DNA from: Halomonas fontilapidosi
GTDB taxonomy: Bacteria; Pseudomonadota; Gammaproteobacteria; Pseudomonadales; Halomonadaceae
Reading direction: 5' to 3'
Length of the DNA: 64,000 nucleotides
Assembly (NCBI RefSeq): GCF_014192285.1
Contig: NZ_JACHXQ010000001.1
Coordinates: 310,001 to 374,000 of the forward strand
A program made the translations under genes and the position numbers. Positions within the stretch are counted from its first letter, which is position 1. Each line of letters starts with the position of its first letter. Under the pieces are notes generated by a model that did no database searches, was not told the origin of the DNA, and saw only the letters and a list, made by a program, of their open reading frames with translations. Below, piece after piece: positions 1 through 64,000 of this stretch.

Positions 1-663
1 GTTGTACTGCTCGTGGGCGGCCGCCAGCTGCCCTTGCTCGGCCAGCTGGCGCACCAGGCGCTCATGAAAGGGGCCATAGCCGGAAAAGCGACTGACCAGT
101 GACTCAAGCACGCCAGCCGGCAGCGGCTCATGATGCTCCAGCACGCTCTCGGCGAAGCGGATCACCCGTTGGCGCCACTCGTTGCGCACCTGAACCAGCC
201 AGCGCTGGTACTCGGCACAGCTCGAGAGATGCAGCTCCTCGGCGAGATCGCCGCGGTAACAGGCCAGCACCGACTCGAGCGTCGCCACGTCGGCGGGGGC
301 ATCGAGCAGTGCCTGCAGGCGATGCATGTCGAAGTGCCAGTGCTCCGGCAGCCGGAAGGCAATGGTCTGACGCGACACCGACAGCACTCGCTCGGCTTCG
401 TCACCCAGTGACTGTCGCAGGCAGTGCAAGGCGTGACGCAGGTTGGTGCGCCCGGACGACAGGCCCTGATCGGGCCACAGCAGTTCGGCCAGGGTGGCGC
501 GGCTGACCGGCTGCTCGTGGAGCAGCAGGTAGACCAGCAACGCCTTGACCTTGTCGTAACTGAACTGGGTCAGGACATCGTCGCCCAGACTCAATGAAAA
601 GTGGCCGAAGAGTGCCAGGTGGTCCCGGTCATTATCGTGTAGATCGTCGGCAGCATCCCGCAT
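1..663 (-). CDS. SARP/BTAD-type transcriptional regulator, N-terminal part (runs off window)
   Basis: The minus-strand frame is open from an ATG at 663 to the left window edge, about 221 codons, so the C-terminal part is missing. Residues ~16-105 resemble the winged-helix domain of SARP regulators (YDKVKALLVYLL, AELLWPD, NLRHALHCLRQ). The following stretch resembles a bacterial transcriptional activator domain (LACYRGDLAEEL, AEYQRWL), a TPR-like helical region. An AGGA sits 9 nt before this ATG; an in-frame ATG at 672 is the alternative start. It lies 33 bp downstream of miaE on the same strand. Such proteins in proteobacteria are often fused to a further sensor or GGDEF domain, which cannot be seen here. 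The target genes are unknown. Confidence 0.7.
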   Translation of the reverse strand, partial: MRDAADDLHDNDRDHLALFGHFSLSLGDDVLTQFSYDKVKALLVYLLLHEQPVSRATLAELLWPDQGLSSGRTNLRHALHCLRQSLGDEAERVLSVSRQTIAFRLPEHWHFDMHRLQALLDAPADVATLESVLACYRGDLAEELHLSSCAEYQRWLVQVRNEWRQRVIRFAESVLEHHEPLPAGVLESLVSRFSGYGPFHERLVRQLAEQGQLAAAHEQYN

Positions 664-696
664 GGTGATCATTCCTGCGTGGCGGAAGTGATGGCC

Positions 697-1341
697 TCAG
701 GCCGGCACGCCGCTGTGAAAACGAAAGGCCGTGTCCGGCATGGTGACCAGCTCGGCCTCGCGATCTGAGAAAAAGGCGATACGCGCATCGATGGGCACCG
801 GGGCCAGGCGGCGCGCCAGCATCAGGTAATCCTCGAAATGGCGACCTTCCGACTTAACCAGACTGCGATAGAACTTGGCAAGTTCATCATCCAGATGGGG
901 GATCAGGCGGGCAAAGCGCTCGCAGCTACGGGCCTCGATCAGCGCGCCGATGATCAGGATGTCGACCAGCCGCTCCGGCTCCTGTCCCCGCACATGGCGG
1001 CGCAGCCCCTCGGCATAGCGCGAGGCACTGATGTGGCGATAGACGATGCCCCGCGCCTCCATCAGCTTGACGACCTGTTCGAAGTGCAGCAGCTCTTCCC
1101 GGGCCAGCTGCGACATCTTGGTGAGCAGCAGCGGCTGGTCCACATAGCGGTAGAGCAGGCTCATGGCGGTAGAGGCGGCCTTCTTCTCGCACTGGGCATG
1201 GTCGATCAGCAATAGTTCGTGGTTGGCCAGCGCCCAGTCCACCCAGGCATCCGGCGTGGTACAGGGCAGGAAGGCGAGCAGCTCGGCCGGCAGCAGGTCC
1301 TGGCAATCGGTCGTCTCGAGGGTCGGTGTGACGGGCATCAT
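697..1341 (-). CDS. miaE: tRNA 2-methylthio-N6-isopentenyladenosine-37 hydroxylase MiaE
   Basis: The 214-residue protein is a ferritin-like non-heme diiron monooxygenase that hydroxylates the isopentenyl group of ms2i6A37 in tRNA, using O2. Visible diiron-type helices carry EEKAxS-like, EELLHFEQVV, EARSCERF and SEGRHFEDY segments, the expected Glu/His ligand pattern, and the length is normal for MiaE. The start is ATG 1341 (MMPV), with 1338 equally possible. The DUF1289 gene ends 13 bp upstream on the same strand, so the two are probably co-transcribed. The reaction makes this an oxygen-dependent tRNA modification, in keeping with an aerobic host. Confidence 0.92.
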   Translation of the reverse strand: MMPVTPTLETTDCQDLLPAELLAFLPCTTPDAWVDWALANHELLLIDHAQCEKKAASTAMSLLYRYVDQPLLLTKMSQLAREELLHFEQVVKLMEARGIVYRHISASRYAEGLRRHVRGQEPERLVDILIIGALIEARSCERFARLIPHLDDELAKFYRSLVKSEGRHFEDYLMLARRLAPVPIDARIAFFSDREAELVTMPDTAFRFHSGVPA

Positions 1342-1354
1342 GAATCCAGTGTGA

Positions 1355-1792
1355 TCAGGTCGATGAATCGTGGAGCCGTGTCTGTCGCCGCTCAGCGGCG
1401 AGCAGCAGGTCGGCGCTGATGCGTGCATGGAGCGTTGCGGCATCTTCGCCGTCACGACCGGCCAGTCCGTAGCACGCCAGGTCGCGGATGCGACCACGGC
1501 CCACCCGCAACAGCTCCACGGCGCGGGAGAGCGGCGGCTGTTCGTCACGGAAGCGGATCCGGTGACGGCGCAGCTGTGCCTCAAGGCTCTCGGGATCCGT
1601 GACCACCAAAAAGCGCCCGGCGACTTCGGCCCGCAGACGGTCCAGCTCGGTCATGCGCGCGCCCCGCTGAGCGCCTGACAGACCCGGCCAGTCGCGAATC
1701 TCGCTGTCGATTCGCTGGCAGCCACGGCACACCCGGTCGCCCAGGGTGGTCGAGCAGAGACCGACGCACGGCGAGGTGATGCGTTCCCCCAT
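1355..1792 (-). CDS. DUF1289 domain protein
   Basis: The 145-residue product begins with the short Cys-rich DUF1289 module (SPCVGLC ... VCRGCQR ... IRDWPGLS) at residues ~6-40, followed by ~100 residues with no recognised domain (basic and Leu-rich, ending HARISADLLLAAERRQ). The function of DUF1289 is not established; the four Cys suggest metal binding. I chose ATG 1792 because GGGAGA lies 6-9 nt upstream; an in-frame ATG at 1834 has no ribosome binding site. It is the upstream gene of a probable DUF1289-miaE pair. DUF1289 proteins are usually 60-90 residues, so the C-terminal extension is unusual. Confidence 0.8.
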   Translation of the reverse strand: MGERITSPCVGLCSTTLGDRVCRGCQRIDSEIRDWPGLSGAQRGARMTELDRLRAEVAGRFLVVTDPESLEAQLRRHRIRFRDEQPPLSRAVELLRVGRGRIRDLACYGLAGRDGEDAATLHARISADLLLAAERRQTRLHDSST

Positions 1793-1911
1793 GTCATCTC
1801 CCGTTGACGTTAACGTGCGTTGATAGAGCGTCATGGTAACGCGGGGAACGCCAGACTGGCAGCCCGAGGTTGCCGGCGACCAAAGTTCAAGGCCGCAACC
1901 ACGGGCTCAAC

Positions 1912-1940
1912 TTAACATTGTCGACAGTTTCCTCTATGAT
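1912..1940 (+). promoter_or_regulatory. candidate sigma-70 promoter of acnB
   Basis: TTAACA (1912-1917) and TATGAT (1935-1940) are separated by exactly 17 bp and lie ~128 bp upstream of the acnB GTG. The elements match sigma-70 -35/-10 consensus at 4 and 5 of 6 positions. The long leader that follows could carry regulation, but no clear fold was recognised. Confidence 0.5.
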
Positions 1941-2067
1941 CTCGACACCGCTGACCCGCTGATAACAGGCAGGATCTGCCCCCTATTTTCCGCGCCGAAG
2001 CATGCCTTTCGTCGACGCTCGACAAGGTCTGCCGGCTTCGGCCACCACCACCGATGAGGGCCCTAAC

Positions 2068-4671
2068 GTGCTTGAAGCCTATCGCCAACATGTCGAGGAG
2101 CGCGCCGCCGAGGGCGTGCCGCCGAAGCCGCTGAACGCCGAGCAAGTCGCCGCACTGGTCGAACTGCTGAAGAACCCGCCTGCCGGCGAGGAAGAAGCTA
2201 TCCTCGACCTGCTCACCAACCGCGTTCCTCCCGGCGTCGACGAGGCTGCCTACGTCAAGGCTGGCTTCCTCACGGCCATCGCCAAGGGGGAAACCGAATC
2301 GCCGCTAATCGACAAGGTACACGCGGTGAAGCTGCTGGGCACCATGCAGGGCGGCTACAACATCGTCTCCCTGGTGGAGCTTCTCGACGATGACGCCCTG
2401 GCCAAGGAAGTCGGCGAGCAGCTCAAGCATACCCTGCTGATGTTCGACGCCTTCCACGACGTCGAAGAGCGCGCCAAGGCGGGCAACGCCGTGGCCAAGG
2501 ACGTCATCCAGTCCTGGGCCGACGCCGAGTGGTTCCTCTCCAAGCCTGCCCTGGAAGAGAAGATCACCCTTAGCGTCTTCAAGGTGCCGGGCGAGACCAA
2601 TACCGATGACCTCTCCCCCGCCCCGGATGCCTGGTCACGCCCCGACATTCCGGTGCACGCCAACGCCATGCTCAAGAACGAGCGTGACGGCATCGAGCCC
2701 GAAGAGCCGGGCGTGAAAGGGCCGCTGGCGCAGATCGAGGCGGTGAAGGCCAAGGGCTTCCCGGTCGCCTACGTCGGCGACGTGGTCGGTACCGGTTCCT
2801 CGCGCAAGTCGGCCACCAACTCCGTGCTGTGGTTCTTCGGCGACGATATCTCCCACGTGCCCAACAAGCGCGCCGGTGGCTTCTGTTTCGGCGGCAAGAT
2901 CGCCCCGATCTTCTTCAACACCATGGAAGATTCCGGTGCGCTGCCCGTGGAAATGGACGTCTCCAAGCTCGAGATGGGCGACGTCATCGACGTCTACCCC
3001 TACGCGGGTAAGGTGTGCAAGCACGGCACCGACGAGGTGCTGACCACCTTCGAGCTCAAGACCCAGCTGATCCTCGATGAGGTGCGTGCCGGTGGCCGCA
3101 TCCCGCTGATCATCGGCCGTGGCCTGACCACCAAGGCCCGCGAATCCCTGGGCCTGGCGCCCTCCGATGTCTTCCGTCTGCCCGAGCAGCCCGTCGACAC
3201 CGGCAAGGGCTACACCCTGGCCCAGAAGATGGTCGGCAAGGCCTGCGGCATGGAAGGCGTGCGCCCGGGCATGTACTGCGAGCCGAAGATGGCCACCGTG
3301 GGCTCCCAGGACACCACCGGCCCGATGACCCGTGACGAGCTCAAGGACCTGGCCTGCCTGGGCTTCCAGGCCGACCTGGTGATGCAGTCGTTCTGCCACA
3401 CCGCGGCCTACCCGAAGCCGGTCGACGTGGACACTCACCACACCCTGCCCGACTTCATCATGAACCGCGGCGGCGTCTCGCTGCGCCCGGGCGACGGCAT
3501 CATCCACAGCTGGCTGAACCGCATGCTGCTGCCCGACACCGTGGGCACCGGCGGCGACTCGCACACCCGCTTCCCGATGGGCATCTCCTTCCCGGCCGGC
3601 TCCGGCCTGGTGGCTTTCGCCGCGGCTACCGGCGTGATGCCGCTGGACATGCCGGAATCGGTGCTGGTGCGCTTCAAGGGCAAGCGTCAGCCCGGCGTCA
3701 CCCTGCGTGACCTGGTCCACGCCATCCCCTACTACGGCATCCAGCAGGGCCTGCTGACCGTAGAGAAGTCCGGCAAGAAGAACGCCTTCTCCGGTCGCGT
3801 GCTGGAGATCGAGGGCCTCGAGGACCTCACCGTGGAGCAGGCCTTCGAGCTCTCCGACGCCTCCGCCGAGCGCAGCGCCGCAGGCTGCACCATCACCCTC
3901 GGGGAAGACAGCGTCGCCGAGTACCTGAAATCCAACATCACCCTGCTCAAGTGGATGATCGCCAACGGCTACGGCGACCGCCGTACCATCGAGCGCCGTA
4001 TCCAGGGCATGGAAGAGTGGCTGGACAATCCGAGCCTGATGCGCGCCGACCAGGACGCCGAGTACGCCGAGGTCATCGAGATCGACCTCGAGGAGCTCAA
4101 GGAGCCGGTACTCTGTGCGCCGAACGACCCGGACGACGCCCGCCTGCTGTCTGACGTGGCCGGCGAGAAGATCGACGAGGTCTTCATCGGCTCATGCATG
4201 ACCAACATCGGCCACTTCCGCGCCGCCGGCAAGCTGCTCGAGAAGCAGCCGGCCGGCAGCCTGAAGACCCGCCTGTGGCTGGCGCCGCCGACCAAGATGG
4301 ACCAGCACCAGCTGACCGAGGAAGGCTACTACGGCATCTACGGCCGCGCCGGGGCGCGCATGGAGATGCCGGGCTGCTCGCTGTGCATGGGTAACCAGGC
4401 GCGCGTGGCCGCCAAGAGCACCGTGGTCTCCACGTCGACCCGCAACTTCCCCAATCGCCTGGGCGACGGTGCCAACGTCTACCTCGCCTCCGCGGAGCTG
4501 GCGGCCGTGGCCGCCGTGGAAGGTCGTCTGCCCAGCGTCGAGGAGTATCGCCGCTACATGGGCGAGTTCGACGCCATGGCCGGCGAGATCTACCGTTACA
4601 TGAACTTCCACGAGATCGAGGAGTATCAGAACGCGGCCTCCAACGTGATTCCCGTCGCGCAGGAAGCCTGA
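2068..4671 (+). CDS. acnB: bifunctional aconitate hydratase B / 2-methylisocitrate dehydratase
   Basis: AcnB interconverts citrate and isocitrate through cis-aconitate in the TCA cycle, using a [4Fe-4S] cluster. The product is 867 residues, close to the 865 of E. coli AcnB. The cluster cysteines fall at C710 (GSCMTN), C770 and C773 (CSLCMGN), almost identical to E. coli numbering. The N-terminal HEAT-like domain, swivel domain and catalytic domains are in the AcnB order. I place the start at GTG 2068 ([16 protein letters not shown], matching the AcnB N-terminus) with AGGG 7 nt upstream; the same frame stays open to an upstream ATG at 2002 that would add 22 non-conserved residues. It is a single-gene unit with its own promoter and terminator. 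Confidence 0.97.
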
Positions 4672-4757
4672 TACCCCGGATTCTGATAGAATCAGGTTCG
4701 ACTCCGATGCTCGCAACATCGAAGGCTGCCGTCCGCGGCGGCCGGAGCCGATGAACG

Positions 4758-4785
4758 AAGCGCCCCATTCGGGGCGCTTTTTTTT
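4758..4785 (+). terminator. Rho-independent terminator of acnB
   Basis: A 9-bp perfect stem (AAGCGCCCC / GGGGCGCTT) with ATTC loop is followed by a run of T. It lies 87 bp after the acnB stop and before rraA, on the plus strand. Confidence 0.9.
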
Positions 4786-4886
4786 GCGCCCGCCCCTGCC
4801 AACGCCCCGTCCCACCAAAGGGGACTTCCGTTCTGCACCGGGCGTGGCATCATCACCGGAGCGCCCATGTCATAAGGAGCCTCATC

Positions 4887-5375
4887 GTGATCCATATTGT
4901 CACGCCGGACATCTGCGACGCCTATCCCGAGGTGCAGGTGCTCGACCCGATCTTCGTCAACGTCGGCGGCCACGAGGCGTTTGCCGGCCCGGTCCGCACC
5001 GTGAAGTGCTTCGAGGACAATTCACTGGTCAAGCAGGCGGTCGCCGAACCCGGCGACGGCGCCGTGCTGGTCGTCGATGCCGGCGGCTCGACACGCTGCG
5101 CCATGCTCGGTGACATGCTTGCCGAGCAGGCGGCCGGCCACGGCTGGGCCGGCATCGTGATGTATGGCTGCGTGCGTGACGTCGACGTGCTGGCCGAGAC
5201 CGAACTCGGCATCCAGGCCCTGGGGGCCCACCCCCGCAAGAGCGAGAAGCGCGGCGAGGGACAGCGCGATATCCCGGTCAGCTTCGCCGGCGCCACCCTG
5301 ACGCCAGGCCAGTGGCTGTATGCGGACAACAACGGCATCCTGGTCGCCGACGAGCAGCTGGATCTGGAGCGGTGA
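4887..5375 (+). CDS. rraA: ribonuclease E activity regulator RraA
   Basis: RraA is a ring-forming protein that binds RNase E and inhibits its activity, changing mRNA decay. The 162-residue length matches E. coli RraA (161). Conserved segments include DICDAYP at the N-terminus, [25 protein letters not shown] and [11 protein letters not shown]. Some homologues act as HMG/oxaloacetate aldolases, but the close length and order favour the RNase E regulator. The start is GTG 4887 with AAGGAG 7 nt upstream. It stands alone between the acnB terminator and the repeat-bearing gap. Confidence 0.92.
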
Positions 5376-5439
5376 ACCGCCAAGAGTCCTGCGCTGACAG
5401 GCCAGGGCTATCGCAGATGGAAGTAACGCTTGCGGCACT

Positions 5440-5545
5440 TCCGGCGACAGCTCTGCGGGGAGGCGCTGTAAACCCCTCCTTGGGCGCTACCGATGCCATC
5501 CCTGGCATAGGACCTCCCCTTCGACCTGTCCCCGGCGCCTCTCGC
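5440..5545 (+). repeat. dispersed intergenic element, copy 1 (covarying hairpin)
   Basis: This stretch matches the reverse complement of 55318-55422; in a 51-bp core starting at 5462, 46 bases agree. It contains a perfect 6-bp hairpin, ATGCCA-TCCC-TGGCAT at 5493-5508. In the second copy the same hairpin reads ACGCCA/TGGCGT, a compensatory change. GAGGCGC (5460-5466) can also pair with GCGCCTC (5535-5541) to close the element. It lies between rraA and the GDPD gene and encodes nothing obvious. Confidence 0.75.
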
Positions 5546-5638
5546 TTCGGGTAACTGCGATTGCCCTGGCTGCAGGCCGTTGCCGGTGGCGGGCAGGCGA
5601 TGTCATGCTGATGTCACGCTCCCGTCATACGCCTGCCC

Positions 5639-7522
5639 ATGCGCCACCTGTCACGACTGAGCGGCGACGTACTGCGCACCTTGCGTGAGCACTTGCGGCC
5701 GCTCATCGCCTACCATCTGTTCTTCACGCTGCTGGCCTCGAGCCTGCTGCTGCCTGCCATCGGCTGGACACTCTCGAGCCTGCTTGCCCAGTTCGGCCGG
5801 CCGGTAATCACCAACAGTGAACTGATTTCCCTGCTGATGAGCCCCGGGGGGCTGCTGTGGCTGTTGGCCGCGGTGGGCCTGACCTTCCTGGTGCTCTACT
5901 TGCAGCAAGCGGGCATGATTCTGGTCGCGGTGCGGCCTCGGGATCATCACATGCGCCTGGCGTTCGAGGCGCTGTGGGCCACGCTGCGCCGACTGCCCGC
6001 GCTTTCTGGCCTGGTGGTACTTCAGGTCGGGGCCCAACTGCTGCTTCTCGTCCCACTGGCCTTCAGCCTGGCCTGGCTGCATGACTTCTTCCTGGGGGAA
6101 CTGGACGCCTACTTCGTGCAGAACGTGCGTCCCCCCGCCTTCTGGGCCTTCCTCGCCAGCGCTCTGGTGCCACTACTGGCATGGGGGATGATCGCCGGTC
6201 ATCTGTATGTTCGCTGGCACCTCGCCCTGCCGGCCATGACCCTGGAGCGGCTTTCGCCGCCCGCGGCGCTGACGCGCAGCATGCAGCTGACGCGTGGCAG
6301 CAGACGCCACATCGCCATGGCGGTGATGCTGTTGCTGTTGGCGATCATCGCCCTGCCGCTGCTGGCCACGGCGCTGTTCGGCCATGTCGTCACGCCCTTG
6401 CTATGGTGGCTGCCCGAGCGCAATGCGGTGCTGGTGCCGGCCATGCTTGCCTACCTGACCGCCTACCTGCTGATCGCCCTAGCTATCACCTTCAGCGGCA
6501 TCGCCGCTAACGCCCTGCAGGCCACCTGCCTCTATCTACGCTTGGCGCACCGCGAGCCGAGGCCCGAACCACCGCCACCCGGCACTCACCCCGGGCGCCT
6601 GGCCTGGGCAGTCGAGCTCGCCGTTGTGCTGTTCGCCATCAGCCAAGCATGGCTGATCGTCAATCGCTTCGAGATCCGCGACGAAGTTGCCATCATCGCC
6701 CACCGCGGCAGCTCACTACAGGCGCCGGAGAATACCTCGGCGGCGGTGGAGCAGGCGATCCGGGACGGGGCCGATGGTATCGAAATCGACGTTCGCCTCA
6801 CCGCCGACAGCGAGGTCGTGCTCTACCATGACCAGAGCCTCAGACGTCTGGCCGGCGACGAGCGACGCGTCGGGGAGCTATCGCGATCGGAGCTCGATGA
6901 AGTCGATGTGGGCAGCTGGTTCGGCGACCCCTTCATCGGCGAGCGGATTCCGGGACTGGACGAAGTCCTGTCCCAGGTCCGCGGACGCGCCAACCTGATG
7001 ATCGAGCTCAAGCCCGACCCGGGCCGCGAACTCGAGCTGGTCGATGCCGTCATCGATACCCTGGAGAGAGAGAGGAAGCGGCGCCTGGCATGCCGAGACC
7101 GCGCCGAGGACCGGATAACCGCCCTGGCCTGCGGCAACCCCGATGTCATGGGCGAGATGCGCGTCGCTGCCATGTCGCCCTGGCTGCTGCGCGAGTTCTT
7201 GCTGCGCGCACCTCGGCTGCGCACCACTCTGCTGGCCCAGTTGGTGGTGTCGGGCAGCCTCGAGCGGCGAGGCTTCGACGCCCTGGCCCTGCGCCACAAC
7301 CGCATCGATGAGGAAGAGGTCCGCCTCGCGGAATATTATGGCTACGAGCTGCACGCCTGGACCATCAACGATCGCGCCCAGATGTCCCGACTGATCGACC
7401 TGGGGGTGGACGGCATCATCACCGACCGCCCTGCCATGCTCGCTGAACTGATCGCCGAGCGCCGCCGGCTCGGCGACGGCGCCCTGCTGCTGGTCAAGCT
7501 ACGCAACTGGCTACGGAACTAG
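5639..7522 (+). CDS. membrane-anchored glycerophosphodiester phosphodiesterase
   Basis: The 627-residue protein has two parts. Residues 1-~345 are a polytopic membrane domain with about seven or eight hydrophobic segments, of the type found in YhdW/GlpQ-like membrane GDPDs. Residues ~350-610 form a GDPD TIM barrel: AHRG (H355), APENT, IEIDVRLT, LYHDQSL, MIELKPD and a terminal GIITDRP. It should hydrolyse glycerophosphodiesters to glycerol-3-phosphate and an alcohol, with the catalytic domain tethered to the membrane. No strong ribosome binding site precedes ATG 5639, so the start is less certain than the function. It converges on fumC, 18 bp away, with no clear terminator between. Confidence 0.9.
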   Translation: MRHLSRLSGDVLRTLREHLRPLIAYHLFFTLLASSLLLPAIGWTLSSLLAQFGRPVITNSELISLLMSPGGLLWLLAAVGLTFLVLYLQQAGMILVAVRPRDHHMRLAFEALWATLRRLPALSGLVVLQVGAQLLLLVPLAFSLAWLHDFFLGELDAYFVQNVRPPAFWAFLASALVPLLAWGMIAGHLYVRWHLALPAMTLERLSPPAALTRSMQLTRGSRRHIAMAVMLLLLAIIALPLLATALFGHVVTPLLWWLPERNAVLVPAMLAYLTAYLLIALAITFSGIAANALQATCLYLRLAHREPRPEPPPPGTHPGRLAWAVELAVVLFAISQAWLIVNRFEIRDEVAIIAHRGSSLQAPENTSAAVEQAIRDGADGIEIDVRLTADSEVVLYHDQSLRRLAGDERRVGELSRSELDEVDVGSWFGDPFIGERIPGLDEVLSQVRGRANLMIELKPDPGRELELVDAVIDTLERERKRRLACRDRAEDRITALACGNPDVMGEMRVAAMSPWLLREFLLRAPRLRTTLLAQLVVSGSLERRGFDALALRHNRIDEEEVRLAEYYGYELHAWTINDRAQMSRLIDLGVDGIITDRPAMLAELIAERRRLGDGALLLVKLRNWLRN

Positions 7523-7540
7523 GCCTGGGCTCGCGAGTCG

Positions 7541-8920
7541 TCACTCCGGCACGCCACCCCGCGTCAGGGCGGCGGGGTCGAGCAGGCGCTCGAGCTCCGC
7601 GCGGGACAGGCCGCTCTGCTCCTCCGCCACTTCGATGATCGGCCGTCCCGCCTGATAGGCCTGCTTGGCAATGGCCGACGCAGCGTCGTAGCCGATTACC
7701 GAGTTCAGCGCCGTGACCAGGATGGGGTTGCGCGCCAGCGGTGCCTCGAGGTTGTCGTGGCGCACCTTGAAGGTGGCGATGGCTCGATCGGCCAGCAGCC
7801 GCGTCGTGTTGGTCATCAGGCTGATCGAGGTAAGCAGGTTGTTGGCGACCAGCGGCAGCATGACGTTGAGCTGGAAGTTGCCACTCTGCCCGGCCACCGT
7901 CACTGCCGTGTCGAGCCCGATCACCTGGGCAGCCGCCTGCGCGGCCGACTCGGGAATCACCGGATTGACCTTGCCGGGCATGATCGAACTGCCCGGCTGG
8001 AGGGCCTCGAGCTCGATCTCGCCGAGGCCGGCCAATGGGCCAGAGTTCATCCAGCGCAGGTCGTTGGCGATCTTCATCACCACACAGGCCAGGCCCCGGA
8101 GCTGTCCCGAGAGCTCCACTGCCGCATCCTGGGAGGCAAGGCTGGCGAAGAAGCTGTCGTTGGGCGAGAACGCCAGCCCCGTCTGCTCGCTCAGGTCACG
8201 CGCCATGCGCTCGGCGAACTCGGGGTGGGCATTGATGCCGGTACCCACGGCCGTGCCACCCTGGGCCAGGCGGCAGAGCCGCACCAAGGCGCTGTCCAGG
8301 CGCTCGATGGCCTGCCCCACCTGGCTCGACCAGCCGCCCAGTTCCTGGCTCATGCGCAGCGGCATGGCGTCCATCAGGTGGGTACGCCCGGTCTTGACCA
8401 CGTCGTCGAGTTCCGCGGCCCGCGCGTCGATGGTGTCGCGCAGATGCTCAAGCGCCGGGCGCAGCTGGTGGGTCACTGAAAGCGCGGCGGACACGTGGAT
8501 CGCCGTGGGTATCACGTCATTGCTCGACTGCCCCATGTTGACATGGTCGTTGGCGCCAACCTCGACGCCGTCACCGCTGGCCTGCCTGGCGATCACCTCG
8601 TTGACGTTCATGTTGCTGGAGGTGCCCGAGCCGGTCTGAAAGACATCCACGGGAAACTGGTCGTCATGATGCCCCGCAAGGATCGCCTCGGCGGCGGCAA
8701 CGATCTTGCGCGACCGAGCCTCGTCGAGGTGGCCAAGTTCGCGATTGACCCGAGCCGCCGCAAGCTTGATATGCGCGATGGCGTGGATGAAGGCCGCCGG
8801 CATCGGCTGGCCGGAGACCGGGAAGTTGTTGAGGGCACGCTGGGTCTGGGCACCGTAGAGGGCCTCACTCGGCACCTCCAGCTCGCCCATGCTGTCGCGT
8901 TCAATGCGATGGTCGCCCAT
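7541..8920 (-). CDS. fumC: class II fumarate hydratase FumC
   Basis: FumC hydrates fumarate to L-malate in the TCA cycle without an iron-sulfur cluster, so it is oxidant-resistant. The 459-residue length is typical. The superfamily signature GSSIMPGKVNP spans residues 310-320 with the catalytic Ser on this flexible loop, and TGRTHLMDA (177-185) carries the conserved His. AAGGAG lies 6 nt before ATG 8920. It is monocistronic here and convergent with the GDPD gene. Aspartase and argininosuccinate lyase share the fold, but the sequence around residues 95-140 (TGSGTSSNMN, NDHVNMGQSSND) is that of FumC. Confidence 0.96.
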   Translation of the reverse strand: MGDHRIERDSMGELEVPSEALYGAQTQRALNNFPVSGQPMPAAFIHAIAHIKLAAARVNRELGHLDEARSRKIVAAAEAILAGHHDDQFPVDVFQTGSGTSSNMNVNEVIARQASGDGVEVGANDHVNMGQSSNDVIPTAIHVSAALSVTHQLRPALEHLRDTIDARAAELDDVVKTGRTHLMDAMPLRMSQELGGWSSQVGQAIERLDSALVRLCRLAQGGTAVGTGINAHPEFAERMARDLSEQTGLAFSPNDSFFASLASQDAAVELSGQLRGLACVVMKIANDLRWMNSGPLAGLGEIELEALQPGSSIMPGKVNPVIPESAAQAAAQVIGLDTAVTVAGQSGNFQLNVMLPLVANNLLTSISLMTNTTRLLADRAIATFKVRHDNLEAPLARNPILVTALNSVIGYDAASAIAKQAYQAGRPIIEVAEEQSGLSRAELERLLDPAALTRGGVPE

Positions 8921-9067
8921 GTCCGGCTCCTTCTGTTGGGGATGGATAGCGCTCTCCTCAACATGGCGCCAAGCACACGGGCTTGCAAGGGACCTCCCCG
9001 TCGCCCTGCTCCCGGCGGCCCTCGCGCGGGACCACTTCGATTAGAGACGACATGGCAAGAAAGAATG

Positions 9068-9096
9068 TTGCACTGCACAAACCGCTCTGCTATTGT
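9068..9096 (+). promoter_or_regulatory. candidate sigma-70 promoter of the phasin gene
   Basis: TTGCAC (9068-9073) and TATTGT (9091-9096) are separated by 17 bp and lie ~80 bp upstream of the phasin ATG. Confidence 0.45.
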
Positions 9097-9177
9097 GCAT
9101 CGCAACAGAGACGCAGAAGGCATCGGCAGACCGCCACGGCCTTCGAATTGATCCGAAATCCCCGGGAGGGACTCACG

Positions 9178-9546
9178 ATGCAAAACTTCGACACCAAGCA
9201 GTTCACCAACCAGTTCGAATCCATGTTCTTCGGTCCGGCTCGCGCCTATGCCGCGCTGTCCGTGGACTACACCGAGAAGCTGGTCAACGCCCAGCTGGAC
9301 GCCGGCAAGGCCTACACCGACACGGGTCTGGCGCAGCTGCGCAGCCTGCTGAACGTCAAGGATGCCGAAGGCCTCAAGAGCTACATGGAAGGCCAGCAGA
9401 AGGTCGCCAAGGACCTGACCGAGCGCCTGAAGGACGACGCCGAGAAGGTTGTCTCCCTGCAGCAGGACTTCGTCCAGCAGAGCCAGAAGCTGACCGAAGA
9501 CAACGTCAAGCAGGCCACCGACACTGCCACCAAGGCAGCCAAGTAA
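9178..9546 (+). CDS. phasin family protein
   Basis: The 122-residue protein is Gln/Lys/Asp-rich and largely helical, with the phasin pattern of an amphipathic N-terminal helix (FTNQFESMFFGPARAYA) followed by heptad-like helices. Phasins coat polyhydroxyalkanoate granules and control their number and size. The start is ATG 9178, with GGGAGG 7 nt upstream; the same frame is open further upstream but the longer form has no ribosome binding site and no family similarity. It has its own promoter and terminator. No PHA synthase is in the window, so the granule link rests on family only. Confidence 0.85.
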   Translation: MQNFDTKQFTNQFESMFFGPARAYAALSVDYTEKLVNAQLDAGKAYTDTGLAQLRSLLNVKDAEGLKSYMEGQQKVAKDLTERLKDDAEKVVSLQQDFVQQSQKLTEDNVKQATDTATKAAK

Positions 9547-9594
9547 GTCGGAGGCGCCGGTACCACCGGCGCCTGCCTGAAGACGCGAAAGGGT

Positions 9595-9621
9595 CGCCGA
9601 TCACTGATCGGCGGCTCTTTT
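9595..9621 (+). terminator. terminator of the phasin gene
   Basis: CGCCGATC-ACT-GATCGGCG forms an 8-bp stem followed by GCTCTTTT. A second, stronger hairpin without a T-run (9553-9573, GGCGCCGGT/ACCGGCGCC) lies just before it and directly after the phasin stop, perhaps stabilising the mRNA end. Confidence 0.75.
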
Positions 9622-9672
9622 GCGTTACGCTCTCCAGCAACGAGGCATCATCCACCCGTCGGGAGAGTGACC

Positions 9673-10227
9673 ATGACACGCTGGATCCCTGTCGCCCTGC
9701 TGGGCCTCACACTGGCCGGCTGCCAGATCATCGAGCCACGCTATCCTGCCGGCGAGCGCCAGCGCGTCGAGGTCATCGAGCGGGGTGCACAGGCACCGCG
9801 CGAGGCCGAACGCGCCGACCGCCCTTCCGTTACCGGACGCGTCGCCCGCCAGGTGGCCTTTCCCGCCGAGCAGTACGCCGCCCTGGACAAGCACGGCACT
9901 GCCGTGATCAGCGGGCAGCTGACGATCGGAGGACGCCCCGTGCCCCATGCCGGGGTATCGGTTGCGCCGGTGACCACCTACTCGGCCGAGGCGGCGGAGC
10001 AGGCCCTGGCGGGCCGCGCCGTGGAGCCCGCCGACCCCCGTGCCCGCGCCTACACTCACACTACCCGCACCGACGCCAACGGCAACTTCCGCCTCGGCGG
10101 ACTGCCTGCCGGCGAGTTCTATGTCTCGGGCAGCGGTCAGGACCCCGCCACCGGCGAGGCCCGCGTGGTCATCCGCCAGGTGAGCCTGGGCAACGGCCAG
10201 TCGCGAAGTGTCGAGCTCAGACGTTGA
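9673..10227 (+). CDS. putative lipoprotein with carboxypeptidase-regulatory-like domain
   Basis: The 184-residue product starts with a lipoprotein signal: a hydrophobic stretch and the lipobox LAGC, with the lipidated Cys at residue 17. The rest has one beta-sandwich-like region (ISGQLTIGGRPVPHAGVSV ... TRTDANGNFRLGGLPAGEFYV), the pattern of CarboxypepD_reg/transthyretin-like folds, found in surface and binding proteins. I chose ATG 9673 because GGGAG lies 7 nt upstream; GTG 9667 has no proper spacing. It stands alone. The function is unknown, and the envelope location is inferred from the signal. Confidence 0.75.
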   Translation: MTRWIPVALLGLTLAGCQIIEPRYPAGERQRVEVIERGAQAPREAERADRPSVTGRVARQVAFPAEQYAALDKHGTAVISGQLTIGGRPVPHAGVSVAPVTTYSAEAAEQALAGRAVEPADPRARAYTHTTRTDANGNFRLGGLPAGEFYVSGSGQDPATGEARVVIRQVSLGNGQSRSVELRR

Positions 10228-10290
10228 GCCACCTGTCACTGGCATCATGAAACACATTCGTTGCGTGTAAGACATCGCCGACACCGCTTG

Positions 10291-10470
10291 TCAGTCATCA
10301 GCCAGGTAACCTTCGACGGCCTCGCGCTCCATCAACGCCACTTCTACGCTAAATGAACTGCCATCGGGTGATGGCAGGCACGCATTAGATGGCGACAAAA
10401 CGGAAATGCCATTGATGGCGAGATACCACTCATTGCTCTGCCCGACCCGCTTGGGCGTTACGGCCGACAC
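10291..10470 (-). CDS. possible small ORF or gene remnant (59 aa)
   Basis: In the 303-bp gap before the EhuB-like gene the minus strand has an open frame from a GTG at 10470 to TGA at 10291. The translation contains QSNEWYLAINGISVLS and ends EREAVEGYLADD, which reads like a folded acidic protein rather than noise. Codon use is lower in GC than in the neighbours. No strong ribosome binding site is visible and I do not recognise a family. It may be a genuine small gene, or the 3-prime end of a decayed one, since the frame is closed by a stop 13 codons upstream of the GTG. Confidence 0.25.
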   Translation of the reverse strand: MSAVTPKRVGQSNEWYLAINGISVLSPSNACLPSPDGSSFSVEVALMEREAVEGYLADD

Positions 10471-10530
10471 CCCGGTGTGACCGGCGACCCCTCGCGTGCC
10501 GGGTCGTTATATATCGCGAGGCTGATAAAA

Positions 10531-11409
10531 ATGATAACCCAATCTCTTTTCCGCACGGGACCACCCCTGATGGCCGGCATCGTCGCCTTCCTGCTGGCCA
10601 TTCCCGGGCTGCAGGCTGACACCCTGGAGGATATTCAGCAGCGCGGCGTGATCCGCATTGCCGTCGCCAATGAGCGGCCCTATGGCTACCTTAACGAGGA
10701 GGGTGAAGCGCTAGGTGCGGGTCCCGAGGTCGCCCGCCGCATCCTCGACGATCTCGGCATCGAGACGATCGAATGGGTGGCGACCGAATTCAAGAACCTC
10801 ATTCCAGGGCTGGAAGTCGGTCGTTTCGACATGGCCGCGGCAGAAATGGCCATCATGCCCGAGCGCTGCAGCCGTGTGCTCTTCTCGGACCCCAACACCT
10901 CCTATGGCGAGGGGCTGCTGGTCCTGGCCTCCAACCCCAATCGGATTCGCGCCTACGAGGACTTCGTGGAACGCCCCGACACCATCCGTGTCGCTGTCCA
11001 GGAGGGTACGGTGACCCAGGACATGTTCGCCGCGCTAGGCGTTCATCCGGACCGGGTGGTGACGGTAGAGCGCCTCTCGGAGGCCATCGAGGCCATCGAA
11101 AGTGGCCGAGCCGACGCCTTCGCCGCTACCGGGATGACGGTCGCATCTCTGGAGAACATGAGCCCTCAGGTGGAGGCAGAATTCAACTTCAAAGATCCCA
11201 TCATCGACGGTCGCCAAGTCCGCTACTATGGCGGCTTTGCCTTTCCCCTGGATGCCGAGGACCTGCGCGATGCCTTCAACGACGCCTTGGAGCAAGAGAA
11301 GCGCTACGGCGACTGGCAGCAGACCTTGGCGCGCTACGGCTTCCTGACCAAGGACATCATCTACTCCTACCGCTTCAGTGGCGATCAGCTCTGCGAAGGT
11401 TCCAGCTAG
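10531..11409 (+). CDS. EhuB-like periplasmic amino acid/ectoine-type binding protein (orphan)
   Basis: This 292-residue periplasmic solute-binding protein (family 3) has a signal peptide of about 29 residues. Its body follows the EhuB pattern: VANERPYGYLNEEG, GPEVARRIL, FKNLIPGLEVGRFDM, PERCSRVLFSDP, SGRADAFA, DPIIDGRQVR, and a terminal DQLCEG. EhuB binds ectoine and hydroxyectoine for an ABC importer. Here no permease or ATPase gene is adjacent; the next genes (hda, perM) are unrelated and convergent. The substrate could equally be another zwitterion or amino acid. The start is ATG 10531 with GAGG 9 nt upstream. Confidence 0.75.
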   Translation: MITQSLFRTGPPLMAGIVAFLLAIPGLQADTLEDIQQRGVIRIAVANERPYGYLNEEGEALGAGPEVARRILDDLGIETIEWVATEFKNLIPGLEVGRFDMAAAEMAIMPERCSRVLFSDPNTSYGEGLLVLASNPNRIRAYEDFVERPDTIRVAVQEGTVTQDMFAALGVHPDRVVTVERLSEAIEAIESGRADAFAATGMTVASLENMSPQVEAEFNFKDPIIDGRQVRYYGGFAFPLDAEDLRDAFNDALEQEKRYGDWQQTLARYGFLTKDIIYSYRFSGDQLCEGSS

Positions 11410-11481
11410 GACCTCGGCGCCCATAGCCGGGCTTAGAGGAGTCGGCAGCTCGGGAAGGAGTGCGTCCGGCCCCTCGATCTC

Positions 11482-12183
11482 TCACCAGCCCAGCGCCTGC
11501 TTGACGAAGGGAATGGTCAGCTTGCGCTGGGCGGAGAGTGAGGCGCGATCCAGGGCCTCCAGGGTCTCGAAGAGCGCATCCAGCCGGCGCGGCCCGCGAT
11601 GCAGGATGTAGCGGGCCACCTCGTCGGACATCTGCATGCCGCGCCCCCGCGCTCGAAGCTGAAGGGCCGCCAGGCGCCCGGCGTCATCCAGCCCCTGCAG
11701 ATGGAAGGTCATCCCCCAGGTGAGCCGCGAGGCCAGGTCGGGCAGTTTCACCGGCAACTGACGCGGCGGCGCCTCGGCGGCGATCACCAAGCGTTTGCCG
11801 GCATCCCGCAGGCGGTTGAACGCATGAAACAACGCTTCCTCCCACCGCTTGCGCCCCATCACGCGCTCGAGGTCATCGATCGCGACCAGGTCCAGGCGCT
11901 CGATCTCCTCGAGCATCAGCGGCGGAAAATGACCGAGTTCCGCCAGGGGCAGATACAGCGCGCGACAATCACGATCGGAGGCCCCGTGGCAAGCCGCCTG
12001 CAACAGATGGCTACGCCCGGTACCGGAGGCGCCCCAGAGATAAAGGAAGAGCTCACCGTTGTCGTCGAGTTGATGCGCCAGCCGGTCGACCAGAGCCGCG
12101 TTGGGCCCGGGGTGAAAGCTGGCGAAGGTAGCGTCGTCACGCAGCCCCACGCCCAGCGGCAACTGCGCGGGTGCTCGACTCAT
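11482..12183 (-). CDS. hda: DnaA regulatory inactivator Hda
   Basis: Hda is an AAA+ protein that, with the DNA-loaded sliding clamp, stimulates hydrolysis of DnaA-bound ATP and limits re-initiation of replication. The 233-residue product has an N-terminal clamp-binding type motif (QLPLGV), a degenerate Walker A (GASGTGRSHLL) and a Walker B (LVAIDDLERV), the usual Hda arrangement. Its ATG overlaps the perM stop by 4 bp, so it is translated from the perM-hda transcript, an order often seen next to divergent purMN in gammaproteobacteria. Confidence 0.93.
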   Translation of the reverse strand: MSRAPAQLPLGVGLRDDATFASFHPGPNAALVDRLAHQLDDNGELFLYLWGASGTGRSHLLQAACHGASDRDCRALYLPLAELGHFPPLMLEEIERLDLVAIDDLERVMGRKRWEEALFHAFNRLRDAGKRLVIAAEAPPRQLPVKLPDLASRLTWGMTFHLQGLDDAGRLAALQLRARGRGMQMSDEVARYILHRGPRRLDALFETLEALDRASLSAQRKLTIPFVKQALGW

Positions 12184-13259
12184 GGCGACTCCTCGTCGTG
12201 GGTGCGATGACGTTCGGCGTCGTACAGGCTGCTGTTTTTATAGTGCTCATGGAGATAACGCAACACCACCATCACGACCGCAGCCATGGGCAGTGCCAGC
12301 AGAACGCCGGTGAAGCCGAACAGTTGTCCCCCGGCCAGCACGGCGAAGATCACCGCCACCGGGTGCAGGCCGATCTTGTCGCCGAGCAACTTGGGTTGGA
12401 GCACCACACTCTCGACCAACTGGCCGAAACCGAAAACCGCCGCGACGCCGAGCAGGATCAGCCAATCGCCGAACTGGAAGAAGGCCACCACGCCTGCCAC
12501 GGAAATGCCCACGATCACCCCCAGATAGGGCACGATGCTGGCAAGCCCCGCGAGCAGACCGATCAGCAGACCGAAGCGCACGCCGAGCAGGGTCAGCCCC
12601 ACGGCATAGATCACCCCCAGGCAAAGCATGACAATCAGTTGGCCACGCAGGAAGGCCGACAGCACCTCGTCGCATTCGCCGGCGAGGCGAACGGTGGCGG
12701 GCTCCCAGCTACGCGGCAGCGAACCACGCACCTTGGCGACCAGGAGGTCCCAGTCCAGCAGCAGGTAGAACGTCACCACCGGAATCAGCGCCAGGTTACC
12801 GATCCAGGCGACCAGCGCCAGGCCAGAGCGTGAGGCCTGGGCCAGCAGGCTGGCCGCAAAGGTCCCGGTCTCCTTCCAGTTGTCGACGATCGCCTGGCGC
12901 ATCTGATCGATATCGGTGGATAGATCCATGCCGGTCAGCGACTGGATACGTGGCACCACCGTCTGCTGCACCCAGTTGAGCACCGCCGGCAACGACTCGA
13001 TCAGCTGACCAAGCTGTCGGCCCAGAATCGGCACGACCAGCAAAAGGGTGAGCACGATGATCAGCGCCAGCAGCAGGAAAACCAGCGAGACCGCCAGGCG
13101 ACGCGAGAGGCCGCGAGCCTCGAGACGGTCGGCCAGGGGATCCCCCAGGTAGGCCAGAATCATGCTGACGAAAAAGGGCATCAGCACCGGCTCGATACTG
13201 ACCATGAACCAGATCCCCAGCGCGGCCACCGCGGCCACTACCCACCACTGCCTGTGCAT
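12180..13259 (-). CDS. perM: AI-2E family transporter (PerM-like)
   Basis: The 359-residue integral membrane protein has about seven or eight transmembrane segments arranged as in the AI-2E/PerM family, with the conserved central stretch ([18 protein letters not shown]) and PYLGVIVG. Family members have been linked to AI-2 export or to Na+/H+ exchange; substrate cannot be told here. The start is ATG 13259, behind GGGAGGGAG; the frame stays open to 13367 but without a binding site. It is the first gene of perM-hda and divergent from purM. Confidence 0.85.
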
Positions 13260-13392
13260 CGCTCCCTCCCTGTGTCGGCGGGCCGGCAGGCTGCCAGCCG
13301 CGCGCCGTGATGCTACAATCTCGTCCTCTAACCTGATCGTTGCGTCGCCCTGCGACAGGCCTCGCAACCGCCATTCTCATACAGGAAGCGTC

Positions 13393-14466
13393 ATGACCGA
13401 TTCCACCAACCGCCCGACCGGGACCTCGCTGAGTTACAAGGACGCCGGCGTCGACATCGATGCCGGCAATGCCTTGGTCGAACGCATCAAGGGCGTCGCC
13501 AAACGCACCACCCGCCCTGAGGTCATGGGCGGCCTGGGCGGTTTTGGCGCCCTGTGCGAGCTCCCCAAGGGCTACCAGGAGCCGGTGCTGGTCTCTGGCA
13601 CCGACGGCGTAGGCACCAAGCTGCGCTTGGCCATGGACATCGGCCGCCATGACACCATCGGTATCGACCTGGTGGCCATGTGCGTCAACGACCTGGTCGT
13701 TGCCGGCGCGGAACCGCTGCTCTTCCTCGACTACTATGCCACGGGCAAGCTCGACGTGGATATCGCCGCCGACGTGGTAACCGGCATTGGCGAGGGCTGC
13801 GAGCAGGCGGGCTGCGCCCTGGTGGGTGGCGAGACCGCCGAGATGCCCGGCATGTACGAGGGCAGCGACTACGACCTCGCCGGCTTCTGCGTGGGCGTGG
13901 TGGAGAAGTCCAAGATCCTCGATGGCAGCAAGGTCGGTGAAGGCGACGTGCTGCTGGGCCTGGCCTCCTCCGGCCCCCACTCCAACGGCTACTCGCTGAT
14001 CCGCAAGATCCTCGAGGTGTCGGGGGCCGCCCTGGACACCGCCGTCGATGGCAAGCCCCTGGGCGATGCCCTGCTCGCGCCCACCCGCATCTACGTCAAG
14101 CCGCTGCTGTCGCTGCTCAGGGAGACCGACATCCCGGTGCACGCCCTGTCGCACATCACCGGCGGCGGCCTCACCGAGAACATCCCCCGCGTGCTGCCCG
14201 AGACGCTGGGCGCGCGCATCGATGCCGCGAGCTGGACCCGCCCGGCGATCTTCGACTGGCTGAAGGAGCAGGGCAACGTCGACGAACACGAGATGCACCG
14301 AGTGCTCAACTGCGGCATCGGCATGGTGATCGTGGTCCCGGCGGAGAAGGCCGACCAGGCCCGCGCCCACCTGCAGGCCCTGGGCGAGACGGCCCATCGC
14401 ATCGGGGTGATCACCGCTCGGGGCGAGGGTGACGAGCCGGTCCAGCTGGAGAATCTCAAGGCATGA
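13393..14466 (+). CDS. purM: phosphoribosylformylglycinamidine cyclo-ligase PurM
   Basis: PurM (AIR synthetase) closes the imidazole ring in de novo purine synthesis, using ATP to make aminoimidazole ribotide from FGAM. The 357-residue length is normal. Family motifs include [13 protein letters not shown] at the N-terminus, [20 protein letters not shown] and [15 protein letters not shown] lies ~6 nt before ATG 13393. A TACAAT at 13314-13319 may be the -10 element. It overlaps purN by 4 bp (ATGA), the classical purMN operon. Confidence 0.97.
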
Positions 14467-15203
14467 GCGGGACCGACTATCAGAGCGATACCCTGAACGC
14501 CTTCACCCCTGAGCCCAGCGAGGCGCGACGAGTAGTGGTGCTGATCTCCGGCAGCGGCAGCAACCTCCAGGCGCTGATCGACGCCCAGAGCCACGACGCG
14601 CTGGGCGGAGAGATCGTCGCAGTGATCTCCAACCAGCCGGACGCCTACGGCCTGAAGCGCGCCCGGGACGCCGGCATCGACGCCGTGGCGCTGCCCCATC
14701 GCGAATACGACAGCCGCGATGCCTACGACGGCGCCCTGATCAAGGTCATCGAGCGCCACGAGCCCGACCTGATCGTGCTGGCCGGCTTCATGCGTATTCT
14801 CACGCCGCGCTTCGTCAATCGCTTCCTGGGCCGGATGCTCAACATCCACCCCTCGCTGCTGCCCGCCTACCAGGGCTTGCATACCCATAGCCGCGCGCTG
14901 GCCGACGGCGTAGCTACGCACGGCTGCAGCGTGCACTTCGTCACCGAGGAGCTGGATGGCGGGCCGGTCGCCCTGCAGGCCGAGGTAGCGGTCGCCGAGG
15001 ACGACACGGAAGAGAGCCTGCAGACCAAGGTGCAAACACGCGAGCATCTGATCTACCCAATCGCCGTGCGTTGGTTCCTGGAGGGGCGGCTGCAGCTCAA
15101 GGGCGACAGCGCCAGCATGGACGGCGTTGCCCTGCCGCCGAGCGGTATGCGGCTCTCACATGCCGATGCCGCCGAGGAACTGGACGAGGACGGCGAGGAG
15201 TAA
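14463..15203 (+). CDS. purN: phosphoribosylglycinamide formyltransferase PurN
   Basis: PurN transfers a formyl group from 10-formyl-THF to GAR in purine synthesis. The catalytic pattern is intact: [10 protein letters not shown] near the N-terminus, the Asn-His pair in [12 protein letters not shown], and the Asp in TEELDGGPV. At 246 residues it is about 30 longer than E. coli PurN, through a ~22-residue acidic N-terminal extension and an acidic tail ([10 protein letters not shown]). Its TAA stop is the first base of a short tandem array. It is co-translated with purM. Confidence 0.95.
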
Positions 15204-15256
15204 GCTGCCAAGCTGCCAAGCTGCCAAGCTGCCAAGCTGCCAAGCTGCCAAGCTGC
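15202..15256 (+). repeat. 8-bp tandem array abutting the purN stop
   Basis: Six perfect copies of AAGCTGCC and a seventh cut after seven bases run from inside the TAA stop of purN to 15256. The copies are identical, which suggests recent slippage. A shared purN-dcd terminator follows about 30 bp later. Confidence 0.95.
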
Positions 15257-15286
15257 TAGCAGTGTCTGATGATCTCGTGCAAAAGC

Positions 15287-15316
15287 AAACCCCGAAGGTC
15301 TCGGCCTTCGGGGTTT
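15287..15316. terminator. convergent terminator between purN and dcd
   Basis: A 12-bp perfect stem (AAACCCCGAAGG / CCTTCGGGGTTT) with a 6-nt loop lies between the two convergent genes. On the minus strand it is followed by GCTTTTGC; on the plus strand the T-run is only the TTT of the stem. It probably serves both directions. Confidence 0.8.
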
Positions 15317-15348
15317 ACTTGTAGCTCGGCGCTTTCAGTTCGGCGCTA

Positions 15349-15915
15349 TCACGTCCGCGGCAGGGTCACACCCCGCTGCCCCATGTACTTGCCGCCGCGG
15401 TCCTTGTAGGAGGTCTCGCAGACCTCGTCGGACTCCAGGAACAGCATCTGCGCCACGCCTTCATTGGCATAGATGCGCGCCGGCAGGTTGGTGGTGTTGG
15501 AGAACTCCAGGGTCACGTGTCCTTCCCACTCGGGTTCCAGCGGGGTGACGTTGACGATGATGCCGCAACGGGCATAGGTCGACTTGCCCAGGCAGATGGT
15601 CAGCACGCTGCGCGGGATGCGGAAGTACTCCACGGTGCGGGCCAGGGCGAAGGAGTTGGGGGGGATCACGCAGACATCGCCCTTGATGTCGACGAAACTC
15701 TTCTCGTCGAACCCCTTGGGATCCACCACCGCGGAGTGGATATTGGTGAACACCTTGAACTCGTCGGCGCAGCGCACGTCGTAGCCGTAACTGGACGTCC
15801 CGTAGGAGATCACCCGCCGCTCATTCTGGTAGCGAACCTGGTCGGGCTCGAAGGGCTCGATCATGCCTTCCCGCTCGGCCATGCGGCGTATCCATTTATC
15901 GGATTTGATGCTCAT
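15349..15915 (-). CDS. dcd: dCTP deaminase
   Basis: Dcd deaminates dCTP to dUTP, feeding dTMP synthesis. The 188-residue length and segments [40 protein letters not shown] and [13 protein letters not shown] (with the catalytic Glu) fit the trimeric proteobacterial enzyme. A bifunctional dCTP deaminase/dUTPase is a related possibility, but the N-terminus matches Dcd. I placed the start at ATG 15915, matching the family; the longer frame to 16080 overlaps the mrp gene. A terminator for the upstream mrp gene lies in the 88-bp gap, so dcd has its own promoter or depends on read-through. Confidence 0.95.
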
Positions 15916-15945
15916 CGAAACGTCCTGAACGGTGTCTGGGAAATG

Positions 15946-15977
15946 AAAAAACCGGGGCCACATCATAGCGGCCCCGG
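15946..15977 (-). terminator. terminator of the mrp/apbC gene
   Basis: On the minus strand an 8-bp CCGGGGCC/GGCCCCGG stem with a 10-nt loop is followed by GGTTTTTTC. It lies 26 bp after the mrp stop. Confidence 0.8.
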
Positions 15978-16003
15978 CGGGGAAGGTCACGGCAGGCGTC
16001 CTC

Positions 16004-16807
16004 TCACTCGCTGAACGAGATCTCCGGACCCTCGGCGCCCTGCCCGCGGATCTGGTCCGCGACCTGGCGCGCCATATCACGGAACGTGGCAGTCACGTCA
16101 CTCTCGGGTTCGGCCACCACGGTGGGCCGCCCGCCATCTACCTGCTCGCGGATCGACAGGGTCAGCGGCAGGCGGCCGAGCACTTGGGTCTCGTACTCGT
16201 GGGCAATGCGCTCGCCTCCACCCTCGCCGAAGATCGGCTCGCTGTGACCGCAGTGGGAGCAGATGTGCAGGCTCATGTTCTCCACCACCCCCAGCACCGG
16301 TACGTTGACCTTGCGGAACATCTCGATGCCCTTGCGCGCATCCAGCAGCGCAATGTCCTGGGGCGTGGTGACGATCACTGCGCCATCCACCGGCACCTTC
16401 TGGGCAAGCGTCAACTGGATGTCCCCGGTCCCCGGCGGCATGTCGATGAACAGATAGTCCAGGTCGTCCCAGACGGTCTGGGTGAGCATCTGCTGAAAGG
16501 CCCCGGCGACCATCGGGCCGCGCCAGACCATGGGCTCGCGGATGTCGACCAGGAAGGCCATCGACATCGCCTGGATGCCATGGGCCTCGAGCGGCTTGAA
16601 GCGGTTCTCGCCGGCGGACTGGGGACGCACGCCCTCGCCCACTCCGAGCATCTGTGCCTGGCTGGGACCATAGATGTCGGCATCCAGGATGCCCACCCGA
16701 TAGCCTTCGGCAGCCATAGCCAGTGCCAGGTTGACGGTGACGGTGGACTTGCCCACCCCGCCCTTGCCGGACGCCACAGCGACAATATGCTTGACCCCTT
16801 CGATCAC
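16004..16807 (-). CDS. apbC: Mrp/ApbC-type iron-sulfur cluster carrier ATPase
   Basis: This P-loop ATPase of the Mrp/NBP35 family is expected to bind and transfer Fe-S clusters. The deviant Walker A is at residues ~13-20 ([10 protein letters not shown]), followed by [16 protein letters not shown], and the paired cysteines of HICSHCGH (CxxC) that bind the bridging cluster. The 267-residue protein lacks the N-terminal MIP18/DUF59 domain present in many ~360-residue ApbC proteins. The start is GTG 16807 with AAGGAG 8 nt upstream. It is monocistronic, flanked by terminators. Confidence 0.9.
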
Positions 16808-16902
16808 GGACTCGCTCCTTTATGCAGTTGGGGTTGCCACGCAAGCGGCATTGAGACTCAGTATACCCGGCGGGCCGCCCCGCCGTGCAATGCCTGGCAA
16901 AG

Positions 16903-16933
16903 CACGACGGCGAGCCATTGGCTCGCCGTCGTG
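16903..16933 (-). terminator. terminator of the coiled-coil gene
   Basis: A long inverted repeat (CACGACGGCGAGCC with its complement, minimal loop) lies 27 bp after the stop of the minus-strand coiled-coil gene and is followed on that strand by CTTTGCC, a short T-run. Confidence 0.7.
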
Positions 16934-16959
16934 TAAGTTACAACCGAAGCGTGTAGGGC

Positions 16960-18162
16960 TCAGTTATTCTCATCGCCTTCCAGGACTTCGGCCTGTTGCT
17001 CAGCAGCACCGCCCATGTCGCCCTGCTCAGCCTGGGTATCCTGCTCGGCGGCGTCATCACCGCTGCCCTGCTGAGCCTGGGCATCTTGCGCGGCGGCTTC
17101 ACCATCGCCGCCTTGCTGAGCCTGAGTGTCCTGCTCGGCGGCTTCACCACTGCCGTCAGCCTGCTGGTCAGCAGCACTCTCTTCGGCAGCCGCGTCGTCA
17201 GCCTGCACGCTCTGCTCCAGGCGAGACAGCTCGTTGCGCCAGGTCTCGAGCTGACCTTCCAGCCGCTCGAGCTGGGACTGGCGAGATTCCACCTGAGACT
17301 CGATCTCGGCTACCTCTTCGCGACCGAGCTTGATGGCGAGTTCGAGATCCTTGAACATTTCGCGAGCCTGGACGACCTCGGACCGGGCCTCCTCCAGTTC
17401 ACCGCGAGTCGACTCCAGCGCCTCATTCGCCTCGTTGCGGCTGGCCTCGAGCTCGCTGATCTCCTGCTGGAGCGCATCGCGCTGCTCCTGCATGGTCGCG
17501 ATCTCGTCGTTGATGCCGGCCAGAGTCTCTTCGGCTGATGCAATTTCTTCCTGCAGGCCCTGGAGTTCGGCCCGCGCCTCGTCGCGCTCGGCCATCGCGT
17601 CACTGCGCTTTTGCTCGGCCTGCTGGCGGGCTTCTTCGGCCTGCTGGCGTTCCTCTTCAGCGGCCTGACGAGCCTCATCGGCCTCCTGACGCGACGCTTG
17701 AGCCTCATCGCGGGCCTGGGCAGCCTGCTGCTGCTGCTCCTGGAGGTTGGCGAGCGCCTCTTCGGCCTCGGCAATGCCGGCCTGACGGGTATTCAGCTCA
17801 CCCTGGGCGGCCTCTACCGCGGCTTGGACCTCCTCCAGTTCCGCGCGGGCTTCGGACTCCTGCTGCTGAGTCGTCGCGAGTTCAGACTCGGCGGTCTGAA
17901 GCTGCTGATCGAGCTCGCTGCGCTGCTCTGCCAGTTCATCGATATTCCCGGCGGCACTCCGCAACTCCTCAGCGCGACCTGTCAAGGCTTCATTCTCGGC
18001 CTCAAGGTTCTCGAGTTGTGCCTGCAGCGATTCGCGGGCCTCGTTGCTGGAACTGACGCTGGACTGGGCAATTAACGCCCAGATGATCGCAACCACCGCC
18101 ACGGCAGCCAGGCCCTTGACGCGGTTGTCCTTGAATAGCTCACTCATCGACGAATCGGCCAT
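16960..18162 (-). CDS. membrane-anchored coiled-coil protein with C-terminal 15-residue repeats
   Basis: I do not recognise a named family for this 400-residue protein. Residues ~17-36 form one transmembrane segment (GLAAVAVVAIIWALIAQ) after a short charged N-terminus, so the body is probably periplasmic. Residues ~40-320 are a near-continuous heptad coiled coil rich in Glu, Gln, Ala and Arg. The last ~70 residues are low complexity, with three 15-residue repeats around AAEQDTQAQQG, ending in an acidic tail. The start is ATG 18162 (GAGGG ~9 nt upstream); ATG 18147 is an alternative. It is alone between apbC and arfB, with a terminator. A structural role at the envelope is only a guess. Confidence 0.75.
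   Translation of the reverse strand: MADSSMSELFKDNRVKGLAAVAVVAIIWALIAQSSVSSSNEARESLQAQLENLEAENEALTGRAEELRSAAGNIDELAEQRSELDQQLQTAESELATTQQQESEARAELEEVQAAVEAAQGELNTRQAGIAEAEEALANLQEQQQQAAQARDEAQASRQEADEARQAAEEERQQAEEARQQAEQKRSDAMAERDEARAELQGLQEEIASAEETLAGINDEIATMQEQRDALQQEISELEASRNEANEALESTRGELEEARSEVVQAREMFKDLELAIKLGREEVAEIESQVESRQSQLERLEGQLETWRNELSRLEQSVQADDAAAEESAADQQADGSGEAAEQDTQAQQGGDGEAAAQDAQAQQGSGDDAAEQDTQAEQGDMGGAAEQQAEVLEGDENN
17021..17155 (-). repeat. 45-bp in-frame repeats inside the coiled-coil gene
   Basis: Three tandem 45-bp units encode 15-residue repeats (variants of EAAEQDTQAQQGGDG) near the C-terminus. The units diverge by several bases each, so they are older than the perfect 8-bp array at purN, but they keep the frame. 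Confidence 0.8.
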
Positions 18163-18278
18163 CGGCGGATCCCCCTCGTGGTTGAATGTCGCCGGCCATC
18201 ATCGGCCGGCCGTCATGGTCACGACTTCCAGCATACACGCCCAGTGAGACGTCGCCACCCGCAGCGTTGACGCGACAG

Positions 18279-18698
18279 TCAACGACTGTCCTCGACCTTG
18301 CCACGTAACGCCTTGTGGCGGCCGCGCTGCTTCTTGCTGTCCAGGCGACGCTGCTTGGCGCCCTTGCTGGGACGGGTCGCGACCCGCTTCTTGGGCGCAT
18401 ACATCACACTCTTGATCAGCGCTTTGAGCCGCGCCATGGCTTCGGCACGATTACGCTCCTGAGTGCGATGGCTCTGCGCCTTGATGATCACCACCCCGTC
18501 TCGGCTGATGCGTTGATCACCCAGCGCCAGCAGCTTCTCCTTGAAGCCCTCGGGCAGGCTGGAAGCGCGAATATCGAAGCGCAGGTGGATGGCCGTGGCA
18601 ACCTTGTTGACGTTCTGTCCGCCGGCGCCCTGAGCGCGCACGGCCTGCATCTCGATCTCGTGGTCGGGAATTTTCACCTGGCGAGAAAGTTCCAGCAT
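18279..18698 (-). CDS. arfB: alternative ribosome-rescue factor ArfB (YaeJ, peptidyl-tRNA hydrolase)
   Basis: ArfB releases the peptide from ribosomes stalled at the 3-prime end of broken mRNA. The 139-residue protein has the catalytic GGQ at residues 26-28 (AQGAGGQNVNKVATA) and a basic C-terminal tail (KKRVATRPSKGAKQRRLDSKK) of the type that enters the empty mRNA channel. The length matches E. coli YaeJ (140). The start is ATG 18698; the frame stays open upstream into the neighbouring gene without family similarity. It lies 58 bp downstream of the spermidine-synthase-like gene on the same strand. Confidence 0.93.
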   Translation of the reverse strand: MLELSRQVKIPDHEIEMQAVRAQGAGGQNVNKVATAIHLRFDIRASSLPEGFKEKLLALGDQRISRDGVVIIKAQSHRTQERNRAEAMARLKALIKSVMYAPKKRVATRPSKGAKQRRLDSKKQRGRHKALRGKVEDSR

Positions 18699-18756
18699 GC
18701 GTTGACCTTTCGATAAGAAGAGTGAGTGATACATCGAGAGTGGTGAAGGTATCACC

Positions 18757-19431
18757 TCAGTATGCCAGCCAGATCCGGTGCTTGGCGCCCTTGCCGGCGC
18801 GATGGGCCCGCACCGTGACTTCCTCGACCAGCAGCCCGACACGACGCAGCCGTTCGGTGAACGCCGGGTCAGGACCGGCCGACCAGACCGCCAGCACCCC
18901 ATCGGGCCGCAGTGCCTGCTGGGCGGCGGCAAGCCCGCGGGGGGAGTAGAGCCAGTCGTTCTCGCGCTGCGTCAGCCCTTCCGGTCCATTGTCGACATCG
19001 AGCATGATGGCGTCGAAGCCGCCCGGCTCTCGGCGCAGCAACTCGCCGACGTCTCCCAGGCTGACGCGGCTGCGCGGATCCTCCAGAGGGCGCCCGGCCG
19101 CATCACCCAGCGGGCCATGGTTCCATTCCACCACCCCCGGGACCAGCTCGGCGACGACCACCTCGGCATCCTCGCCCAGTGTCTTCAGCGCCGCCGCCAG
19201 GGTAAACCCCATCCCCAGCCCGCCGACCAGCACACGGGCTCCAGAGCGGTCGGCGACACGCTCACAGGCCAGTTCCGCCAGGGCATCTTCGGAGCCGTGC
19301 AGGCGAGTGTTCATCAGCTCACCCGTCTTGCCGGCAATACGGATCGAGAATTCGTCGTTACGCTGCAACAGCCTCAGCTCACCACCCGACCCGGGAATGC
19401 TCGCCGTGCCGATCTCTTCGAATTTTGCCAT
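18757..19431 (-). CDS. spermidine-synthase-like methyltransferase-fold protein
   Basis: The 224-residue protein has a Rossmann-like methyltransferase fold of the spermidine synthase superfamily: VLVGGLGMGFTLAAAL (glycine-rich motif), VVVAELVPGVVEWN, and FDAIMLDVDNGPEGL. The N-terminal domain that closes the active site in true spermidine synthase is short, and no decarboxylase gene is nearby, so polyamine synthesis is not supported. Proteins of this type are common single genes of unknown role. The start is ATG 19431 (MAKFEEIG); the frame is open to 19497. Confidence 0.7.
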   Translation of the reverse strand: MAKFEEIGTASIPGSGGELRLLQRNDEFSIRIAGKTGELMNTRLHGSEDALAELACERVADRSGARVLVGGLGMGFTLAAALKTLGEDAEVVVAELVPGVVEWNHGPLGDAAGRPLEDPRSRVSLGDVGELLRREPGGFDAIMLDVDNGPEGLTQRENDWLYSPRGLAAAQQALRPDGVLAVWSAGPDPAFTERLRRVGLLVEEVTVRAHRAGKGAKHRIWLAY

Positions 19432-19547
19432 GGTGTCTCGTCGTGGAGGGGGGAATTCGGGGAGCGCATTATGCGTCGGGCGATAGCGACATGCCATCCG
19501 ATGGCTGCCATGGATGCCATGACGCGCCGCGCAAAAAGCTGCCCGAA

Positions 19548-20096
19548 TTACTCCTGCTTGTGCGCCAGCGCCATCAGGTAGAGGGCGAGGGCCAGGGCCA
19601 GCACCGATAGCGCCAGATAGATGGCATCGAGCGGAGTCTCGAAGCTGATACCCACCACGGCTCGGAAGAATTCGATGATCACGGCCAGGATAACCACTCG
19701 CGCGATCTTGTCCTTGAGCTGGTCGAGGGAGCTGACGTTGAAGGGGTGCTGGGGGTCGCGCCCCTCGGCGGGCTCGATGCGCGAAACGAAAAGCTTGTAG
19801 ACCCCGAGACCGAAGATCATCAGCACCAGGGCGATCAGGTAGATATCCACGGCGACGATGATATCGGTGACCACGCTCTTGTGGATGTCGGCTCCCCCGC
19901 CCAGGTAATGGCGCCAGGTATCGGCCAGTACCGCGAGAATATCCAGGCTGGCAATGATAAACAGCACCAGGGCCCCCAGCAGCGCCGGCACCACGGCCAT
20001 AAGCACCATCAGGCGTGAGTGCCAGAGAAAGGCCTCGAAGCGCCGCTCAAGCTGGCCACGTCGGGTCTTGCGTGCGGGCCGGGAATCCGGATCCAT
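19548..20096 (-). CDS. UPF0114 family membrane protein (YqhA-like)
   Basis: The 182-residue protein has about four transmembrane segments in the YqhA pattern (LMVLMAVVPALLGALVLF, a long second loop, IYLIALVLMIFGLGVYKLFV, and a C-terminal helix pair), with FVSRIEP and SLDQLKDKIARVV conserved. Its function is unknown. It carries ~17 extra basic N-terminal residues compared with E. coli YqhA. AAGGAG lies 6 nt before ATG 20096. It is divergent from yihY. Confidence 0.85.
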   Translation of the reverse strand: MDPDSRPARKTRRGQLERRFEAFLWHSRLMVLMAVVPALLGALVLFIIASLDILAVLADTWRHYLGGGADIHKSVVTDIIVAVDIYLIALVLMIFGLGVYKLFVSRIEPAEGRDPQHPFNVSSLDQLKDKIARVVILAVIIEFFRAVVGISFETPLDAIYLALSVLALALALYLMALAHKQE

Positions 20097-20198
20097 GACT
20101 CTCTCCTTGTGAATTCAATCATTTCGAACGAAAACGTCATCGGGCACGGTTTGACCCGACGACGCTGGATGCGCCTATGATGACGCAAGTCCTTTGGC

Positions 20199-21140
20199 AT
20201 GGCAGCTCCGATGGCTTCACCGACCGTTCGCACACGACGTCTGATCTTCACCCTGCTGCCACGCATCCTGCGTTTCCTGTGGCGCGTGCTGTGTGCCTTC
20301 CTGCGCAACCGCGGCATTCTGCTGGCCGGGGGCGTAGGCTACAATATTCTGCTCTCGATCGTGCCACTGTTCGCCCTGATGGTGGTGCTGCTGGCCGGCG
20401 TGGTCGACGAGGCACGGCTGCTCGAGGTGCTTTCGATTCAGGCCCGCCACCTGGCGCCCGCCCACGCCGAGATCCTGCTCGATGCGGTCCGGACCCTGCT
20501 CGATTCCCGCGACGTGATCGGCATCCTGGGCTTTCCTGTGCTCCTGCTTTTCAGCTCCTTCGCCTTTCGCATGCTCGAGGATGCCCTGGCGATCATCTTC
20601 CATGCCCCGGACGCTCAACACCCGGGGCGCAGTGTCTGGGTGTCGGTGCTGCTGCCCTATGCCTTCATGCTGGTGCTGGGCGCCGGCCTGCTGGCCCTGA
20701 CCCTGCTGGTGACCCTGGCCAGTTCGCTCAACGCCCTGTGGCTGGCGCTATTCGAACGCGAATTGCCGCTCGCCGGCCTCTCGGGGCCGATGCTCAACCT
20801 GACCAGTTTCCTCGGCGTTTTCCTGCTGTTCAGCGCCATCTACAAGTTCCTGCCGGTCGTGCAGGTCGCCCTGCGCCGGGCGGTGGTAGGCGGACTGGTC
20901 GCCGCCCTGCTGTGGGAAGGAGTGCGGCTGATGCTGGTCTACTACTTCGCCAATATCTCCTTCGTCAACGCCGTCTACGGCTCCCTGGCCACCCTGATCG
21001 TGGTGCTGCTGAGCCTGGAGGTGGGCGCCATCATCCTGCTGCTCGGGGCTCAGGTGATCGCCGAGCTCGAGCGTAATGCCCGCCTCGGCCTGCCCTGGCA
21101 CATCGACCCGCGCCATCAGGTCGTGACGCATGTCGAATAG
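20199..21140 (+). CDS. yihY: YihY/BrkB family inner membrane protein
   Basis: The 313-residue protein has about six transmembrane segments and the YihY/BrkB landmarks GVGYNILLSIVPLFALMVV, a Pro/Gly-rich central region, IYKFLPVVQV and YYFANISFVNAVYGSL. The family was once called ribonuclease BN in error; its function is unknown. The start at ATG 20199 has no strong binding site, and ATG 20211 is possible. It converges on the phospholipase D gene 37 bp downstream. Confidence 0.85.
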   Translation: MAAPMASPTVRTRRLIFTLLPRILRFLWRVLCAFLRNRGILLAGGVGYNILLSIVPLFALMVVLLAGVVDEARLLEVLSIQARHLAPAHAEILLDAVRTLLDSRDVIGILGFPVLLLFSSFAFRMLEDALAIIFHAPDAQHPGRSVWVSVLLPYAFMLVLGAGLLALTLLVTLASSLNALWLALFERELPLAGLSGPMLNLTSFLGVFLLFSAIYKFLPVVQVALRRAVVGGLVAALLWEGVRLMLVYYFANISFVNAVYGSLATLIVVLLSLEVGAIILLLGAQVIAELERNARLGLPWHIDPRHQVVTHVE

Positions 21141-21176
21141 GCCCTTCATGTTCGTCGAGCGGCCAACCATCGGTCT

Positions 21177-22664
21177 TCAGAAGGTGGAAAGCCCCGTCGC
21201 TTCCATGAACCGATAGCGCACTCGCTGCCAGGCCGTGGCGTCATCGAAGGCTTCGAAGGGCTGACTGGTGATGCGCTGCGGCGACGAGTGCCAGCGTCGC
21301 TCGAAGAAGGCCATGCCATCACGCAGGGCCGACGTCTCCACGGGGCCCACCAGGCGCACGCTGGTCTCCAGATTGAGGTCATCCAGATTGCGTCGTGTGA
21401 AGTTAGCCGAACCGAGGAGCATCTCGGCCTCGCCGTCGGGTTCGGCCGGGCGGCGCAGCAGCAGTTTACTGTGGCACTGCTCGCCACGGCTGACGCACCA
21501 GCGCACGTCAATGCCGGCGTCATGAAGTTCGCGGGCCACGGGACGGTTGGGGATCCCGCCCTTATCCAGCCCGAAGGCATCGCGGTTGGGGTCAAGCAGC
21601 ACGCGCAGCGACACCCCGCGGCCCTTGGCAGCCACCAGGGCGTCGATCACCTCGCGATGCGCCAGATAGAAGACGGCGATATCCAGCCGATCGCTCTCGC
21701 CGCTGGTCTCGATGGCCGCCAGCAAGGCATCGCGGATGGCGCCCTCGGTCAGCACCTGCAGCCTGGCTTTCTCGGGTAGCTCGCTCCGGTTATCGACCGG
21801 CATCGGCCCCGCCAGGCTCACCCCCGACCAGTTCGCCACAGGACGTTCGGAGGCGAGCAGATCGAGTACCGCCGCGCCTTCGAAGCGCAACGCCACGTTG
21901 CCGTGCAGGCTGCTGGCATCGTGGGGGTTGGCGGAGGTGACCAATCCCGCCCAGCTATCGCCGTGGTCCACCACCAGGGTCTTGCGGTGGTTGGCATTGA
22001 AGTTGAGCAGCGCCAGGTAACTTCGCAAGGACACCCGCCCCGGCCCCAGGACATTGGGCAGCCAGCCCCCTTGGCTGCCGTTGCCGAGCCAGCGTGGGCC
22101 CAGGTGCCACCCCCCGGACCAGAGCGGGTTGGAGGCCCTCAGCCGATTCAGGTCGGTGATCACTACCCGGACACCGGCTTCGCGCAGGGCCTGGAGATGA
22201 TCAAGCTCGAGACCCCCGTAGAAGGTGTTGAGCGGGTCGGTGATCACCACCGCCACCAGATCAGGGTAACGGCGCTTCTGCTCGATCAGCGCATCGGTCA
22301 CCTCCGCCGACAGCGGCCTGAATGCCTGGCCGTCGGCGGCCCCAGCGAAGTCGTTGAAGAGGAACATGTCCAGCACCACCAGGCGCCGAGCCTGGCCGAT
22401 CATCGCCAGCACCTCGTCGAAGATCTGCCGCCGGGTGTGACGCTCGCCTGACGGGCCATACCAGGTCTCATCGGCAAGAAAACGCACCTCGGCAGCGAGG
22501 CGTTCCGGAAAGGCATGAGACACGCCCTCGGGTAACGGCTTGTAGCGCTGCCAGGCGCCCATGCCGGCCCAGGCCACCAGCAACGCCATCACGATCCATG
22601 GCCACATTCGTCGCCTCCCCTGCCCTGCTGTCTGTCTGCCGTCCATGACGCCCTCGTACTTCAT
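21177..22664 (-). CDS. phospholipase D family protein
   Basis: The ~495-residue protein has one N-terminal membrane segment (WPWIVMALLVAWAGMGAW) and two HKD-type domains. The first is complete (HRKTLVVD, then LVTSANPHD). The second has HSKLLLRR followed by LLGSANFTRRN, with Asp replaced at the usual last HKD position. The family includes phospholipases, cardiolipin synthases and nucleases. An anchored periplasmic lipid-modifying enzyme is the best guess. In-frame ATGs at 22664, 22646 and 22607 are all possible starts. It lies downstream of the urease terminator on the same strand. Confidence 0.8.
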   Translation of the reverse strand: MKYEGVMDGRQTAGQGRRRMWPWIVMALLVAWAGMGAWQRYKPLPEGVSHAFPERLAAEVRFLADETWYGPSGERHTRRQIFDEVLAMIGQARRLVVLDMFLFNDFAGAADGQAFRPLSAEVTDALIEQKRRYPDLVAVVITDPLNTFYGGLELDHLQALREAGVRVVITDLNRLRASNPLWSGGWHLGPRWLGNGSQGGWLPNVLGPGRVSLRSYLALLNFNANHRKTLVVDHGDSWAGLVTSANPHDASSLHGNVALRFEGAAVLDLLASERPVANWSGVSLAGPMPVDNRSELPEKARLQVLTEGAIRDALLAAIETSGESDRLDIAVFYLAHREVIDALVAAKGRGVSLRVLLDPNRDAFGLDKGGIPNRPVARELHDAGIDVRWCVSRGEQCHSKLLLRRPAEPDGEAEMLLGSANFTRRNLDDLNLETSVRLVGPVETSALRDGMAFFERRWHSSPQRITSQPFEAFDDATAWQRVRYRFMEATGLSTF

Positions 22665-22713
22665 GCCACCTCAGGGGTGACGTCGACGGCCAGCATAGCG
22701 ACAAGCCTTCCAA

Positions 22714-22744
22714 AAAGCAGTGCACCCGGCCGAAGCCGGGTGCA
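22714..22744 (-). terminator. terminator of the urease gene cluster
   Basis: A 10-bp perfect stem (TGCACCCGGC / GCCGGGTGCA) with a 4-nt loop is followed on the minus strand by CTGCTTTTTGG. It lies 23 bp after the small His-rich gene that ends the urease run. Confidence 0.85.
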
Positions 22745-22766
22745 GAGGAGCGCGTGCCGGGAAGGC

Positions 22767-22994
22767 TCAGTCCTGACGGCGCAGTCGGCGGCGTCGCAGG
22801 ATCAGCCGTGCCAGCCCCGCCAGAGAGGCCACGCCGAGGGCGACGATCCCCAGCACGACCAGCATCGAGGGGCTGCCGGTATGGGCATGCACCGGCGGGG
22901 CACCATGTCCCGAGTGCGCCAGGGCTGCCGTGGTCGGCAGCATGGCGGCTGCCGAGAGTCCGGCACCGGTGAGGGAAGAGAAGCGAAGGTTCAT
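22767..22994 (-). CDS. small His-rich exported membrane protein at the end of the urease cluster
   Basis: The 75-residue protein has a cleavable-looking signal (cleavage probably after ALA), a short His-rich segment HSGHGAPPVHAHTG right behind it, one transmembrane helix (MLVVLGIVALGVASLAGLA) and a very basic tail RRRRLRR. The mature N-terminus HSGHG recalls the HPGHG start of HupE/UreJ nickel permeases, but the rest is far too short for one. It lies 34 bp after ureG and before the cluster terminator, so it is probably co-transcribed. Periplasmic nickel binding is an inference from the His residues and the context. Confidence 0.6.
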   Translation of the reverse strand: MNLRFSSLTGAGLSAAAMLPTTAALAHSGHGAPPVHAHTGSPSMLVVLGIVALGVASLAGLARLILRRRRLRRQD

Positions 22995-23028
22995 GGAGGG
23001 GTCTCCCGGATCAGGTGAAGGGATGAGG

Positions 23029-23676
23029 TCAGGCGGTGGCAGACGCTGTCAGTTGCTCGGGCGGCCGGCGCTCCGGCAGCATGCCCCGATCGAGGATAAA
23101 GCGGATGATCTCCTCCAACCCGACGCCGTCATAGAGGTTGGTGAAGACGAAGGGACGCTGGCCGCGCATCTTGCGGGAATCGCGGTCCATCACCTCCAGC
23201 GAGGCGTGGACCTGCTCGGCGATATCGATCTTGTTGATGATCAGCAGATCCGACTTGGTAATGCCTGGGCCGCCCTTGCGCGGGATCTTGTCGCCGGCGG
23301 AGACATCGATCACGTAGAGGGTCAGGTCGGAAAGCTCTGGGCTGAAGGTAGCCGAGAGGTTGTCCCCGCCGGATTCCACCAGCACCAGCTCCAGGTCCGG
23401 ATGGCGCTCCTGCAGCTCGTCGATGGCCGCCAGGTTCATGGAGGCGTCCTCGCGGATGGCGGTGTGAGGACAGCCGCCGGTCTCCACGCCGAGAATGCGA
23501 TCTGCGGGGAGCGCCTCGTGCTTGAGCAGGAAGTCGGCGTCCTCTCGGGTATAGATGTCGTTAGTGACCACGGCGATATCATAGTGATCGCGCAGTGCCC
23601 GGCAGAGCTGCTTGAGCAGGGCCGTCTTGCCGGAGCCCACCGGGCCGCCGACGCCGATACGCAGGCAATGTGTCAT
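23029..23676 (-). CDS. ureG: urease accessory GTPase UreG
   Basis: UreG is the SIMIBI-class GTPase that drives nickel delivery to urease with UreD, UreF and UreE. The 215-residue protein has the P-loop GPVGSGKT at residues 11-18, the metal-binding CPHT motif ([11 protein letters not shown]), [11 protein letters not shown] and NKIDIA for guanine recognition. The start is ATG 23676, with GAGGAG 7 nt upstream. It is separated from ureF by a 256-bp gap holding an inverted repeat, unusual for a cluster where other genes overlap. Confidence 0.97.
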
Positions 23677-23834
23677 GTCGTTTCTCCTCATGCACTCTTT
23701 CGTCGTTATCCTGTCGGCGCGGCCGACTCACTGGACTCACCACGCCACACGTCCGAAACCCTGGCGCTCCGGCCGGACTCCCGCGGTCGGAAAGACGGCA
23801 CATCCCTGTGTCGGCTTTCCCCGGACGGGTCGTC

Positions 23835-23858
23835 TCGATCTTCTTCCCTGAAGATCGA
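23835..23858. repeat. inverted repeat in the ureF-ureG gap
   Basis: TCGATCTTC and GAAGATCGA form a perfect 9-bp inverted repeat with a TTCCCT loop, in the 256-bp non-coding gap between ureF and ureG. There is no T-run on either side. It could be a stabilising or processing stem-loop. The rest of the gap holds nothing I recognise. Confidence 0.6.
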
Positions 23859-23932
23859 CCACGTCGCTTCGGCCGGAGTGCCAGCGGCCGCGCGAGGTGG
23901 ATTCGCCAGTGATCGCCCGGCCTTTTCAGGTG

Positions 23933-24643
23933 CTAGCTTCTGAACAACCGCGAATATTGTGTCTCGTGCAGCGCGCTGGCTAGCGCCAGGCCGGGAAGCG
24001 CCGGGCCCAGTGCGTCATCCTCGAGCATCAGCGCCTCGTCCACGGCGGACACCAGCGCCGGTCGCAGCCGTTCCACCAGACGCTGCGCGGCGGTATGGCC
24101 GAGCGGCAACGCCTTGCAGGCAACGGCCAGCTGGTTTTCCAGCCAGGCCCAGGCGAAACCAAGCAATGTCTGGCGAGTGGAAACGCCTCGGGCGTATGCC
24201 GTCCAGGCGAAGACGGTCACATAGCCGGCGTTCGCCGGCAGCGCCGAGGCGACGGGCAAGAGGCCGAGACTCCCCAACAGTCGCGACAGCGAGGCGCCCA
24301 GCCGGCTGTCCTCCGCGGCCAGCTCCGCGGTCTCGCGGTTGGCGGCGAGCCAGGTATCCCACTCGTCCAGCGCGGCGACATCGCTCTTGCCCCAGGCGAC
24401 GTGAAGGCGCGCCAGCGCCGGCAGTTCGCAGCGGGTCAGGCCATCCTCCAGCACCCCCTCGAGCCACTCGCCCAGGGTGGCCTCATCGGTCACCCAGCCC
24501 AGCTCGAAGGCACTCTCCAGCCCTTGGGAAAACGCAAAGGCGCCGATGGGCAGGGCCGGGCTGACCAGCTGCAAGAGCCCCAGAAGCGCCAGATCGTCGC
24601 CCAGCTCCACGCTTGCCGGTTCAGTGGGCATGGGAATGTCCAT
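23933..24643 (-). CDS. ureF: urease accessory protein UreF
   Basis: UreF is an all-helical protein that bridges UreD and UreG in the urease activation complex. The ~236-residue product has the family core LLQLVSPALPIGAFAFSQGLE and conserved C-terminal segments (SALHETQYSRLFRS). Its start overlaps the end of ureE: ATG 24643 or ATG 24631 both fit, and the ribosome binding site is weak, as expected for coupled translation. A longer frame to 24823 is the shadow of ureE. It follows ureE within the cluster. Confidence 0.93.
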   Translation of the reverse strand: MDIPMPTEPASVELGDDLALLGLLQLVSPALPIGAFAFSQGLESAFELGWVTDEATLGEWLEGVLEDGLTRCELPALARLHVAWGKSDVAALDEWDTWLAANRETAELAAEDSRLGASLSRLLGSLGLLPVASALPANAGYVTVFAWTAYARGVSTRQTLLGFAWAWLENQLAVACKALPLGHTAAQRLVERLRPALVSAVDEALMLEDDALGPALPGLALASALHETQYSRLFRS

Positions 24644-25136
24644 GATGCTGATGGGCGTGGGCATGATGGTGCTCATGAGAATGGCCTTGGCCCGGCTGGG
24701 TATAGGCACCGGGCTCGGGATCGAAAGGCGCGTCATGGTGCTCGAGGTTGGCCCCCAGGCGTTCGGCCAGCTCCTCGAGCACATGATCCGGCGGGAAACG
24801 CACATACCCGCCTTGCGCATCATCGCCTAGCGCCAGCTGCACATGCCGATTGCCCAGGTGGTAGGCCAGTCGTGCCAGTGGCAGCCCGGCGGCAATGCGG
24901 GCGGTGACCACCGGCTCGACGGCAGCACGAATGCGCACCACCTCGCCGCTTTCCGCGCGCAATCCCTCTCCATCCCGCAGCACCGGTCCACGGTCCAGGA
25001 ACAGTCCGAGTTCGCGCCCACTATCGCTCGTCGCCTTGAGGCGGCCCAGCACACGCCGCTCGTAGGGCAGCGTCAGGCTATCGGTGGTCTGGTCCGCCGC
25101 GATGGGGCCCAGGCGTTCTGTCAGTTTCAGCATCAT
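24621..25136 (-). CDS. ureE: urease accessory nickel chaperone UreE
   Basis: UreE binds Ni2+ and hands it to the UreG-containing complex. The 171-residue protein has the N-terminal peptide-binding-type domain (LTLPYERRVLGRLK) and the metal-binding domain with YHLGNRHVQL. The C-terminus is a His-rich tail with 11 His in the last ~21 residues, typical of nickel-storing UreE. It overlaps ureF by about 20 bp and lies 91 bp after ureC. Confidence 0.95.
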   Translation of the reverse strand: MMLKLTERLGPIAADQTTDSLTLPYERRVLGRLKATSDSGRELGLFLDRGPVLRDGEGLRAESGEVVRIRAAVEPVVTARIAAGLPLARLAYHLGNRHVQLALGDDAQGGYVRFPPDHVLEELAERLGANLEHHDAPFDPEPGAYTQPGQGHSHEHHHAHAHQHHGHSHAH

Positions 25137-25227
25137 TCTCTTGGCTCCTCGGACATTCCGGCTGGGGGCCGTCTGATTTTTTCTTCCAGCTTCCCGCTTT
25201 CGGCTTACAGCTTGCGCCGGAGGCGCG

Positions 25228-26927
<1,700 letters not shown>

Positions 26928-26931
<4 letters not shown>

Positions 26932-27320
26932 GAGGGCTCTCCCTGATCCAAGTCACCGGGTTGCGGGGGTCGCACGTCTTGCGTGGCCTCGGGCGCATTA
27001 GAAGGCGGCGCGGTAGACAGCGAGCCCATGACGGCACCACGAAAGCCGTAGATGTGGCGGCGGCCCACATAGGGAATCAGCGTGACCTCGCGACTCTGGC
27101 CAGGCTCGAAACGGATCGCGGTGCCGGCGGCCACATCGAGCCGATAGCCCAGCGCCCGCTCGCGCTCGAAGGTCAGGGCGGGATTGGCTTCGGCGAAATG
27201 GTAGTGGGAGCCGACTTGGATCGGCCTGTCGCCGGTATTGGCGACCGTGACGGTAATCCGCTCGCGACCCGCGCACAGTTCGATCTCACCGTCCTGTAAT
27301 TGGTATTCGCCGGGAATCAT
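26928..27320 (-). CDS. ureB: urease subunit beta
   Basis: UreB is the small beta-rich structural subunit of urease. The 130-residue protein has the family pattern [42 protein letters not shown] and [10 protein letters not shown]. It has about 25 extra C-terminal residues (Pro/Gln/Asp-rich) beyond the usual ~105, running up to the ureC overlap. It lies 10 bp downstream of ureA. Confidence 0.97.
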
Positions 27321-27330
27321 GGCGCACTCC

Positions 27331-27633
27331 TCACACTATGGGCTCGTGGACGGTGACCAGCTTGGTGCCATCGGGAAAGGTCGCCTCGACCTGCACCTCG
27401 TCGACCATCTCGGCCACGCCCGCCATGACGTCATCACGGGTCAGGATCTCGCGGCCAAAGCTCATTAGGTCGGCGACGCTGCGCCCGTCTCGGGCGCCTT
27501 CCAGTATCTCGAAGCTGATCAGTGCCACCGCCTCGGGATAGTTGAGCTTGAGGCCCCGCGCGCGACGTCGCTCAGCCAGTTGGGCTGCCGAGAAGAGCAG
27601 CAGCTTGTCCTTGTCTCTGGGGGTCAGTTCCAT
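27331..27633 (-). CDS. ureA: urease subunit gamma
   Basis: UreA is the 100-residue gamma subunit of the urease (abc)3 core. Motifs [31 protein letters not shown] and [13 protein letters not shown] are all present. The start is ATG 27633 with GAGG upstream; the frame stays open into the REP region but is not conserved. It is separated from ureD by a 181-bp gap full of REP-like hairpins. Confidence 0.97.
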
Positions 27634-27678
27634 GGCGTCCTCACGTCTTTGAATATTTGCGCCGCAGTCAGTACGCGG

Positions 27679-27819
27679 CTTGTAGGAGCCGTCGGTTCGA
27701 CGCTTCGACCCACACGGCGATTTCCTGACTAAGCCATCGCTTGTAGGAGCCGTGCTTGCACGGCGATTGCAACTCCCCGCCATCGCTCTGCAAGCAGGGT
27801 TCCTGCACGGCCTCCTAAG
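27679..27819. repeat. REP-like hairpin cluster between ureA and ureD
   Basis: Two direct copies begin CTTGTAGGAGCCGT (27679 and 27740); the second forms the palindrome GCCGTGC-TT-GCACGGC. A third, inverted and degenerate copy (27788-27819) ends inside the ureD stop region, with GCAGG..CCTGC. The TGTAGGAGC core is that of REP elements common in pseudomonads and halomonads. It splits ureD from ureABC without removing co-transcription. Confidence 0.7.
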
Positions 27820-28723
27820 TCAGCCATATCCGCGGCGTATGCGCCGGCAAGCCAATCAACCGTGGCCGCAGGATTTCCCAGGCACGGCGACACAGGTCCC
27901 AGGCCTCGTTGCGCTCCTGGCCCAGGTAGCGCAGCAGCAGCACCCCCTGGCGTGTGGTAACTGCCCAGCAGATCGAGACACCAAGCGTCTCGCGAAGGGC
28001 CTCGACGGCCTCGTGTTCGTCCGCTAGCCCCACCGCCCACAAGGTGGCCTGCACGGTGGCCCCACCCTGTCCCCAGCGCCCCAGGAAACGCGGATGGGCA
28101 GGATCCAAGGGCTGGCGCTCCAGCCATAGTGGCCGACCATCACGGGTCAGCCGGAAGCGCTGCTCGATGCGCCCGCTGGCAAAGGGCAAGGCACTTGCCG
28201 GGCGACCCAGCGCCATCACTTCCCAGCCCAGGCAGCGGGCATCGCCCTCGAGCGCGATCTCGGTGACCTGCTCGCCGCAGGAGCCGTCGAAGGCCAAGGT
28301 CTCCTGGGGCAGCCACTCCAGCACCCCCTCGGCGGCCACATGAAGGCGGGTGTGCTGGTGCCAGGCCACCCCGTGACTGTCGGCCTTGTAGAGCCTGTTG
28401 GCCGCGGGCGTGGTCAACAGCGCATGGGCCTTGGCACCGACCCTGGCACCGATCGACAAGGCATCGCCGCTGACCAGGCCGCCGGGGGGATGCAGCAGGT
28501 AGACATGGCAGGCACCGGGACGGCCTTCCGCGGGGCGCTCTTCAGGATGAAAAGGACGCTGAACGCGCAGCGGGCCCCGGTGTCGAGACCGCGTCATGCG
28601 CGTCACCCCCTCACGAATTTCGAAGCCGAGCTCGAGAGAGGCCGCCCAATGACGCCCGTCATCAAAGCGATGGCCGGAATCGTTCGGCAAGGGGGCATCA
28701 AGGGAGGTCTCGAAGGCGGTCAT
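27815..28723 (-). CDS. ureD: urease accessory protein UreD
   Basis: UreD is the scaffold that binds apo-urease and, with UreF and UreG, forms the nickel delivery complex. The 302-residue product has [41 protein letters not shown] and [12 protein letters not shown], all family landmarks. An N-terminal stretch of about 30 residues is extra. It is the first gene of the urease cluster, directly behind a sigma-54-type promoter. Confidence 0.95.
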
Positions 28724-28759
28724 GGGCAGCTCATAGCCAGGGTTCTCTGCCCAACTAAC

Positions 28760-28775
28760 AGCAAGGGATGTACCA
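28760..28775 (-). promoter_or_regulatory. sigma-54 promoter of the urease cluster
   Basis: On the minus strand TGGTACATCCCTTGCT matches the -24/-12 consensus TGGCAC-N5-TTGCW with one mismatch. It lies 37 bp upstream of the ureD ATG. The core ACATCCCTTGC is identical to the element before urtA. The remaining 28776-28938 has no gene. Confidence 0.8.
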
Positions 28776-28938
28776 GAATGGGGAAGCTTGAGGTTTTTCT
28801 ATTAAAGTCAGCGACTTGAGAGAGAGGGCAAGCGCTTGAAGAAGAACCACCCTGTCTCATTGGGGTGCAACCGCCACCCCTCGACGCTCCCTCCAGGTGC
28901 AGTCGCTCGGGCGATCGCTCCAAAAATGCGCAGGTGCC

Positions 28939-29020
28939 CTTGCTCCTTGCTCCTTGCTCCTTGCTCCTTGCTCCTTGCGCCTCGGCGCCTCGGCGCCTCG
29001 GCGCTCGGCGCTCGGCGCTG
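28939..29020. repeat. compound microsatellite abutting the urtE stop
   Basis: Five perfect 7-bp units (CTTGCTC) and a partial one (28939-28978) are followed by three 8-bp GCCTCGGC units and two 7-bp GCTCGGC units (28979-29016). The array ends ~10 bp from the urtE stop codon at 29027, on its downstream side. It contains no spacers and is not a CRISPR. Confidence 0.95.
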
Positions 29021-29026
29021 CGCAGC

Positions 29027-29725
29027 CTAGACCGTCAGGTGCTCCTTGATCAACGCATCGGAGAGCTCATCGATACTGCCCCTTGCCATGGGGCGTCCCC
29101 GGTCCATGATCATGAAACGGTCGGCATACTGGCGGGCGAAGGGCAGCTTCTGCTCCACCAGCAGCACGCTGAGCCCGTCCTCCTGAATCAGCCGGCGAAT
29201 GACGGCGCCGATCTGGGCCACGATATTGGGCTGGATCCCCTCTCCCGGCTCGTCGAGAATCAGCAACCGTGGTTCAAGCACCAGCGCCCGACCGATCGCC
29301 AGCTGCTGCTGCTGCCCACCGGAGAGGTCCCCGCCACGGCGATGTTTCATCTCGTCGAGGACAGGAAAGAGCTCATAGACGCGCGATGGGATTCGCTTGA
29401 GCCCATCCGCCCGTGCCGCCAGGCCGGTGCGCAGGTTCTCCTCCACGGTGAGCAGGGGAAAGATCTGGCGACCCTGGGGCACGTAGCCGATGCCCAGTCG
29501 CGAGCGCTCCTCCACTCGACGCCTGGTCAGCTCGATATCATCGGCATAGCGGATGCTGCCCGAGGCGAGCGATACCTCGCCCATGATCGACTTCATCAGG
29601 GTGGTCTTGCCGACGCCATTGCGACCCATCACACAGGTGCATTCGGCGGTCGGCACGCTCAGGTCGAGATCCCACAGCGTGTGGCTCTCGCCGTAGAACT
29701 GGTTGAGCCCGTCGATCGTCAGCAT
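29027..29725 (-). CDS. urtE: urea ABC transporter ATP-binding protein UrtE
   Basis: UrtE is one of the two LivF/LivG-type ATPases powering the Urt urea importer at the inner membrane. The 232-residue protein has Walker A (GRNGVGKTTL), the signature LSGGQQQQ, and Walker B (LILDEP). The start MLTIDGLNQFYGESHTLW and the segment RQIFPLLTVEENLR are LivF/UrtE-like. It directly abuts urtD (overlap of one base). Confidence 0.96.
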   Translation of the reverse strand: MLTIDGLNQFYGESHTLWDLDLSVPTAECTCVMGRNGVGKTTLMKSIMGEVSLASGSIRYADDIELTRRRVEERSRLGIGYVPQGRQIFPLLTVEENLRTGLAARADGLKRIPSRVYELFPVLDEMKHRRGGDLSGGQQQQLAIGRALVLEPRLLILDEPGEGIQPNIVAQIGAVIRRLIQEDGLSVLLVEQKLPFARQYADRFMIMDRGRPMARGSIDELSDALIKEHLTV

Positions 29726-30570
29726 CAGGCGGCCTCCTCGTCGGGGTCGGCACCCAGGTAGACCTCGACGACCTTCGGGTCATTAGAGACCTGATCCATG
29801 CTGCCCTCGGCCAGCACGCTGCCCTGATGCAGCACCGTCACCGTGCGGGCGATGGAGCGCACGAAGCCCATATCGTGCTCCACGACCACCACGGACTGCT
29901 TGCCCTTGCCGGCCAGCCCCGTCAGCAGCTCCGCGGTGCGCTCCATCTCCTGCTCGGTCATCCCTGCCACCGGCTCATCCACCAGCAGCAGCCGCGGACG
30001 CTGCATCAGCAACATGCCGATCTCCAACCACTGCTTCTGTCCATGGGAGAGGATACCCGCCGGACGCTGGCGTAGCTCGGTCAGGCCGATGGTGACGAGC
30101 ACCTCCTCGATGCGATCGCGAGTCTCGCCGGTCATGCGGGCGGTGAGCGTGGGCAGGATGCGCTTGTCGGCCGCCATGGCCAGCTCCAGGTTCTCGAACA
30201 CCGTCAGCGCCTCGAAGACGGTGGGCTTCTGAAACTTGCGCCCGATACCGAGGCTGGCGATGTCGGGTTCGTTCATGGCCAGCAGGTTGTGACGACTGCC
30301 GAACCACACCGAGCCGCGATCGGGGCGCGTCTTGCCGGTGATGATGTCCATCATGGTGGTCTTGCCCGCCCCATTGGGGCCAATGATGCAACGCAGTTCG
30401 CCGTCGTCGATGGTCAGGTTCAGGTCATTGATGGCCTTGAAGCCGTCGAAGCTGACGGTGACATCCTCCAGATAGAGGATCGGACCATGGCGAACATCCA
30501 CCGGCGAGCTGGCGGGGATCAGGAAGTCGAAGACGCGTTCGCGATCGGTCAGGGATTGCAGGAAACTCAT
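29725..30570 (-). CDS. urtD: urea ABC transporter ATP-binding protein UrtD
   Basis: UrtD is the second ATPase of the urea importer. The 281-residue product has an N-terminal extension of ~30 residues, Walker A (GPNGAGKTTM), signature LSHGQKQW, and Walker B (LLLVDEP) followed by VAGMTEQE, characteristic of LivG/UrtD. It overlaps urtC by 4 bp and urtE by one base. Confidence 0.96.
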   Translation of the reverse strand: MSFLQSLTDRERVFDFLIPASSPVDVRHGPILYLEDVTVSFDGFKAINDLNLTIDDGELRCIIGPNGAGKTTMMDIITGKTRPDRGSVWFGSRHNLLAMNEPDIASLGIGRKFQKPTVFEALTVFENLELAMAADKRILPTLTARMTGETRDRIEEVLVTIGLTELRQRPAGILSHGQKQWLEIGMLLMQRPRLLLVDEPVAGMTEQEMERTAELLTGLAGKGKQSVVVVEHDMGFVRSIARTVTVLHQGSVLAEGSMDQVSNDPKVVEVYLGADPDEEAA

Positions 30571-31721
30571 GCGGAGACCTCCCGGGGAGACGTGGATGGA
30601 TCATCGGGCTTGCGCGCAGAACGCTGGGGGTTCACGCGATAGGCGAGCAAGCCGGCGATGCCCTTGGGCAGCAGCACCGTGACCAGCACGAACAGGCCAC
30701 CGAGAGCGAACAGCCAGGCGTCGGGCATTACCCCGGTGAAGACTGTCTTGGCGTAGTTGACGAGAATCGCCCCGATGACCGCCCCATAGAGCGTGGCCCG
30801 CCCACCCAGCGCCACCCAGAGCACGATCTCGATCGAGAAGATCGGCGAGAACTCGCTGGGGTTGATGATGCCGACCTGGGGCACATAGAGCGCACCGGCC
30901 ACCCCGGCCAACATCGCCGAGACCACGAAGATGAAAAGCTGGAAGCGCTCGACGCGGTAGCCGAGGAAGCGCGTTCGTGCCTCGGCGTCGCGGGTGGCCA
31001 CGCTGACGCGGCCCAGCTTGCTGGCGACGATGGCCCGGCACAGCACATAGCCCAGCGCCAGAGCGATCCCGGTGGCAAGGAACAGCCCGAGCCGGGTGGC
31101 GTCGCTTCTCAGGTCGAAGCCCAGCAGCTCCTTGAAGTCGGTCAGGCCGTTGTTGCCACCGAAGCCCATCTCGTTGCGGAAAAAGGCCAGCATCAGGGCA
31201 AAGGTCAACGCCTGGGTGATGATCGACAGGTACACCCCGGTGACCCGTGAACGGAACGCTAGAAAGCCGAACACCAGGGCCAGCAGGCCCGGCGCCAGCA
31301 GCACCATGAGGAAGGCGAACCAGGCCATGTCGAAGCCCAGCCAGTACCAGGGCAGGCTGTCCCAGTCGAGGAAGACCATGAAGTCCGGCAGTACCGGGTC
31401 GCCGTAGGTGCCCCGGTCGCCGATCTGGCGCATCAGGTACATCCCCATGGCATAGCCACCCAGGGCGAAGAAGGCCCCGTGGCCCAGGCTCAGGATGCCC
31501 AGATAGCCCCACACCAGGTCCACGGCCACCGCCAGCAGGGCATAGCTCAGGTACTTGCCGAGCAGCGTCACGGTATAGGTCGAGACATGCAGCGGATGCC
31601 CCGCCGGCAAGGCCAGGTTGAGCAGCGTCACCGTTGCCAGAGACGCCAGCAGAATACCCAGGAAGAGCTGCGTCGCACGTTCACGAAAGGGTCTTGCCAG
31701 CCACGATGTGGACGAATGCAT
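30567..31721 (-). CDS. urtC: urea ABC transporter permease UrtC
   Basis: UrtC is a LivM-type inner membrane permease of the urea importer. The 384-residue protein has about ten hydrophobic segments; VDLVWGYLGILSLGHGAFFALGG and GGRATLYGAVIGAILVNY are LivM-like landmarks. A cytoplasmic Arg/Pro-rich tail follows the last helix. It starts 3 bp after urtB and overlaps urtD. Confidence 0.96.
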   Translation of the reverse strand: MHSSTSWLARPFRERATQLFLGILLASLATVTLLNLALPAGHPLHVSTYTVTLLGKYLSYALLAVAVDLVWGYLGILSLGHGAFFALGGYAMGMYLMRQIGDRGTYGDPVLPDFMVFLDWDSLPWYWLGFDMAWFAFLMVLLAPGLLALVFGFLAFRSRVTGVYLSIITQALTFALMLAFFRNEMGFGGNNGLTDFKELLGFDLRSDATRLGLFLATGIALALGYVLCRAIVASKLGRVSVATRDAEARTRFLGYRVERFQLFIFVVSAMLAGVAGALYVPQVGIINPSEFSPIFSIEIVLWVALGGRATLYGAVIGAILVNYAKTVFTGVMPDAWLFALGGLFVLVTVLLPKGIAGLLAYRVNPQRSARKPDDPSTSPREVSA

Positions 31722-31724
31722 GAA

Positions 31725-33323
31725 TCAGCCCTCCGCCGCCCGGCCCTTCTGCGGAAAGAGTCCGCGGGGGCGCTTCTGGATGAACAGGATGATGAACACG
31801 AGCACCAGGATCTTGGCCAGGACGGCGCCCGCCCAGGGCTCGAGGACCTGGTTGATCACGCCCAGCGAGAGCCCGGCCACCAGCGTGCCCCAGAGGTTCC
31901 CCACCCCGCCGAAGACCACCACCATGAAGGAGTCGATGATGTAGTTCTGGCCGAGGTTGGGCCCCACGTTGGTGAGCTGGGAGAGCGCCACGCCGGCCAG
32001 CCCCGCCACCCCCGACCCCAGGGCGAAGGTCATGATGTCCACGCGGGTCGCCCGAATGCCCATGGAACGCGCCATGGCACGATTCTGGGTCACCGCCCGG
32101 ACTTCCAGGCCCAGACGCGTGCGGCGCATCACCAGCATCAGGCCGGCAAACACCACCAGCGCGAAGCCCAGCACGTAGAGACGATTGAGGGTCAGCGAAA
32201 GTCCCTCGTTGATCATGATGGAGCCGCTCATCCACTCGGGGGTGACCACGGTACGGTTCAGCGGCGAGATTACGGTGCGCACCAGCTGCTGGAGGATCAG
32301 GCTGACGCCGAAGGTCGCCAGCAGGGTCTCCAGTGGACGTCCCTTGAGGAACTGGATGACGCCACGCTCGATAGCGATGCCGGCCAACGCCGCCACCAGG
32401 AAGCCGGCAGGAATCGACAGCACCATCGCCAGCCCCGGCTGACCGGGCAGCAGCTGCTGCATGGCCCAGGTGGTGTAGGCACCGAGCATGATCAGCTCAC
32501 CATGGGCCATGTTGATCACGCCCATGACGCCGAAGGTGATGGCGAGTCCGATAGCCGCCAGCACCAGCACAGAGCCCAGCGAGAGGCCGAAGTAGAGCGT
32601 CTCGAGCCCTCGGTTGAGCTTCATCTGTTGCTCGATGTCGGCCAGGGCCACGCTGGCGGCCTCAGCCAGTGCCGGATCGTCGCTGCGCGCGGCGGAGTTG
32701 AGGGCGGCCCTGACCCGATTGTTGAGGCTTCCCTGCAGTGACGCCACGGCCTCGAGGCTGCCCTGCTCGAGACGATGGATGGCCAGCCCCTGCTCCAGCA
32801 GGCGGCGCACTTCGGCATCTTCCTCGACGCGGATAACGGCCTCGAGTGGCTCGACCAGGCTGGCATCGACGTCACCGAGCAGCGCACGGGCGGCCTCGCG
32901 GCGATCCCGGGTTTCGGGAACATGCAGATCGAGCACCGCCAGCGCGCTCTGCAACTGGCCGCGCAGCGCGTTGTTGATGCCGAGTCGGTCGAGATCGCGC
33001 CGCGACATCTCGCCGATGGCCTCGCCGGTCAGCGCATCGGCCACCGGCCAGTCACGGCCTCGATTCTCGAGCACCACGACAAAGCGGCCCGTCTCCTTGT
33101 GCCGCTGCAGCTTGCCGTCCAGCAGCGCCTCCAGCCAGCCTCGACTGCGTTCGTCGCCACTGGTGATGATGGCCTCGATGGCCTCGCCCATCTGGGTGAA
33201 GGACGCGGCATCCAGGGATTGGAGGAGCTGCTGGCCATCGTCATCCTGCGCACTGGCTGCCAGCGGTAGCCAGGCCAGCAGGAACAGGACCAACATCCGC
33301 CTGAGACAGGGGGAGATCGTCAT
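31725..33323 (-). CDS. urtB: urea ABC transporter permease UrtB
   Basis: UrtB is the LivH-type permease. The 532-residue protein starts with a signal peptide and has a ~225-residue soluble, helical (HEAT-like) periplasmic extension before the permease part; this extension is usual in proteobacterial UrtB and absent from LivH. The permease part shows LAITFGVMGVINMAHGELIMLGAY and GVGNLWGTLVAG. A stem-loop separates it from urtA. Confidence 0.95.
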   Translation of the reverse strand: MTISPCLRRMLVLFLLAWLPLAASAQDDDGQQLLQSLDAASFTQMGEAIEAIITSGDERSRGWLEALLDGKLQRHKETGRFVVVLENRGRDWPVADALTGEAIGEMSRRDLDRLGINNALRGQLQSALAVLDLHVPETRDRREAARALLGDVDASLVEPLEAVIRVEEDAEVRRLLEQGLAIHRLEQGSLEAVASLQGSLNNRVRAALNSAARSDDPALAEAASVALADIEQQMKLNRGLETLYFGLSLGSVLVLAAIGLAITFGVMGVINMAHGELIMLGAYTTWAMQQLLPGQPGLAMVLSIPAGFLVAALAGIAIERGVIQFLKGRPLETLLATFGVSLILQQLVRTVISPLNRTVVTPEWMSGSIMINEGLSLTLNRLYVLGFALVVFAGLMLVMRRTRLGLEVRAVTQNRAMARSMGIRATRVDIMTFALGSGVAGLAGVALSQLTNVGPNLGQNYIIDSFMVVVFGGVGNLWGTLVAGLSLGVINQVLEPWAGAVLAKILVLVFIILFIQKRPRGLFPQKGRAAEG

Positions 33324-33362
33324 GGGAATTCCTGAGAAGCTTCGTCGAGTGGCGTGTCACCA

Positions 33363-33389
33363 CCACCGGGCCAAACGCCGGCCCGGTGG
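33363..33389 (-). promoter_or_regulatory. intercistronic stem-loop between urtA and urtB
   Basis: A 10-bp perfect stem (CCACCGGGCC / GGCCCGGTGG) with a 7-nt loop lies 11 bp after the urtA stop. No T-run follows on the minus strand, so it is more likely an mRNA-stabilising or attenuating hairpin than a full terminator, which would raise urtA expression over the membrane components. Confidence 0.65.
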
Positions 33390-33399
33390 CAGACCGGTC

Positions 33400-34722
33400 T
33401 TATTCTTCAGCAGTGGTCTCTTCCTGAGTCTCGCCGCCGCCGCAGCTCCCCGTGACGACGTTGTAGTTGCCGCACGCCATGGGCTTGCGCCAGTCGCTGA
33501 TCAGGTCACGGGAACCCGGCAGATAGTCGGACCAGGCATCGCCCGCCACCGTCGAGGGGGTTTCCCAGACGATGGAGAACTGCCCGTTGTCCTGGATCTC
33601 GCCGATCAGCACCGGCTTGGTGATGTGGTGGTTGGGCATCATCGCCGCGTAACCGCCGGTCAAGTTGGGCACGCTGACACCGATGATCGCGTCCTTGACC
33701 GCGTCGACCTCGGTGGTGCCGGCCTTGCGCACTGCCTCGATCCACATGTTGAAGCCGATGTAGTGGGCCTCCATGGGGTCGTTGGTCACCGCCATCTCGT
33801 CGCCGGTGTAGTCGATCCAGGCGTCGATGAAGTCGTAGTTGGCATCGGTGTCGACGCTCATGAAGTAGTTCCAGGCCGCCAGATGCCCGACCAGCGGCGC
33901 CGTGTCGATGCCGGTCAGCTCCTGCTCGCCCACCGAGAAGGCCACCACCGGAATATCGGCCGCATCGATGCCCTGGTTGCCGAGCTCTCGGTAGAAAGGC
34001 ACGTTGGCGTCGCCGTTGATCGTCGAGACCACCGCCGTCTTCTTGCCCTCGCTACCGAAGGCCTTGACCTCCGAGACGATGTTCTGCCAATCGGAATGCC
34101 CGAAGGGCGTGTAATTGACCATGATGTCTTCATCGGCGACGCCGAAGGACTTGAGGTAGGCTTCGAGGATCTTGTTGGTGGTGCGCGGATAGACGTAGTC
34201 GGTACCGGCCAGCACCCAGCGCTCCACGCCAACGTTGTTCATCAGGTAGTCAACCGCGGGGATCGCCTGCTGGTTGGGCGCCGCCCCGGTATAGAAGACG
34301 TTCTCTGAGGACTCCTCGCCCTCATACTGCACCGGATAGAAGAGCAGCCCGTTGAGCTCCTCGACCACCGGCAGCACCGACTTGCGCGAGACCGAGGTCC
34401 AGTTGCCGAAGATGACGTCGACCTCCTCCTGGGCCAGCAACTCGCGCGCCTTCTCGGCAAACAGCGGCCAGTCCGAGGCCGGATCCACGACCACGGCCTC
34501 GAGTTCGCGACCGAGCAGACCGCCCTCGGCGTTCTGCTGCTCGATCAGCATCTCGACGGTATCCTTGAGCACCGTTTCACTGATGGCCATGGTGCCGGAA
34601 AGGGAGTGCAGGATGCCCACCTTGATGGGGTCTTCCTGAGCCAGAGCGGGGGTGGCCAAGGCCGCACCAAGCAGCGGTGCGGCAAGCCAGCGGGACGTGC
34701 GGTAAACGGATGACGGGATCAT
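33400..34722 (-). CDS. urtA: urea ABC transporter substrate-binding protein UrtA
   Basis: UrtA captures urea in the periplasm. The 440-residue protein has a signal peptide (about 28 residues, ending ALAQ), then the type-I binding fold with IKVGILHSLSGTMAISE, WTSVSRKSVLPVVEEL, LFYPVQYEGEE and the C-terminal GNYNVV. These match UrtA/FmdD rather than LivJ. The start is ATG 34722, behind AAGGAG 6 nt upstream; the frame is open to 34791. It is the first gene of urtABCDE and follows a sigma-54 promoter. Confidence 0.96.
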   Translation of the reverse strand: MIPSSVYRTSRWLAAPLLGAALATPALAQEDPIKVGILHSLSGTMAISETVLKDTVEMLIEQQNAEGGLLGRELEAVVVDPASDWPLFAEKARELLAQEEVDVIFGNWTSVSRKSVLPVVEELNGLLFYPVQYEGEESSENVFYTGAAPNQQAIPAVDYLMNNVGVERWVLAGTDYVYPRTTNKILEAYLKSFGVADEDIMVNYTPFGHSDWQNIVSEVKAFGSEGKKTAVVSTINGDANVPFYRELGNQGIDAADIPVVAFSVGEQELTGIDTAPLVGHLAAWNYFMSVDTDANYDFIDAWIDYTGDEMAVTNDPMEAHYIGFNMWIEAVRKAGTTEVDAVKDAIIGVSVPNLTGGYAAMMPNHHITKPVLIGEIQDNGQFSIVWETPSTVAGDAWSDYLPGSRDLISDWRKPMACGNYNVVTGSCGGGETQEETTAEE

Positions 34723-34797
34723 GGGATCTCCTTGCGATCGAGGTTGTTGTCGATGCGTCCAGCGAGGGAGCCATCGCAGGATGCCTCTCACTGCAAC

Positions 34798-34813
34798 TGC
34801 AAGGGATGTGCCA
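34798..34813 (-). promoter_or_regulatory. sigma-54 promoter of urtABCDE
   Basis: On the minus strand TGGCACATCCCTTGCA matches the -24/-12 consensus perfectly at the invariant GG and GC with the right spacing. It lies 76 bp upstream of the urtA ATG. In the upstream 34814-34990, TGGTGCA occurs twice (34901-34907 and 34946-34952), resembling NtrC half-sites, the second as part of GTGC-AGC-GCAC. No gene lies in this 335-bp gap. Confidence 0.85.
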
Positions 34814-34990
34814 TATCGCTTCGCTACCGCTTTTTATCTTGTTATTCAGCCAATTGGATGATCGCTTCAGAAGAGCCGAAAGCATTGCAGGGCAAGATCC
34901 TGGTGCAACACATACATGCGCCTGCCCCAGCATCGTCCGCGGCGTTGGTGCAGCGCACTGTTGTAATGCAGGCCGGCCTGAGGGCAAAAC

Positions 34991-35017
34991 GGGGGCGTCG
35001 GCTCGACCGACGCCCCC
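34991..35017 (-). terminator. terminator of tctCBA
   Basis: An 11-bp GC-rich stem (GGGGGCGTCGG / CCGACGCCCCC) with a 5-nt loop is followed on the minus strand by GTTTTGCC. It lies 40 bp after the tctA stop. Confidence 0.85.
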
Positions 35018-35057
35018 GCTGGGCCACTATCTTGAGAGACTCCGTCTTGAGAGAGGA

Positions 35058-36584
35058 TCAGTCGCCTTCGGGACCGCCAGTGCCGGTGGCGACCCGCATC
35101 CGACGACGCAGGATCGGCCCGACAATATAGGGCAGGATCAGCCCCATGCCGGCAAACACCCAAAGGCCGATGGCCAGGCCGCTATCCCACAGGATGGTCC
35201 AGTCGCCGTCGGCGATGTCCATGGCGTGGCGCAGGTTCTTCTCCATTTCCGGGCCCAGCAGCAGGCCGAGGATGATCGGCACCAGCGGGATCTCCAGCTT
35301 GCGGAAGATGTACCCCGCCACGCCGAAGGCCACCATGAAGTAGAGATCGAAGGTGGTGTTACTGATCGAGTAGATCCCCACAAAGGCGATCATGGTCACC
35401 ACCGGCAGCAGGTACATCGGGGGCACCGACAGCAGCTTGACGAAGATACCCACCAGCGGGATGTTCAGAATCAGCAGCAGGAAGTTACCGATCAGCAGCG
35501 CCGCAATCACGCCCCAGACGATGTCGGCGTTCTGGGTGAACATCAGCGGCCCAGGGGTGATGTTGAGCGAGATCAGCAGCGCCAGCAGCACCGCCGTGGT
35601 GCCGCTGCCCGGCACGCCCAGCGTCAGCATGGGCACGAGTGCCCCGCTGGAGGCACCGTTGTTGCCGGCCTCGGGACCGGCTACACCGCGCGGGTCACCT
35701 TGGCCGAAGTAGCCCTTCTTGCCGACCACCTTCTTCTCCAGGGTGTAGCCGATGAAGCTGCCCAGCGAGGCGCCTGCGCCGGGCAGCACGCCGGCGATAA
35801 AGCCCAGCACCCCGCCACGCAGGCTCGACGGCAGAATGTTGCGGATGTCGGCCCATTTCAGGGTCAGCTTGTTGACCGCCATCTTCTCCTTGCCGCCCCC
35901 GGCCTTGTCCTCAATGAAGAACAGCAGTTCAGAGATGGCGAACAAGCCGACAATGGCAATGATGAAGTCCACGCCCTCGTAGAGCTCCAGCGTGCCGAAG
36001 GTATAGCGCTGCACCCCGGTGTTATCGATGCCCACGGTAGCAATCATCAGGCCGATGGCCGCCGCGACGACGGTCTTCATGGGATTCTTGCCGGTAATCC
36101 CGCCCAGGGTGGCAAAGGCCAGCAGGAAGAGCGCGAAATACTCGGCCGGCCCGAAGGTCAGGGCGAAGTCGGCGAGCAATGGCGCCAGCAGGATCAGGCC
36201 GATGGTGGCGATCAGACTACCGATAAAGGAAGCCACGGCAGAGATGGCCAGCGCCTCGGAAGCCTTGCCCTGCTGGGCCATGGGATAGCCATCCAGGCAG
36301 GTCATCATCGCCGGCTCGTCACCGGGGATGTTGAGCAGTATCGAGGAAATTCGCCCGCCGTACATCGCCCCGGCATAGACCGAGGTCAGCATGATCATCG
36401 CCGTTTCCGGGGCGAGCCCCAGGGTGAAGGCCAGCGGAATCAGGATCGCCACGCCATTGGCCGGGCCGAGCCCCGGCAGGGCGCCGATCAGGGTACCCAG
36501 GAAGGCCCCAATCAACGCAAACATCAGGTTGTGCGGTGCCAGGGCGACACCGAACCCGTCCATCAAGAAGCCAAGCGTTTCCAT
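35058..36584 (-). CDS. tctA: tripartite tricarboxylate transporter permease TctA
   Basis: TctA is the large membrane subunit of a TTT-family, ion-driven importer that takes substrate from TctC. The 508-residue protein has about 11-12 transmembrane segments and the duplicated TctA signature: GTLIGALPGLGPANGVAIL near the N-terminus and GVLPGAGASLGSFIGY in the middle. The substrate may be citrate or another carboxylate. ATG 36584 shares one base with the tctB stop, and the frame is open far upstream as a shadow. It is the last gene of tctCBA. Confidence 0.95.
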   Translation of the reverse strand: METLGFLMDGFGVALAPHNLMFALIGAFLGTLIGALPGLGPANGVAILIPLAFTLGLAPETAMIMLTSVYAGAMYGGRISSILLNIPGDEPAMMTCLDGYPMAQQGKASEALAISAVASFIGSLIATIGLILLAPLLADFALTFGPAEYFALFLLAFATLGGITGKNPMKTVVAAAIGLMIATVGIDNTGVQRYTFGTLELYEGVDFIIAIVGLFAISELLFFIEDKAGGGKEKMAVNKLTLKWADIRNILPSSLRGGVLGFIAGVLPGAGASLGSFIGYTLEKKVVGKKGYFGQGDPRGVAGPEAGNNGASSGALVPMLTLGVPGSGTTAVLLALLISLNITPGPLMFTQNADIVWGVIAALLIGNFLLLILNIPLVGIFVKLLSVPPMYLLPVVTMIAFVGIYSISNTTFDLYFMVAFGVAGYIFRKLEIPLVPIILGLLLGPEMEKNLRHAMDIADGDWTILWDSGLAIGLWVFAGMGLILPYIVGPILRRRMRVATGTGGPEGD

Positions 36585-37036
36585 CACCCCACCTCCATGA
36601 ACGACAGCAGGCCCAGTGGCAACGCGAGGTCGAGGGCGAAGCTGAACAGCAGGTACACCGCCACGCCGGATATCGCCCCGGTGACATAGGCCTTGACCGG
36701 GCGAGCCCCCATGCGCCAGCACAGGGTACCCACGGCCAGGGTGGTGCTGATGATGAAACCAAGCGGTTGTAGCAGGGCGGCATAGAGGATCAGCACCACC
36801 ACGGCGACGATCAGCTCGATGCCGGTGCGGCTCCATGGCCAGGCATTATCCGGGTCCGGCCGCACGATCATGTAGAGGCTGGAAAGGGCCAGTACGACGG
36901 CCAGCAGTCGGGGAAAGGTTTCGGGGCCGACAGCCTCGGCCCCACCGAAGGGTTCGTTGAACTGAGTGGTGCCCCAGCCGTACGCGACGGCCAGGACAAT
37001 CATCAGTATTCCGAAGATGCGATCGTTGGAAACCAT
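36584..37036 (-). CDS. tctB: tripartite tricarboxylate transporter small membrane protein TctB
   Basis: TctB is the small membrane subunit, here 150 residues with four hydrophobic segments (FGILMIVLAVAYGW, FPRLLAVVLALSSLYMIV, IELIVAVVVLILYAALL, AVYLLFSFALDLALPLG) and the AVGPETFPRL sequence typical of the family. It is joined to tctC (its ATG region abuts the tctC stop) and to tctA with one-base overlaps, so the three are translated together. Confidence 0.93.
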   Translation of the reverse strand: MVSNDRIFGILMIVLAVAYGWGTTQFNEPFGGAEAVGPETFPRLLAVVLALSSLYMIVRPDPDNAWPWSRTGIELIVAVVVLILYAALLQPLGFIISTTLAVGTLCWRMGARPVKAYVTGAISGVAVYLLFSFALDLALPLGLLSFMEVG

Positions 37037-38022
37037 TACTGAATCAACCCGATATCCTTGGACAGCTGCTCGATATCGTCGATCTGACCCTTGACGAAGG
37101 TCTCGAACTCACCGGCGCTCATGTGGAAAGGCATCAGGCCATTGTTGGTCATGACGTCCTTCCACTCCTGGCTTGCGTAGATGGTATCCATGGCATCGAC
37201 CCAGTACTGCTTGGCGTCGTCGGAGATATCGGCCGGCATGTAGAAGCCGCGCCAGTTAGGGCCAACCGCATCGATGCCCTGCTCCCTGGCGGTGGGAATA
37301 TCACTGTAATCGCCAGGCAGGCGCTCTTCGGAGAGCACTGCCAACACCTTGAGGTCACCGGACTCCATGAAGCCCTGGGCCTCGGTAATATCGCCGGTGA
37401 AGGCATCAACATGGCCGCCGATCACCTGGGTCAGCGCCTCGCCGCCGTTGTTATAAGACAGATAAGGAATCCGTGGCAGGTTCTCGACATCGGCCGCCTG
37501 GGCGGCGATCAGCACCTTGAGGTGGTCCCAACCGCCCTTGGCGCTGCCGCCGGCAAACTTGACGCTTCGCGGGTCTTCCTTGAGGGCGCTCATCAGCTCG
37601 GGCAGGTCATCGTATTCAGAGTCGACGGATACGCCGATTACGCCATAATCCGCACCGAGGGCTCCGATCCAGTTAACCATGTCGGCGTTCATGTTGGGGA
37701 ACTGCCCCTGCGCCAGGCGGGTGGTGGTCGCGGTGGAAGCCGCCACCAGCAGCTGTTCGTCGCCGGCACGCTTGCTGACGGTGTGAGCATAGGCCACGCC
37801 ACCGCCGGCACCGGCCATGTTGATGGTCTGCACGCTGCGCGGGACGATATCCAGATCCTCCATTACCTTGCCCACGCTGCGGCAGGTGAAGTCCCAGCCG
37901 CCGCCGGGGTCCGCAGGTGCCAGGCACTCCACCTTGCCTTCTGGCTCGAAGGCCATGGCGCTAGTGGCACTGGCAGTGAAGGCGGCAATCGCGATGAGTT
38001 TTAGCGGCGTTCTCGTGGACAT
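37036..38022 (-). CDS. tctC: tripartite tricarboxylate transporter binding protein TctC
   Basis: TctC (Bug family) is the periplasmic binding protein of the TTT importer. The 328-residue product has a signal peptide of about 24 residues, then CLAPADPGGGWDFTCR (ligand-binding loop), NMAGAGGGVAY, and a second lobe with PYLSYNNGGEALTQVIGGH. AGGAGG lies 8 nt before ATG 38022. It heads tctCBA, divergent from the IclR-tctDE operon. The Bug fold binds many carboxylates, so citrate is not certain. Confidence 0.94.
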   Translation of the reverse strand: MSTRTPLKLIAIAAFTASATSAMAFEPEGKVECLAPADPGGGWDFTCRSVGKVMEDLDIVPRSVQTINMAGAGGGVAYAHTVSKRAGDEQLLVAASTATTTRLAQGQFPNMNADMVNWIGALGADYGVIGVSVDSEYDDLPELMSALKEDPRSVKFAGGSAKGGWDHLKVLIAAQAADVENLPRIPYLSYNNGGEALTQVIGGHVDAFTGDITEAQGFMESGDLKVLAVLSEERLPGDYSDIPTAREQGIDAVGPNWRGFYMPADISDDAKQYWVDAMDTIYASQEWKDVMTNNGLMPFHMSAGEFETFVKGQIDDIEQLSKDIGLIQ

Positions 38023-38082
38023 TGTTGTTGTCCTCCTGGTCAGACGATGACGGAAAGTGCACTTGCGGAACCTGTCGGCCTT

Positions 38083-38100
38083 CCTTACAATTCTGTAAGG
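38083..38100. promoter_or_regulatory. operator-like inverted repeat between tctC and the iclR-tctDE operon
   Basis: CCTTACA-ATTC-TGTAAGG is a perfect 7-bp inverted repeat in the 210-bp divergent gap, 61 bp upstream of tctC and 133 bp upstream of the IclR-type gene. It has no flanking T-run. It is a good candidate for binding TctD or the IclR protein. Confidence 0.6.
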
Positions 38101-38232
38101 CAGAACATCGTTCCTCAGGATGGAAAGTTAGGCTTGGGGTCGAGGGGCGTCAACGCTTGTCGCCTCGATTGCGACCAAAGTTCAACGCTCCGCCGGGTTC
38201 AACACCACGACGTTAAGAGGCGCATTCGATCA

Positions 38233-38835
38233 ATGGCACAAGACCGCGTCGAGGCCGTGGAGCGGGCACTGACGGTGCTCGAGGCCTTCGACTCCCCCCA
38301 GGAGCACTTCACCCTGGCCGAGTTGGCTCAGGCCACCGGGTATTACAAGAGCACCCTCTTGCGGCTGCTGGGGTCACTGACCCGCTACGACTATGTGCAG
38401 CGCGACGAACAGGGGCGTTGGCACCTCGGCCATGCCCCGGTACGCCTGGCGCGACGCCACCTTCCCGGCCGACACCTGACGACCCGGATCCAGCCCCTGC
38501 TCATCCGCCTCTCGGAGGATAGCGGCGAGACCGCCGCCCTGCTCGAGGGGGAAGACGGCATGGTGGAGTGTCGCCTGGTCACGCTTCCTGACGCCGCCCT
38601 GCGCCACGATCTTCGCCCGGGAGACCGCTGGGCGGCGGCAAAGGATGATCCTCGCCCGGTGCTGCCCGGCGGCATGATGGTGTGTCAGGCACTGCCGGGC
38701 GACGCCATCGAGCCCCCCATGTGGCTCGCCCTGTCGGGTCCCGCCGGACGACTGGACCCGCAACAGGCGCACCGCCTGCTGGCCGACGCCCTGTCATCGC
38801 TGACGGCCGGCGAGGCCCGGGAGGCAGCGCCATGA
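38233..38835 (+). CDS. IclR-type helix-turn-helix regulator with short effector domain
   Basis: The 200-residue protein has an N-terminal IclR winged helix: VEAVERALTVLEAFD, FTLAELAQATGYYKSTLLRLL and RWHLGHAPVRLARR. The remaining ~115 residues cover only the first part of an IclR effector domain (RIQPLLIRLSEDSGETAALL); usual members have ~250 residues. ATG 38233 was chosen to match the family N-terminus. Its TGA overlaps the tctD ATG by 4 bp, so it is the first gene of a four-gene operon and probably regulates this locus or tctCBA. Confidence 0.8.
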   Translation: MAQDRVEAVERALTVLEAFDSPQEHFTLAELAQATGYYKSTLLRLLGSLTRYDYVQRDEQGRWHLGHAPVRLARRHLPGRHLTTRIQPLLIRLSEDSGETAALLEGEDGMVECRLVTLPDAALRHDLRPGDRWAAAKDDPRPVLPGGMMVCQALPGDAIEPPMWLALSGPAGRLDPQQAHRLLADALSSLTAGEAREAAP

Positions 38836-39494
38836 CCCTGCTGCTGGTGGAAGATGATGCCCTGCTGGCCGAGACCCTGGCGGACTCCCTCGTTCTCGAG
38901 GGCCACGACGTCTGCCACCTCGCCGATGGAGAGGCAGCACGGGCACGTCTCGCGGTGGCGGGGCATGGTGCCGAACTGGTGCTGCTCGATCTGAACCTGC
39001 CGGGATGCAATGGCCTGGCGGTCCTCGAGGCACTGCGGCGTCACGACCGGGACACCCCGGTGCTGATCCTGACCGCCCGAGGCGCCGTGGAGGACCGCGT
39101 GCGGGGCCTCGACCTGGGCGCCGATGACTATCTTGCCAAGCCCTTCGCCCTGGATGAGCTGGAGGCCCGGGTGCGCGCCCTGCTGCGGCGCCGCAGCCCG
39201 GATCCACAGATCAGGATCGGCGCCCTGGTGCTCGACACCCAGCATCAGCGTTTCACCCTGGAAAATGCCTCGCTCGCCCTGCCGCCCCGCGAACAGCGCC
39301 TGCTGGCCTGTCTGATGCGCCATGCCGGCGAGCCGGTGGACAAGGCGAGGCTCACCGAGGAAGCCTTCCAGGGTGATGCCATGGGGGACAACGCCATCGA
39401 GGTCTATGTCCACCGCCTGCGCAAGCGCCTCGGCCACAGTGGCGTGGCCTTGCGAACCGTGCGCGGCTTGGGTTACCTGCTGGAGGAAGAGTGA
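38832..39494 (+). CDS. tctD: response regulator TctD (OmpR family)
   Basis: This 220-residue regulator has a receiver domain with phospho-acceptor D53 (LLDLNLPG), TARG and K103, and an OmpR-type winged helix (IEVYVHRLRKRLG, VRGLGYLL). In Salmonella and Pseudomonas TctD controls tricarboxylate transport. It overlaps iclR by 4 bp and tctE by 4 bp. TctD or OprD/TctD naming rests on context with tctCBA. Confidence 0.9.
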   Translation: MTLLLVEDDALLAETLADSLVLEGHDVCHLADGEAARARLAVAGHGAELVLLDLNLPGCNGLAVLEALRRHDRDTPVLILTARGAVEDRVRGLDLGADDYLAKPFALDELEARVRALLRRRSPDPQIRIGALVLDTQHQRFTLENASLALPPREQRLLACLMRHAGEPVDKARLTEEAFQGDAMGDNAIEVYVHRLRKRLGHSGVALRTVRGLGYLLEEE

Positions 39495-40864
39495 AACGGG
39501 GTGACAGCCTCTATCGGCGCCTGTTGGGATGGCTGCTGCTTCCCTTGCTGGTGCTGGGCAGCTTGATCCTGATCCAGGCATGGGTGGACGCACAGCGCAC
39601 AGCCGACCGCGCCTTCGACCGGCTGCTCGAGGCCGCTTCGCTGGCCATCGCCGAGCAGGTGCAGTGGCAGGATGACCGCCTATGGCTCGACCTGCCGCCG
39701 GCGGCCCTGGAGATGCTGGCTACCGATGCCCAGGAGCGCGTCTTCTACAGCCTGGTGGATCGCCAGGGCCGGCTGATCACCGGCAATGCCCTGCTTCCCG
39801 GGGATCCACGGCAAGGGGCAGAGGACGAGGACACGCTGCTCTACCGCCATATCGACTGGCAGGGCCTCTCGCTGCGCCAGGGGGTTCGCCGCACCCGCGT
39901 TGAAGACTGGCGCGTGCGCGAACCCTTCGAGGTCCGCGTCGCCCACAGTCGCGAAGGGCGTGATGCTCTGGCCGCCAGGCTGTGGCGGGCCAACCTGGCG
40001 ATGATTCTGGCCATGGCGGCGCTGGCGACGGTGGGCTTGCTGCTGGCGATCCGTGCCGCCCTGACGCCGCTGACCCGGCTGCGCCGCGCGATCCGCGCCC
40101 GCGACCCGCGCACCCTGGCCCCCCTGGAACTCTCACTGCCGCGGGAACTCGCCGAGCTGCGCGATACCGTCAACGAATTGCTCGCCAGGATGCGCCGGGT
40201 GCGCGCCAATCAGGAGCGTTTCATCGGCGATGCCTCACACCAGTTGCGCACCCCGCTGGCTGGCCTCTCGGCGCGGGCCGAGCTGGCCCTGCGCCAGGAC
40301 GATCCGATGCGCTGGAAAGAGGCCCTGATCGCCATGCAGGCCACCAGCGCACGCACCGCCAGGCTAGCCGTACAGCTGCTGTCGCTGACCCGGCTGGCCA
40401 ACCCCGAGTATCGCCCGGACCGCGTGCCCGTTGAGCTCAACGCCCTCGCCTGCCAGGCGGTCCGTGACCACTGGGCATCGTGCCATCGACAGGGGGTCGA
40501 CCTGGGGGTGGAAACCGCCGGGGATGAGGTCTGGATTCACGGCATCGACTGGCTGCTCGCCGAGGCCATCGGCAACCTGATCGACAATGCGAGCCGCTAC
40601 GGCGGACGCTGCGTCACGGTAAAGGTCGAGCACTGTCCTCCCCGTCTGATCGTGGAGGACGACGGCCCGGGGATACCTGAACCAAGGCGAATGCTGATGC
40701 TGCGCCCTTTCCACCGCGACCGCGACGACCTGGCGGGATCGGGGCTGGGGCTGGCAATCGTCGATGGTATCGCGCGAACCCATGGCGCACGCCTGCAGCT
40801 GTCGACAGGCCATGACGGCCGTGGACTGCGGGTGGTACTGCAGTTTCCGGGAGACACCTCATGA
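39491..40864 (+). CDS. tctE: sensor histidine kinase TctE
   Basis: The 457-residue kinase has two transmembrane segments (residues ~13-31 and ~168-187) flanking a ~135-residue periplasmic sensor of the TctE/2CSK_N type, then a HAMP-like linker, H-box with H250 (FIGDASHQLRTPLAG), and N/G boxes (EAIGNLIDNASRYGG, DDGPGIP, GSGLGLAIV). It pairs with TctD just upstream. It overlaps the downstream binding-protein gene by 4 bp. Confidence 0.92.
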   Translation: MKRGDSLYRRLLGWLLLPLLVLGSLILIQAWVDAQRTADRAFDRLLEAASLAIAEQVQWQDDRLWLDLPPAALEMLATDAQERVFYSLVDRQGRLITGNALLPGDPRQGAEDEDTLLYRHIDWQGLSLRQGVRRTRVEDWRVREPFEVRVAHSREGRDALAARLWRANLAMILAMAALATVGLLLAIRAALTPLTRLRRAIRARDPRTLAPLELSLPRELAELRDTVNELLARMRRVRANQERFIGDASHQLRTPLAGLSARAELALRQDDPMRWKEALIAMQATSARTARLAVQLLSLTRLANPEYRPDRVPVELNALACQAVRDHWASCHRQGVDLGVETAGDEVWIHGIDWLLAEAIGNLIDNASRYGGRCVTVKVEHCPPRLIVEDDGPGIPEPRRMLMLRPFHRDRDDLAGSGLGLAIVDGIARTHGARLQLSTGHDGRGLRVVLQFPGDTS

Positions 40865-41937
40865 ATCGCCCGAGTCGAGTTGCCAGTCGCTGGCTGCTGC
40901 TTATCAGCCTGGTCGTTACGCACGCCGTTGCCGACGAGACCCTGCACTACCCCGCCGCGCCCGACAGCGGGCCCGCCACATCGCTGGTGGTCCACGGCGC
41001 ACTGGACCTGCCCCAGATGCAGCCCCTGCTGGAGGGCTTTCATCGCCAGAATCCCGATGTGGCGGTGCGCTACCGCAACCTGACCACCCTGGCGCTACAC
41101 GAGCGCTTCCTGGCGGCGCCGGACGAGGCCGATGTATTGCTCTCCTCGGCCATGGCGTGGCAGTACCGGCTGGCCAATGAGGGCCATGCCCGCGCCCTGG
41201 CGAGTCCCGCCGCACAGCACTGGCCGGCCTGGGCGCGCTGGCGTCACGAACTCTTCGCCATCACCTTCGAACCCATCGTCATGGTCGTGAACCAGGCGGT
41301 CATCGAGCGCTTCGGGGAGGTGCGTGGCCATGCCGACTTGCTCGCGCTGCTGGAGCGCCATGCCGGGGCCCTGCAGGGCCGGGTGGTCACCTATGATCCG
41401 GCCACCAGTGGCGCGGGCTATACCTATGCCATCGAAGAGTCGCGGCTCTCGCCTCGCTACTGGGATCTGGTGGCAGCACTCGGCAAGGCCGAGACGGCGC
41501 TGGCGGATACCACCGCAGAGATGCTGGACGGACTGATCGAGGGGCGCTATCTGGTGGGCTACAACCTGCTGGGCAGCTATGCTCAGGAGCGCTTGGCCAA
41601 CCAGCCGCAGCTGAGGATCGTGGTCCCCGAGGACTATGCGCTGGTCACCCAGCGTCTGGCGTTGATACCGCGACAGGCACCTCACCCACAGGCGGCCGAA
41701 CGCTTTCTCGACTACCTCATCAGCGAGACAGGACAGACGGTCCTGGCCCGCGAGACCCCTTTGGGTGCCATCCATCCCGCACTCGACGGGCCAGGCACCG
41801 CCACGGCATTACGCCAGGCAAGAGGCGAGGCACTGAGGCCGATCGCCGTGGGTCCCGGCCTGCTGGCCACCCTCGACGACCTCAAGCGCGAGGCACTGCT
41901 GACCCGTTGGCAGCGCGAGTTCGCTCGCGGGGAGTGA
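40861..41937 (+). CDS. periplasmic ABC-type binding protein linked to tctDE
   Basis: The 358-residue product has a signal peptide (cleavage near VADE, residue ~24) and a type-II binding fold (family 1, iron/phosphonate type): LVVHGALDLPQMQPLLEGF, DVLLSSAMAWQY, TFEPIVMVVNQAVI, DPATSGAGYTYA and LVGYNLLGSYAQ. No permease genes follow. Being translationally coupled to tctE suggests it presents a ligand to the TctE sensor rather than feeding a transporter. The substrate is unknown. Confidence 0.8.
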   Translation: MNRPSRVASRWLLLISLVVTHAVADETLHYPAAPDSGPATSLVVHGALDLPQMQPLLEGFHRQNPDVAVRYRNLTTLALHERFLAAPDEADVLLSSAMAWQYRLANEGHARALASPAAQHWPAWARWRHELFAITFEPIVMVVNQAVIERFGEVRGHADLLALLERHAGALQGRVVTYDPATSGAGYTYAIEESRLSPRYWDLVAALGKAETALADTTAEMLDGLIEGRYLVGYNLLGSYAQERLANQPQLRIVVPEDYALVTQRLALIPRQAPHPQAAERFLDYLISETGQTVLARETPLGAIHPALDGPGTATALRQARGEALRPIAVGPGLLATLDDLKREALLTRWQREFARGE

Positions 41938-41966
41938 TGGCGAGCGCATCGCCCGCCACGACCGAA

Positions 41967-42353
41967 TCACTGCACGTAGGAGATTTCTACCGGGACGGTC
42001 CCGCGCTGCAGCATGCCGAGTTCCTTGGCGGCGCGCTTGGAGAGATCGATGATGCGCCCCTTGGCATAGGGGCCGCGATCATTGATCAGCACTTCGACCT
42101 CACGGCCGTTGTCCTCGCGTGTCACCAGGACCTTGGTCCCGAACGGCAGAGTGGGGTGGGCGGCCGTCAGGGCTCGCTGATCGAAGGGCTCACCGCTGGC
42201 CGTAGTCCGACCCTGGAAGCGGTCGCTGTAGTAGGACGCGACACCCTGCTGGGTCTCTGACGTCGTGTCGTGAGCCTGTCCCTGTCCGGCAAAGCCGGTC
42301 AGCAGCAGGGCGGCCAGGCCGCCGCTCAGCATCAGGCGGGAGGATTTCCGCAT
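41967..42353 (-). CDS. RlpA-like septal ring lytic transglycosylase/lipoprotein-type protein
   Basis: The 128-residue protein has a signal peptide and one double-psi beta-barrel domain of the RlpA type: GVASYYSDRFQGRTTASGEPFD, AHPTLPFGTKVLVTR and VLINDRGPYAKGRIIDLSKRAA, with the catalytic Asp in NDRGP. It lacks the SPOR domain and the lipobox of full RlpA, so it is a short paralogue. It acts on peptidoglycan glycan strands in the periplasm by family. It is convergent with the binding-protein gene. Confidence 0.88.
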   Translation of the reverse strand: MRKSSRLMLSGGLAALLLTGFAGQGQAHDTTSETQQGVASYYSDRFQGRTTASGEPFDQRALTAAHPTLPFGTKVLVTREDNGREVEVLINDRGPYAKGRIIDLSKRAAKELGMLQRGTVPVEISYVQ

Positions 42354-42401
42354 ATGTCACCTCATGACGTACCGTGTTGCGCCGAATCTCGCATCCAGCG
42401 A

Positions 42402-43283
42402 TCAGGCGCCATGATCGGTTACTGCCGGCGAAGGATGCTTGCCCTTCAACCAACCCGAACTCGTGGCCAACCCCTGGTCAAACCAGGCCAGTCGGCCATG
42501 CAATGTTACCACACTGCCGACGATTATCAGCGTTGGCGGTCGGATAGTAACCACTTCGGCTGCCGGCGGCAACTCGTGGAGGGTGCCGATGTGCACGCGC
42601 TGCCGTGCCGTGGTGCCCTGCTCGATCAAGGCCACAGGGGTTTCCGGAGGCAGTCCGTGCCCTGTCAGCTGCTCGCCGATCAGGGCCAGGCTGCCCAGCC
42701 CCATATAGAACACGAGCGTCTGGCCGGGACTCGCCAGCGTCGGCCAATCGAGGTCGCTGCTGCCATTGCGCAGATGCCCGGTGACGAAGCGCACCGACTG
42801 GGCATGATCGCGATGCGTCAGCGGGATACCGGCGTAAGCGGCACACCCCGAGGCCGCGGTAATGCCGGGAATTACTTCTACCTCGATGCCGGCCGACACC
42901 AGTGCCTCGAGTTCCTCGCCACCGCGGCCGAAAATGAAGGGATCGCCACCCTTGAGGCGAACCACCCGCTTCCCGGCTTTGGCCCATTCGACCAGCGCCT
43001 GGTTGATGCCGTCCTGGGGCACGCTGTGGCGCGAGCGCTCCTTGCCCACGTACAGACGCGATGCCTGGGGGGCCGCCAGCGCAAGGATCTCGTCGCTGAC
43101 CAGCCGATCATGCAGGATCACTTCGGCGGCCTGCAGGCGGCGCAGCGCCTTGATCGTCAACAGTTCCGGGTCACCCGGGCCAGCGCCCACCAGGCTGACC
43201 CCACCGCACGGAAAGGCCGAAGCGGTCGGCCACCTGGCACCCGGATCGAGCGCATCACCCGCCTGGGAGGGATCGACCTGCAT
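42402..43283 (-). CDS. cobA: uroporphyrinogen-III C-methyltransferase
   Basis: The 293-residue SAM-dependent enzyme methylates uroporphyrinogen III twice to precorrin-2, the entry to siroheme or cobalamin. Motifs [51 protein letters not shown] and TGH are intact. An N-terminal ~30-residue extension precedes the fold. It is a stand-alone CobA/NirE type, not a CysG fusion. It may have alternative starts (the ATG at 43283 was used). The 160-bp gap upstream holds only a hairpin. Confidence 0.93.
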
Positions 43284-43393
43284 ATTCCCACTATCTCCGG
43301 ATTTCTTGAAGGCTTATGCTTTATGGTAATTAAACCGCCCAGGATATGCCACTAACGACTCGGCACATGCCTATAACCCGAGGTGCCAACGAC

Positions 43394-43418
43394 GTCGCCC
43401 CCGCAGAGCGGGGGCGAC
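43394..43418. terminator. hairpin after the NSS transporter gene
   Basis: An 11-bp stem (GTCGCCCCCGC / GCGGGGGCGAC) with AGA loop lies 27 bp past the NSS gene stop. The following T-run is poor (CGTTGG), so termination efficiency is uncertain. Confidence 0.5.
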
Positions 43419-43445
43419 GATGGATCGACACGGCGTTTCGAGAGC

Positions 43446-44906
43446 TCAGGAACCGAGAACTCGACGCAGGCGGGGACTGGCCAATTCACCGACCAGGGTA
43501 ATCGCCACCAGTACGGCCAGCAGCCAGGGCCAGTGAAGTGCAAACTCCACCCGAGTGATCCCCAGTGCATCAACGAAGATCACCAGAATACCCAAGGGGC
43601 TCACATAGCGGACCATGAACAGCCACAGCGCATGCCAGCCTGCGGACAGACCGAGTTCGTCGCGGAAGGTCTCGTTCTTGAGCACGAAGCCGGCGAGCAG
43701 CACCATGCCCAGACCACCCAGCGGCATCATCCAGCGCGAGGTCAGATAGTCCAGCCAGTCGAAGAAGTGCTTGCCGGCCAGGGTCCAGTCGGCGCCGACA
43801 TTGAACGACAGCATGGCCAGGGTACTGACCAGCCACAGCACGATACCGGTACCCCAGGACGCCGTGCGCCGTGAGATGCCCTTGTTGTCACACAGCCAGG
43901 AGACCGTTGCCTCAACCATCGAGATCGAGGACGTCAGGGCCGCCATGGAGAGCATGACGAAGAACAGGATGCCGAACAGGGTCCCCAGCGGCATGGCCTG
44001 GAAGGCCAGCGGCAGACTCATGAAGATCAGTCCGGGGCCACTACCCGGGCTCATGCCGTTGGCAAAGATCACCGGGAAGATGGCCAGTCCCGCCATCAGC
44101 GCCACCAGGGTGTCGGCCAGCGCCACGGCAAGGGTGGTGCGCGCGATGGAGGCCCGCGACGGCAGGTAGCTGCCGTAGGTCAGGATGGCCCCGGAGGCCA
44201 GCGACAGGGTAAAGAAGGCATGCCCCAAAGCGGCGAGCATGCCCTCGCTGGAGAGGCTGCCGGCATCGAAGGAGAACAGGAAGCGCACTGCCTCACCGAA
44301 GCCGCCGGAGAAGACCCCGTAGCCGATCAGGATCAACAGCATCACCACCATGCCGGGCATCATCCAGCTGACGCTCTTCTCGATACCGGCCTGGACGCCC
44401 TTGCCCACGATCACCATGGTCGCCACCGTGACCAGCGTGCTCCAGAACCCCAGGTTCAAGGGACTAGCGTTGTTGGCACCGAAGATCGCCGCCATTTCTT
44501 CCACGCTGGAGGCCGCCAGGCCACCGCTCAGCATCTTCCACAGGTAGGAGAAGGACCAGCCGGCCACCACCACGTAGAACGACAGGATCATGAAGCCGGC
44601 AAGCATCGCCATCCAGCCCAGCAGTGACCAGGCCGAACCACGACCGGACTCGCTGACCACACGGCGAATCGCGTCGATGGGACTGCCGCGACCGCGGCGC
44701 CCGAGCGCGATCTCGGTCATCATCACCGGCACTCCTACCGCCAGAATGCAGGCCAGATAGACCAGCACGAAGGCGCCGCCACCGAACTCGCCGGTGATAT
44801 AGGGAAATTTCCAGATGTTGCCCAGGCCGACCGCGGAGCCGGTCGCCGCCAGGATAAAGCCCCAGCGGCCGAGCCACTGGGTTCGGGATTGTTGATTCGT
44901 TGTCAT
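43446..44906 (-). CDS. sodium-dependent transporter of the NSS family
   Basis: The 486-residue protein is a LeuT-fold, Na+-coupled symporter with about 11-12 helices. The family signature GSAVGLGNIWKFPYITGEFGGGAF (residues ~23-46) carries the unwound TM1 of the substrate and sodium sites; SYLPS and SSISMVEATVSW are further landmarks. Substrates are probably amino acids. ATG 44906 was chosen; the frame stays open to 45038. It lies downstream of hpd on the same strand with a 168-bp gap. Confidence 0.9.
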   Translation of the reverse strand: MTTNQQSRTQWLGRWGFILAATGSAVGLGNIWKFPYITGEFGGGAFVLVYLACILAVGVPVMMTEIALGRRGRGSPIDAIRRVVSESGRGSAWSLLGWMAMLAGFMILSFYVVVAGWSFSYLWKMLSGGLAASSVEEMAAIFGANNASPLNLGFWSTLVTVATMVIVGKGVQAGIEKSVSWMMPGMVVMLLILIGYGVFSGGFGEAVRFLFSFDAGSLSSEGMLAALGHAFFTLSLASGAILTYGSYLPSRASIARTTLAVALADTLVALMAGLAIFPVIFANGMSPGSGPGLIFMSLPLAFQAMPLGTLFGILFFVMLSMAALTSSISMVEATVSWLCDNKGISRRTASWGTGIVLWLVSTLAMLSFNVGADWTLAGKHFFDWLDYLTSRWMMPLGGLGMVLLAGFVLKNETFRDELGLSAGWHALWLFMVRYVSPLGILVIFVDALGITRVEFALHWPWLLAVLVAITLVGELASPRLRRVLGS

Positions 44907-45074
44907 ATCACACCAGGGAGGGGTCACGGAGTTTGTCGTTCCGACACGGCAGGGAGCTCGCCGGCAGAGCGCCATTGTGACAAATTTTATCGTTATTGGG
45001 CAGGCGGACAGTCTATTGTGCTGCCTTTGACCGCTCACGCCTGCCCCAGGCTCAGGTCGGAATCACGCTGAGGA

Positions 45075-46175
45075 TCAATCCTCTTTCAGGACGCCGCGGC
45101 GAATCTGATCTTCCTCGATCGACTCGAACAGGGCCTTGAAGTTACCTTCGCCAAAGCCGTCGTTGCCCTTGCGCTGGATGATCTCGAAGAAGATCGGACC
45201 AATCACCGTCTCCGTGAAGATCTGTAGCAGGACACCCTCATCCGGCCCGCCATCAATCAGCAAGCTGAGTTCGCGAAGGTCCTCGACGTTCTCCTGATGG
45301 TTGGGCACCCGCTGGTCGACCTTCTCGTAGTAGGTATCCGGCGTGGAGAGGAAGGTCACGCCATTCGCCCTCAAGGCCTTCACGGTGGCGTAGATATCGT
45401 CAGTGGCCATCGCCAGGTGCTGAATACCTTCGCCGTTGTACTCGCGCAGGAATTCGGCGATCTGCGAGGTGTCATCGGCGGACTCGTTGATCGGAATGTG
45501 CATCTTGCCGCAGGGCGCGGTCATCGCCCGAGAGTGCAGGCCGGTCTTCTTGCCCTTGATGTCGAAGTAACGATTCTCGCGGAAGTTGGCGATACGCGTG
45601 TAGAAGTCCGCCCAGGGGTCCATACGGCCACGGTCGACGTTATGCGTCAGGTGGTCGAGGACCTGCAGGCCAACGCTGTTGTCCTGGGGACTGCGTCCCG
45701 GGATTGCCTCGAAGTCAATGTCATAGATGGTGCGGCCTTCCCCATCGACCTTGTGGTCGACGAAATAGAGCAGCGAGCCGCCGATGCCCCTCACGGCGGG
45801 AATACCCACCTCACCGGGACCTACCGGGTTTTCCATCGGCTCGGCACCGTTGGCCACGGCATAATCGAAGGCCTGGCGCGCATCTTCCACCTTCCAGGCC
45901 ATGGCACAGGCACCGGGGCCGTGCACGTCGGCAAACGCCGCTGCGTGGCTGTTCGGCTCGGCATTGAGCACGAAGTTGACGTGTTCCTGCTGGAAGAGGA
46001 ATACCTCCTTGGAACGATGCTTGCGGGTTTCGGTGAACCCCATGCGATGAAACAGCGCGCGAAGCGACTCGATGCCTTCGGCCGTCGGTGCGCTGTACTC
46101 GACGAACTCGAAGCCGTCGGTGCCAATGGGGTTCTTGCTGTCGATAACGTCAGGGGTAGTAGCGGGAGCGTTCAT
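45075..46175 (-). CDS. hpd: 4-hydroxyphenylpyruvate dioxygenase
   Basis: Hpd turns 4-hydroxyphenylpyruvate into homogentisate, with Fe(II) and O2, in tyrosine degradation. The 366-residue protein has the vicinal-oxygen-chelate architecture; Fe ligands by family pattern are H175 (LDHLTHNV), H253 (IQHLAMAT) and E331 (FFEIIQR). The segment NHQENVEDL and the C-terminal GNFKALFESIE match HppD. Homogentisate dioxygenase genes are not in the window. Two TyrR-box-like sites lie 177 and 249 bp upstream. Confidence 0.96.
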   Translation of the reverse strand: MNAPATTPDVIDSKNPIGTDGFEFVEYSAPTAEGIESLRALFHRMGFTETRKHRSKEVFLFQQEHVNFVLNAEPNSHAAAFADVHGPGACAMAWKVEDARQAFDYAVANGAEPMENPVGPGEVGIPAVRGIGGSLLYFVDHKVDGEGRTIYDIDFEAIPGRSPQDNSVGLQVLDHLTHNVDRGRMDPWADFYTRIANFRENRYFDIKGKKTGLHSRAMTAPCGKMHIPINESADDTSQIAEFLREYNGEGIQHLAMATDDIYATVKALRANGVTFLSTPDTYYEKVDQRVPNHQENVEDLRELSLLIDGGPDEGVLLQIFTETVIGPIFFEIIQRKGNDGFGEGNFKALFESIEEDQIRRGVLKED

Positions 46176-46351
46176 GCGTCCTCCAGGGGCTGTTGTTGTG
46201 GTACGTCACTGAAACGATCATTGCCCATGGCGACCCTCGCCGGGTCGCCGTAGGGCTCTCGATGACGCTCAGCCTAGTGCCTCGGATCGCCTCCCGGAAT
46301 GCGCCAAAGCGCCACCGATGCCCCGCTCGGCGCGGGACAAGCCGGGGTCTT

Positions 46352-46369
46352 CGTAACGATTTCCTTACA
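46352..46369. promoter_or_regulatory. TyrR/PhhR-box-like site upstream of hpd (proximal)
   Basis: CGTAACGATTTCCTTACA matches TGTAAA-N6-TTTACA at 9 of 12 positions. It lies 177 bp upstream of the hpd start codon in the 297-bp gap between hpd and the thiamine-binding gene. Confidence 0.6.
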
Positions 46370-46423
46370 ATCAATCAAACCCCTTCGATTCAGGCCTCGG
46401 CGTGGCGAGAATCCCTGACAGCA

Positions 46424-46441
46424 TGTAACGAAAGATTTACG
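46424..46441. promoter_or_regulatory. TyrR/PhhR-box-like site upstream of hpd (distal)
   Basis: TGTAACGAAAGATTTACG matches TGTAAA-N6-TTTACA at 10 of 12 positions, 72 bp from the proximal site (about seven helical turns). The pair suggests cooperative binding by the PhhR-like regulator encoded at 52.6 kb. Confidence 0.65.
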
Positions 46442-46472
46442 GCCAGGCTGCCAAGGCGCACCACTCCCGACG

Positions 46473-46778
46473 TCAAGGCCTCTCCATCAGCGTCTCGACA
46501 CTCGCCACCTTGTCGTCCATGTGCTGGTCGCGATCAATCCGCGTCCCGAGCTTGAGGGTGGTGGTGATGCGCGGCGCGCCCATCTCATGCACCACCTCAT
46601 GACAGCGCTTGACCACCGCCATCACCTCATCCCATGGACCCTCGATGTTGGTGCCATAGGCATGCATCCGGTGCTCGAGACCCGCCTCCTGAATCACCCG
46701 CTGGCAGGCGGCAATATGTGGCGAGACCGACACGCCAACGCCCAGTGGCACCACGCAGAGATCAATGATCACGTTCAT
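46473..46778 (-). CDS. MTH1187-family (UPF0045) thiamine-binding protein
   Basis: The 101-residue protein is a ferredoxin-like fold of the MTH1187/YkoF family, which binds thiamine or its pyrimidine. Landmarks are IIDLCVVPLGVGVSVSPHIA, MHAYGTNIEGPWDEVMAVVKRC and RITTTLKLGTRID. GAGGAG lies 7 nt before ATG 46778. It is a single gene between cfa (divergent) and hpd; no thiamine transport gene is adjacent. Confidence 0.85.
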   Translation of the reverse strand: MNVIIDLCVVPLGVGVSVSPHIAACQRVIQEAGLEHRMHAYGTNIEGPWDEVMAVVKRCHEVVHEMGAPRITTTLKLGTRIDRDQHMDDKVASVETLMERP

Positions 46779-46922
46779 TCGTTTTCTCCTCATTCGTTAA
46801 CCTGGCTCAATACACGTGGCGAGCATGCTGGTCTATTCTGAATCGCAAATGTGAGATTGCCACAGAGCAATGCGCCATGTGTTCGCCAGCCCTGACATCC
46901 CTCACCGGCCTCGGAGGACTCC

Positions 46923-48074
46923 ATGACCAGCGAACCTCAAATCGGACCTATTGCCCTTCCCGACACCCGGGCCCGTCGGGTCATCGAACAGCTACTCGCT
47001 GGATCGGGGGTCACGATCAATGGCGATGCCCCCCACGATATCCGCGTGCTGCATCCCGACTTCTTCTCGCGGGTGCTGCATCAGGGAACCCTGGGGCTGG
47101 GTGAAGCCTACATGGATGGCTGGTGGGAGTGTGACAGTATCGACGAGTTGGCGACGCGGCTGCTGCTCAACGGCCTCGGCGACCATGCCCGCTCGACCAC
47201 CGAACGCCTCAAGTACCGACTGCAGGCCGGCTTCCTCAACCTGCAGAGCAAGGCGCGTGCCTACATGGTGGGGGAAGCCCACTACGACCTGGGCAACGAC
47301 CTCTTCGAACGCATGCTCGATCCCACCATGTGTTACTCCTGCGGTTACTGGAAGTCAGCCGACAACCTGCATCAGGCTCAGCGCGCCAAACTGGAGCTGG
47401 CCTGCCGCAAGCTCGACCTCAAGCCGGGCATGAAGGTTCTCGATATCGGCTGTGGCTGGGGCAGCTTCGCCGAACATGCTGCCCGCCATCACGACGTCGA
47501 AGTCACCGGCATCACGATCTCTCGGGAGCAGGCCGCCCTGGCCAGGGAACGCTGTGAGGGCTTGCCGGTGGAGATCCTCCTGCAGGACTACCGCGACCTG
47601 GACGGGCTGTACGACCGCATTGTCTCCATCGGCATGTTCGAGCACGTCGGACACCGCAACTATCCCACCTATTTCGAGACGGTAAGGCGCCTGATGCCGG
47701 CCGATGGCCTCTTCCTGCTGCATACCATCGGCTCCAACCGTTCGGAGGTCACGGCGGATCCCTGGATCAACCGTTACATCTTCCCCAATGGGGTCCTGCC
47801 TTCTGCCATGGACATCGCACGGACCAGCGAGGCGCATCTGCTGATGGAGGATTGGCAGAACTTTGGTCCCGACTACGACAATACGCTGATGGCCTGGCTG
47901 GACAACTTCGACGCCCATTGGCACGAGATCGCCCATCGCTACAATGAGCGCACCCGTCGCATGTTCCGCTACTACCTGGCGATCTGTGCCGGCGCCTTCC
48001 GCGCCCGCCACCTTCAGCTGTGGCAGGTCGCCTTCTCGCGCGGTCGGCCAGGTCGCTACGACGCCCCGCGATGA
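46923..48074 (+). CDS. cfa: cyclopropane-fatty-acyl-phospholipid synthase
   Basis: Cfa methylenates cis double bonds of membrane phospholipid acyl chains with SAM, a stationary-phase and stress adaptation. The 383-residue protein (E. coli 382) has the N-terminal lipid-binding part, FFSRVLHQGTLGLGEAYMDGWWE, the SAM motif VLDIGCGWG (residues 172-180), MCYSCGYW and MFEHVGHRNY. GGAGG precedes ATG 46923. It has its own transcription unit. Confidence 0.96.
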   Translation: MTSEPQIGPIALPDTRARRVIEQLLAGSGVTINGDAPHDIRVLHPDFFSRVLHQGTLGLGEAYMDGWWECDSIDELATRLLLNGLGDHARSTTERLKYRLQAGFLNLQSKARAYMVGEAHYDLGNDLFERMLDPTMCYSCGYWKSADNLHQAQRAKLELACRKLDLKPGMKVLDIGCGWGSFAEHAARHHDVEVTGITISREQAALARERCEGLPVEILLQDYRDLDGLYDRIVSIGMFEHVGHRNYPTYFETVRRLMPADGLFLLHTIGSNRSEVTADPWINRYIFPNGVLPSAMDIARTSEAHLLMEDWQNFGPDYDNTLMAWLDNFDAHWHEIAHRYNERTRRMFRYYLAICAGAFRARHLQLWQVAFSRGRPGRYDAPR

Positions 48075-48281
48075 CCTCGCGCTCCCGTTGCGCTAGACGC
48101 TGTCCGCCAGCCGGTTGTAGGCGATCTCCTACATCGTAGGGAGGATGCCGCACGCTTGCCGTCAGCGTATGATAGTGCGCTTGATCAAGAGATCCACGCG
48201 TCCCTTAACCTGCCAACATTTAAAGGCAGGACAATAACCAAGAACGAAGAACCTGTTCGCAGCAGGGAAAAGGACACCCGC

Positions 48282-49196
48282 ATGCCTTCCAATGATGTCA
48301 TACCGGGTGGGGGAAAGCCGCCGCCGGACTGGATCCTGGAACTGACCGAGCAATTGCCCGGCGTGATCTTCCAGCTGCACCGGGACCCGGACGGCCGAAT
48401 GCATTTCCCCTATCTGGCAGGCAGCGGCGCGCAGCTGACCGGGATCGACCGGCGTGACCTGGCCCAGAGTGCCCTGCCGGCCCTCGAGCGCCTGGCCGAG
48501 GATGATCATCCTCGCGTGATGGCGGCCATCGAGCGCTCGGCCCGCTGGCAGCGTCCCATCACCACCAAGTTTCGGCTGCGAATGGCCGATGACCGCCTGA
48601 GCTGGATCGCCCTGCGCGCCCAGCCCCGCAAGGTCGAGACCGGCGTACTCTGGTACGGCCTGATGATCGACATCAGCGAACAGATGGTCGAGGAGGAGCG
48701 ATTGCGCCGGCTGTCCGACACCGACGACCTGACCGGCCTCGCCAACCGGCGCAAGTTGATGCAGCGCCTCGAGGAGGAGATTTCCTTGAGCAATCGGCAT
48801 GCCCTGCCGCTATCGCTGATGATGCTCGACCTAGATCACTTCAAGTCGATCAACGACACCTGGGGACACCTCCGCGGCGACCAGGTGCTGACAGAGCTAG
48901 CGACGCTATGCCGGGAGGTGCTGCGTGAAGAGGACCTGGTGGCCCGGTTGGGCGGCGAGGAGTTCGCCCTGCTGCTGCCGCTGCCCCCCGAGACTCACTG
49001 TCGACAGCTGGCAGAACGCCTTCGCGAGCGAATCGCCGCCCACGACTTCGGCATCGGTCAGGGGCGTATCACGGTCAGCATCGGCGTCGCCGAGCACCGT
49101 ATCGGGGATTCTTGCGAGACCCTGATCCGGCGTGCCGACGAGAGCCTCTACGCGGCCAAGCACGGGGGTCGCAACCAGGTGATGACGGGCGCCTAG
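48282..49196 (+). CDS. PAS-GGDEF diguanylate cyclase
   Basis: The 304-residue protein lacks membrane segments. Residues ~15-135 form a PAS domain (IFQLHRDPDGRMHFPYL, ending IDISEQMVEEERLRRLS) and residues ~140-300 a GGDEF domain. The active-site motif is GGEEF (224-228), and the RxxD inhibitory site is present five residues upstream (REED, 215-218), so it should make c-di-GMP with product inhibition. ATG 48282 follows AAAAGG; the frame stays open to 48156 over a region without a binding site. Confidence 0.92.
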   Translation: MPSNDVIPGGGKPPPDWILELTEQLPGVIFQLHRDPDGRMHFPYLAGSGAQLTGIDRRDLAQSALPALERLAEDDHPRVMAAIERSARWQRPITTKFRLRMADDRLSWIALRAQPRKVETGVLWYGLMIDISEQMVEEERLRRLSDTDDLTGLANRRKLMQRLEEEISLSNRHALPLSLMMLDLDHFKSINDTWGHLRGDQVLTELATLCREVLREEDLVARLGGEEFALLLPLPPETHCRQLAERLRERIAAHDFGIGQGRITVSIGVAEHRIGDSCETLIRRADESLYAAKHGGRNQVMTGA

Positions 49197-49204
49197 ACCT
49201 GGCG

Positions 49205-49852
49205 CTAGAGGTAGTCGAGGAACCACCGGGCGGCATGGGCCTCGACCTTCTCCAGCGTGCCAGGCTCCTCGAAGAGGTGGGTAGCACCGGGCACGATCAG
49301 CAGTTGACGTTGACAGGTCATGCGCGCCATCGCCGCTTCGTTCAGCTCAATCACCTGAGTATCCTGCCCGCCGACCAGCATCAGACTTGGTGCCTTGACA
49401 TGCGCCAGGGCGTCACCGGCGAGATCGGGACGCCCACCCCGAGAGACCACGGCTTGAACCAGCTCGGGCTTATCGGCGGCGGCAATCAATGCCGCCGCCG
49501 CCCCCGTGCTGGCCCCGAACAGGCCGATCGGCCACGCATGGGTCTGCGGTGATTCCGCCACCCAGCTCACGGCCCCACTCATGCGCGCCCCGATCAAGGC
49601 GATGTCGAAGCGAAGTGATCGCGTACGTTCATCGATCAGACTCTCGTCAGGCGTGAGCAGGTCGAACAGCAGGGTCGCCAGCCCCTGCTCGGCCAGCTGC
49701 CGCGCCACATGGCGGTTGCGAACGCTGAAACGGCTGCTTCCACTGCCATGGGCGAACACCACGATACCCGCCGGGTCTGCCGGTTGCAGCAGATTGCCCT
49801 CGAGGGTGACGCCGCAGGTCTCGAGTTCGAGACTGTGCTCGGTAATCGACAT
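49205..49852 (-). CDS. alpha/beta hydrolase (dienelactone hydrolase-like)
   Basis: The 215-residue protein has the alpha/beta hydrolase fold with a complete catalytic triad by position: S115 (GASTG), D164 (GGQDT) and H192 (ATHLFEE), and VVFAHGSGSSR as the oxyanion region. Close relatives occur alone or fused to phosphoribosyltransferases. The substrate is unknown. It ends 9 bp from the cyclase gene and is convergent with it. Confidence 0.85.
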   Translation of the reverse strand: MSITEHSLELETCGVTLEGNLLQPADPAGIVVFAHGSGSSRFSVRNRHVARQLAEQGLATLLFDLLTPDESLIDERTRSLRFDIALIGARMSGAVSWVAESPQTHAWPIGLFGASTGAAAALIAAADKPELVQAVVSRGGRPDLAGDALAHVKAPSLMLVGGQDTQVIELNEAAMARMTCQRQLLIVPGATHLFEEPGTLEKVEAHAARWFLDYL

Positions 49853-50007
49853 GAAACCTCTCCCTGCCTCGACTTAGGGTGGCGACAGTACTCCCAGTGT
49901 AGCGACAGCCAGCGTCGAGATGCCATCGGGCACGGACGCAAGCCGAGGATCACGTTATACTGGAAAAAATCCCAGTATTTTTGCAGATAACACAGCAGGC
50001 AGTCCCC

Positions 50008-51969
<1,962 letters not shown>

Positions 51970-51974
51970 ACGGA

Positions 51975-52619
51975 TCAGCCACCACGACGACGCGACAGCG
52001 CCAGGGTCAGCCCATGCACCGGCAAGTAGATCAGCACCGGCCAGAGCAGCATTAGCGCCATCAGGTAGATGGGTGCGTCCACCATCGTCTGGGGCTGACC
52101 GAAAGGTCCCTCGACCCAATTGATATTGCGCTCGGCCTCGGTAAAAAGATAACTGGCCGGGACCACCAGCCAGGTCAGTCCCGTCTGCCAGACAAGCGCA
52201 CGCCGATCGTATCCCAGGCGCCACACGGCATATCCGGCCACCGGCGGCAACAGCAGGTGATACATCGACATCAGGCGGGTCACGAGGGGATTGCGGTCAT
52301 CGAACATGTACTCGGTGCCGCCGATGGGATGCCAGCCGGTCAGCCAGGCGGTGCCCACATCCAGCGCCCAGAGGCTGCCGACCAGGGCCACCGCCAGCCA
52401 CTGCATCGAGACCAGCTGTCGGCTTTCGCGCCACAGGCCGGCAAGCAGCAGAAAGTTGGCCAGGTTGCACAGCCAGAAATAGTTCTGCGGGCCCACCAGC
52501 ACCCAGAAGGTGGGCGCCCAGAGAAGGATCCAGGCGGTAAACACCAGCTTGAGCCAAAGCGGCAAGCGGGTCTTGGGCCGATCCTCCTGAGTCCCGGATT
52601 TCTCGCTCGCCCTGCGCAT
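51975..52619 (-). CDS. membrane protein co-transcribed with tyrR
   Basis: The 214-residue protein has about six transmembrane segments, with conserved-looking WAPTFWVLVGPQNYFWLCNLAN, DVGTAWLTGWHPIGGTEYMF and YLFTEAERNINWVEGPF. I do not recognise the family. Its ATG overlaps the tyrR stop by one base, so it is translationally coupled to the regulator. A transport or signalling role in aromatic metabolism would be a guess. Confidence 0.7.
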   Translation of the reverse strand: MRRASEKSGTQEDRPKTRLPLWLKLVFTAWILLWAPTFWVLVGPQNYFWLCNLANFLLLAGLWRESRQLVSMQWLAVALVGSLWALDVGTAWLTGWHPIGGTEYMFDDRNPLVTRLMSMYHLLLPPVAGYAVWRLGYDRRALVWQTGLTWLVVPASYLFTEAERNINWVEGPFGQPQTMVDAPIYLMALMLLWPVLIYLPVHGLTLALSRRRGG

Positions 52620-54178
52620 TACGCCTCCCCGCCGATCCCGTAGCGTCTGAGCTTGTTGGCGATGGTGGTATGCGAGACCCCGAGACGCTTGGCCAGCAAT
52701 CGGCTGGAGGGGTGTCGCGGATAGAGTTCAGCGAGTACGCGACGCTCCACCTCACCCAGGATATCGGCGAGCGAACCCTCGAATTCGATACCCGACAGGC
52801 CTGCCGACTCTCCGACATCGGGCAGGCGCAGGTGAGCCGGCTCGATGGTTTCCCCTTCGCACAGCGAAACTGCCTGGAAGAGCACGTTCTCGAGCTGGCG
52901 GACGTTACCCGGCCAGTGGTAGGCAGCGAGCCGGGCAAGGGCCGATGACGATAGCCTCGGCAGGCGACAGCCGATCTGGCGGGCCGCGCGATCGATGAAG
53001 TGCAGGGCCAGCGCCTCGATGCCATCCCGACACTCGCGCAGCGGCGGCACCTGAAGCGAAAGCACGTTGAGGCGATGGTAGAGATCGTGGCGAAACAGCC
53101 CCTCGGCACAGAGCGCCGGCAGGTCCTGCTGAGTGGCGCAGATCACCCGCACATCCAGCCAGGTCTCCTCGTCGCTGCCCACCCGACGGAAACCGCCATC
53201 CTGCAGGAAGCGCAGCAGCTTGACCTGCAGCCGTGGGCTCATCTCGCCCACCTCGTCGAGGAAGATGGTCCCGCCTGCCGTCAATTCCAGCAGGCCCAGC
53301 TTGCCCTCGGGTCGTGCACCCTCGAAGGCGCCAGGCGCATAGCCGAATAGCTCGGTCTCGGCCATGGACTCGGGCAGGCCGGCACAGTTGAGCGCCATGA
53401 ACGGCGCCTGCCCCCGCGCACTGGCCAGGTGGCAGGCCCGAGCCAGCAGCTCCTTACCGGTGCCGGTCTCGCCCTGGATCAGCAGGGGGGCATCCAGTGG
53501 CGCCATCCGCCGCGCCTCGCGAATCAGCGCCTGCAGCCGAGGGCTGGCCTGAAAGATCGCCTCGAAACCACGAATCTCCTGGCGCTGCACCTGATAGATA
53601 CGCTCCCCGATGCGATCGGCGCGATGCAGGGTCACCACGGCACCGGCCAGGGAGGCCACGTCATCCTGGTGCTCCCGGTGCAGCGGTGCGATATCGGCCA
53701 GAAAGGTGGTGTCCCGCAGCTTGATGCGCAAGCCATTGACCCGGGCATTGTTGCGCCGGATCAGCGCCGGCAGGTCAAACTCGGGAAGATGGCGATCCAG
53801 CGACAGCCCGGGCACCTCATCGACGCGCACGCCCAGCAATTGGCCAGCCGCCCGGTTGGCGGCCACGATATGCCCCTCCATGTCGATGGACATCACCGGG
53901 TCGGAGAGCGACGACAGCAGCGCATCCAGCTCGAGGTGTCGCCGCTCGCTGGGCATCAGGTTGACCTGGCGCACCCCGAAGACCCCCGGGACCGCCTCCA
54001 GCTCAGGCCTGAGGGTGGCAAGTTGCGCGTGGAGCAGGTTCGGCACGTGCAGGTAGATGGCATTGCCATGCTCGCCACCGACCTCCCCTCGGGCCACGTT
54101 GAGGCCGTAGTCGGAGAAGTGGGCGACGATGTCGCGCAGGATGCCGATCCGGTTCTGGCAGTGAAACCTCAGTCGCAT
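52619..54178 (-). CDS. tyrR: TyrR/PhhR-family aromatic amino acid regulator
   Basis: The 519-residue protein has the TyrR order: an ACT domain (MRLRFHCQNRIGILRDI), a PAS domain (~80-190), an AAA+ sigma-54-activator-like domain with Walker A GETGTGK (236-242) and Walker B, and a C-terminal Fis-type HTH (SRLLAKRLGVSHTTIANKLRRYG). The loop that contacts sigma-54 (GAFTGA) reads GAFEGA at 283-288, so it probably activates sigma-70 promoters like E. coli TyrR. It is divergent from phhA. The start is ATG 54178; the frame is open to 54271. Confidence 0.93.
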   Translation of the reverse strand: MRLRFHCQNRIGILRDIVAHFSDYGLNVARGEVGGEHGNAIYLHVPNLLHAQLATLRPELEAVPGVFGVRQVNLMPSERRHLELDALLSSLSDPVMSIDMEGHIVAANRAAGQLLGVRVDEVPGLSLDRHLPEFDLPALIRRNNARVNGLRIKLRDTTFLADIAPLHREHQDDVASLAGAVVTLHRADRIGERIYQVQRQEIRGFEAIFQASPRLQALIREARRMAPLDAPLLIQGETGTGKELLARACHLASARGQAPFMALNCAGLPESMAETELFGYAPGAFEGARPEGKLGLLELTAGGTIFLDEVGEMSPRLQVKLLRFLQDGGFRRVGSDEETWLDVRVICATQQDLPALCAEGLFRHDLYHRLNVLSLQVPPLRECRDGIEALALHFIDRAARQIGCRLPRLSSSALARLAAYHWPGNVRQLENVLFQAVSLCEGETIEPAHLRLPDVGESAGLSGIEFEGSLADILGEVERRVLAELYPRHPSSRLLAKRLGVSHTTIANKLRRYGIGGEA

Positions 54179-54211
54179 CGATAAAGATTCTCGCGTCAGG
54201 TCGGGAAAGTC

Positions 54212-54227
54212 GTCACGTCGACGTGAC
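54212..54227. promoter_or_regulatory. 16-bp palindrome in the tyrR-phhA gap
   Basis: GTCACGTCGACGTGAC is a perfect palindrome 34 bp from the tyrR start. The half ACGTGAC recurs at 54243-54249 and its complement at 54314-54320, four occurrences in about 110 bp. Its regulator is unknown. Confidence 0.65.
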
Positions 54228-54314
54228 TGAAGTGTCAAGATAACGTGACGGTCATGCCACCTCAAAGCCACACAGCCTGCATCTTCGCGCTGAGCGGCCG
54301 AAAAACGAAAAATA

Positions 54315-54332
54315 CGTCACGTTTTCTTTACA
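54315..54332. promoter_or_regulatory. TyrR/PhhR-box-like site upstream of phhA
   Basis: CGTCACGTTTTCTTTACA matches TGTAAA-N6-TTTACA at 9 of 12, with a perfect right half. It lies 123 bp upstream of the phhA ATG and overlaps one ACGTCAC half-site of the palindrome motif. Confidence 0.55.
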
Positions 54333-54455
54333 GTTCGTCGGCTTCGCACTGCCAAATCATCGTCTTCTCTCTCCCGCACGCCGTCCCACCCCGCCTAGAC
54401 TCGAAGGGATTCCGCAAGGCCGACAACAACCCACAAGTGACGCCACGGAGAGATC

Positions 54456-55292
54456 ATGACAACACCATTGAGTGAACTGAGCGAGTTCGCCAGCAAGACC
54501 GGCTACCGTGCACGACTGCCCGACGCCCGGGGCCATATCACCTACAGCGACACCGAGCATGGCACCTGGCAGGCGCTGATGCAGCGCCAGCTGGGCATGA
54601 TCGAGGGGCGCGTCTGCCAGCAGTACCTCGACGGCCTGGAGCGCCTGGCGCTGCCCGAGTCGCGCATTCCCCAGCTTGGCGAGGTCGACCGTGTCCTGCA
54701 GGCCGCTACCGGTTGGCAGACGGCCCAGGTCCCGGCCCTGATCCCCTTCGATACCTTTTTCGAGCTGCTCGCCAACCGGCGTTTTCCGGTGGCCACCTTC
54801 ATCCGCACGCCTGCGGAGATGGACTACCTGAAGGAACCGGACATCTTCCACGAGATCTTCGGCCACTGCCCGATGCTCACCGACCCCTCGTTCGCCGAGT
54901 TCACCGCCACCTATGGTCGCCTGGGCAAGGCCGCCTCCCCCAAGGAGCGGGTCTACCTGGCGCGCCTGTACTGGATGACGGTGGAATTCGGCCTGGTCGA
55001 TACACCCGCGGGTCGACGCATCTATGGCGGAGGCATCATCTCCTCGCCAAAGGAGACCTTGCACTCGCTCTCCGACGTGCCGACGCATCGCTCCTTCGAT
55101 CCCGTGGATGCCCTGCGAACGCCCTACCGCATCGACATCCTGCAGCCGCTCTACTACGTGCTCGACGACCTCACGTCCCTGCACGACCTTTCTCGGCAGG
55201 ACATCATGGGCATGGTGCACCGCGCCATGGAACTGGGCCTGTTCGAGCCCCGCTTCGAGCCAGCCACCCGCAGCCCCAAGGCCAGCGCCTGA
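54456..55292 (+). CDS. phhA: phenylalanine 4-monooxygenase
   Basis: PhhA hydroxylates phenylalanine to tyrosine with tetrahydropterin, Fe(II) and O2. The 278-residue bacterial-length enzyme has the iron ligands H132, H137 (FHEIFGHCPML) and E177 (WMTVEFGL). The start at ATG 54456 follows GAGA. It heads phhA-phhB-tyrB, though the 214-bp gap to phhB holds a repeat element. Regulation by the divergent tyrR is likely. Confidence 0.96.
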   Translation: MTTPLSELSEFASKTGYRARLPDARGHITYSDTEHGTWQALMQRQLGMIEGRVCQQYLDGLERLALPESRIPQLGEVDRVLQAATGWQTAQVPALIPFDTFFELLANRRFPVATFIRTPAEMDYLKEPDIFHEIFGHCPMLTDPSFAEFTATYGRLGKAASPKERVYLARLYWMTVEFGLVDTPAGRRIYGGGIISSPKETLHSLSDVPTHRSFDPVDALRTPYRIDILQPLYYVLDDLTSLHDLSRQDIMGMVHRAMELGLFEPRFEPATRSPKASA

Positions 55293-55317
55293 TCATCACT
55301 AATCAGCCTGCCCTATC

Positions 55318-55422
55318 GCGAGAGGCGCCGGGAAAAGGTTGTAGAGGGGGTCCTACGCCACGGATGGCGTCGGTAGCGCCCAGGGAGGGGTTCACAGCGC
55401 CCCCGCGAAAACCTGTTGCCGG
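55318..55422 (-). repeat. dispersed intergenic element, copy 2 (covarying hairpin)
   Basis: This is the inverse copy of 5440-5545, lying between phhA and phhB. Its hairpin ACGCCA-CGGA-TGGCGT (55355-55370) differs from copy 1 by a compensatory base-pair change. The copy splits an otherwise tight operon, so it was probably inserted after the operon formed. Confidence 0.75.
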
Positions 55423-55506
55423 ATCAGCCTCGGAGGCCATCACCCCGTGCGACCTTCATGACCGATCACCCCTGACGAAGATTTTTCGAGACTATAAGGA
55501 GATACC

Positions 55507-55845
55507 ATGAGCCAGCTTTCCGATCAGCAGTGCGAAGCCTGCAGTTGGGACGCCCCCCACGTCACCGACGCCGAGATCGAGCAGTACAAGACAGAGGTGC
55601 CCGAGTGGCAGATCGTCGAGCGCGATGGCATCATGAAGCTGGAGCGGGTGTTCAAATTCCGCAACTTCAAGCAGGCCCTCGACTTCACCAACCGCGTCGG
55701 CGAGATCGCCGAGGAAGCCGGTCATCATCCGGCTCTGCTGACCGAGTGGGGCAAGGTCACTGTCACCTGGTGGTCACACGAGATGAAGGGCCTGCACCGC
55801 AATGATTTCATTCTTGCCGCTAGAACCGACGAGGTAGCGAAATAA
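55507..55845 (+). CDS. phhB: pterin-4a-carbinolamine dehydratase
   Basis: PhhB recycles the pterin cofactor of PhhA by dehydrating 4a-hydroxytetrahydropterin. The 112-residue protein shows the family pattern [28 protein letters not shown] (the catalytic His pair) and [23 protein letters not shown] precedes ATG 55507. Its TAA is directly followed by the tyrB ATG. Confidence 0.96.
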
Positions 55846-57033
55846 ATGTTCGAGAAAATTGAGCGGGTTCCCGGGGACGCCATCCTCGGTCTGATCGAGG
55901 CCTTCAAGAAGGATACCAACCCTCAGAAGGTCGATCTCGGCGTCGGCGTCTACAAGGACGACCAGGGCAACACCCCGGTGATGCGCGCCGTCAAGGAAGC
56001 CGAGGCCCTGCTGCTCAAGAACGAGACCACCAAGACCTACATTGGCTCTCATGGTGCGCCGGCATACGGTGAAGTGATCCTGCCCATGGTGCTCGGCGAG
56101 GGATCGCCGGTGCTGGACGCCAAGCGTGCCAGCGCGACCCAGTCACCGGGCGGTACCGGTGCCCTGCGCCTGGCGGCCGACTTCATTGCCACTCAGCTAC
56201 CCGGCAAGGACATCTGGGTGTCGGACCCGACCTGGCCGAACCACCTGGGCATCTTTCCCGCCGCGGGCCTGACGCTGCGCAAGTACCCGTACGTGGACGC
56301 CGAGAACCGTCTCGATTTCGACGGCATGCTGGGGGCACTCAAGGAGATTCCGGAAGGCGACGTGGTGCTGCTGCATGCCTGCTGCCACAACCCCACCGGC
56401 TTCGACCTCTCCCGCGACCAGTGGCAACAGGTGCTGGAGGTGGTTCGCGAGCGCAACCTGCTGCCGCTGATCGACTTCGCCTACCAGGGCTTTGGTGAAG
56501 GCCTGGACGAGGATGCCTACGGGGTTCGGCTGATGGCCGAGAGTCTCGACGAGGTCATCATCACCAGCTCCTGCTCCAAGAACTTCGGCATCTACTGCGA
56601 GCGCACCGGCTGCCTGATCATGGTGGCGAAGAACGAGGAGCAGATGGAGAACGTCCGCTCACAGATCGCCATCGTGGCCCGGGAGAACTACTCCAACCCG
56701 CCGGCCCACGGCGGCTCCATCGTCAGCGAGATCCTCCACTCCGCAGAACTCGCCGCCCTCTGGCGCGACGAGCTCACCGAGATGCGCGACCGCATCAATA
56801 CGTTGCGTCGCGACTTCGTCGAGGCCCTGAAGCCCTATGGCCTGGAGCAGAAGTACGCCTGCGTGGCCGAGCAGCGTGGCATGTTCTCCTACACCGGCTT
56901 GACGGGCGAGCAGGTTGATCGTCTGCGCGACGAGTTCGGCATCTACATGGTGCGCTCCGGCCGCGCCAACGTCGCCGGCTTCTCCCACAAGAACCTGCCC
57001 TACCTGGCCGAGGCGATCGCCGCGGTCAACTGA
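55846..57033 (+). CDS. tyrB: aromatic amino acid aminotransferase
   Basis: The 395-residue class-I PLP aminotransferase (PhhC/TyrB type) converts tyrosine and phenylalanine to their keto acids. The PLP lysine is K245 in SSCSKNFGIYCERTG. The N-terminus MFEKIERVPGDAILGLIEAF and the conserved VHACCHNPTG-like stretch (LLHACCHNPTGFDLS) are AspC/TyrB-like; aspartate is also a likely substrate. It starts right after the phhB stop, and the terminator follows at 57.06 kb. It supplies 4-hydroxyphenylpyruvate to Hpd. Confidence 0.94.
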   Translation: MFEKIERVPGDAILGLIEAFKKDTNPQKVDLGVGVYKDDQGNTPVMRAVKEAEALLLKNETTKTYIGSHGAPAYGEVILPMVLGEGSPVLDAKRASATQSPGGTGALRLAADFIATQLPGKDIWVSDPTWPNHLGIFPAAGLTLRKYPYVDAENRLDFDGMLGALKEIPEGDVVLLHACCHNPTGFDLSRDQWQQVLEVVRERNLLPLIDFAYQGFGEGLDEDAYGVRLMAESLDEVIITSSCSKNFGIYCERTGCLIMVAKNEEQMENVRSQIAIVARENYSNPPAHGGSIVSEILHSAELAALWRDELTEMRDRINTLRRDFVEALKPYGLEQKYACVAEQRGMFSYTGLTGEQVDRLRDEFGIYMVRSGRANVAGFSHKNLPYLAEAIAAVN

Positions 57034-57062
57034 TCGCCACCTCGCCAAAGCCCATCAAGGAG

Positions 57063-57094
57063 AGGCCCGCCGGGAAACCGGCGGGCCTTTTCTT
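57063..57094 (+). terminator. terminator of the phhAB-tyrB operon
   Basis: An 11-bp stem (AGGCCCGCCGG / CCGGCGGGCCT) with GAAA tetraloop is followed by TTTTCTT. It lies 29 bp past the tyrB stop and also abuts the convergent MATE stop. Confidence 0.9.
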
Positions 57095-58455
57095 CAGCTG
57101 ATAGCTCGACTCTCACGCTCCGGCTGCCGGCGGGGACTGGCGAGGATGCGCCGCAGCACCTGCCAGGCTGCCAGTCCCGCCAGCAGGTTGCCCAGCGCCG
57201 CCCCCATGGCCAGGCCCATCAAGTTAGCCAGCCAGGCCCCGGCCCAAAGACACGGTAAGTAAAAGACGAACAACCGCGCGGCCGACATCAGCATGGCGCG
57301 CAGCGGCCAGCCCAAGGCGTTACCCGCCGAGACCACGAGCATGCAGACGCCCAGCGCCGCATAGCTGGGCAGCAGGAATCGGATCAGGATCGCCAGGTCA
57401 TCGCGCACTTCGGGATTGCCGGAAAGGCCCTGCGCGACCCACGGAGAGGCCAGCGCCATCAGAATCCCCAGCGACAGCTGCCAGATCACCACCACGCGCA
57501 GCGCCAGGCGCATCAGCCGGTGTATCTGGCCCCAGTCGCCGGCGCCATAGCAGCGTCCGAGCCAGGGCGGAAGCGACATGGTCATGGCCAGCACGACCAT
57601 CAGCGAGAGCGTTTCAAGACGACTGGCCAGCCCCCACGCGGCCACCTGGGCCTCACCCAGAGAGGCCACCACCGAGATCGCCAGCATGGCCGCCAGGGGC
57701 GGCATCAGCTGGCTGATCATGGCCGGGCCGGCAATACCGGCAAAGGGCCCCAGCGAACGGCGAAGCTCGCCGAGCAATCCGTCGGCCGCCAGCCAATCCA
57801 TGCCGCTCAGACGGCGGCCCAACACCAGCAGGCCGGTCGCGAAGGCGATCGACGTCGCCCACGCCGCCCCGGGCAGCCCCAGCCCCTGCCAAGGGCCGAT
57901 GCCGAAGATCAGCAGCGGGTCGAGCAGCAGGTTGAGCAGACTGGTCATCACCATCATCTTGCCGGGTAACCAGGTATCTCCATGGGCCCGGAACAGGCTA
58001 TAGCCGAAATACAGCACCGCGCCCAACCAGGCCGCCAGCAGCTGAGGCGCCCAGTAGTCCCGGATCAGTACGCGAGTCGATTCGTCGGCGCCCAGCAGGG
58101 CGAAGACCGGCGCTTGCACGGCCCACAGCAACGCCACCAGCAGCGCAATGGTCAGCGTTCCCACCAGCAGCACCAGGCTACCCAGTCGCCGTGCCCGGGC
58201 GACTTCCCCTGCCCCCAGGGCACGCGAGATCAGCGCCGCGATGGCGATCCCCATGCCGACCTGAATGCCGATGACCAGAAACGACAGCGGAAACGTGAAG
58301 GACTGGGCGGCCAGCGGTGCGGTGCCCAGTCGCGCGATGAAGGCACTGTCCACCAGCTGGAAACCCAGCAGTGCCAGCACACCAATGGCCATGGGCCAGG
58401 TTTGTCGCCACAGCGTGAGGCCAAGCGAGGAACGCGATTCGTCGAGGGAGGTCAC
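57094..58455 (-). CDS. MATE family efflux transporter
   Basis: The 453-residue protein is a 12-helix multidrug and toxin extrusion pump, driven by Na+ or H+ in bacteria. Both MATE halves are visible (RLGTAPLAAQSFTFPLSFLVIG and VVASLGEAQVAAWGLASRLETL), with GAAWATSIAF in the loop region. NorM/DinF subclass cannot be told. It is convergent with tyrB, one gene per unit. Confidence 0.88.
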   Translation of the reverse strand: MTSLDESRSSLGLTLWRQTWPMAIGVLALLGFQLVDSAFIARLGTAPLAAQSFTFPLSFLVIGIQVGMGIAIAALISRALGAGEVARARRLGSLVLLVGTLTIALLVALLWAVQAPVFALLGADESTRVLIRDYWAPQLLAAWLGAVLYFGYSLFRAHGDTWLPGKMMVMTSLLNLLLDPLLIFGIGPWQGLGLPGAAWATSIAFATGLLVLGRRLSGMDWLAADGLLGELRRSLGPFAGIAGPAMISQLMPPLAAMLAISVVASLGEAQVAAWGLASRLETLSLMVVLAMTMSLPPWLGRCYGAGDWGQIHRLMRLALRVVVIWQLSLGILMALASPWVAQGLSGNPEVRDDLAILIRFLLPSYAALGVCMLVVSAGNALGWPLRAMLMSAARLFVFYLPCLWAGAWLANLMGLAMGAALGNLLAGLAAWQVLRRILASPRRQPERESRAIS

Positions 58456-58511
58456 AGCGGCTCCGTAGTCTGGCAGAAGGCAGGCATTCTACGCCAAGCG
58501 GGCGTCGAACT

Positions 58512-60338
58512 TCAGCCCGCGAACCCCTGACCTCCCACCACGAGACCCGTCAGGACGCGCTCCAATTCCTGGGCCGGCATGGGGCGGAAGAAGTAGAACC
58601 CCTGGACCAGGTCGCAGCGCATCTCCCGTATCAGCGCCAGCTGCTCGCGGTTCTCGACGCCCTCGGCCACGACCTCGAGCCCCAGGCGATGCCCGATGAA
58701 AATCGCCGCCTCCATGATGGCCCGATCCTCGGGCTGCTCAGGGGCATCACGCACAAAGGCACGATCGATCTTGAGGGCCGTAACAGGGAAATGCTTGAGA
58801 TAACTCAGCGACGAGTAGCCGGTACCGAAATCATCGATGGCAATGCGAAAGCCCAGCTGGTGGAGCCGATGTAAACCCGCGAGGATCCTTTCGTCGGCCT
58901 CGATCAGCACATTCTCGGTGAGTTCGATACCAATGTGCCGAGGTCCCAGATCATAGCGCGCCAGACAGGCCTCGAACCGCTGGAAGATATCCGTCCGGCT
59001 CATCTGCCGACCGGAGAAATTGATATCGATGCGCTCGATGGCCAGCCCAGCCTCCCGCCAGAGCGAGCGCTGATGGCAGGCGGCCTCCATGACCCAGTCA
59101 CCGAGACGATGGATCAGGTCGGAGCGTTCGGCGAGAGGAATGAACTCGGCCGGCGAGATCGACGGGCCTTCCGCCGGTTGCCAGCGAAGGAGCGCCTCCA
59201 GATTCTCGATGCGCCCGCTGGCAACGGATACCTGAGGCTGGAAATGCAGCGCGAGCTCGCCCCTCTCCAGCGCCTGCTCCAGCTTATCGATAAGATGATG
59301 CTGATGGAGCAGTTCGTCGTGGAGTTGCTGGTCGAAAAACCACACGCTACCCCGGCCGTCCAGCTTGGCCCGATTCTTGGCCACGTCGGCGTTGCGGATC
59401 AGCTCGCGCGCGGTATCGCCGTTATCCGGCCAGAGGCTGACGCCCAGGCAGGCCGTCACCTGGCGTCGGGAGCCATCCATCAGGAAGGGGGCACGCAAGA
59501 CTTGCTGTACCTTGTGCACCAGCTGCGAGAGCACATCCTCGCGCTGGTAGCCCGGAAAGGCGACCACGAACTCGTCGCCGGAGAGTCGCGAGATCATGTC
59601 AGACGCTCTTGTCGCCCGACGCAGTCGCTGGGTCAGCTCGACCAGCAGCCGGTCACCCTGTTCGTAGCCGAGTGCATCGTTGATCTGCACGAAATGGTCG
59701 ATGTCCAGATAGATCAGCACCAGCCCGGTATTGTGTCGTCGACAGTCGGCGATCACCTCATTCAGCAGAGCCTCGAAGGTCTGACGGTTGGGCAGATGGG
59801 TCAGCGAATCGAAGCGTGTCGCGAAATCCAGCTCGCGATGCGCCCGTTTCTGATCCGACAGGTCCACGTCGACACAGAACATCAGGGGATCATCGGTGTG
59901 TTCGCCGAGCATCACATGGTGAGAGAAGACCGGGACAAGTTCGCCGCTCTTGTGCTGGAGTTCGAGCTCTTCGGCAGGAATCTCGACCCCTTCCTGCACC
60001 CAGGCCCGATGAGCCTGAATCACCGGTTCGCGCATCGGTGACGGAATGATCAGCTCCTCCAGCAGCCGACCCTGGGCCTCATCGGGCGCGTAGCCATAGA
60101 GCCGGGTGCTGGCTTCGTTCCAGTAGATCACCCGGCGCTCACGGTCGTAGCCCTGAACCGCCACTCTGGGCAGACTCTCCAGCAGGGCGCGGAAGCGCTG
60201 CTCGCTCTCCAGGTACTGGCGACGCACGACTTCGACATCGTCCCGGAGATAATCGTCCGGGGCATCGGGCCTTCTCGCGGTGGCCTGTCGCCACCGACGC
60301 GCCAGCCAGTGTCGGAAGCCGGTATCGCGACCGCTCAT
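58512..60338 (-). CDS. PAS-GGDEF-EAL c-di-GMP protein
   Basis: The 608-residue soluble protein has a PAS domain (residues ~45-165), a GGDEF domain with SGDEF (253-257) in place of GGDEF but an intact RASD inhibitory-site motif, and an EAL domain with EALLRW (381-386), [25 protein letters not shown] and AEGVE. The catalytic EAL set is complete, so net phosphodiesterase activity is likely, with the GGDEF perhaps acting as a GTP sensor. ATG 60338 was chosen for its GAGG 6 nt upstream; ATG 60365 is in frame. Confidence 0.92.
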
Positions 60339-60386
60339 TCGTGCCTCATCATCGGAAGACGGCAATACAACGCATCACAGTATAGG

Positions 60387-60430
60387 TTCACCCACCCTGG
60401 TAAGCTCACCCACTCTGCAGGCTCACCCCC
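60387..60430. repeat. three CTCACCCAC direct repeats upstream of the dioxygenase gene
   Basis: TTCACCCAC (60387), CTCACCCAC (60405) and CTCACCCCC (60422) are spaced 18 and 17 bp, so on one helix face roughly every 1.7 turns. They lie in the 327-bp gap shared by the GGDEF-EAL gene (minus) and the dioxygenase gene (plus). The rest of the gap is AT-rich, with no gene. They may be a regulator site. Confidence 0.5.
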
Positions 60431-60665
60431 ACCCCGCGGGCCATGGAACCTTCATCCTACCTGCATATGTAAGCGATATCCTACACGCAATGTGTATCGA
60501 CCCGGCGTTGTCGTGCGTCGTTGCAACGAAACGGCAAATGACACTTCGAGATAAATACCCTGTTTTTTTTGACATTTCGCTGCAGATCTTCTCCTTTTCC
60601 TAGGGTTGCCACGACATTCGGGCAACCACCGGGCAATCACGCCCACATCCAATGGAGAAGATCCC

Positions 60666-61460
60666 ATGAAACTCGATACCCTCAAGTACGGCTTCGATCC
60701 CGCCACCATGCCCCTCGACCCGATGGCCGACTACTGGACGCCGGACGTCACTGACGCCCTGCAACGCCATGACTGGGCCATGACCGAGGTGCGCTCCCGG
60801 GTGGATCTCGAAGCCTGGCAGGCATTTACCACCGACCTGCCCCGTGATCCCTACGTCAACCGTCGCTGGAAGCGCATGTCGTGGCTGACCCTGGACGAGC
60901 GGGGCGAAGCCTATGACATGGGCCATTGCCCCATGGCGCAGGGAGGGGCCTTCAATGATGCCGAGAGCATGGCGGACCGACTGCGTTACTACGAGCCACT
61001 GACGCCCGAGTTCATGGCCCGCCCGGATGTGAAAGCCTTCGTGCGCGCCTGGGCCCGGCTCTGGGACCTCAAGCCGAACGAGCCCATCCTGATGCAGATC
61101 ACCGGCGTTCGCGGCGAAGGCATGGTCGACCCCCTGCAGGGTCAGGGGATCCACGCCGATGGCTGCAAGGCGCTGAGCATTCTGGTATTGAACCGCCACA
61201 ATGTCGCGGGCGGCGACAACCACCTGTATGCCGACAAGGCCGGAACCCGGCCCCTGGTCGACACCACACTCGCCCCTGGCGATATCCTGCACCTGCGCGA
61301 CGATCGTCTCTTCCACAGCGTGGACGGTATCCACCAGCTGGATGAAGAGGCGCCCTTCGAGCGCTTCATCATCATCATCAACAGCCGCTTCGTGGACGAG
61401 TTCCAGAACCGCATGCTGCGTCGGCACTTCCCCGCGGCGGTGCTCAACGAGACCTGCTGA
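60666..61460 (+). CDS. 2-oxoglutarate/Fe(II)-dependent dioxygenase (IDO/BsmA-like)
   Basis: The 264-residue protein belongs to the 2OG-Fe dioxygenase family (PF10014-like), which includes L-isoleucine 4-hydroxylase and BsmA. The iron facial triad fits: H163 and D165 (IHADG), H217 (LFHSVDG), with R233 for 2OG. Members hydroxylate free amino acids such as isoleucine, leucine or methionine. GGAGAAGATCCC precedes ATG 60666. It is a single gene behind a long AT-rich leader. The substrate is unknown. Confidence 0.85.
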   Translation: MKLDTLKYGFDPATMPLDPMADYWTPDVTDALQRHDWAMTEVRSRVDLEAWQAFTTDLPRDPYVNRRWKRMSWLTLDERGEAYDMGHCPMAQGGAFNDAESMADRLRYYEPLTPEFMARPDVKAFVRAWARLWDLKPNEPILMQITGVRGEGMVDPLQGQGIHADGCKALSILVLNRHNVAGGDNHLYADKAGTRPLVDTTLAPGDILHLRDDRLFHSVDGIHQLDEEAPFERFIIIINSRFVDEFQNRMLRRHFPAAVLNETC

Positions 61461-61524
61461 ACCCCGCCATTAACCCTAGAGAAAAAGGGTAATCGCGTTT
61501 TGGCGTGAAGGAGATGAAGTCCCC

Positions 61525-61651
61525 CTGTGGGAGCGCAATTTATTGCCGGTTCGACGCCTCGACGATGGCGCCGACAGGCGCCCCGGAGCTGAGTGCTTAT
61601 AGCCGGGAAGGCCTCGGGCCTTCTTTCGCGATCTGAAGATCGCTCCTACAG
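61525..61651. repeat. inverted pair of REP-like elements
   Basis: TGTGGGAGCGCAATTTATTGC (61525-61546) and GCGATCTGAAGATCGCTCCTACAGG (61628-61651) carry the same TGTaGGAGC core in opposite orientation and can pair over the intervening GC-rich sequence. They are in the gap between the dioxygenase and yceI genes. The core is shared with 27679-27819. Confidence 0.65.
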
Positions 61652-61686
61652 GGCAGCATCACGCCACCTTGCGATACTCCGAAAAA

Positions 61687-61717
61687 GACACCCCCCGGCG
61701 CAACGCTGGGGGGTGTC
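61687..61717 (-). terminator. terminator of the cybB-yceI unit
   Basis: A 10-bp stem (GACACCCCCC / GGGGGGTGTC), extended by a short inner GCG/CGC pair, is followed on the minus strand by TTTTTCGG. It lies 33 bp after the yceI stop. Confidence 0.85.
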
Positions 61718-61749
61718 ATGCTGCCTACAGGACGTGTCGCGGGGTTGCC

Positions 61750-62334
61750 TTACTGGCGAACACCCTCGAACGTCACGTAGAGCTCGACGTCATGCATCAC
61801 CTCGGGAAAGTCGCTCATGTCGATGCCATAGTCGGCCAGCGTCAGCAGGGTAGACCCCTCGAAACCGGCACGATACCCCCCCCAGGGGTCCTCGCCCTCA
61901 CCCACCAGGGTGACCTGCATCTCAATCTCGTTCGTCTCGCCGTGCATGGTCAACTCGCCGGTCAGGACGCCTGCATCGTCGCCGGTCGGTGAAAAATCGC
62001 TGGAGGTGAAGGTGGCAGTCGGATATTGCGCCACATCCAGGAAATCATCGCTCTTGATGTGCTTGTCACGCTCGGCATGGTTGCTGTTGAGGCTAGCCAC
62101 CTCGACATCAATGTTGACCGATGACGCTTCCAGATTGTCGGGATCATAGCTGAAGCTACCGGAGAAATCCTCGAGGCTGCCAAGGATGTAGGAGTAGCCC
62201 AGGTGGCTGACCTTGAACTGCACGAAGGCGTGTTGGCCGTCGGTATCGATGACATAGTCGGCGGCCTGGGCCTGGCTGACGCCCATCAGGGCGGTGGCGC
62301 CCAGCGCAGTGGCAATGGCGGTCTTCTTGAACAT
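61750..62334 (-). CDS. YceI family periplasmic protein
   Basis: The 194-residue protein has a signal peptide (about 22 residues, ending AQA-A) and the YceI lipocalin-like beta barrel: YVIDTDGQHAFVQFKVSHLG, VASLNSNHAERDKHIKSDDFLD and LTMHGETNEIEMQVT. YceI proteins bind polyisoprenoids such as ubiquinone precursors. Together with cytochrome b561 upstream this is the common yceI-cybB pair. GGAG precedes ATG 62334. Confidence 0.93.
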   Translation of the reverse strand: MFKKTAIATALGATALMGVSQAQAADYVIDTDGQHAFVQFKVSHLGYSYILGSLEDFSGSFSYDPDNLEASSVNIDVEVASLNSNHAERDKHIKSDDFLDVAQYPTATFTSSDFSPTGDDAGVLTGELTMHGETNEIEMQVTLVGEGEDPWGGYRAGFEGSTLLTLADYGIDMSDFPEVMHDVELYVTFEGVRQ

Positions 62335-62377
62335 CAGGTGTCTCTCCTTGCTGATGGTTTCGGGGAGGGATATCGCC

Positions 62378-62932
62378 TCAGGGGCGACGGGAACGGCGCG
62401 GATCGACCATGCGCAACATGACATCGTTGCGATCGACCCAATGGTGTTTGAAAGCGGCCAGGCTATGGCCTGCGGCAAGCAGCATCAGCGCCAGGGCGCC
62501 GTACCAGTGAACCTGACCGGCCACGGTGGCCTGATTCGGCAGGTCGCTGATCAGGGCGGGCACCACGAAGGCGTCGAATACGCTGATTCCCTTGCCGTCA
62601 GCGGTGGAAATCAGATAGCCACTGCACAGCACCACCAGCATCAATACATAGAGGCCAATATGGCCGAAATGGGCCGCCAGGCGCTCGAGGCGATGGCCCT
62701 TCTCCACCGGCGTCGGATTGGCGAAACGCCACCCCAGGCGAAGCAGAGTGGCAAACAGCAAGAGCATACCGACGGAGCGGTGCCACCAGGGTCCCAAGTT
62801 GTACCAGTTGTCGTAGTAACCGAGCCCGGTCATCCACCAGCCAAGGATGAAGAGGCCGATAATGGCCAGTGCAGAGACCCAGTGCAGCAGAATACTGACC
62901 AGTCCCCAGCCGCTGCGGGTGTTCTTCCACAT
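62378..62932 (-). CDS. cybB: cytochrome b561
   Basis: The 184-residue inner membrane di-heme protein has four to five helices and His ligands expected near ILLHWVSA, WWHRSVGML, HIGLYVLML and VHWYGALAL. It transfers electrons between quinone and periplasmic or cytoplasmic partners, including superoxide in E. coli. It lies upstream of yceI by 43 bp and shares its terminator. Confidence 0.9.
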   Translation of the reverse strand: MWKNTRSGWGLVSILLHWVSALAIIGLFILGWWMTGLGYYDNWYNLGPWWHRSVGMLLLFATLLRLGWRFANPTPVEKGHRLERLAAHFGHIGLYVLMLVVLCSGYLISTADGKGISVFDAFVVPALISDLPNQATVAGQVHWYGALALMLLAAGHSLAAFKHHWVDRNDVMLRMVDPRRSRRP

Positions 62933-63087
62933 GTTCAGGCCCTCTGGCGCGCGTCGCTACGATCACAACAGCCTATCGCAGCGCGCCATCGGTATCCGCT
63001 GAAAAAAGCCGAATGCATCATTCGGAAAAACCAGATGCCATCAGCGAAGGCGATATCGCGGACCGCCAGACCGGCGCAAGAGGTGAC

Positions 63088-63316
63088 TCAGTCCGGCTCG
63101 TCAAGAGTCTCGAGCAAGAGTCGGGCGGTAGAAGCGCTGGAGGCCCGATTCTGGCCGGTCGCCAGCAGGCCATCGTGCACCTAGAAAGGGGCGAAGTCAT
63201 TGCGGCTGCACCGTAGCGAGCGCCCTACGTTTGAGGGCATCCTCCAGCCAGAAACCCGTCTCGTCGCCGGTGTCCCCCATGCGGTCGTGCGACGTCAGTA
63301 CCATCAGGATCTTCAC
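63088..63316 (-). pseudogene. remnant of DJ-1/PfpI-type glutamine amidotransferase gene
   Basis: The N-terminal fragment (GTG 63316 with GAGGAGG upstream; VKILMVLTSHDRMGDTGDE) and C-terminal fragment (HDGLLATGQNRASSASTA, ending at TGA 63088) of a type-1 amidotransferase domain protein lie within 229 bp. About 150 codons of the ~225-residue gene are missing. The junction (LEDALKRR) fits recombination between two similar FWLE/FLVED-like sites. Two frameshifts and a TAG (within DFAPF-V) are present as well. The gene is dead. Confidence 0.85.
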
Positions 63317-63503
63317 CGTCGCCTCCTCGAGCGGGCGTGAACCCGGGATATTCCTGAGGGAGTGCTGCAAACGAAGATAGCGGGTGGTGAAATCTAAGGG
63401 AATCAACCAGTTCCGGCAAGAACACGATTCCAAGAGGCCATCCGCTATAGGTGAAAGCGTATCTCCCTGGATTCCGTCCTGCAACGGGTCTATCCATGTT
63501 GAA

Positions 63504-64000
63504 ATGAGCAGTCAGCGAACCACCAGCGACAGCGGTGCTCTGCTCCTCCGTGAAGCCCTCGATAACAGCGGTGTCATTGATGCGCTGGAAGACCATCTGG
63601 TCGATCGGCGCGACCCGGATCGCGTCCGCCACACCTTGGCCAGTCAGTTGCGCACCGTGGTGCTGCAGCGTGCAATGGGCTGGATCGATCTCAAAGATAC
63701 CACCACGCTGCGCCGTGATCCGCTCTGGCAACTGGCGTGCAGCGACGCGCGGGGCACGACGCCATTGGGACCGACCGTCTCAAGCCGCGCCGTCGCGCTT
63801 GCTGACCTGCTTGGGCCGCAACGACAACATCGATACCGTGCACGAAGGGTTGCTACGGCTGGCGACCTGGCGCCTGACCTCGCTGACGGGCGGCAAACGC
63901 CCCGAGCAGCTGATGCTAAATATCGACGGGTTGCCCATCGAGGTCCACGGTCACCAGGGCGGCTCGGCGTTTCATGGGCACGTGGGGGCACGAATCTATG
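63504..64000 (+). mobile_element. IS1380-family transposase, frameshifted and cut by the window end
   Basis: From ATG 63504 the first frame gives SDSGALLLREALDNSG, DPDRVRHTLASQLRT and DTTTLRRDPLWQLA, IS1380 N-terminus features. About 63765-63780 the family sequence continues in the +1 frame: LLTCLGRNDNIDTVHEGLL, LMLNIDGLPIEVHGHQ, AFHGHVGARIY, including the catalytic Asp in IDGLP. No stop is passed in the first frame before the window end. The element left end lies in 63317-63503 but I could not find its inverted repeat. The rest lies outside. Confidence 0.85.

Follow-up and report, generated by a model that had tools for sequence, protein, structure and literature searches.

Why should a small intergenic sequence occur twice, in inverse orientation and 50 kb apart, and keep the same hairpin with different bases? 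The question is raised by a stretch of 64,000 nucleotides from Halomonas fontilapidosi (the window), in which a first-pass annotation, made from the letters alone, had described such a pair. The inverted pair is real: positions 5440-5545 (copy 1) and 55318-55423 (copy 2) align at 84% identity over 106 nt, copy 2 scores E = 1.1e-26 when the genome is searched with copy 1 as query, and the hairpin named by that annotation is, as it had noted, intact in both copies with differing bases (ATGCCA/TGGCAT in copy 1, ACGCCA/TGGCGT in copy 2). The answer we favour, at a probability of about 0.6, is that the element is a putative CsrA-binding RNA with two sites, dispersed by transposons, of which one sub-class is an ISAs1 MITE. 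On this view a mobile repeat, itself non-coding, would conserve an RNA domain, in which an interrupted long stem is predicted to bear a three-way junction and two hairpins, with loops A-N-G-G-A-N closed by C-G. The features of the two copies, including matches to a covariance model (R1) and to a model of the inner junction (R2), are as follows.

5393 to 5402, unstranded: left target-site duplication of copy 1, decayed, GCTGACAGGC, read from the sequence (ungapped 6/10 match to the right copy, better with one indel).
5403 to 5416, plus strand: left terminal inverted repeat of copy 1, CAGGGCTATCGCAG, identical to the ISAs1-element end over the first 14 bases of that end.
5429 to 5546, minus strand: folded core of copy 1 (R1 match L141:2043-2160, 130 bits; R2 match too).
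5476 to 5481, minus strand: P3 hairpin loop of copy 1, AAGGAG, closed by C-G (sequence; site count, L038).
5498 to 5503, minus strand: P4 hairpin loop of copy 1, AGGGAT, closed by C-G (sequence; site count, L038).
5555 to 5568, minus strand: right terminal inverted repeat of copy 1, CAGGGCAATCGCAG, with one mismatch.
5569 to 5578, unstranded: right target-site duplication of copy 1, decayed, GCTGCAGGCC, read from the sequence.
55298 to 55307, unstranded: possible left target-site duplication of copy 2, ACTAATCAGC, low confidence (hand-placed, 7/10 match to 55461-55470).
55317 to 55434, plus strand (RNA strand): folded core of copy 2 (R1 match L111:1311-1428, 129.5 bits).
55360 to 55365, plus strand: P4 hairpin loop of copy 2, ACGGAT, closed by C-G (sequence; site count, L040).
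55382 to 55387, plus strand: P3 hairpin loop of copy 2, AGGGAG, closed by C-G (sequence; site count, L040).
55391 to 55395, plus strand: conserved bulge TTCAC of copy 2 (cross-family alignment).
55461 to 55470, unstranded: possible right target-site duplication of copy 2, ACCGATCACC, low confidence (paired with 55298-55307).

Copy 1 (5403-5568) has the 166-bp MITE form with both ends present, and its proposed RNA strand (minus, with two ANGGAN loops) is antisense to both adjoining genes. The terminal repeats of copy 2 are eroded; its RNA strand is co-directional with phhA and phhB, the start of phhB lying 72 nt downstream. Scanned against Rfam at gathering threshold, the window shows no match where the element lies.

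A genome-wide search with R1 finds about 27 copies in the 3.6-Mb genome (26 at E ≤ 0.01, a 27th at 0.014). Among the 24 other genomes of the genus searched, 23 contain 13-72 R1 matches at E ≤ 0.01, counts that may include a few opposite-strand matches of the same copy, while one genome of 2.9 Mb has none at that threshold. Exact core matches occur, among the matches listed, in Halomonas, Billgrantia, Onishia, Salinicola, Litchfieldella and Modicisalibacter. That the named hairpin (P4) is kept is true of most copies and not of all: across the 27 it is intact in 21, carries an insertion of ~80 bp in its loop in three (L055, L056, L057) and is lost or broken in three (L050, L053, L054). Judged by these copies, the check that the first-pass annotation had offered for its own refutation does not refute it. 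Six copies have the sequence of an extra small hairpin between P1 and P2, one of them being truncated. At the rpsO-pnp spacer the same site holds a long form in L464 (genome G013) and a short form in H. fontilapidosi (L039), and gain or loss of the ~80-bp insert may therefore happen at a fixed site. Two further arrangements were seen: three tandem core copies at ~200 bp spacing (L086, G034), and tandem repeats of ACAGGGCTATCCC adjoining a truncated copy (L173, G015:C2:20582).

The fold is bigger than had been described, comprising an outer stem (P0), stems P1 and P2, and hairpins P3 and P4. The closing stem, which had been suspected, belongs to it: in a 35-pair structure laid on 18 uninterrupted copies from H. 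fontilapidosi, 95.9% of pair cells hold standard pairs, compared to 87.3% in shuffles. Changes on both sides of a pair affect 19 of the 35 pairs (9.0 in shuffles), upholding the earlier proposal that structure, and not just sequence, was kept; the covariation score is 0.308 (0.147 in shuffles). None of 500 shuffles reaches the observed paired cells, two-sided changes or covariation score, and every measure drops when pair partners are slid, although the count of further pair types shows no excess (29 against 29.8). In an alignment of 19 core sequences from four families, 17 of 20 pairs show two-sided changes, the 20-pair structure having been drawn by hand from the alignment on which it was tested. 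Paired changes are also seen in place, for instance within P0 at hom-thrC and within P4 at L230/L067; conversion or re-insertion may be their source, and template-switch correction between stem arms could produce paired changes without selection. Thermodynamic folding of copy 1 gives z = -3.6 for the RNA strand and -1.5 for the other; the strands of copy 2 give -1.1 and -0.8. A comparison of G-U with A-C favours the RNA strand weakly in two model-selected sets (65 to 42, p = 0.03), whereas a BLAST-selected set of 18 copies leans slightly the opposite way (7 to 9). Repeat, fold and loop pattern are read from sequence, and on that footing the structure is well supported.

If the element is mobile, then its sites should be occupied in some species and empty in others. 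This is what is found: a copy is present at 2 of 30 phhB loci and 1 of 30 rraA loci (H. fontilapidosi counted in each), the remaining 28 and 29 having no full copy within 1.5 kb; one weak partial match lies elsewhere in a locus of this set. Together with the very strong signal of two-sided changes, this bears out the suspicion of a small, structured, mobile element. For a sub-class the means of movement can be specified. Some copies have longer arms around the core, which terminate in inverted repeats, CAGGGCTATCGCAGTT; a perfect 10-bp duplication, TACACTGTGT, stands outside the ends of L036/L008, with perfect 10-bp duplications also at L178, L182 and L194. These features were counted in 150 genus copies, taken as the best-scoring listed model matches and therefore leaning to well-folded copies; opposite-strand duplicates, lengths outside 110-122 (which removes all long forms), identical copies, copies without 120-bp flanks and loci L084-L086 were left out. 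At exactly -26/+22 from the core, eight of the 150 have a 10-bp duplication at ≥ 9/10 identity, compared to at most one copy at any offset in each of three flank-swapped controls, and the MITE form is thus 166 bp long (26 + 118 + 22). Terminal repeats matching at ≥ 11 of 16 positions are present at both ends in 22 copies, at one end in 17 and at neither in 111.

A pattern search for the end located two complete elements of 1196 bp between such ends in G007. In the one whose whole sequence was read, the 10-bp duplication, GGCTGCCACG, is perfect, and a 363-aa ISAs1-family transposase is encoded (NF033564, E = 4.9e-118). The sub-class thus has 16-bp ends in common with a full-length IS, and a target duplication of fixed length, 10 bp; as earlier suspected for the element at large, these copies look mobile, and their ends and duplications fit a transposase of the ISAs1 family. 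Such a transposase would act in trans on the common 16-bp ends of the 166-bp sub-class, and its action on MITE ends would yield the 10-bp target duplications. Among 61 genomes of the genus, intact copies of the transposase occur in G007, which has two, and pieces of it in G065 (90-91% identity), all remaining matches being 41-43% identical. H. fontilapidosi has the ISAs1 element as a truncated left end, at L180 (G000:C1:473623); a second, CAGGGCAATCGCAC-like end stands directly before it. A MITE commonly outlives its partner element. Mobility, as judged from these sequence comparisons, is well supported; transposition in trans is our inference.

An IS200-like tyrosine transposase (RAYT) moving the element as a REP or REPIN would likewise account for a palindromic, intergenic repeat, and GTAG, a hallmark of REPs, precedes one of the hairpins. 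Yet Y1_Tnp has no match in the H. fontilapidosi genome nor in 13 of the 30 other genus genomes searched, and none of 21 Y1_Tnp loci contains a copy at E ≤ 0.1. A RAYT gene flanked by the repeat was not found in H. fontilapidosi or the 30 genus genomes, and we rejected this origin as very improbable.

The ISAs1 route explains only a minority of copies, because 115 of the 150 are without ends or duplication signal. These 115 are conserved from the very edge of the core inwards and practically not at all beyond it, with terminal repeats, duplication signal and residual conservation all absent. The proposal that they are merely decayed 166-bp MITEs is, as the whole story, unsupported, both because the expected end regions of 26 and 22 bp hold practically no information and because the net inserted length varies between sites (compared to an empty relative, 146 to 214 at five of eight H. 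fontilapidosi sites, and 118, 63 and -31 at the others). Nor do the end-less copies reveal a fixed duplication that would speak for the core moving by itself; in one copy, L041, a 10-bp direct repeat is present at other offsets. End-less copies may be very old, with only the core kept, or may have spread in another way.

Retention at orthologous sites was considered as proof of function and is weakened by two observations. Same-orientation pairs at a shared site (n = 44) are 87.3% identical in the core and 74.7% in 50-bp flanks, but random pairs of copies already reach 82.0% in the core, and in a further 25 pairs the two copies at a site face opposite ways; many sites have thus likely seen re-insertion, inversion or conversion. 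The leuD-leuB spacer holds opposite orientations in different species (L044 and L240 against L247, L280, L287 and L087), and its element is invertible or repeatedly re-inserted.

Such findings raise the alternative of a MITE or palindrome with no regulatory role at all, parasitising the ISAs1 transposase (elsewhere some other) and keeping its stem because a hairpin or cruciform aids transposition, or through template-switch correction of the arms. The terminal repeats and 10-bp duplications of the sub-class, and the 25 locus pairs in opposite orientation, are what it would lead one to expect. That the core is kept even in copies without transposon ends is harder to accommodate, and the loops and strand considered below tell further against it; on balance we regard it as rather unlikely.

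Two C-ANGGAN-G sites are present on the RNA strand of 22 of the 27 H. fontilapidosi copies, one in four copies and none in one, so that the 22 have paired ANGGAN hexaloops closed by C-G as in CsrA-bound RNAs. Across the genus the positions C, A, GGA and G are each kept in 162-163 of 163 P3 loops and in 157-162 of 162 P4 loops, in copies chosen by a model trained on such loops and with four (P3) and five (P4) of other loop length set aside; the N positions vary freely, except that the last N of P4 is T in 147. All six of the long forms examined lack the P4 loop and carry a new C-ANGGAN-G hairpin in the insert, so each long form still has two sites. Neither the fixed ANGGA letters and closing C-G beside variable N, in both loops, nor the rebuilding of the second loop is predicted for a repeat that serves only its own transposition. 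By sequence, the pattern is that of the CsrA/RsmA recognition hairpin (the RsmE ANGGAN hexaloop). The CsrA SELEX consensus is given as RUACARGGAUGU, beside the RsmE hexaloop, in PMC7652899, and GUACAGGGAUGU, found in other genomes (e.g. L494, L501), fits it. A csrA gene is present in H. fontilapidosi (G000:C3:110108-110263, E = 1.4e-26).

If the element acts as RNA, then its orientation relative to genes should not be random. Only three of the 150 copies fall inside genes called from codon usage, by a caller that reproduces four window genes included in its training set. Calls were checked against Pfam for 30 of the 36 called neighbours in H. fontilapidosi (rraA, phhA and phhB were scanned separately, and thrC via the adjoining locus), and all 30 match on the called strand. 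In tandem contexts the ANGGAN strand is sense in 79 of 116 copies and antisense in 37; with orthologous sites merged the figures are 48 of 67 and 19 (p = 5e-4), and for H. fontilapidosi by itself 11 and 4 (p = 0.12). Such a bias is a further feature not expected of a repeat without a regulatory role, although copy 1, antisense to its neighbours, counts against the reading we favour. In the sense class the core lies a median 32 bp from the upstream stop and 54 bp from the downstream start, in spacers that include hom-thrC, leuD-leuB, accC-prmA, parE-parC, rpsO-pnp and phhA-phhB (gene names inferred from protein families); sense sites are probably often between genes of an operon. For 22 loci in other families, a cruder gene caller gave six sense and seven antisense, a result that neither supports nor settles the bias, since the same caller placed only 70 of the 150 genus copies and gave 10 to 13 for them.

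Placement a median 32 bp behind stop codons, between co-directional genes, would also suit a hairpin of the ERIC or YPAL kind that acts only on mRNA processing or stability, through RNase III or as an exonuclease barrier and independently of CsrA; YPAL possibly influences the stability of upstream transcripts, according to PMC2229807. A plain barrier, however, needs neither conserved loops nor the TTCAC bulge, and we think this explanation improbable. Returning to the CsrA-binding RNA, the steps would be these: the right strand is transcribed, usually as a spacer between co-directional genes; the two hairpins together hold one CsrA (RsmA) dimer; the bound protein alters the adjoining mRNA, by way of translation or stability of the next cistron; and tens of copies, summed, soak up CsrA. 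Loops and context in the sequence make CsrA binding of the element RNA, with a regulatory effect, the reading we infer as most likely, transcription included.

The first-pass annotation had suggested that the element may be specific to its lineage, and here it was wrong. Copies in the 118-bp form are those of the genus and its relatives, but the inner core goes further. Following up weak R1 matches in other families brought up loci where a junction like this one sits on stems of quite another kind, the ANGGAN loops being read on the strand opposite to R1; in the 19-sequence alignment AGC, the loops and TTCAC are nearly invariant. R2 matches 53 of 274 gammaproteobacterial genomes (H. fontilapidosi included), or 47 of 222 genera, with a best E ≤ 1e-8 in 44 of the 53 by hand count; up to 18 candidates were scored per genome, and copy numbers per genome are therefore lower bounds. 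CsrA is present in 49 of the 53 R2-positive genomes and in 19 of 21 negative ones, and since both mostly have it, its presence does not discriminate; in one positive genome, G269 (98% complete), CsrA was not found.

Surroundings of the core differ between these genomes. TATACC-type ends, detected by pattern, flank 11 of 14 copies in G322 on both sides, and perfect CAGCAGCCTGTCGGACTT ends are present in two of three copies in G140. In G162 (L539-L548) and G312 (L549-L555) nearly perfect long palindromes, differing per copy, stand under the same conserved cap, and G156 copies lie in similar palindromes. The stems of G162 and G312 change between copies yet stay paired; near-perfect stems of this kind, in spite of differing sequences, are a point for the alternative of a palindrome without a regulatory role. 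Tentatively, and at somewhat less than even odds, we suggest that across Gammaproteobacteria mobile elements of unrelated kinds may time and again have carried a two-site CsrA-binding RNA domain as cargo, repeatedly wiring operons into the Csr network and loading it with sponge sites, some core-gene sites in Halomonas now being part of gene control. As carriers we propose elements with ISAs1-type ends for Halomonas, with TATACC-type ends for G322 and with CAGCAGCCTGTCGGACTT ends for G140; in other genomes the carriers would be palindromes that have no ends in common.

Several known systems resemble the element in part. Sponge RNAs (CsrB, CsrC, RsmX/Y/Z) also have paired GGA hairpin loops, but the element has two sites per copy and is dispersed between genes. 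ISAs1-family MITEs have terminal repeats and a target duplication in common with an ISAs1 element; unlike them, the element carries a conserved RNA domain, and relatives of its core elsewhere sit in other ends. The conserved cores of ERIC and Correia/NEMIS are not known to be related to that of the element. They too are small intergenic palindromes with size variants (PMC2229807). TwoAYGGAY (RF01731) has two hairpins with AYGGAY-type loops and a long stem, and was proposed to bind CsrA by motif matching (PMC4333381); its best score, however, is 32 bits (L084, in another family) against a gathering threshold of 43, with no match in three genus loci at E ≤ 10 or in 20 loci at E ≤ 0.1, and, unlike the element, it is not called mobile in the consulted text of that paper.

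YPAL/RU-2 of Yersinia comes close in its hairpins: the 168-nt RU-2 as printed in PMC2759123 reads C-AAGGAT-G and then GCCTAC-ATGGAT-GTA-TTTAC-GGC, with TTTAC-GGCG where the element has its bulge. By eye the core hairpins are the same, while a partial fold of RU-2 gives the first hairpin and not the second. YPAL is multicopy and mobile (PMC2759123, PMC2229807), but has other outer arms, no ISAs1 ends and target duplications of 3-26 bp, as far as the consulted portions of these papers go. That the element, YPAL and TwoAYGGAY have such hairpins in common also contradicts specificity to one lineage. Ysr224 (RF02770), a temperature-responsive sRNA among the most widely annotated (PMC9029176), scores 20.7 bits at copy 1 and 17.9-24.5 in the first set of loci; its gathering threshold of 70 is never reached, the best score being 40.5 bits, in other genera (the later Rfam scan covered 20 of the 22 loci of other families). 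In the consulted portions of the open-access literature we found no published CsrA link for YPAL, Ysr224 or any bacterial MITE: CsrA binding is proposed for TwoAYGGAY in PMC4333381 and not in the corresponding portions of PMC2759123, PMC2229807, PMC2267715, PMC9029176, PMC7657543 or PMC8144298, and mentions of MITEs in the consulted text of the Rfam 12.0 paper concern plant and eukaryotic ones. A search of the same open-access literature found no published account of palindromic intergenic repeats in Halomonas.

CsrA/Rsm is a global regulator. If the reading is true, mobile DNA would have, in repeats that deliver pairs of CsrA sites into operons ready for use, a direct way to rewire post-transcriptional control, and several structured repeats of obscure role (YPAL, TwoAYGGAY and the Halomonas element) would have a common reason.

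Two other features of the window were recorded. At 26499-26784 (plus strand) Rfam 5_ureB_sRNA (RF02514) matches at 121 bits, antisense to a 567-aa ORF (25228-26931, minus strand); although 5_ureB_sRNA is among the most widely annotated sRNAs (PMC9029176), the match is probably one of urease coding homology rather than an sRNA. At 16975-17153, three tandem units of 45 bp, 66-71% alike, lie inside a minus-strand ORF.
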